The notes under the pieces: generated by a model | The model's input: the letters and a program-made list of their open reading frames with translations, nothing else | Databases searched by the model: none | What the model was told of the DNA's origin: nothing | Program-made: the position numbers and the translations under genes | Virus record (IMG/VR): IMGVR_UViG_3300008107_000372 | Span: 1-24,616 of that record | DNA length: 24,616 nucleotides | DNA from: a virus | Reading direction: 5' to 3' (one strand) | In this document: positions 1-24,616 of the stretch, one piece after another | Layout of the letters: every line of letters starts with the position of its first letter | Numbering within the stretch: the first letter of the stretch is position 1

Positions 1-454
1 CTTTTCTACCCCCAAACATATCACTTAAACCAAGTGCATCTAATATACTATCTAATATTCCTCCACTTGATTGCTTTTCTATCATACCCTTTAATACATT
101 GTTGATATTTTTCAAATCTTTAGAAATTTCTGGCAAGACAGAAGTATATTTCAATGACATTACCTGTGCTTTATACAGGCGTTCAAAGGTAGTTTTTGTT
201 CCTAGATTGCTTAGTGTTTCATCGAATGAAGCTTTAGTTGGAGAAGTACCAGAACTTTCTTTTTTTTCTTTATCTTTTTTCTTGTCGGGTGTAGCACTAT
301 AACCTTTCAAAGAAGGAAACATAGAAGTAAGAAGACCGTCTTGATCCAATAAATTTCTAGGATCAAAACTTTCCATCATACTTTTTCCAAGAGTAGAAGC
401 AAGACCTCCGCCCTGTTTCTTTTCGCTCTTATAAATGTCTGCTAAAGATGCCAT
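1..454 (-). CDS. N-terminal part of a tail protein (tape-measure/hub candidate), runs off left edge
   Basis: The frame is open on the minus strand from an ATG at 454 to the window edge, giving about 151 residues of a longer protein. It begins MASLADIYKSEKKQGGG. A Lys/Glu/Ser-rich, probably flexible stretch lies near residues 54-70, and Leu/Ile-rich amphipathic segments follow. The ATG overlaps the stop of the preceding short frame (TAATG in the sense direction), which suggests translational coupling. I do not recognise a catalytic domain in the visible part. By position, directly after a gp26-like gene and a frameshift-type small frame, it is a candidate tape-measure or central hub protein (T4 gp29-like role). 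That is inference from gene order only. It could instead be another virion protein carrying the lysozyme that the spike lacks. Confidence 0.6.
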   Translation of the reverse strand, partial: MASLADIYKSEKKQGGGLASTLGKSMMESFDPRNLLDQDGLLTSMFPSLKGYSATPDKKKDKEKKESSGTSPTKASFDETLSNLGTKTTFERLYKAQVMSLKYTSVLPEISKDLKNINNVLKGMIEKQSSGGILDSILDALGLSDMFGGRK

Positions 455-645
455 TACTTACTCTTTTGTTTTTGTTTTAATCTTTCATTTTCTTCTTCAA
501 GGTACTGCAATAGCATATTGATGTATATCTCTCTTTCCCACGGTATCATATTTTCCAATTCAGTCAAACTATACTTGTGATGCTGCATCAATGAAAAGTT
601 TGTCTGGTAGTAATTGCTCAAACTATCGTGAGAAAGAGTTATCCG
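454..645 (-). CDS. gp51-like small frame, probably translated as a -1 frameshift extension of the gp26-like protein
   Basis: This frame is open on the minus strand from 681 to the TAA at 454-456. From the likely shift point it encodes 63 residues, starting RITLSHDSLSNYYQ and including LMQHHKYS, IPWEREIY and a charged EEENERLKQKQ tail. It looks protein-coding: the PWEREIY and EEENER segments resemble a small protein found next to gp26 in aquatic T4-like phages, recalled from memory and possibly called gp51 there. There is no ATG or GTG before an internal ATG at 588; a TTG at 621 lacks a clear ribosome site, and an ATA sits at 642. The frame overlaps the end of the gp26-like gene in the -1 register directly after a TTTTTTC heptamer. 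I therefore read it as the C-terminal part of a 300-residue fusion. Independent initiation at 621 or 588 remains possible. Confidence 0.6.
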   Translation of the reverse strand, partial: RITLSHDSLSNYYQTNFSLMQHHKYSLTELENMIPWEREIYINMLLQYLEEENERLKQKQKSK

Positions 646-1355
646 AAAAAACTTTGTAAACCCTCTACGGTAATATCTTCTTCATACTTACATTTCTTAC
701 ATTGAAACTTTACTTCTGTTTTCAATCGTGGAATAGTAGAGAAAAATTTCTGTATCTTTTCCATGTCTTTCTGCTGGAGATTGTCTAGAAACTCATTCAA
801 TTCTTCAGCAGGTGTGTCTTTTATTGGGTACTTCATATTGCTATCAAAGATGTAGTCGATACACTTTGGTAGAATTTCAAACACGATTTCTTCTTCAGTT
901 TTTCCGTTTATCTCATACAGCATTTCAAATGTAGGATACTTCATCATCATACCCAAATCATCACGGAGCATAATTTGTTTTGTGTGATCTGGAGAGATGG
1001 TTGGTTTTACCTCTGACAAGTTAATGTCAAACTTCTCCAAATTGTTGCAAGCTTTTTCATCGACAATGTTGTTGCATCTATACCTTACTTCAACAACTTC
1101 GTTTACCGATTTGGCGCGAATGTTAAGAAACAAATATTCCAAATCAAATGCTGGCAAAGTATCCACATTCAATTCATCTATCAAGCAATTTTTAATAACT
1201 TGTCTGATAGTGTTGACAGTTTCTTTTTCATCATCAGATTGTGTAGCCATCAGGAGAAGTTTTTGTTCCTTCACCAAGAATGGTCTATACTTTACTGTTT
1301 TTCCAGTTGAAACTAATTTAAGTTCAAAAATAGGTACATCTAACTTTGGTAGCAT
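639..1355 (-). CDS. 26: gp26-like baseplate hub / tail-assembly protein
   Basis: The 238-residue product resembles the T4 gp26 family (T4_baseplate), which acts in hub assembly; T4 gp26 is about 208 residues. The N-terminal half has the pattern LKLVSTGKTVKYRPFLVKEQK followed by LPAFDLEYLFLNIRAKS. Cysteines at 94 and 103 and a CKKC at 219-222 suggest a zinc-binding knuckle, typical of this family. The ATG lies 19 bases after the stop of the upstream gp54-like gene. The 3' end carries the slippery TTTTTTC two codons before the stop, so two products are expected: the 238-residue form and a frameshifted form of about 300 residues. The position before a probable tape-measure gene supports a tail-assembly-chaperone role. 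Family assignment is from recalled sequence pattern. Confidence 0.75.
   Translation of the reverse strand: MLPKLDVPIFELKLVSTGKTVKYRPFLVKEQKLLLMATQSDDEKETVNTIRQVIKNCLIDELNVDTLPAFDLEYLFLNIRAKSVNEVVEVRYRCNNIVDEKACNNLEKFDINLSEVKPTISPDHTKQIMLRDDLGMMMKYPTFEMLYEINGKTEEEIVFEILPKCIDYIFDSNMKYPIKDTPAEELNEFLDNLQQKDMEKIQKFFSTIPRLKTEVKFQCKKCKYEEDITVEGLQSFFG
645..651 (-). promoter_or_regulatory. Putative -1 ribosomal frameshift slippery heptamer TTTTTTC
   Basis: In the sense direction the end of the gp26-like gene reads AGT TTT TTC GGA TAA. The heptamer T TTT TTC therefore lies in the X XXY YYZ phase required for simultaneous -1 slippage, two codons before the stop. After slippage the next codons are CGG ATA ACT, which enter the open frame ending at 454. 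Confidence 0.65.
661..666 (-). promoter_or_regulatory. Shine-Dalgarno-like AGAGGG upstream of the slippery site
   Basis: The sense strand carries AGAGGG inside the gp26-like gene, nine bases before the slippery heptamer. An internal SD-like element about 10 bases upstream is a known stimulator of -1 frameshifting, as in E. coli dnaX. A role here is inference. Downstream, only a weak 4-bp CTCA/TGAG stem with an 8-base loop is visible. Confidence 0.35.
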
Positions 1356-1373
1356 AATAACCTCGCTTGTTAA

Positions 1374-2126
1374 TTATAGTGTAAGGGCATTTCCAAGTGG
1401 TAACAATCTTGATCCTGTGCTGCCAAATAGTGCAGCGGCCGCGGCAGACAAATCGTAACCACCATCGTAAATTGGTTTGTATTTTTGGTATGCAAATGTA
1501 ACAGAGAGTCTATGAAAACCTTCTTCGCTCCAACTCAATGGTTGTGCTGCTATTGATGTTGGAAAAGCATCTATTAACTCTACTGCAAAAATTTGTTTGA
1601 TGAATTCATCATACTGAATAATTTTTATGTTTGTTGTATATGCAGTATCACTTTCTTTAGAATACCTAAAATTGTAGGTATCTGACGGATGAATGGCTTC
1701 TATCCAACGGTCAAACAATTTTCTTTCATAGAAATCGTTGGTGCATAGGAAAGTAAGAGTTGTATCCTGAAACACAGTCTGAAATGGAACTTTGAAAGTT
1801 GGACCATAAATCTTTACATCCTGTGTGTTTAATGCTCTACCTGGCAATTCTGCTGTCTCACATTGCAGAGCAAGATATCGTGATACTGCTGGATTGCTGG
1901 ATGTAGAAGCTGATGAACTAGAATCTCCACCAAACGCATTAGATATTGCATCTGATATATCAGTAAAGACTGAGTTAGGAAAATTTAAAATAGAGGCTAT
2001 CAAACTGTTTCCAACAAAACTTCCGATGTATGCTGGTATAGGCAACACGACCTCAAATCTAGATGGCTTTGCTAGCCCGTCCTTGGCTTTGATGTTTGAT
2101 AGAAATAAATTGGGTGAAAATGACAT
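1374..2126 (-). CDS. 54: gp54-like baseplate tail-tube initiator (gp19/gp54 tube-protein family)
   Basis: The 250-residue protein has the hallmarks of the T4 gp19/gp54 tube fold: a core with CETAELPGRALNTQDVKIYG (residues about 89-108), then TTLTFLCTNDFYERKLFDRW and an RLSVTFAYQKYKPI strand near the C-terminus. T4 gp54 (about 320 residues) polymerises on gp48 to initiate tube assembly. This copy is longer than a plain tube protein (T4 gp19 is 163) but shorter than T4 gp54. It has a Ser-rich insert (DSSSSASTSS) near residue 70 and an Ala-rich segment near the C-terminus. It could be a second tube-like baseplate protein other than gp54. The ATG overlaps the last base of the upstream gp2-like gene's stop, which implies coupling. 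Confidence 0.65.
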   Translation of the reverse strand: MSFSPNLFLSNIKAKDGLAKPSRFEVVLPIPAYIGSFVGNSLIASILNFPNSVFTDISDAISNAFGGDSSSSASTSSNPAVSRYLALQCETAELPGRALNTQDVKIYGPTFKVPFQTVFQDTTLTFLCTNDFYERKLFDRWIEAIHPSDTYNFRYSKESDTAYTTNIKIIQYDEFIKQIFAVELIDAFPTSIAAQPLSWSEEGFHRLSVTFAYQKYKPIYDGGYDLSAAAAALFGSTGSRLLPLGNALTL

Positions 2127-2707
2127 TAGAATTTCTTTCTAGAGTCTGAATAAACTTTACTTGTCGATGCGCCAACAAAGCTTTCAACTGGTAACATTAC
2201 AGCAATATCCCACTCATTGGCAGTAATTTCTAAGAACCTAGATTCGATTTGGCTGAATAGGTATCTTTTTATACATGGCGTAGCTTCAAATGCTTTCGAT
2301 GCCGCAGCCAAGTATGCATAGCTGATTCGTAATTTGGTGTTCTCATCGAATGATTTGTTTGATGCTGTCTCACTAAGTTTGTCCAACAAAATGATTCTTT
2401 GTCTTGGAGTAATATAGTGGAGATTTAGACCCAAGAATCCATCTTTATAGTTTTCAATTGGAATGACAAGTGGAAATCTGTCATAGTATTTCATTTTGTC
2501 TTTTGTCTTTGGATCATAGAAATAGAAATACATCTTTCCGATGATAGAAGAATCTCTTAGCCTCTGTCTGTCGTTCATCAATCTTTGTGGTGAAGGCTTC
2601 AGTTCTTTGACCTTCGAACGCAACCAATCCCGCGCAGCATTAGTGCGGGGTTTTAAACCTTCTTTTGCAAGAGATTCAGTTATTCTTTGTAATAGTGTCT
2701 TTGCCAT
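2126..2707 (-). CDS. gp2-like protein (probable DNA-end protector / head-completion protein)
   Basis: The 193-residue protein has a basic N-terminus with RDWLRSKVKEL, then a clear conserved-looking core: IIGKMYFYFYDPKTKDKMKY, YYDRFPLVIPI, DGFLGLNLHYI, and a C-terminal PCIKRYLF...EWDIAVMLPVE segment. This core is common in T4-like phages, where I recall it being annotated as gp2 (DNA end protector) or as a hypothetical protein. In T4, genes 2 and 4 are neighbours, and here the gp4-like gene is immediately upstream, which supports the link. The protein is shorter than T4 gp2 (about 274). I see no catalytic motif or membrane segment. A GATAAATA late-promoter-like motif lies just before the start. 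Confidence 0.5.
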   Translation of the reverse strand: MAKTLLQRITESLAKEGLKPRTNAARDWLRSKVKELKPSPQRLMNDRQRLRDSSIIGKMYFYFYDPKTKDKMKYYDRFPLVIPIENYKDGFLGLNLHYITPRQRIILLDKLSETASNKSFDENTKLRISYAYLAAASKAFEATPCIKRYLFSQIESRFLEITANEWDIAVMLPVESFVGASTSKVYSDSRKKF

Positions 2708-2712
2708 CCATC

Positions 2713-2720
2713 TATTTATC
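2713..2720 (-). promoter_or_regulatory. Late-promoter-like GATAAATA
   Basis: The minus strand reads GATAAATA, matching the NATAAATA pattern described for T4-like late promoters (consensus TATAAATA). It lies between the gp4-like stop and the gp2-like start. Only five bases separate it from the ATG, so transcripts from it would be nearly leaderless. Confidence 0.3.
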
Positions 2721-3152
2721 TCATATGCCTAACTCTTTTTCAGTCAGTATTTTAAACTGCCACCCGTGTTCTAGACAGAATAGTTCTGCTGCCTTCCACT
2801 TTTCTTGGTTGATGGCATATGTTGCAACCTCGGCTAGCATCTTACGGGTTCTCCGAGACTGTTTTGGTGGCTTCGTTTGCTTTTCCGGTTTCACCTCCAG
2901 CATCATCGTAGCTTCTTTTCCGTCTTTCTTTTTAACGCGGACAACAAAATCTGGAAAATAACGATGCACCCGTTTGTCGATTGGCGAGACATACTTAACA
3001 AACATTTCTTCGGATGCCCACCAAATCACACTTGGATTCTCATCAAAATTCTTCATAACACGCAATTCCCATGAGGAACGGTAGACAATCCTATCGGCAT
3101 TGCCTTTGTATTTGTTTGGGTTTTGGGGTGTGAACCATCCTTTATATGACAT
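2721..3152 (-). CDS. 4: gp4-like head completion protein (TnsA/PD-(D/E)XK nuclease-like)
   Basis: The 143-residue protein matches T4 gp4 (about 150 residues), a head-completion protein with a TnsA-N-type endonuclease fold. The start SYKGWFTPQNPNKYKG and the run RSSWELRVMKNFDENP are typical. The restriction-like catalytic residues are visible: Glu29 (SSWE), Asp68 (YFPDF) and Glu86-x-Lys88 (LEVK). A basic stretch (KQTKPPKQSRRTRK) follows. In T4, capsids lacking gp4 do not join tails; whether the nuclease activity trims DNA at packaging is not settled. It is the first gene of the leftward block, divergent from gp48. The ATG at 3152 is chosen because the family N-terminus aligns there. No strong ribosome site is visible: GGAG lies 18 bases upstream. 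Confidence 0.85.
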   Translation of the reverse strand: MSYKGWFTPQNPNKYKGNADRIVYRSSWELRVMKNFDENPSVIWWASEEMFVKYVSPIDKRVHRYFPDFVVRVKKKDGKEATMMLEVKPEKQTKPPKQSRRTRKMLAEVATYAINQEKWKAAELFCLEHGWQFKILTEKELGI

Positions 3153-3157
3153 AAATA
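3150..3157 (+). promoter_or_regulatory. Late-promoter-like CATAAATA in the divergent intergenic region
   Basis: CATAAATA matches NATAAATA and lies 28 bases before the gp48-like ATG, with a good ribosome site (AAGGAAG, 3175-3181) in between. This is the best-placed candidate to drive the rightward baseplate block. It overlaps the start codon of the divergent gp4-like gene. Confidence 0.5.
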
Positions 3158-3185
3158 ATATGTATATTTACTCCAAGGAAGTATA

Positions 3186-4484
3186 ATGGCTTTTTCTCCG
3201 TTTAATTTGCTCGGCACATCAGTCTCTGTTGATCCATCTAGAGGTCCGTTGGGAGAATTGTATTCTAACCAGCAAAGCACCAATCTTTTGAAATATCCAA
3301 TTGATTTGGGTGATAAGGCTGATAGAGGTCATTACATGGTTTTCTACATCAAGAAACAAACCAAAGGCATCAATAACGCTAATGTTCCAAGAGCAGGTAG
3401 GTTATCAAATAATGGTGAAGTTGGATTAATTGGAGGTTCTACAGATTTTTCAACTGCGGTACAAAAAACAGTATCACAAACTGCCACTGGTATAGTATCT
3501 CAAGTAATTAATTCATTGTTTAATTCTACACCTACTGGTCAAACATATCGAAATGATTCCGCAGCAACAGCAAATTTTTTAAATCGTTCAATAAAAAATA
3601 AACAAGGTGCAGCAGCATTTTTAAGTGAACAAAGAAAAACAGTTTTAACAAAAGATAGTATAGCACTTTATATGCCTGACACTTTGATGTATAGTTACAC
3701 CCAAAGTTATGAATCTTTATCTCCTGGAAAAACTATAGCTGGTCAAATTGGCGCACAATTGGGTGGTACTGGAGGAACTGCATCCCAATTTAAAGATAGA
3801 TTGAATGATTTAGCTACAAGCGCCGCAGCTATAGGAGGAATAGCTATTGATAAAGGAAAACTTGGTGAATTAGGTGGTGACGCTGCCAAATTAGCAGTTT
3901 ACAAATCAATTGGTGGCATAGTCAATCCTATGTTGGAAGTTATATACAGTAGCCCAGCCTTCCGACAATTTCGTTTTGACTTTTCATTTTTTCCTAGAAG
4001 TAAAACAGAAGCTTTGATGATTCAAAATATAATTGAGCGTTTTAGATTTCATCAGGCTCCAGATTTGGCAACACAAACCAGTTCTGCGATACTTGTTCCA
4101 CCATCAGAGTTTGACATTAAATTTTACTATGCTGGTTCAATAAATCCAAACATTGATAGTATTGGTAATTGTGTTCTTACTTCGATTGATGTTAATTATG
4201 CTCCAAATGGTTTTCAATCTTATGAAATGCCTGGAGAAGATACTCCAACTTGGGGTGGTACCGGTATGCCTGTTGAGATACAACTGTCATTAAATTTCCA
4301 AGAGACTGTAATTTTAACAAAGTCAGATTTTCAATCTAGTTATGCTGGAAGTCCAACACAACCAGCACCATCGGTTGATACTACTCCAAGACAAAATGGA
4401 ATAGGTCAAGGTTTAAATCCCGCTGGAGCACAATTTGATTCTACTCCAGGCAATGCAGCAACATTTCAAACAAAACCAAGATAA
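3186..4484 (+). CDS. 48: gp48-like baseplate tail-tube cap
   Basis: The 432-residue protein has the typical gp48 opening: after a short Gly/Pro-rich leader, LLKYPIDLGDKADRGHYMVF (residues 34-53). The C-terminal half has the tube-like pattern FRQFRFDFSFFPRSKTEA, IIERFRFHQAP and a PGEDTP...GMPVEIQLSLNFQE strand pair. T4 gp48 is 364 residues; it sits under the tube and nucleates gp54 and gp19. This copy is longer, with an internal Gly/Ala-rich helical region (about residues 180-245) and a 60-residue Pro/Gln/Ser-rich tail. The start is supported by AAGGAAG five bases upstream. It opens the rightward block, and its partner gp54-like gene lies in the opposite block. Confidence 0.8.
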   Translation: MAFSPFNLLGTSVSVDPSRGPLGELYSNQQSTNLLKYPIDLGDKADRGHYMVFYIKKQTKGINNANVPRAGRLSNNGEVGLIGGSTDFSTAVQKTVSQTATGIVSQVINSLFNSTPTGQTYRNDSAATANFLNRSIKNKQGAAAFLSEQRKTVLTKDSIALYMPDTLMYSYTQSYESLSPGKTIAGQIGAQLGGTGGTASQFKDRLNDLATSAAAIGGIAIDKGKLGELGGDAAKLAVYKSIGGIVNPMLEVIYSSPAFRQFRFDFSFFPRSKTEALMIQNIIERFRFHQAPDLATQTSSAILVPPSEFDIKFYYAGSINPNIDSIGNCVLTSIDVNYAPNGFQSYEMPGEDTPTWGGTGMPVEIQLSLNFQETVILTKSDFQSSYAGSPTQPAPSVDTTPRQNGIGQGLNPAGAQFDSTPGNAATFQTKPR

Positions 4485-4489
4485 CAAAT

Positions 4490-5140
4490 ATGGCAAAATA
4501 CTTTAACTATTTTCCAAAGACTGTTTATTCAACAGCAAACAATCTAACTCAAACTGATATTGTTACTAACATAACAAGTCGTTTTGGTTTCGAACAATCG
4601 TTAAGAGAAAATACTTCGGCATACTATAAGTATTCTATACAAGATGGTGACACTCCAGAAATTATTGCTTCAAAGTTCTATGGTGATCCAGAAAAACATT
4701 GGATGGTTTTAGCGTATAACAATATCATTGACCCACAATGGGATTGGCCAATGGAGTATAACACTCTGATAAAATTCATTGACAACAAATATAGTGCCAA
4801 TGGTTCAGCAAATGCAACAACACAATCTGGTTTAGCATGGGCAATGAGTGACAACAACGTACAATCTTACTATAAAGTAGTAACGAAAAGTTCTTCTGTT
4901 GGTGTAGATTTTGTTGAAAAAATCCAACTTGATGCTACTAGCTATAATGATTTACAACCTTCAGAGAATATATACAATCTTACCAATGGTCAAGTTAGAG
5001 AAACTATAACAAAAGAAAAGAAAACCTATTTTGACTATGAGATGGAACTGAACGAAACAAAAAGAGAAATAAATTTACTGAAAAAAGAATTCGTTAGTGG
5101 CGCTGATAGAGAATTTAGACGAGTGATTAATGGCAGATAA
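4490..5140 (+). CDS. 53: gp53-like baseplate wedge protein
   Basis: The 216-residue protein matches T4 gp53 (196 residues), the wedge protein that joins neighbouring wedges and touches the hub. It begins with YFNYFPKTVYS. A LysM-like segment follows at about residues 46-86: YKYSIQDGDTPEIIASKFYG, then HWMVLAYNNIIDPQWDWPM. In this family the LysM-like fold serves protein contacts. A charged C-terminal helix (NETKREINLLKKEF) ends the protein. It starts six bases after gp48 with no strong ribosome site, and its end overlaps the hub gene by 11 bases, which suggests coupled translation. Confidence 0.85.
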   Translation: MAKYFNYFPKTVYSTANNLTQTDIVTNITSRFGFEQSLRENTSAYYKYSIQDGDTPEIIASKFYGDPEKHWMVLAYNNIIDPQWDWPMEYNTLIKFIDNKYSANGSANATTQSGLAWAMSDNNVQSYYKVVTKSSSVGVDFVEKIQLDATSYNDLQPSENIYNLTNGQVRETITKEKKTYFDYEMELNETKREINLLKKEFVSGADREFRRVINGR

Positions 5141-6479
5141 TCTGGTACAGTCAACACAGTTCACCATAAATCAGTTAGCTGTTTATACTAAAAGTGGTGA
5201 CGTGCTTGACATATCATCCAATTTTGGTCAACTACATATATTTGATTCAATATTTGTTCCTGTGATGAATGGCTTTGTCACAGTATTTGATTCGACTGGT
5301 CTATCAGAGTATCTTAGCTTTGACGGTTCTGAAGTTTTGTTGGTTGATTTGAGCAAGTTTGGAGATGATACAACAAGTTTCAAGAAGTCATTTCGTATTA
5401 GAAAAATGGCTAACAGAACAAATTTGAACCCCTCAACTTTGGTTTATGACCTACATTTTGTCTCTGACGAATTGATTTATTCTGACCAACGAAAAGTAAA
5501 CCAAAAGTATACCGACACCTATTCTAACATCGTTGCCAAAATTTTATTTGAGTATCTTCAATTAAAAACCTTTGCTGGTATTTTTATGCCATCATATGGA
5601 ATCAAAAGTGTTGTTATACCAGATTTGTCTCCGATTGATGCGATACAATGGTGCACCAATAGGGCAGTAGATGTAAATCTTGGTCCTGGTTTTATGTTCT
5701 ATGAGAATATTGTTGGCTATAACTTTACAACACTTTCAAACATACTGACGCAAGATGCTATCTTAGATATCAAATTTTTTCCAAAGAATTTGAACAACAC
5801 GGAAGCATTGGATGAAATGAGTGGTCCAAGATACTTTGAAGTCATCAGCAATCCGGATGTTATGAGAAGAACGCGCCAAGGTGTTAATGCTGGTAAGTAT
5901 GCTACTTTTGATCCAGTTACAAGAACTCTTGGACATATAGACGAAGAAAAGACAGTCAATTATCTAGACCATTATCAAACTATAAAGCATGGTAACGATA
6001 CACCATTATTTACTGGTATGGTAAACAGAGACAACACCAACAACTTTGAACAATATGAAGCAAGAAGAAGTTTTGGTTTCTCTGCAAAGGCACGCCAGGC
6101 AAGCACATACATAAAGAAAAAAGATCCAACATCAATTACAACAATTGATAACCAAGAAGACTTTGTTTTTCAAAGACGATCTATTATAGAAAACTTAATA
6201 TCAAAAAGATTGAAGATGGTTATGCCAGGAAACTTTGAGTTATCAAGTGGGTTCAATGTTAATGTTCAGTCTCCAATTTACGGTAAACCAGAGAATGGAG
6301 ATGAAACAGTCAATGGAAAATATTTGATTGTTGCTTCTCATCATATACTAGACATTAAAGGTAAATTTGAAACTGTGTTAGAAACAGCCACAACATCTAC
6401 AGATATTGGATTCATCCAAGGTGCATCTGCTACACTTGCAAAAGCTGCTGTAGAATATGAGGACGATTACTTGCGATGA
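5130..6479 (+). CDS. 27: gp27-like baseplate hub protein
   Basis: The 449-residue product lies directly upstream of the spike gene and overlaps it by four bases (ATGA). Its N-terminal half has a beta-rich hub-type pattern (FGQLHIFDSIFVPVMNGFVT, then SFRIRKMANRTNLNPSTLVY and an amphipathic SDQRKVNQKYTDTYSNIVAK segment). The C-terminal part has the long extended strands expected of the second tube-like domain, including MPGNFELSSGFNVNVQSPIY. T4 gp27 is 391 residues, forms a trimeric torus, and holds gp5. No enzyme motif is visible. The assignment rests on context and fold-like pattern rather than close identity. A P2 gpD-type hub label would be equivalent in role. Confidence 0.75.
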   Translation: MADNLVQSTQFTINQLAVYTKSGDVLDISSNFGQLHIFDSIFVPVMNGFVTVFDSTGLSEYLSFDGSEVLLVDLSKFGDDTTSFKKSFRIRKMANRTNLNPSTLVYDLHFVSDELIYSDQRKVNQKYTDTYSNIVAKILFEYLQLKTFAGIFMPSYGIKSVVIPDLSPIDAIQWCTNRAVDVNLGPGFMFYENIVGYNFTTLSNILTQDAILDIKFFPKNLNNTEALDEMSGPRYFEVISNPDVMRRTRQGVNAGKYATFDPVTRTLGHIDEEKTVNYLDHYQTIKHGNDTPLFTGMVNRDNTNNFEQYEARRSFGFSAKARQASTYIKKKDPTSITTIDNQEDFVFQRRSIIENLISKRLKMVMPGNFELSSGFNVNVQSPIYGKPENGDETVNGKYLIVASHHILDIKGKFETVLETATTSTDIGFIQGASATLAKAAVEYEDDYLR

Positions 6480-8710
6480 GAAATGTAGAAGATAACACAG
6501 ATGTAGCTGGTCGTAATGGTTTTGTTTGGTGGATTGGTACAGTAGAAAACAGACAAGATCCACTAAAACTAGGTCGTTGTCAAGTTAGAATTGGTGGTGG
6601 TTGGCATTCAGACAACAGACTGAGAGTGCCAACAAAAGATTTACCTTGGGCAACAGCTTGTCTCCCAGTTAACAATTCAAATCCATATGCACCAAAAGAA
6701 GGTGATATGGTATTTGGTTTTTTCCTTGACGGAAACAATGCTCAACAACCAGTAATATTTGGAGTTATGCCAGGCATACCTTTAAAGGCAAGTAATGCAC
6801 AGCAAGCATTTGGTGATGGTAGATCGGCAAATGAACTTGGGAGTGCGCCAGTTAAACCCGATGAATCTACTACTCTTTATCCTCGAAAGTTGGATGAACC
6901 ATCAACATCACGCCTTGCAAGAAACGATACAGATTACGCATCGCCAATATTAAAAAGTAAGACTGACAAGAAGTCTACAACCTTTGAATATCCAACAGCA
7001 TACAAGACAAAATATCCATATAATAATGCTATGGAATCTGAGTCTGGTCATGTTATTGAAATAGATGATACTCCTAGCGCAGAAAGAATTCATTTCTACC
7101 ATCGCAAAGGATCATACCAAGAATATAGACCAGATGGTAGTGTTCAAGCAAAGGTTGTAAAAAATAGCCAACAGGCAGTAGATGGTGATAAGAATGTCTA
7201 TGTCAAAGGAAATTATACCGTTAATGTAGACGGAAACTTATTGTTCAATGTTAAGGGTAGTATCACGGCAGTAGCTGGTGATTCTATTAGCACAAAGTCT
7301 GGTAGTTCTACAAGTATGACAGCAGGCACCACATGGTCTGCCTTAGGTCCAATAAGTGCATCAATGACCTCTGCTGGTCAAGCAACAGTTACTGGAGCCG
7401 TCAAAGCTGCCCTTACATCACTCGGCTTTACTGATGTTAAGGGTGGTGCCACTTCTGTTAGTGCATCTGGCGCACTTGATTGTAGTGCGGGTGGTGCAGC
7501 ATCGTATTCCGCTAAAGGTGTTGCTACACTAGCTGGATCAGTTGTTAATATTTTAGGTGCTCCTGTTGGCGGTGTTGGCACTCCCGATTCTGTTGCCGCT
7601 GCGACAGATGCTTTGGTAAACAATGTTAGTCCGTTTGAAGTCTCTGGCGGTGGAGCGATACTGTTTGATGCAAATGCAGATTCTGCAATATCTGGAATCG
7701 TAGAGGGCGTTCAGGTTACACCAGAAGGTGTAGTATCACAAGCCGATAGTGCTTTAACTGAATTTGCAGGATCTTCATCTGACCTTAGTTCTGTATCTGA
7801 AACTTTTGATGCATCGACTCTGACACCAGAAGAAGTTTCTGAACTTGCCTTACCAACAGATCAACCAGTGCAAATCATAGAAGATGGTAATGTTATATCT
7901 ACCACCGATGGTCAATATTCTACCTTTAGTGATACATACAAAGATGGAACTCAAGTTCAATTTACAGTATTAAATGAAACTGGTGAAGTAACTGAGGTAA
8001 GTGTAATCGAGAAATCTGCATTAGACAAAGCATTGGCGCAGGCAGAAAATGTTGGCAATTCAATGATAGAAGCGGCATCTAAAGTAGACCCAGTAAAATA
8101 TGTTGAGCAGACAGGAAAATCTTTAGCTACTCAAGTAACTCAACCATTCTTAGATTCAAAAACTGTTGTAGAAAAATCTGTAAGTATATTGTCGAGTGAT
8201 ACAGCAACATTGTCTCAAAAATTTTCAGCGGCAAAAACAATATTGGGAGAAGGATTAAATCTCACCAATAAGGCTACAAGTGTCGCTCAAATAGTTTCAA
8301 ATCCACAAGCAATAATTCTTGCCGCAGGGACAAATATTGCAACACAATCAGCCAACGATTTTAGCAGACAATTATCTAAAACACAAGCAGTTAAGGATGT
8401 TAAGGGTGATATACAATCTGTATTTGGTGACTACACTCAAAAAATCAAAGATACATATAGTGATACAACAAAATCTATAAATGACCATATACAGAATGCG
8501 ATGAATGAATTTGAATTGAGTTCTCCATCCGTTTCTGCTGAGGTTGCACAGAATCTTGTTGACTTACGAGCCGCTGGATATACAGAATCGGATTTGAGAC
8601 AAATAATGCCAGATGTAATTAAGAGATATCCAAAAGAATTTGCGAAGGCTTATTCTGGTGATCCATTGACCGCCGCTTCAGCATTTGACCAAGAAAATGG
8701 GAGTGCATAA
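6476..8710 (+). CDS. 5: gp5-like central spike protein without lysozyme domain, with long C-terminal extension
   Basis: The 744-residue protein has the gp5/VgrG plan. An OB-fold occupies residues about 15-100 (GFVWWIGTVENRQDPLKLGR, PWATACLPV, GDMVFGFFLDG, PVIFGVMPG). A linker follows to about 183. Then comes the typical entry to the beta-helix (ESGHVIEIDDTPSAERIHFY, about 189-208) and a beta-helix at about 235-360 with spaced V-x-G repeats. T4 gp5 (575 residues) has a lysozyme between OB-fold and helix. Here the roughly 85-residue linker is far too short for one. Residues about 365-744 extend past the helix with Ser/Ala-rich and amphipathic helical segments (for example QNLVDLRAAGYTESDLRQIM near the end), which is unusual for a spike. 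The stop overlaps the PAAR gene (TAATG). Confidence 0.85.
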   Translation: MRNVEDNTDVAGRNGFVWWIGTVENRQDPLKLGRCQVRIGGGWHSDNRLRVPTKDLPWATACLPVNNSNPYAPKEGDMVFGFFLDGNNAQQPVIFGVMPGIPLKASNAQQAFGDGRSANELGSAPVKPDESTTLYPRKLDEPSTSRLARNDTDYASPILKSKTDKKSTTFEYPTAYKTKYPYNNAMESESGHVIEIDDTPSAERIHFYHRKGSYQEYRPDGSVQAKVVKNSQQAVDGDKNVYVKGNYTVNVDGNLLFNVKGSITAVAGDSISTKSGSSTSMTAGTTWSALGPISASMTSAGQATVTGAVKAALTSLGFTDVKGGATSVSASGALDCSAGGAASYSAKGVATLAGSVVNILGAPVGGVGTPDSVAAATDALVNNVSPFEVSGGGAILFDANADSAISGIVEGVQVTPEGVVSQADSALTEFAGSSSDLSSVSETFDASTLTPEEVSELALPTDQPVQIIEDGNVISTTDGQYSTFSDTYKDGTQVQFTVLNETGEVTEVSVIEKSALDKALAQAENVGNSMIEAASKVDPVKYVEQTGKSLATQVTQPFLDSKTVVEKSVSILSSDTATLSQKFSAAKTILGEGLNLTNKATSVAQIVSNPQAIILAAGTNIATQSANDFSRQLSKTQAVKDVKGDIQSVFGDYTQKIKDTYSDTTKSINDHIQNAMNEFELSSPSVSAEVAQNLVDLRAAGYTESDLRQIMPDVIKRYPKEFAKAYSGDPLTAASAFDQENGSA

Positions 8711-9009
8711 TGTTACCTGTAGCAACCTTTGGTGATTTTGTTGGTGGTTTTGATGATTCTGATGGTGGAATTATAGTTATGCCTTGTCATATAACCGTTC
8801 TTGTTGGAACTCCAGGAGAAATAGAACTTGCTGCTATGCCAGGATCTAAAGTAACTCCACACGGTTTGCCTCCACACCAATCTGCATCTTTGACTTGGAT
8901 GCGTTACAAAACAGTTTACATTAATAACCTTTCTATTAGAACGATGATGGATGTTGCCACCTGTGGAGATATAATTTCTACTGGCGTATTGACCGTTGTC
9001 GCTGCATAA
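8710..9009 (+). CDS. 5.4: PAAR-like spike tip protein (gp5.4-like)
   Basis: The 99-residue protein has PAAR features: Gly-rich short strands, His27, His51, His56 and Cys85 as plausible metal ligands (PCHITV, TPHGLPPHQS, ATCGDI), and a length close to T4 gp5.4 (97). PAAR proteins form a cone on the end of the beta-helical spike and hold a metal ion. Its position directly after gp5, with a one-base overlap, fits. The N-terminal segment ATFGDFVGGFDDSDGG replaces the more usual start of the family, so the fold assignment rests on the ligands and context. It would cap the trimeric spike, although the spike's long C-terminal extension must then be accommodated around the tip. Confidence 0.75.
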   Translation: MLPVATFGDFVGGFDDSDGGIIVMPCHITVLVGTPGEIELAAMPGSKVTPHGLPPHQSASLTWMRYKTVYINNLSIRTMMDVATCGDIISTGVLTVVAA

Positions 9010-9011
9010 TT

Positions 9012-9791
9012 ATGACAAAAATATTTCCACAACTTGGATACAATTTTAATTCTGCATACTTGGGTGATGCTAATGATCCAACTGGCAACAGAGAGTTGGA
9101 ATTACTAAAGCTAAAACCCACTCTCCGCAAGTGGCAATATGAAGCATTGGCTACAGGTGATGTTAATGGATACTTGAAAAGCCCAGTATCAAACACCATC
9201 AATAGCCTGACAGCAATCACCACAAGTATGAATACCGTTGCATTCTCCGTTGAATACAGTATAACTGGCAACACAAGAATGCAAGATACTACACGACAAT
9301 TGATGAGCGAATTGAACAATTTTCAGGCTCATTGTTACAGGGTATCTGGTGTTGTTCCAACCACAAGTTCTTCTTTGCCAGATTTTGACACCGCCGTTGG
9401 TGTAGGCGAGTTAGTTATTTCTTTAGTTTCAGTTTATGATGGTGTGATGAACAATACTCCAATCTTAGGAAGCATGACCAGCCTGTTCATAGATTCAGAT
9501 TTACAGGGTAATTTGACAATTTTGACCAGCGATTCTGCTACATTGAACGCCACAATATCTGGTTCCACCTCAAATATTTCTGTGGCTGTAAACGATTCCA
9601 TCTGCAACAACATGAATGCTGTTTATTCCATGATAAACACGCGCAGAAACCACGATGTTACTTTCTATAATAATTGCGTTAGTTTGATGAACAACTTCTA
9701 TACCATATCAAAATATACAAATTTTGACGCCTTCAGATTGTATATGGTGGAAAATTATACGGGCACAGATAAACTTAAAAACAAGTTATAA
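9012..9791 (+). CDS. Unknown virion-associated protein between PAAR and gp25
   Basis: I do not recognise this 259-residue protein. The N-terminus (FPQLGYNFNSAYLG) is followed by a helical charged stretch (RELELLKLKPTLRKWQYEAL), then Ser/Thr/Asn-rich segments with probable helices around TTRQLMSELNNFQAHCYRV and a C-terminal helical part with SICNNMNAVYSMINTRRNHD. There is no signal peptide, membrane segment or catalytic motif. It starts two bases after the PAAR stop, and gp25 follows 7 bases after its stop, so it is almost certainly expressed with the baseplate genes. It may be a hub accessory or assembly protein, by position only. Confidence 0.6.
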   Translation: MTKIFPQLGYNFNSAYLGDANDPTGNRELELLKLKPTLRKWQYEALATGDVNGYLKSPVSNTINSLTAITTSMNTVAFSVEYSITGNTRMQDTTRQLMSELNNFQAHCYRVSGVVPTTSSSLPDFDTAVGVGELVISLVSVYDGVMNNTPILGSMTSLFIDSDLQGNLTILTSDSATLNATISGSTSNISVAVNDSICNNMNAVYSMINTRRNHDVTFYNNCVSLMNNFYTISKYTNFDAFRLYMVENYTGTDKLKNKL

Positions 9792-9794
9792 ATA
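9787..9794 (+). promoter_or_regulatory. Late-promoter-like TATAAATA (exact consensus)
   Basis: TATAAATA is an exact match to the T4 late -10 consensus. It overlaps the stop of the upstream gene and ends four bases before the gp25 ATG at 9799. Transcription would begin at or inside the start codon, so it could be a leaderless start for gp25, an extra promoter for gp6 onward, or chance in AT-rich DNA. Confidence 0.35.
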
Positions 9795-9798
9795 GACG

Positions 9799-10206
9799 AT
9801 GGAAACCGTAACTCTAGACATTACCACAAGAACTTTCAGAGATTTGGATCTGAATTTTACTATCCATCCTGTTAGAAAAGATGTTGACGTCCATATGGAT
9901 TCATATGCTGTCATCAACTCTGTAAAAAATCTTGTATTGACAAATTTTTATGAAAGACCTTTTCGTCCCAATATTGGAAGCAATATTAGAAACCTTCTAT
10001 TTGAAAACACTAGCCCTCTTGTTGCTAATCAAATAGAAAGAGCAATACAGGAAACTGTTACGAATTATGAACCAAGGGTAAGTGTAAAGACTGTATCTGC
10101 GATTCCTTCTTCGGATGAAAATGGATACAATGTAAAGATGGAATTCTATATCGTTAATATGACAACTCCAATTACCATAGATTTTTATTTGCAACGGATT
10201 AGATAA
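9799..10206 (+). CDS. 25: gp25 baseplate wedge protein
   Basis: The 135-residue protein is a clear member of the GPW/gp25 family (T4 gp25, 132 residues). It shows RDLDLNFTIHPVRKDV at the N-terminus, then SVKNLVLTNFYERPFRPNIG and the helix LVANQIERAIQETVTNYEPR. The EPR motif (residues 91-93) is the family hallmark and contacts gp6 in the wedge core. gp25 together with gp6 and gp7 forms the inner wedge ring conserved in contractile injection systems. The stop is followed by the gp6 ATG after two bases. This is among the surest calls in the window. Confidence 0.93.
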   Translation: METVTLDITTRTFRDLDLNFTIHPVRKDVDVHMDSYAVINSVKNLVLTNFYERPFRPNIGSNIRNLLFENTSPLVANQIERAIQETVTNYEPRVSVKTVSAIPSSDENGYNVKMEFYIVNMTTPITIDFYLQRIR

Positions 10207-10208
10207 AA

Positions 10209-12275
10209 ATGGCAGATCGTTTAAGAGTAACAGAACTTGATTTTGATACAATCAAGAGCAATTTAAAGAATTTTTTACGCCAACAATCATACTTCACAGA
10301 CTATGATTTTGAAGGTTCTGGCTTAAATATTCTATTGGATATTTTGGCTTACAATACTCATTACAATGCATACTATCTAAACATGGTTGCCAATGAGTCT
10401 TTTATGGACACCGCACTATTGCGTAGTTCGGTTGTTTCTCACGCCAAACTTCTAAACTATACCCCACATTCTGCTGTGGCTCCACAGGCTACACTTAATT
10501 TTACTGTTCTGGCTGGAACAACCACTCCGGGAACAATGACTATACCAGCAGGCTATTACTTTCTTTCTGAATTGATTGATGGGAAATCATACAACTTTGT
10601 TGTGAATGATGATATCACCGTCACAAAATCAAACGATGCTTACTATTTTGAAAATGTAACTATCTATGAAGGTCAGAGAGTATCTTATGTCTTTAATTAT
10701 GATGAAGGTTCAAACCCAAAACAAATCTTTGTTTTGCCAGATTCCAATGTTGATACAAACACTTTAAAGGTTGTTGTTTCTCCTTCATCTACATCTTCTA
10801 TAACAACACGATATAATGTTGTAACAGATATTTTGGATGTAGAATCTACCTCTGAAGTTTTTTTCTTAGAAGAAAACCTATCAGGTAAATATCAAATATA
10901 TTTTGGTGATGATGTTGTGGGTAAAAAGCTTCCTGATGGAGCAGTCATTACAGCCAGTTATGTCGTTACAAATGGCGCAGCCGCAAATAAAGCCAATAAT
11001 TTTATAGCATTACAATCTTTGACAGATACCTTGGGTTCCACATACTCAAATTTTGTAATTCAACCAATAACATCTGCATCTGGTGGTTCTGAAAGAGAGT
11101 CTGTAGATAATGTTAAGTTCTCTGCACCATCTCAGTTTGCTACACAGAACCGTTTGGTAACATTTAAAGACTATGAGACTTTCATTTTAAATAGTTACCC
11201 TAACATTGGTTCTATCTCTGTTTGGGGTGGAGAAGATAACAATCCACCAGTTTATGGAACAGTTTTTGTTTCAATGAAGCCAAAGAATAATTACTATCTT
11301 TCTGAGGCAGAGAAGCAGAGAATTATTGATGAGATTATCACACCTAAGGCAATTGTGAGTACGAAATGTATCATTCGTGATCCTGCCTATTTGTATTTGG
11401 TTTTAGAAAACGAGGTTCAATATAACCCAAATAAAACTACAGATACCGAAGAATCTCTAATTAATATTATCAGAAATTCCATACTATCATATTCTAACGC
11501 AAACTTAAATAAATTTTCGGCTAAATTTGTTCTTTCTAAACTGCAAGATGTAATAGATAGTTCTCAATCGAATTCAATCATAGGTTCTAAAACAAATGTC
11601 CGTGTTCAGAAAAGATTTTTGCCATCACTTGCAGAAACAAAAACCTATGTTGTAGAATTCAATGTGCCCCTACACAGAGGTGGAATTAACGATAGAATGA
11701 TTTCATCGCAATTTGATGTATTAGATGCTCTTGGTGTGAGAAGAACAGTTTCATTGGAAGAAATACAGGGTTCTTACACAGGCATTTCTTCTATTGCAGT
11801 AACTAATCCCGGCACAGGTTACTTGACAACACCTACTGTTACTATCACAGGAGATGGTATTGGTGCAACCGCAGAAGCGGTTATTGTTAATGGTGCAATC
11901 GAAAGCATCAAAATAACCAATCGAGGCATCAACTATTCTCGCGCTATAGTTACCATAAAAGATACTGGTTCTGGTTATGGTGCAACCGCAGTCGCTACTA
12001 TTGACAGCCGTTACGGTGTCATAAGAACAATTTACTACGATTCAAATGCTCAAAAACAAATCGTCAATTCAGAAGTTGGAACCATCGACTATGATACAGG
12101 TGTAGTAACTATCAATGCCATCAAAATTCTATCGGTATCTACAACTGATAATTATTTGAGACTTTCTTTTGAATCAGATAAAGGTATTATCACTACTGCA
12201 AGAGATACCATCATCACAATTGATGAAGAAGATCCAGTTTCTATAGTTACCAAACTAGAAGTGTCATATAACTGA
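10209..12275 (+). CDS. 6: gp6 baseplate wedge protein with an inserted GxGY repeat region
   Basis: The 688-residue protein matches T4 gp6 (660 residues; J/gpJ-like baseplate family). The N-terminus DFDTIKSNLKNFLRQQSYFT and the segment LNILLDILAYNTHYNAYYLN are typical of the gp6 family. The middle contains FATQNRLVTFKDYETFILNS and YPNIGSISVWGG, also typical. Residues about 523-610 carry GTGYLTTPTVTITG-type repeats (with GINYSRAIV and GSGYGATA) that look like an added domain. gp6 forms the ring of the wedge with gp25 and gp7 partners. The stop overlaps the next gene by one base (TGATG). The core is a confident call; the repeat insert being absent from T4 is from memory. Confidence 0.88.
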   Translation: MADRLRVTELDFDTIKSNLKNFLRQQSYFTDYDFEGSGLNILLDILAYNTHYNAYYLNMVANESFMDTALLRSSVVSHAKLLNYTPHSAVAPQATLNFTVLAGTTTPGTMTIPAGYYFLSELIDGKSYNFVVNDDITVTKSNDAYYFENVTIYEGQRVSYVFNYDEGSNPKQIFVLPDSNVDTNTLKVVVSPSSTSSITTRYNVVTDILDVESTSEVFFLEENLSGKYQIYFGDDVVGKKLPDGAVITASYVVTNGAAANKANNFIALQSLTDTLGSTYSNFVIQPITSASGGSERESVDNVKFSAPSQFATQNRLVTFKDYETFILNSYPNIGSISVWGGEDNNPPVYGTVFVSMKPKNNYYLSEAEKQRIIDEIITPKAIVSTKCIIRDPAYLYLVLENEVQYNPNKTTDTEESLINIIRNSILSYSNANLNKFSAKFVLSKLQDVIDSSQSNSIIGSKTNVRVQKRFLPSLAETKTYVVEFNVPLHRGGINDRMISSQFDVLDALGVRRTVSLEEIQGSYTGISSIAVTNPGTGYLTTPTVTITGDGIGATAEAVIVNGAIESIKITNRGINYSRAIVTIKDTGSGYGATAVATIDSRYGVIRTIYYDSNAQKQIVNSEVGTIDYDTGVVTINAIKILSVSTTDNYLRLSFESDKGIITTARDTIITIDEEDPVSIVTKLEVSYN

Positions 12276-14821
12276 TGACCGATTACAAAACATCTTTACT
12301 TGTTAGCAATCAGATTCCCGAATTTATTAGGGAAGAAAACCCTCTGTTTGTTTCCTTCTTGGAAGCCTACTATGAATTTTTAGAAAACAAACAAGGTTCT
12401 CAAAAGAATGATTTGGTTACAAAAGCCAAAGACATAAGATATATTTCTGATGTTGATAAATCAATCACAGAATTTGAAGATAATTTTTTCAATACTTTTG
12501 CTTCTCTCATTCCAAAAAGTCTTCAAGTTGATAAAGCATTTCTAATTAAAAATGTTTTGCCATTATATCTAGCGAAAGGTAATGAAAAGTCATTCAAGTT
12601 ATTATTCAGAATGTTATTCAATGATGAGATTGATATAACTTTACCAAAAAACAATGTTCTTCGTGCATCCGATGGAAAATGGACTGTAGATAACATTCTG
12701 CGAATCCAAACAAATGTTAGAACAGTATATACAGGCAATGGTTCAAACACTCAATTTATTCTTGCTCAAGTTTCTGGTTCAAATGACATAGAGGTATATG
12801 TTGATGATGTTATACAGACGGAAAATGTTGACTATACAATAAGAAAAGAAACGAGAAAGGTGGTATTTGGTTCTGCACCGGCAGCAAATACTACAGTCAA
12901 AGTTTATTATAATAATTTCGATATAACCAATCTTACCAATAGAAAAGTTATTGGTCAATCTTCTGGTGCTTCTGCTTTAGTTGAATCTGCATCGAAAAGA
13001 ATTATTACCGATAGATTGAATTTTGGTTTGCCGTATGAGTTGTTTATTGATAAGAAATCTATTGCTGGTGTTTTTACGAACGGCGAAAAAATTACATCAA
13101 ACATCATTGATGCTAATGGTGTGCTTATTGATTTTGAAGCCGATACATTTTCAATTCTAACTGGCATACAGATAACATATGGTGGTGCATCATATAATGT
13201 TGGTGATCCAGTTTTAGTTTTGGGTGGAGGTGCAAATCCACCAGCAACAGCAGTTGTATCGAAGGTTACATCGGGAAATGTAACCAGAATTGTTGTTGAT
13301 TATGGTGGTGCAGGTTTCAAAATTTCTTCTTTTGCTAACAGCTATGGTGCACCAGCAAACACGATAGTTGTCGGTGCTGTTGATGGAATAAACACTAGCC
13401 ATTATTCTAATTCTACTTATCGTGTAACCGATGACACAATTTCTTCCTACGGCAGTGTTCTAATTAGTGCTGCCGACTATGGATTTCCAGGACCATTTAC
13501 TGAAAATGTAAACACACGCCTAGTTGATGCATTGACACCTTTGTTTGTTACAGGCCTTGGTCCTATAACCAATGTAAACTTATTGCTTTCTAATGTAACA
13601 TCAAACATATCAACCTTCGATTCGCAGGGTGCATTATACACAGCAGGATCAAATTCTTTTGACATTAAAGATTTCAAATCTGTTGGAAGAATTGATGTAA
13701 ACAATGGTGGTGTTGGTTATAAAGTAGGTGATGAAGTTATCTTTGGAGCAAATCCTTCTGGTACAATTGGTATTGATGCTGCCGCTTATGTGGCAACAAT
13801 AAATGCAACTGGTGCTGTTCTGACTATCAACATTGGAGCGCCTTACATTACTGGAACAGCCAATGTTCAAAACAATAATGTAGCAATCATTGGTACTGGT
13901 ACTACTTTCTTGTCCGATTTGAAACTTGGAGATAAAATTCAGATAGCTGGACAATCACGCTTTATTAATGCCATTGCAGATGACACTCATGCGAATGTAA
14001 ATTCATCATTCACTTTTGCAGATTCCACAATTTGGGCAAATAATAGAAATGTTGGTAACTACTACAGAAATCAATTAGGTGGGGTAAATTATAGCCAAGA
14101 AAATCTACCTAGCGTTTCCATATCTACAATAAGTGGAGGTTTAGGAGCTAACATAGCAATAACTTCTCTTATGGGAAATGGAGAACTTCTGACTGGTTAT
14201 TCTGGTAAAGTTATTGGTGAGGTTCTTGAGATTAAGTTGACCTCTGGTGGTGTAGGTTATGAATATATTCCACAAATAGATATGTCTGCTCATGGAGACC
14301 GTTCTGCAACAGCTAATGCTATTTTGGGTGCTTCCTACTTTACTGCACCTGGTCGTTGGACTACCTCAGATTCTATCTTATCTTCATCTGAAAGAAAATT
14401 AGCTGGCAAAGATTACTATACTGACTACTCTTATGTAACATCATCTACAACAGAATTCAGTAAGTATAAACAAATTCTGAAAAATCTACTGCATCCAGCT
14501 GGTTTCGTAAATTACGCAGACTATAATACTGGTGCAGATATATTGGTTGGTGATTCAAATGTTTCTACAAATATCGCAGTAACATTGTCAGGAAGGGTAA
14601 ATGTTAATGGAAGTTCAATGATTGTTGGAACAGGCACAAAATTTAACATAGCTAATGGTAATACCATAAGTGTTGGATCAAGTAATCCAAGATCAAATAT
14701 ATCTGTTAATGGTGAGATAAGACTGATTACCAGTATTTGGTCTAATACTGTTCTGATAGTTTCTTCACCATTTTTATACTATTCTAATAGTCAAACTGCA
14801 ATTGTTCTGGCAAACACATAA
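12275..14821 (+). CDS. gp7-like baseplate wedge protein with multiple inserted repeat domains
   Basis: The 848-residue protein opens with a helical module common in aquatic T4-like phages: IPEFIREENPLFVSFLEAYY (residues 14-33), a spacer with EFEDNFFNTFASLIP, then FLIKNVLPLYLAKGNEKSF (89-107). By position after gp6, and because this helical module could supply the wedge core bundle (as gp7 or P2 gpI does), I assign a gp7-like role. T4 gp7 is 1032 residues and I cannot show direct homology. The rest is beta-rich: GxGY motifs near residues 300, 341, 476 and 657, and two copies of a GTGTxF domain near 546 and 785. Near residue 705 a segment (SILSSSERKLAGKDYYTDYS) and LLHPAGFVNYADYN return to a conserved-looking core. 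No enzyme motif is seen. Confidence 0.65.
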   Translation: MTDYKTSLLVSNQIPEFIREENPLFVSFLEAYYEFLENKQGSQKNDLVTKAKDIRYISDVDKSITEFEDNFFNTFASLIPKSLQVDKAFLIKNVLPLYLAKGNEKSFKLLFRMLFNDEIDITLPKNNVLRASDGKWTVDNILRIQTNVRTVYTGNGSNTQFILAQVSGSNDIEVYVDDVIQTENVDYTIRKETRKVVFGSAPAANTTVKVYYNNFDITNLTNRKVIGQSSGASALVESASKRIITDRLNFGLPYELFIDKKSIAGVFTNGEKITSNIIDANGVLIDFEADTFSILTGIQITYGGASYNVGDPVLVLGGGANPPATAVVSKVTSGNVTRIVVDYGGAGFKISSFANSYGAPANTIVVGAVDGINTSHYSNSTYRVTDDTISSYGSVLISAADYGFPGPFTENVNTRLVDALTPLFVTGLGPITNVNLLLSNVTSNISTFDSQGALYTAGSNSFDIKDFKSVGRIDVNNGGVGYKVGDEVIFGANPSGTIGIDAAAYVATINATGAVLTINIGAPYITGTANVQNNNVAIIGTGTTFLSDLKLGDKIQIAGQSRFINAIADDTHANVNSSFTFADSTIWANNRNVGNYYRNQLGGVNYSQENLPSVSISTISGGLGANIAITSLMGNGELLTGYSGKVIGEVLEIKLTSGGVGYEYIPQIDMSAHGDRSATANAILGASYFTAPGRWTTSDSILSSSERKLAGKDYYTDYSYVTSSTTEFSKYKQILKNLLHPAGFVNYADYNTGADILVGDSNVSTNIAVTLSGRVNVNGSSMIVGTGTKFNIANGNTISVGSSNPRSNISVNGEIRLITSIWSNTVLIVSSPFLYYSNSQTAIVLANT

Positions 14822-14824
14822 ATA
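14817..14824 (+). promoter_or_regulatory. Late-promoter-like CATAAATA
   Basis: CATAAATAATA spans the stop of the gp7-like gene, and the motif ends six bases before the gp8-like ATG at 14831. The same 11-base string occurs at the gp48 promoter candidate (3150-3160). No ribosome site is visible between it and the ATG. Confidence 0.35.
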
Positions 14825-14830
14825 ATACCC

Positions 14831-16444
14831 ATGACTACTCTAATTACAAGAAAATTACAATTCAATAACGCCGAGCAATTCAAAGAAGAATTTGCTGAGC
14901 CGCAACCAACTATTTCTTATGTGTTCATTGGAAATCATGTTCCATATGTAGATGAGAATACGCCACCAAGTCTTTCCGATACTGTTGTTACCGAGAAGCA
15001 GGCATGGGACAATATGTACGCTGCAAAAAGAGTTACTGGAAATGATGTAGAACTGGTCATTCCAAAAGTTATTTGGACAGCAAATACCAAATATCGCCAG
15101 TATGATGACACTTCTTCTATTCCAACTTTGCTATCTGCAAATACTCAACAAAATTTAAAGCCGATGTATGTTATTACAGCGGAAAGAAATGTCTATAAAT
15201 GCCTTTCTAATAATTCGTCTGCAAATTCTACAGTAAAACCTACTGGTGACTACACAACATCCAATGGTAACATCGCTACAGCAGATGGTTATCTATGGAA
15301 ATATATGTTCAATGTCAAACCGTCAAACAAATTTTTGACTGATGGATGGATTCCAGCACCAACATCTACTGATGCTTTAGACTATGGAGTTAATAGTCAA
15401 GGTGTTGTAGATGGAGAATTGACCACAATTTTAGTAACACAGAAGGGTACCAACTATCGTGAACTGTCAAACATTAAAGTAGATAGTTTCACTTCAGGAC
15501 AATCAACTATTCGTTTAGCTAATACATCAAATGTTATTTCATGGTTTAGTATTCCATCTTTGGCAAATTTGGCAAATATGTCAATTTCAGGAACAGGAAT
15601 TTCAACTGGAACGTATATCAGCCAAATTTATCCAGCCAATGGCGTTATTGTCTTATCATCAGATGCTTTTTCAACTGGTGGTGGTAATTCAAATACTGTA
15701 AGTATAACCACTAGAGTATATGTTGATGGTGATGGTGTAGGTATAAATGTATACTCAACTCTTTCCAATACTGATATTAATGCATCAGCAAATGATGCTA
15801 ATGTGGCTAACATTTATACCGTAACTATTGGAACTAACTACAGTCGAGCGAATGTTTTATTATTTGGATCAGGCGCTGGCGCAAACGCTAGAGCAATTCT
15901 TTCACCAAAATTTGGTCACGCATACAATCCAGCTAAAGAATTAAATGCAAATAATGTTATGATAGCAGTAAGGATTGGTGAAATAGATTCTTCAGAAGAT
16001 GGTGTAATTTCCACTAGCACAACATTTAGACAGTTTGGTCTTATGAGGGATCCATATAAATACGGAAATACGACACCTGTGACTTCTGCGACTGCCAATT
16101 CTGTGATATCTCAAACAACAAATCTACAATTGGTAAGCGGACCATCATATACGTTGAATGAATATGTTTATCAGGGTGATTCACCTAGCAATGCATCTGC
16201 TTATGGATTTTTGAATTCTGTAACTGATTCAGGTACTACTGTTAGGTTAACTAAGGTTGTAGGAACTTTTGTAACTGGTAATCCACTAATTGGTGCAAAC
16301 TCTGGAGTTTCAAGAACAGTAACATCTACTTCAAATCCAACATTTCAACCATACTCTGGTGATATGTTGTATATCGAAAATGATACAGCAACAACCCGAT
16401 CAGACGGGCAAGCAGAAAACATTAAAATGATTGTAAGTTTCTAA
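14831..16444 (+). CDS. 8: gp8-like baseplate wedge protein
   Basis: The 537-residue protein matches the gp8 family in its first 180 residues: EQFKEEFAEP, YVFIGNHVPYVDENTPPSLS (30-49), MYAAKRVTGNDVELVIPKVI, NVYKCLSNNSS...STVKPTG and TADGYLWKYMFNV (150-162). T4 gp8 (334 residues) is a dimer in each wedge that links gp7, gp10 and the outer parts. This copy is about 200 residues longer. The extra part includes GTNY motifs near 205 and 334, and a GTGISTGTYI-type beta domain at about 255-285 resembling phage fibre domains. The C-terminus returns to GQAENIKMIVSF, typical of the family end. The ATG lacks a clear ribosome site but matches the family N-terminus. Confidence 0.82.
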   Translation: MTTLITRKLQFNNAEQFKEEFAEPQPTISYVFIGNHVPYVDENTPPSLSDTVVTEKQAWDNMYAAKRVTGNDVELVIPKVIWTANTKYRQYDDTSSIPTLLSANTQQNLKPMYVITAERNVYKCLSNNSSANSTVKPTGDYTTSNGNIATADGYLWKYMFNVKPSNKFLTDGWIPAPTSTDALDYGVNSQGVVDGELTTILVTQKGTNYRELSNIKVDSFTSGQSTIRLANTSNVISWFSIPSLANLANMSISGTGISTGTYISQIYPANGVIVLSSDAFSTGGGNSNTVSITTRVYVDGDGVGINVYSTLSNTDINASANDANVANIYTVTIGTNYSRANVLLFGSGAGANARAILSPKFGHAYNPAKELNANNVMIAVRIGEIDSSEDGVISTSTTFRQFGLMRDPYKYGNTTPVTSATANSVISQTTNLQLVSGPSYTLNEYVYQGDSPSNASAYGFLNSVTDSGTTVRLTKVVGTFVTGNPLIGANSGVSRTVTSTSNPTFQPYSGDMLYIENDTATTRSDGQAENIKMIVSF

Positions 16445-16453
16445 AGGTAAAAA

Positions 16454-19400
16454 ATGGCACTTGATACTAATTTTAATACAAATCCGTATTACGATGACTA
16501 TGAGGAAGATAAAAAATTCCTTAGAATGTTGTTTAAGCCTGGCTATGCAGTTCAAGCCCGCGAATTAACACAATTACAAACCATCCTACAAAAGCAAGTA
16601 TCACGCTTTGGTGACCATATTTTTGAAGACGGTTCTGTTGTTACTGGTGGACAGTTAGTATTCCAAAACACTTCTTATATCAATGTTGCAACAACCTATG
16701 CCGGTAGCACAGTTTCTATTGGTGATTTTGAAGACCAAGTTATCGTAGATAATGTTCAGTCGCCTACAAAAAAGGCTCAAGTTATTAAAGTTTTTGATGC
16801 TGACGGATCTGAACCTCAAACTCTATTGGTAAATCCAATATTTGGAACATTCGCTGATGGCGATACAATCATAACTTACAATGCATCAACAGTAAATACT
16901 CCCTCATACGCCAATATTGCAGCATCGGGCACAGGTACAGGACAAGTTTTTTCAGTAGCAGAAGGTGTATATTACTACGGTGGATTTTTCATTAAAGTAG
17001 ATTCACAGACTGTTGCCGTTTCAAAGTATGCACAAGATGGTAGTGCTAGAATTGGTTTTCAAATTGATGAGTCTATTGTATCATACACCTCTGATACCTC
17101 ATTGCTTGATCCTGCACAGAATGCTTCTAACTATCAGGCACCCGGCGCAGACCGATATAAGGTTGTTCTAACTTTAAGCACCAGAAGTTTGACTTCTACC
17201 GATGATTCTAAATTTTTAGAATTGGCGAGAGTTCAAGATGGTGTTCTAACCAAACTAAACAACAATCCATTATATGCTGTTTTGGAAGATACATTGGCTC
17301 GCCGTACCTTTGATGAATCTGGTAACTATACAGTTAGACCATTCAATTTGGCATTAGAAACCAATTCTGCCAATACAGCTAATTTGGATGTTATACTTTC
17401 TCCAGGTAAAGCATATGTTTATGGATATGAATTCGAATCAATTTATCCAACTAAAATTACAATTGATAAACCACGTGGAACAGATAGTGTAACTGGTAAA
17501 AAGATTACTGCTGACTACGGTTACTATGTTTATGCAAATACTCCATTTGGTAGTTTCCCAATTAACAGTCTTGATACTGTAGAATTGCATACTGTTCCAA
17601 ACGCATCTATTAACTTGTCTTCTTCTTTGACAAGAGCGAATACTAGAATTGGAAATGTTCGCGTTAAATCTATTGCATATGATTCATCAGCAAACGCACA
17701 GAATTCTGCTTCATATACTTACCAACTATTCTTGACCGACATTAATGTTGGGTCTATTTACGGTGGTACAATTGCCAATATTGGAAGAACAGATATATCA
17801 AATACGACATATCTACAAATAGCCAATAGTGGAGCCGTTGTAAATTCTTATCAATATTCTAATGCGAACAACGCTTATACTGGAGCTAAACTTAGAATCA
17901 CTTCTGGTCCTGGTGCAGGAGAAACAGCGAAGACCATTATCAATTATAATGGTGAAACACAAACTGTTCAATTAGACCAACCATTTATTGCAAATGTTTT
18001 ACAAAATACTAGCGTTTGGGCTATAGACTTTGAATTTAATGATTGTCGTTCATTGCTTGTTCCTAACTCAGCAGGAACAGGCATAGTAGCTGCGATGAAC
18101 ATTGATACAAAATCAAGAGACCAAGCTTCCGTATACAATGACACGGTAGTTTCTGATAGTGCATCAGAAAAATTGGTGTTTCCATTGGGTCAAAATTTTG
18201 TAGCAAACGGTTCTATTTCAAATGTATACTACTCATACAGAAAACTGTATGTAGATCAGGCTTTCTCTGGAACAACTTCACCTGCTCTGTCTTTAGGCAC
18301 AGGTGAATCATTAGCATATACCGGAACTACAACTAGCATTCTTGCTCAAAATTATTATGTCGTTTGTACCAGCGCTGGAAGTAGCGTGTTCAAAAAAGGT
18401 GATGTTGTTCCTGCACAATCTATAACAGGAATTTCAAGCAACCAATTAACAATAGCTGGTTCAAGTGGTATGTCAGCAAACATCATCGCCACTATTGATG
18501 TTTCTCCAGCAGGAGCAAACCAGAAACCTAAGACATATAAAGCTGCCAATACCGATATTCAAATTTTTGGAATTGCACCTGGCGGTATTAATCTATTCTC
18601 TGGCAACAATTCTACTTTCTTGTTCCCACATCAAGGTCAAATTCAGATTGCAGCAAATACTGTTGTTAAATCACCAGATGTTGCACAGTCACTATTTACT
18701 TCTGATGTTATTGGTCTTGTTTCAGTATTAGACTTTAACGGTAATACGATTACTGTTGCAAATGAAGGTAGTGCGGTAAATGTAACATCGTACTATACAT
18801 TATACAGCGGTCAAAGAGATTCGATCTATGACCATGCATACATCAAATTGAAGCCCGGATATACAGCACCTGTCGGTCCTCTTGTTGTTAAGTTTAACCA
18901 TTTCTCATCAACAGGCGCTGGTTACTTTACTGGAACTTCATATACTGGTGGTGGTTTGTATTCTTATGAGAATATTCCGGCATATGTTGATGAGTATGGT
19001 GCAAAATTTGAATTGCGAGACTGCATAGATTTCCGTCCTGTTCGTGCCAACGCTACTCAAGCAACTGCAAATACTGTAGTTTTTGATGTTGACTCAACAA
19101 CAACTGGTCCAAAAATTCCTGAAAATGGTTCTGACATTATAACAAATTACGAATTCTATCTTCCAAGAAAAGATAAGGTTGTATTAAACAAGAACAAAAC
19201 ATTTGAAGTAATTGAAGGTATTCCATCATTAAGACCAAAAGATCCTGAAGATAAACAAGGTACAATGACATTGTATAGATTGTCACATGATCCTTATCTA
19301 CTGAATTCTTCAAACACAAAAGTATCGTATGTAAACAACAAACGATACACCATGCGTGATATTGGTACAATTGAAAAGAGAGTGGAAAATCTTGAGTATT

Positions 19401-22400
19401 ACACATCACTTTCTCTACTAGAATTAGAAGCATTGAATAAACAAGATTTGACCATCAAAGACACAACAAACCTACCAAGATTTAAGAATGGTATTTTGGT
19501 AGATTCGTTTACAGGTCAAGCTGTTTCCGATGTTACTAAGTTGGATTTTAAAGCATCTATTGATTCGACTAGGAAAGAGATGCGTCCAACATACAACATT
19601 AGTTCTTTCACACTATTGTTTGATTCTGCTAACTCAAGTGGAATACAGCAAAGAGGTCCATTCATCACCCTTTCTTCAACACCTGTTTCTTTCATAGAGC
19701 AAACTAAGGCATCGAAGTCTGTTAATGTTAACCCATATGGTGTAGTAAACTATCTTGGTAAAATTGAATTGAATCCAAAATCTGATACTTGGTTAGATAC
19801 TACTCGCCAAGCAGATGTTTTGGTTAATATCGAGGGTGATAAAGATGCGTGGGCGTTAATTGCAAACAACGCTATTAGTTACCAATGGGATTCAACAGAA
19901 ATATTATTCTTGGGTACATCTACAACAACTCAAGATATTGGTTCAGAATACGATTCTGGCGGCGGTGGAGGGAGAGCAATACTCCAAGATGAAGTTACTA
20001 CTACCATTTCTTCAAACAAAATAATCAAATCTGGTGTTGCTACTCAGGTTGTTCCACAAACAATACAACAAAAGATTGGTGATAGACTGATTGATGTTTC
20101 TGTTATTCCTTACATGAGAAACATTGGAATATTATTTACTGGTTCCGATTTTGAACCAAAACAAACTCTATACCCATTCTTCGATAATACTCTTGTTGAC
20201 AAGTATGTTTCAAGAAGCAATAAATTTGTTCTACAAGGAAACAATCTAGGATACTTTGCTAATACCGGTAATCCAGAATCTATCGTTGTTAGAAATATGG
20301 ATACTGGTGTAAATGTTGCAACTGGTATTGTAGTCAAAACTTCTAATAATGAAGCATATGTTGTATCAGTTAATCCAAATACTGCATTTGGTACTATTAC
20401 AAATGCGAATTTGATAGGTTCAACTTCATCAACAACAATTAAAATTAAAGAATATCAACATTATAGTGGAAATGCCGCGGCAGCTAATGTATCAAACATT
20501 GTTCTTCGCCTTGATGCATCTGGTTCAGCATATGAATCTCTATATGCGAATACTGCTAACTTGTCTACCATTTTTATTGTTTCAGGTACAGGTGCTGGTC
20601 AACAGAGAACCATTAACGCATATAGTGCAGCCACAAGAACCGCAAGAATTTCGAGCAATTGGACAACAACGCCAGATGCAAATTCGATTTATACAATTGG
20701 CCGTCCTACAACTAATGATTCTGGTGATGTTGCTGGTATCTTCTTTATTCCAGCTTCAACATTCCGTATTGGCGAAAAGAAATTTAGATTAATCAATAAC
20801 AGCACCAATGATGTTGGTTCTTCTTCGACAAATGGTGACGCATCGTTCTTTGCACAGGGTCTATTGGGGACATTGCAAGATACAATAATCTCTGCTACTG
20901 TTCCAACAACACAGAGAGTTGCGGCAAAATCAGAACAGGTTGTTACAACTTCCACTCAAACAACCAGTTCGAGGGTTGTTGGATGGATTGATCCTTTAGC
21001 ACAAACTTTCTTAATATCTCCTGCAACATATGAAAATGGTGTATATATTGATAAAGTTCGTCTGTGCTTTGAAACGAAATCTGATACTGTTCCTGTAACA
21101 CTACAGATTCGTCCAACAGTTAATGGTTATCCATCATATGCTACAATATATCCATATGCTACAGTTACTTTGACTCCAGACAAGATAAATTTGGTTACCG
21201 ATGGTAAACCAGATTTAACAGACTCTACAAAATATACTGAATTTGTGTTTCCAAGTCCTGTATATGTTCAACCTGGCGAACATTCTTTCTGTATATTGAG
21301 TAACTGTTTGGATTATAAGATATATGCTGCTGTTGGTGGAGAAAATGATTTGTCAACAGATACAAAGATTTCTCCAATTCCTTATGGCGGATTATTATTC
21401 TTGTCACAGAATGGTAGCACATGGCTTCCAGAGCCAAAAACATCTATGACATTTGGAATGTATAGATGTGAATTCTCATCTAGCGCAGGAACAGCAACAT
21501 TTAAATCATTAAAGCCACAGGCAAATACTGTATATGATGTTGCTAACTTGGTTGTTGGTGACATGGTAATTCCATCTACATCAGTCAACTACAAGTTTAA
21601 TTCTATCGTCAGTTCAACTGGTTCATTAGCTGGATACAAATCTATAAAACCAGCCGAAACATATACCATGAATGATGGTTCTGGTCGTAGAGTTATAACC
21701 ACTACAAATGATGGTACAGTTATTCGTTTACCTTGGAATCCAGCAACTGGAGCAACAGGTAATACTGTTTCGGAAGCAAATTACTACAACAATTATTTGG
21801 GCGAAGCTGGTGCAGTAACTACAGATTCATTTGTTGTTCAAGCAACAATGCAAACAACAGATACAGCAATTTCACCTCTAATTGATTCTACTAGAATGGG
21901 TGTAATTGTTCGTGAGAATATTATCAACAATCTACCACTTGCTAACAGCGGATTTATCGTTACAAACGGTGGAACAGGTTACAGTTCTGGTAGCCCACCA
22001 ACAGTAACAATTAGTGGTGGTAATGGTTCAGGCGCAGCAGCCCGTGCCAATGTTACGGCAGCAGGTGTTATTGATGCAATCTACTTGACTAACTCTGGTG
22101 GTTCTGGTTACACCACATCACCAACAGTAACAATTGGAAGTGGTTCAGCAACCGTAACATATAATGGTGAAGATAAGAAATCTGGTGGTAATGGTGCTGC
22201 TCGTTATATTACCCGCAGAGTTATTCTAAATGACGGCTTTGAATCTGGCGACTTGCGTGTTTATGTAACAGCATACAAACCATCTGGCGGAAACATCTAT
22301 GTCTACTATAAACTATTGTCTGATTCTGATCCTTCTTCTTTTGATGATAACAACTATCAATTGATGACACAGAATGATAGCAACATAAACTTCTTGTCGG

Positions 22401-22603
22401 CAAATGAAAACGATTACAGAGAATTGTCTTTCGCGCCAGGTGTTAATGGTGTAGCAAACAACTCAGTATCATATGTTTCTGGTACAACATCGTTCAAGAG
22501 TTTCAAACAATTTGCTATCAAGATTGTGTTAGTTGGAACTGACCCAACCGATGTACCAAAGATTAGAGACTTTAGATCGATTGCAACACCTGAAGGCGCT
22601 TGA
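16454..22603 (+). CDS. Giant DUF4815-type baseplate/fibre protein (2049 residues)
   Basis: The N-terminus NPYYDDYEEDKKFLRMLFKP plus YAVQARELTQLQTILQKQ (31-48) and RFGDHIFEDGSVV is the DUF4815 signature of aquatic T4-like phages. A long beta-rich body follows. A coiled coil IGTIEKRVENLEYYTSLSLL lies near 970-989, and a GWIDPLAQTFLISP segment near 1510, both typical of the family. Two copies of a GAGxxxTI domain occur near 490 and 1385. Tandem GTGY repeats lie at about 1833-1897. Its place after gp8, the missing gp9-gp12 homologues and its size suggest it forms the outer wedge and fibre attachment (gp10-like role), which is inference. AAAGGT precedes the ATG. No peptidase, lysozyme or depolymerase motif is recognised. 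Confidence 0.8.
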   Translation: MALDTNFNTNPYYDDYEEDKKFLRMLFKPGYAVQARELTQLQTILQKQVSRFGDHIFEDGSVVTGGQLVFQNTSYINVATTYAGSTVSIGDFEDQVIVDNVQSPTKKAQVIKVFDADGSEPQTLLVNPIFGTFADGDTIITYNASTVNTPSYANIAASGTGTGQVFSVAEGVYYYGGFFIKVDSQTVAVSKYAQDGSARIGFQIDESIVSYTSDTSLLDPAQNASNYQAPGADRYKVVLTLSTRSLTSTDDSKFLELARVQDGVLTKLNNNPLYAVLEDTLARRTFDESGNYTVRPFNLALETNSANTANLDVILSPGKAYVYGYEFESIYPTKITIDKPRGTDSVTGKKITADYGYYVYANTPFGSFPINSLDTVELHTVPNASINLSSSLTRANTRIGNVRVKSIAYDSSANAQNSASYTYQLFLTDINVGSIYGGTIANIGRTDISNTTYLQIANSGAVVNSYQYSNANNAYTGAKLRITSGPGAGETAKTIINYNGETQTVQLDQPFIANVLQNTSVWAIDFEFNDCRSLLVPNSAGTGIVAAMNIDTKSRDQASVYNDTVVSDSASEKLVFPLGQNFVANGSISNVYYSYRKLYVDQAFSGTTSPALSLGTGESLAYTGTTTSILAQNYYVVCTSAGSSVFKKGDVVPAQSITGISSNQLTIAGSSGMSANIIATIDVSPAGANQKPKTYKAANTDIQIFGIAPGGINLFSGNNSTFLFPHQGQIQIAANTVVKSPDVAQSLFTSDVIGLVSVLDFNGNTITVANEGSAVNVTSYYTLYSGQRDSIYDHAYIKLKPGYTAPVGPLVVKFNHFSSTGAGYFTGTSYTGGGLYSYENIPAYVDEYGAKFELRDCIDFRPVRANATQATANTVVFDVDSTTTGPKIPENGSDIITNYEFYLPRKDKVVLNKNKTFEVIEGIPSLRPKDPEDKQGTMTLYRLSHDPYLLNSSNTKVSYVNNKRYTMRDIGTIEKRVENLEYYTSLSLLELEALNKQDLTIKDTTNLPRFKNGILVDSFTGQAVSDVTKLDFKASIDSTRKEMRPTYNISSFTLLFDSANSSGIQQRGPFITLSSTPVSFIEQTKASKSVNVNPYGVVNYLGKIELNPKSDTWLDTTRQADVLVNIEGDKDAWALIANNAISYQWDSTEILFLGTSTTTQDIGSEYDSGGGGGRAILQDEVTTTISSNKIIKSGVATQVVPQTIQQKIGDRLIDVSVIPYMRNIGILFTGSDFEPKQTLYPFFDNTLVDKYVSRSNKFVLQGNNLGYFANTGNPESIVVRNMDTGVNVATGIVVKTSNNEAYVVSVNPNTAFGTITNANLIGSTSSTTIKIKEYQHYSGNAAAANVSNIVLRLDASGSAYESLYANTANLSTIFIVSGTGAGQQRTINAYSAATRTARISSNWTTTPDANSIYTIGRPTTNDSGDVAGIFFIPASTFRIGEKKFRLINNSTNDVGSSSTNGDASFFAQGLLGTLQDTIISATVPTTQRVAAKSEQVVTTSTQTTSSRVVGWIDPLAQTFLISPATYENGVYIDKVRLCFETKSDTVPVTLQIRPTVNGYPSYATIYPYATVTLTPDKINLVTDGKPDLTDSTKYTEFVFPSPVYVQPGEHSFCILSNCLDYKIYAAVGGENDLSTDTKISPIPYGGLLFLSQNGSTWLPEPKTSMTFGMYRCEFSSSAGTATFKSLKPQANTVYDVANLVVGDMVIPSTSVNYKFNSIVSSTGSLAGYKSIKPAETYTMNDGSGRRVITTTNDGTVIRLPWNPATGATGNTVSEANYYNNYLGEAGAVTTDSFVVQATMQTTDTAISPLIDSTRMGVIVRENIINNLPLANSGFIVTNGGTGYSSGSPPTVTISGGNGSGAAARANVTAAGVIDAIYLTNSGGSGYTTSPTVTIGSGSATVTYNGEDKKSGGNGAARYITRRVILNDGFESGDLRVYVTAYKPSGGNIYVYYKLLSDSDPSSFDDNNYQLMTQNDSNINFLSANENDYRELSFAPGVNGVANNSVSYVSGTTSFKSFKQFAIKIVLVGTDPTDVPKIRDFRSIATPEGA

Positions 22604-22605
22604 TA

Positions 22606-22833
22606 ATGGAAACACTTAGAGTAGAAGGGCATGAGCATCTAGTTAGAGATAAAGCTTCCAAGGCAATTCTAAATACAGACAGAAAAGCTTTGGAAGAATA
22701 TTACAAACAAAGAGAACAAGCCAAAAAAGAATTAAATGAAAAGCAAGAGATGAAGAATCGTATTGCAAATTTAGAAAACAATATGCAAGAAATCAAATCT
22801 CTATTACTTGAACTTGCTCAACGGAAAGCATAA
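22606..22833 (+). CDS. Small coiled-coil protein conserved in T4-like fibre regions
   Basis: This 75-residue charged protein begins METLRVEGHEHLVRD, then KASKAILNTDRKALEEYYKQ, and ends in a heptad-like coiled coil (IANLENNMQEIKSLLLELAQ). I recall very similar small proteins between the DUF4815 gene and the fibre genes of aquatic T4-like phages, always without known function. The ATG at 22606 lies two bases after the upstream stop. A TTG at 22600 overlapping that stop could add two residues. The stop overlaps the next ATG (TAATG). It may be an assembly factor or a small linker; no other clue is visible. Confidence 0.7.
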   Translation: METLRVEGHEHLVRDKASKAILNTDRKALEEYYKQREQAKKELNEKQEMKNRIANLENNMQEIKSLLLELAQRKA

Positions 22834-23318
22834 TGGCAATTATAGACCAATTAGCAACATCGAATACCTTCAGTCAATGGTTAGGAGGTACACAGTCACT
22901 TATCTCAAAGATGAATTCTTTGACCGATGGTGGTGTCAATTCTACCTTCTATGCAAACACAAATATTTCGGTATCAAATAATGTAACTATTACTGGTAAT
23001 CTTACTGTATCTGGCAACATCGTATTAGACACTATCGGGTTCGATGATCTAGAGGCAAATGGTTCTGTTAATATTGGAGTTAATCTAACTGTTGCAGGAA
23101 ATACCGTTCTAGGAAGCAACACCACCATAGCCAACTCTACAGTTACATACAGCAATATCACAACTGCTAATGTAATTAATTTGGCAGGTCAAGCGGGTAA
23201 TAGATCAAATACTTCATATGACACGGCTAATTCAGCGGCAATATATGCGAATGGCGCATTTGAAGCTGCAAACAATTCCGTAGGAAATGCTCTTGCTTTT
23301 GCAATTGCTTTAGGATAA
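22833..23318 (+). CDS. Short fibre-like protein with baseplate-attachment N-terminus
   Basis: This 161-residue protein begins with a segment typical of aquatic myovirus fibre proteins (NTFSQWLGGTQSLISKMNSL, residues 11-30). It continues with beta-helix-like repeats (NVTITGNLTVSGNIVLDTIG, VNIGVNLTVAGNTVLG) and ends with an Ala/Asn-rich repeat-like stretch (DTANSAAIYANGAFEAANNS). Similar N-termini usually head much longer fibres, so this looks like a short spacer, or a fibre trimmed to its attachment and shaft parts. The reading frame is intact with a normal stop, and no leftover fibre sequence follows in another frame before the next gene. Confidence 0.6.
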   Translation: MAIIDQLATSNTFSQWLGGTQSLISKMNSLTDGGVNSTFYANTNISVSNNVTITGNLTVSGNIVLDTIGFDDLEANGSVNIGVNLTVAGNTVLGSNTTIANSTVTYSNITTANVINLAGQAGNRSNTSYDTANSAAIYANGAFEAANNSVGNALAFAIALG

Positions 23319-23320
23319 AG

Positions 23321-23328
23321 AATAAATA
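23321..23328 (+). promoter_or_regulatory. Late-promoter-like AATAAATA
   Basis: AATAAATA matches NATAAATA and lies in the 31-base gap before the 111-residue gene, 21 bases ahead of its ATG, with AAGGGA as ribosome site in between (23340-23345). Spacing is right for a late promoter with a short leader, suggesting the terminal fibre genes can be transcribed separately. Confidence 0.5.
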
Positions 23329-23349
23329 AACTCGTAATCAAGGGAAATC

Positions 23350-23685
23350 ATGGCGAATACTTTTAAAAATTATGTATTAAAAGCTGCGGGAACAACAGCA
23401 CAAAATGCATATACTGCTGCTACTGGTGTTCAAGCAACCGTAATTGGTATGACGATTGCTAACATCACAGCATCACCAATCACAGCTAATGTAATCTTAA
23501 CTTGCTCTGGTGCTGCTGCTCCAAATGTATATTTGGTTAATGGTGCTACGATTGCGCCAGGCGGTTCATTAGTTCCAATTGGTGGAGACCAAAAACTTGT
23601 CCTTGAAGCTAACGATTATCTACAGGTCAATGTTTCTTCTTCATCATCTGCTGATGTTATTACTTCGGTTCTGGAGATAACCTAA
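23350..23685 (+). CDS. Conserved small phage structural protein (beta-sandwich-like)
   Basis: The 111-residue protein (start MANTFKNYVLKAAGTTAQN) has alternating strands: VIGMTIANITASPITANVIL, VYLVNGATIAPGGSLVPIGG, QKLVLEANDYLQVNV and a final ADVITSVLEIT. This pattern is frequent beside fibre genes of aquatic phages and suggests a small beta-sandwich, perhaps a fibre- or capsid-decorating subunit. I know no established function. A strong ribosome site (AAGGGA) and an upstream late-promoter-like motif support good expression. Its stop overlaps the fibre start (TAATG). Confidence 0.65.
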   Translation: MANTFKNYVLKAAGTTAQNAYTAATGVQATVIGMTIANITASPITANVILTCSGAAAPNVYLVNGATIAPGGSLVPIGGDQKLVLEANDYLQVNVSSSSSADVITSVLEIT

Positions 23686-24616
23686 TGTCTTACCTTGGTA
23701 ATACACCTGAAAATTACAGCTTTGCTTCTGGTTTTGATAGCTATAATGGCAATTCAACAACAACTGATTTTATATTGACTCGTAGAATTGCCGGAGCAAA
23801 TGATGTTATTGCCATAATTGAAAATGTAATTCAAGATCCAATTTCTGCATATACAATTTCTATTAATCCCTTTGGCACTTCAAACATCTCATTTACTTCG
23901 GCGCCTCCAACAGGCACAAACAACATTGTAGTTCGTTATAACTATGAAAGACTTGTTGCATATAATCTCGTTACTGATGCACAACTACAAGCAGGTTCTG
24001 TAACTGAATCCAAACTTGCAGCAGGATCAGTAACAAACACAAAATTAGGATCAGGTGCAGTAACGGGTGACAAGTTAGGAACAGGTGCTGTAAGTGGTAA
24101 CAATATTAACTATGGTGGCATCATCATATCTGGCAATATTATAGGTGCTTCATCCATAAGTGGTAACAACATCGGTACGAATGCTGTTAGTGGCAACAAC
24201 ATCGGTGTTGGTGCTGTTAGTGGTAATAACATCGGTGTCGGCGCAGTAAGTGGCAACAACATTGGTTTAAATGCTGTTACTGGTAATACACTTGCATCTA
24301 GTATCATTCGCGCAAACAATATTGTTCCTGCTACTATCACAGGAAACTTAATTGCAGTTGGAACAATCACAGCAAACTTATTAACAGCAAATGCAGTAAG
24401 TGGTAACAACATTGGTTACTATGCTGTTGGTTCAAACAATATGTCATTCACAGGCGTTACTGCTGCTAACTATGGTGGTTCAAGTAGTGTGCCAACAATT
24501 AGTGTAGATGGCGCTGGTCGTATCACTTATGCGGCTAATGTATCAATTTCATCATCAGCCATACCAACAATGGATGTTAAAACAACTGGCACATCTGCAA
24601 CCTGGACTATTCCTTC
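23685..24616 (+). CDS. Tail fibre protein, 5' part, runs off right edge
   Basis: The frame is open from ATG 23685 to the window end, giving 310 codons of a longer protein. The N-terminal 100 residues (SYLGNTPENYSFASGFDSYN, DFILTRRIAGANDV, ISAYTISINPFGTSNISFTS, FTSAPPTGTNNIVVRYNY) form a domain common in aquatic phage fibres. A 10-residue repeat region follows, with units like GAVSGNNIGV, from about residue 103 to 252. After it comes a NYGGSSSVPTISVDGAGRIT motif often seen before a receptor-binding end. The repeats suggest a slender trimeric shaft. Receptor-binding residues lie beyond the window. It starts on the last base of the preceding stop. Confidence 0.8.
   Translation, partial: MSYLGNTPENYSFASGFDSYNGNSTTTDFILTRRIAGANDVIAIIENVIQDPISAYTISINPFGTSNISFTSAPPTGTNNIVVRYNYERLVAYNLVTDAQLQAGSVTESKLAAGSVTNTKLGSGAVTGDKLGTGAVSGNNINYGGIIISGNIIGASSISGNNIGTNAVSGNNIGVGAVSGNNIGVGAVSGNNIGLNAVTGNTLASSIIRANNIVPATITGNLIAVGTITANLLTANAVSGNNIGYYAVGSNNMSFTGVTAANYGGSSSVPTISVDGAGRITYAANVSISSSAIPTMDVKTTGTSATWTIP
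23991..24440 (+). repeat. 30-bp / 10-residue tandem repeats in the fibre gene
   Basis: About 15 units of 10 residues follow the pattern (G/N)A(V/I)(S/T)xNxIG. The first units are AGSVTESKLA-type and later ones GAVSGNNIGV-type. The DNA of three adjacent units near 24180-24270 is nearly identical, with mostly third-position changes, which indicates recent unit duplication. Confidence 0.85.

Follow-up and report, generated by a model that had tools for sequence, protein, structure and literature searches.

Whether the gp26-like gene of a marine T4-like phage yields a single protein, or also a longer one through a programmed -1 frameshift at its 3' end, is the question raised by the locus described here. 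The analysis covered a stretch of 24,616 nt, called the window below, which makes up the whole of the IMG/VR record IMGVR_UViG_3300008107_000372.

Reading frames and gene neighbourhood

The gp26-like gene lies on the minus strand (639..1355) and encodes a predicted short tail assembly chaperone (TAC-N, G-like) of 238 residues, an assignment based on the ORF, on matches to PF12322 and PHROG 150 and on an AlphaFold model. On that strand its 3' end reads GGT TTA CAA AGT TTT TTC GGA TAA, and two codons ahead of the TAA at which the short form ends in the zero frame (639..641, minus strand) stands the putative slip site T TTT TTC (645..651, minus strand), which occupies positions 651-645 in the phase X_XXY_YYZ. 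No stop interrupts the -1 frame between 681 and 454, and the earliest ATG in it is found at 588, +53 from the gp26 stop. After a -1 shift the message would read CGG ATA ACT CTT TCT CAC and onward through 63 codons to a TAA at 456-454; the tail so defined (454..645, minus strand) is assigned as a T-like or gp51 C-terminal domain from PHROG 634, PHROG 150 and its conservation. The predicted fusion has 300 residues (237+63). The stop of the tail overlaps by one base the ATG at 454 of the next gene (2..454, minus strand), an ORF in the tape-measure position that is cut by the window edge. The first-pass annotation had reported the in-phase heptamer in this gene end, the open -1 frame with its 63-residue tail and first ATG, the TAATG overlap, and products of 238 and about 300 residues, and the sequence and the computed lengths of 238 and 300 agree with it on each of these.

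The gene neighbourhood is a T4-like virion module. Profile matches identify, all on the minus strand, a tail tube-like gene (1374-2126), a gene for a gp2-like DNA end protector (2126-2707) and one for a gp4-like head closure protein (2721-3152), and the plus strand of the window carries genes for the baseplate tail tube cap, hub/lysozyme and wedge. The gp4-like protein also matches a TnsA-like endonuclease domain (PF08722, 6.9e-23). The relatives of the locus are cyanophages and other Kyanoviridae, and, farther off, Straboviridae and Ackermannviridae. For the edge-cut next gene the profile search gave no family match; its counterpart in phiM7 matches the tape-measure family PHROG 305 (1.8e-5), and no PHROG 305 match was found for the counterparts in P-SSM2, nt-1 and Astolliot.

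Conservation of the heptamer and of the tail

A single copy of the heptamer proves little, because TTTTTTC was recreated at -10 in 9.2% of synonymous shuffles of the window's gp26-like gene alone. With the chance level so high in one gene, the case rests on the relatives. The closest of these were collected as 80 loci by gp26 protein search, without use of the motif for selection, and 79 of them are complete; TTTTTTC is located exactly 10 nt ahead of the stop in 79/79 complete IMG/VR relatives as well as in the window. Added searches and isolates gave a wider set of 289 distinct gp26-like loci, 274 of which have an in-frame TTTTTTN near the gene end, leading into the same tail. Among these 274, TTTTTTC is found at -10, -16 or -31 in 209 loci and at -7 in 16, and the remainder carry TTTTTTT (28), TTTTTTA (20) or TTTTTTG (1). 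The gene bodies of the 289 loci comprise 62,119 codon positions, and 52 of these carry an in-frame TTTTTTN; at that rate 0.004 would be expected over the final five positions, in contrast to the presence of the heptamer near the end of 274 of the 289 genes. Across the loci the heptamer stands between 7 and 31 nt ahead of the zero-frame stop, and it remains joined to the tail throughout. In five loci (L305, L324, L327, L339 and L280) the heptamer lies 31 nt ahead of the zero-frame stop with the tail link kept, and the short form there is therefore seven to eight codons longer.

The codon usage at the site is also distinctive. In the closest relatives, a set unselected for the motif, the Phe-Phe pair at the slip site is always TTT TTC. 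Pairs elsewhere in the gene were counted in 57 representatives of less than 80% identity, which had been picked for having the motif and all have TTT TTC at the site; they are TTC TTT (28), TTT TTT (23), TTT TTC (3, that is 3/56) and TTC TTC (2). P values for TTT TTC within this motif-selected set were discarded as circular, and the unselected counts were used instead.

The -1 frame shows the marks of a translated sequence from the slip site onward. Residues soon after the slip are conserved in the 274 loci, namely His at position 6 (79%), Leu at 9 (94%), Tyr at 12 (86%), Asn at 16 (94%) and Phe at 17 (100%), and the entropies of the three codon positions of this frame are 0.80, 0.61 and 1.28, the third position being the most variable. 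The conserved segment precedes the ATG at +53, the first that is common, and with it any usable start, which bears out the earlier remark that conserved-looking sequence begins ahead of the ATG at 588. The alignment of homologous loci, which had been proposed as a check, found the heptamer to be near-universal and a start for the small frame to be sporadic, the opposite of a conserved ATG in loci free of the heptamer.

These observations bear directly on the possibility that the small frame constitutes a gene of its own, the annotated gp51, translated from its own start or by re-initiation, with the heptamer a coincidence of a Phe-Phe ending. Database records do annotate the small frame as a CDS of its own, nt-1 and phiM7 have TAATG-like overlaps, the ATG lying 2-3 codons past the slip, and in a P-SSM2-type clade (L086:2530, L113-L192) an ATG stands three codons after the slip in about 97 loci, all the while with the heptamer retained. 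However, the window's own first ATG in this frame, 53 nt past the stop, falls inside the conserved domain; of the 274 loci, 160 are devoid of an ATG within the first 15 post-slip codons, and 102 of GTG and TTG there as well. A Shine-Dalgarno (SD) match was sought at the common +53 ATG and none was found (mean 0.45 kcal/mol, compared with -5.6 where gp26 starts and -0.82 for random sites), and a mere Phe-Phe ending sits poorly with a pair that is fixed as TTT TTC in close relatives and is rare elsewhere. A separate gene is thus very unlikely as the explanation of the window locus. In the P-SSM2-type clade, since its ATG is near the slip site, the fusion may be accompanied by a small protein translated on its own. 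In-frame start codons, which some members of the family have downstream of the slip, would suit an arrangement by both routes, in which a frameshift fusion coexists with an independently started, functional small protein; for the window this is unlikely, as its own clade shows no conserved start or SD.

The fusion could also arise before translation, if RNA polymerase slipped on the T run and the length-altered mRNAs were then translated in the ordinary way. The site is indeed a T run, and 7 or 8 T are present in a few relatives. Nevertheless, the window and 246 of the 274 loci have a run of six T, while efficient bacterial cases are documented at runs of nine A or T (PMC5009743), and transcriptional slippage is for this reason extremely improbable; the X_XXY_YYZ phase and the final C, in turn, fit slippage of tRNAs.

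Relation to T4-type gp26 and gp51 and to known chaperones

The short form matches PF12322 with E=1.9e-62 (profile positions 3-218 of 219) and PHROG 150 with E=6e-71, and the tail matches PHROG 634, 'baseplate hub assembly catalyst', with E=2.6e-29. PHROG 150 has 282 columns, of which the short gp26 reaches to about 235 and T4-type gp51 spans 13-282; the window tail matches columns 235-276, and this region past about 235 is covered among full proteins only by gp51. The T4-type gp26 and gp51 (L081, L094) are paralogues, both with PF12322, encoded by separate, divergently oriented genes, and in gp51 a tail like that of the window comes after a PF12322 domain (residues 1-201, E=4.6e-59). The predicted frameshift product therefore already exists elsewhere as an ordinary gene, and, judged by sequence, T4-type gp51 is its natural in-frame equivalent, matched end to end. 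The T4-like gp26/gp51 chaperones thus belong to the same family as the window proteins (PF12322, PHROG 150), gp51 with the same tail, but T4-type phages use two divergently transcribed genes where the window has one gene and a -1 shift. The same two proteins would be made by two genetic strategies inside one phage group.

The AlphaFold model of the short form (mean pLDDT 87) gave as its three best VIA-align PDB matches 3fgx, 2ob9 and 3klu, with Z of 7.8, 7.8 and 7.3, covering model residues 1-94 at an rmsd of 3.2-4.1 and 4-10% identity. Each of these structures is a tail assembly chaperone of phage origin according to PMC9603447. They correspond to RBSTP2171 (3FGX), HK97 gp13 (2OB9) and YqbN (3KLU), and gp26 differs from them in having a second part (about 90-238) outside the alignment. 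In a Foldseek search of the gp26 model against the PDB no match had E below 0.6 and 2ob9 ranked 13, and a PDB sequence search with gp26 found nothing meaningful. The model therefore supports, but does not prove, a tail assembly chaperone fold for the short form, because the Z values are below 8 and Foldseek ranks the chaperones low.

Frameshifting between the genes G and T is widely conserved in long-tailed phages, with T4 as an exception (PMC5009743, 2016); in lambda gpG/gpGT, a -1 shift late in the gene for the short chaperone adds a C-terminal domain (PMC5009743). The window resembles lambda G/GT in placing a predicted -1 frameshift at the end of the short gene, directly ahead of the presumed tape-measure position, and differs from it in the slip site, T TTT TTC, and in the contractile tail. 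In view of the conserved heptamer, the gp51-like fusion and the chaperone matches, we conclude with high confidence that the locus is a tail assembly chaperone pair of the lambda G/GT type, made through a -1 frameshift. The first-pass annotation had regarded it as the T4-like counterpart of G/GT, and the conservation of the heptamer, the end-to-end match of gp51 and the chaperone-like model uphold that view.

According to PMC10885494 and PMC12846349, which cite the work, the tail assembly chaperones of T4-like phages were identified by Vladimirov, Gautam and Davidson (2022, Virology 566:9-15, doi 10.1016/j.virol.2021.11.003); the former source also states that some T4-like phages have separate short and long chaperone genes (PMC10885494), and the latter that the gene for the short form in T4-like phages is known to carry poly-T -1 signals (PMC12846349). 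Judged from these citing papers, T4-like chaperones and poly-T slip signals appear to have been reported already, and the window locus consequently adds an unannotated further case to a known kind. The evidence for it is very strong and the surprise small, making it a solid but expected case. The Vandenendeviridae, as described for phage Adele in PMC12846349, likewise have contractile tails, and a poly-T -1 signal is conserved where their short form ends; they differ in that the motif is GTTTTT, with no full T TTT TTC, and in being a different phage family. In hundreds of public records of T4-like phages and cyanophages the tail is labelled as a stand-alone 'gp51' or is unannotated, and the true long chaperone is therefore missing from the databases.

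Proposed mechanism and loci free of the heptamer

From the observed signals, conservation and gp51 homology we infer that slippage occurs, at an efficiency that leaves the long form in the minority, and that it serves tail assembly. Most ribosomes would terminate at 639 and release the 238-residue short form. A minority would slip back one base at U UUU UUC, with Phe tRNAs in both the P and A sites on UUU UUC re-pairing to UUU UUU, and would then read 63 more residues in the -1 frame to give the long form of 300 residues. If lambda is a guide, the tape-measure protein, presumably the product of the next gene, would be coated by many copies of the short form and a few of the long one; the tail of the long form, as in lambda gpG/gpGT, would recruit tube subunits, and both forms would depart before the virion is completed.

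The SD-like AGAGGG (661..666, minus strand), 9 nt upstream of the heptamer, is a candidate internal stimulator of this slippage, on the basis of the sequence and its anti-SD match. Its pairing with the anti-SD is strong (-6.3). Across the loci, however, the anti-SD energy at the SD-like site is -5.97 versus -5.69 at other Lys/Glu-Gly codon pairs (P=0.45), and AGAGGG was rejected as independent evidence because such codon pairs elsewhere in the gene pair equally well. The element noted in the first-pass annotation is thus present at the distance given, but it is no stronger than other Lys/Glu-Gly pairs and does not stand out as a selected stimulator; it may aid slippage, with a match indistinguishable from coding constraint. 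A conserved 3' stem-loop was also sought, and RNAalifold found none (mean MFE z -0.8).

In Ackermannviridae and related Vibrio phages (L083:3200-3420, L092, L096-L110, L352-L355 and L359) the gp51-like tail likewise follows gp26 in the -1 frame, but a full heptamer is missing. Thirteen Ackermannviridae loci and Vibrio phage D506 have no heptamer, and their tail follows in the -1 frame after xTT TTC. The same arrangement is seen in three other isolates, LIMEstone1, ChubbyThor and K5lambda5, and BX-1 and K444 have xTT TTT. Those tails of the heptamer-free loci that were tested match PHROG 9633 and, weakly, 634. The Aglimvirinae and Vibrio members have an ATG at +2, and Kuttervirus and Taipeivirus are without an early ATG. 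These loci may use a site like that of T7 gene 10, or a start overlap.

A broader history can be proposed tentatively, at slightly less than an even chance of being right. The frameshifted gp26/gp51 gene would be the usual arrangement in the broad T4-like group and the Kyanoviridae, and perhaps the ancestral one, the separate genes of T4 would be a derived split by duplication, and the Ackermannviridae would keep the -1 fusion with a reduced xTTTTY site. The Kuttervirus (L083) and Taipeivirus (L359) records examined carry no annotation for the tail.
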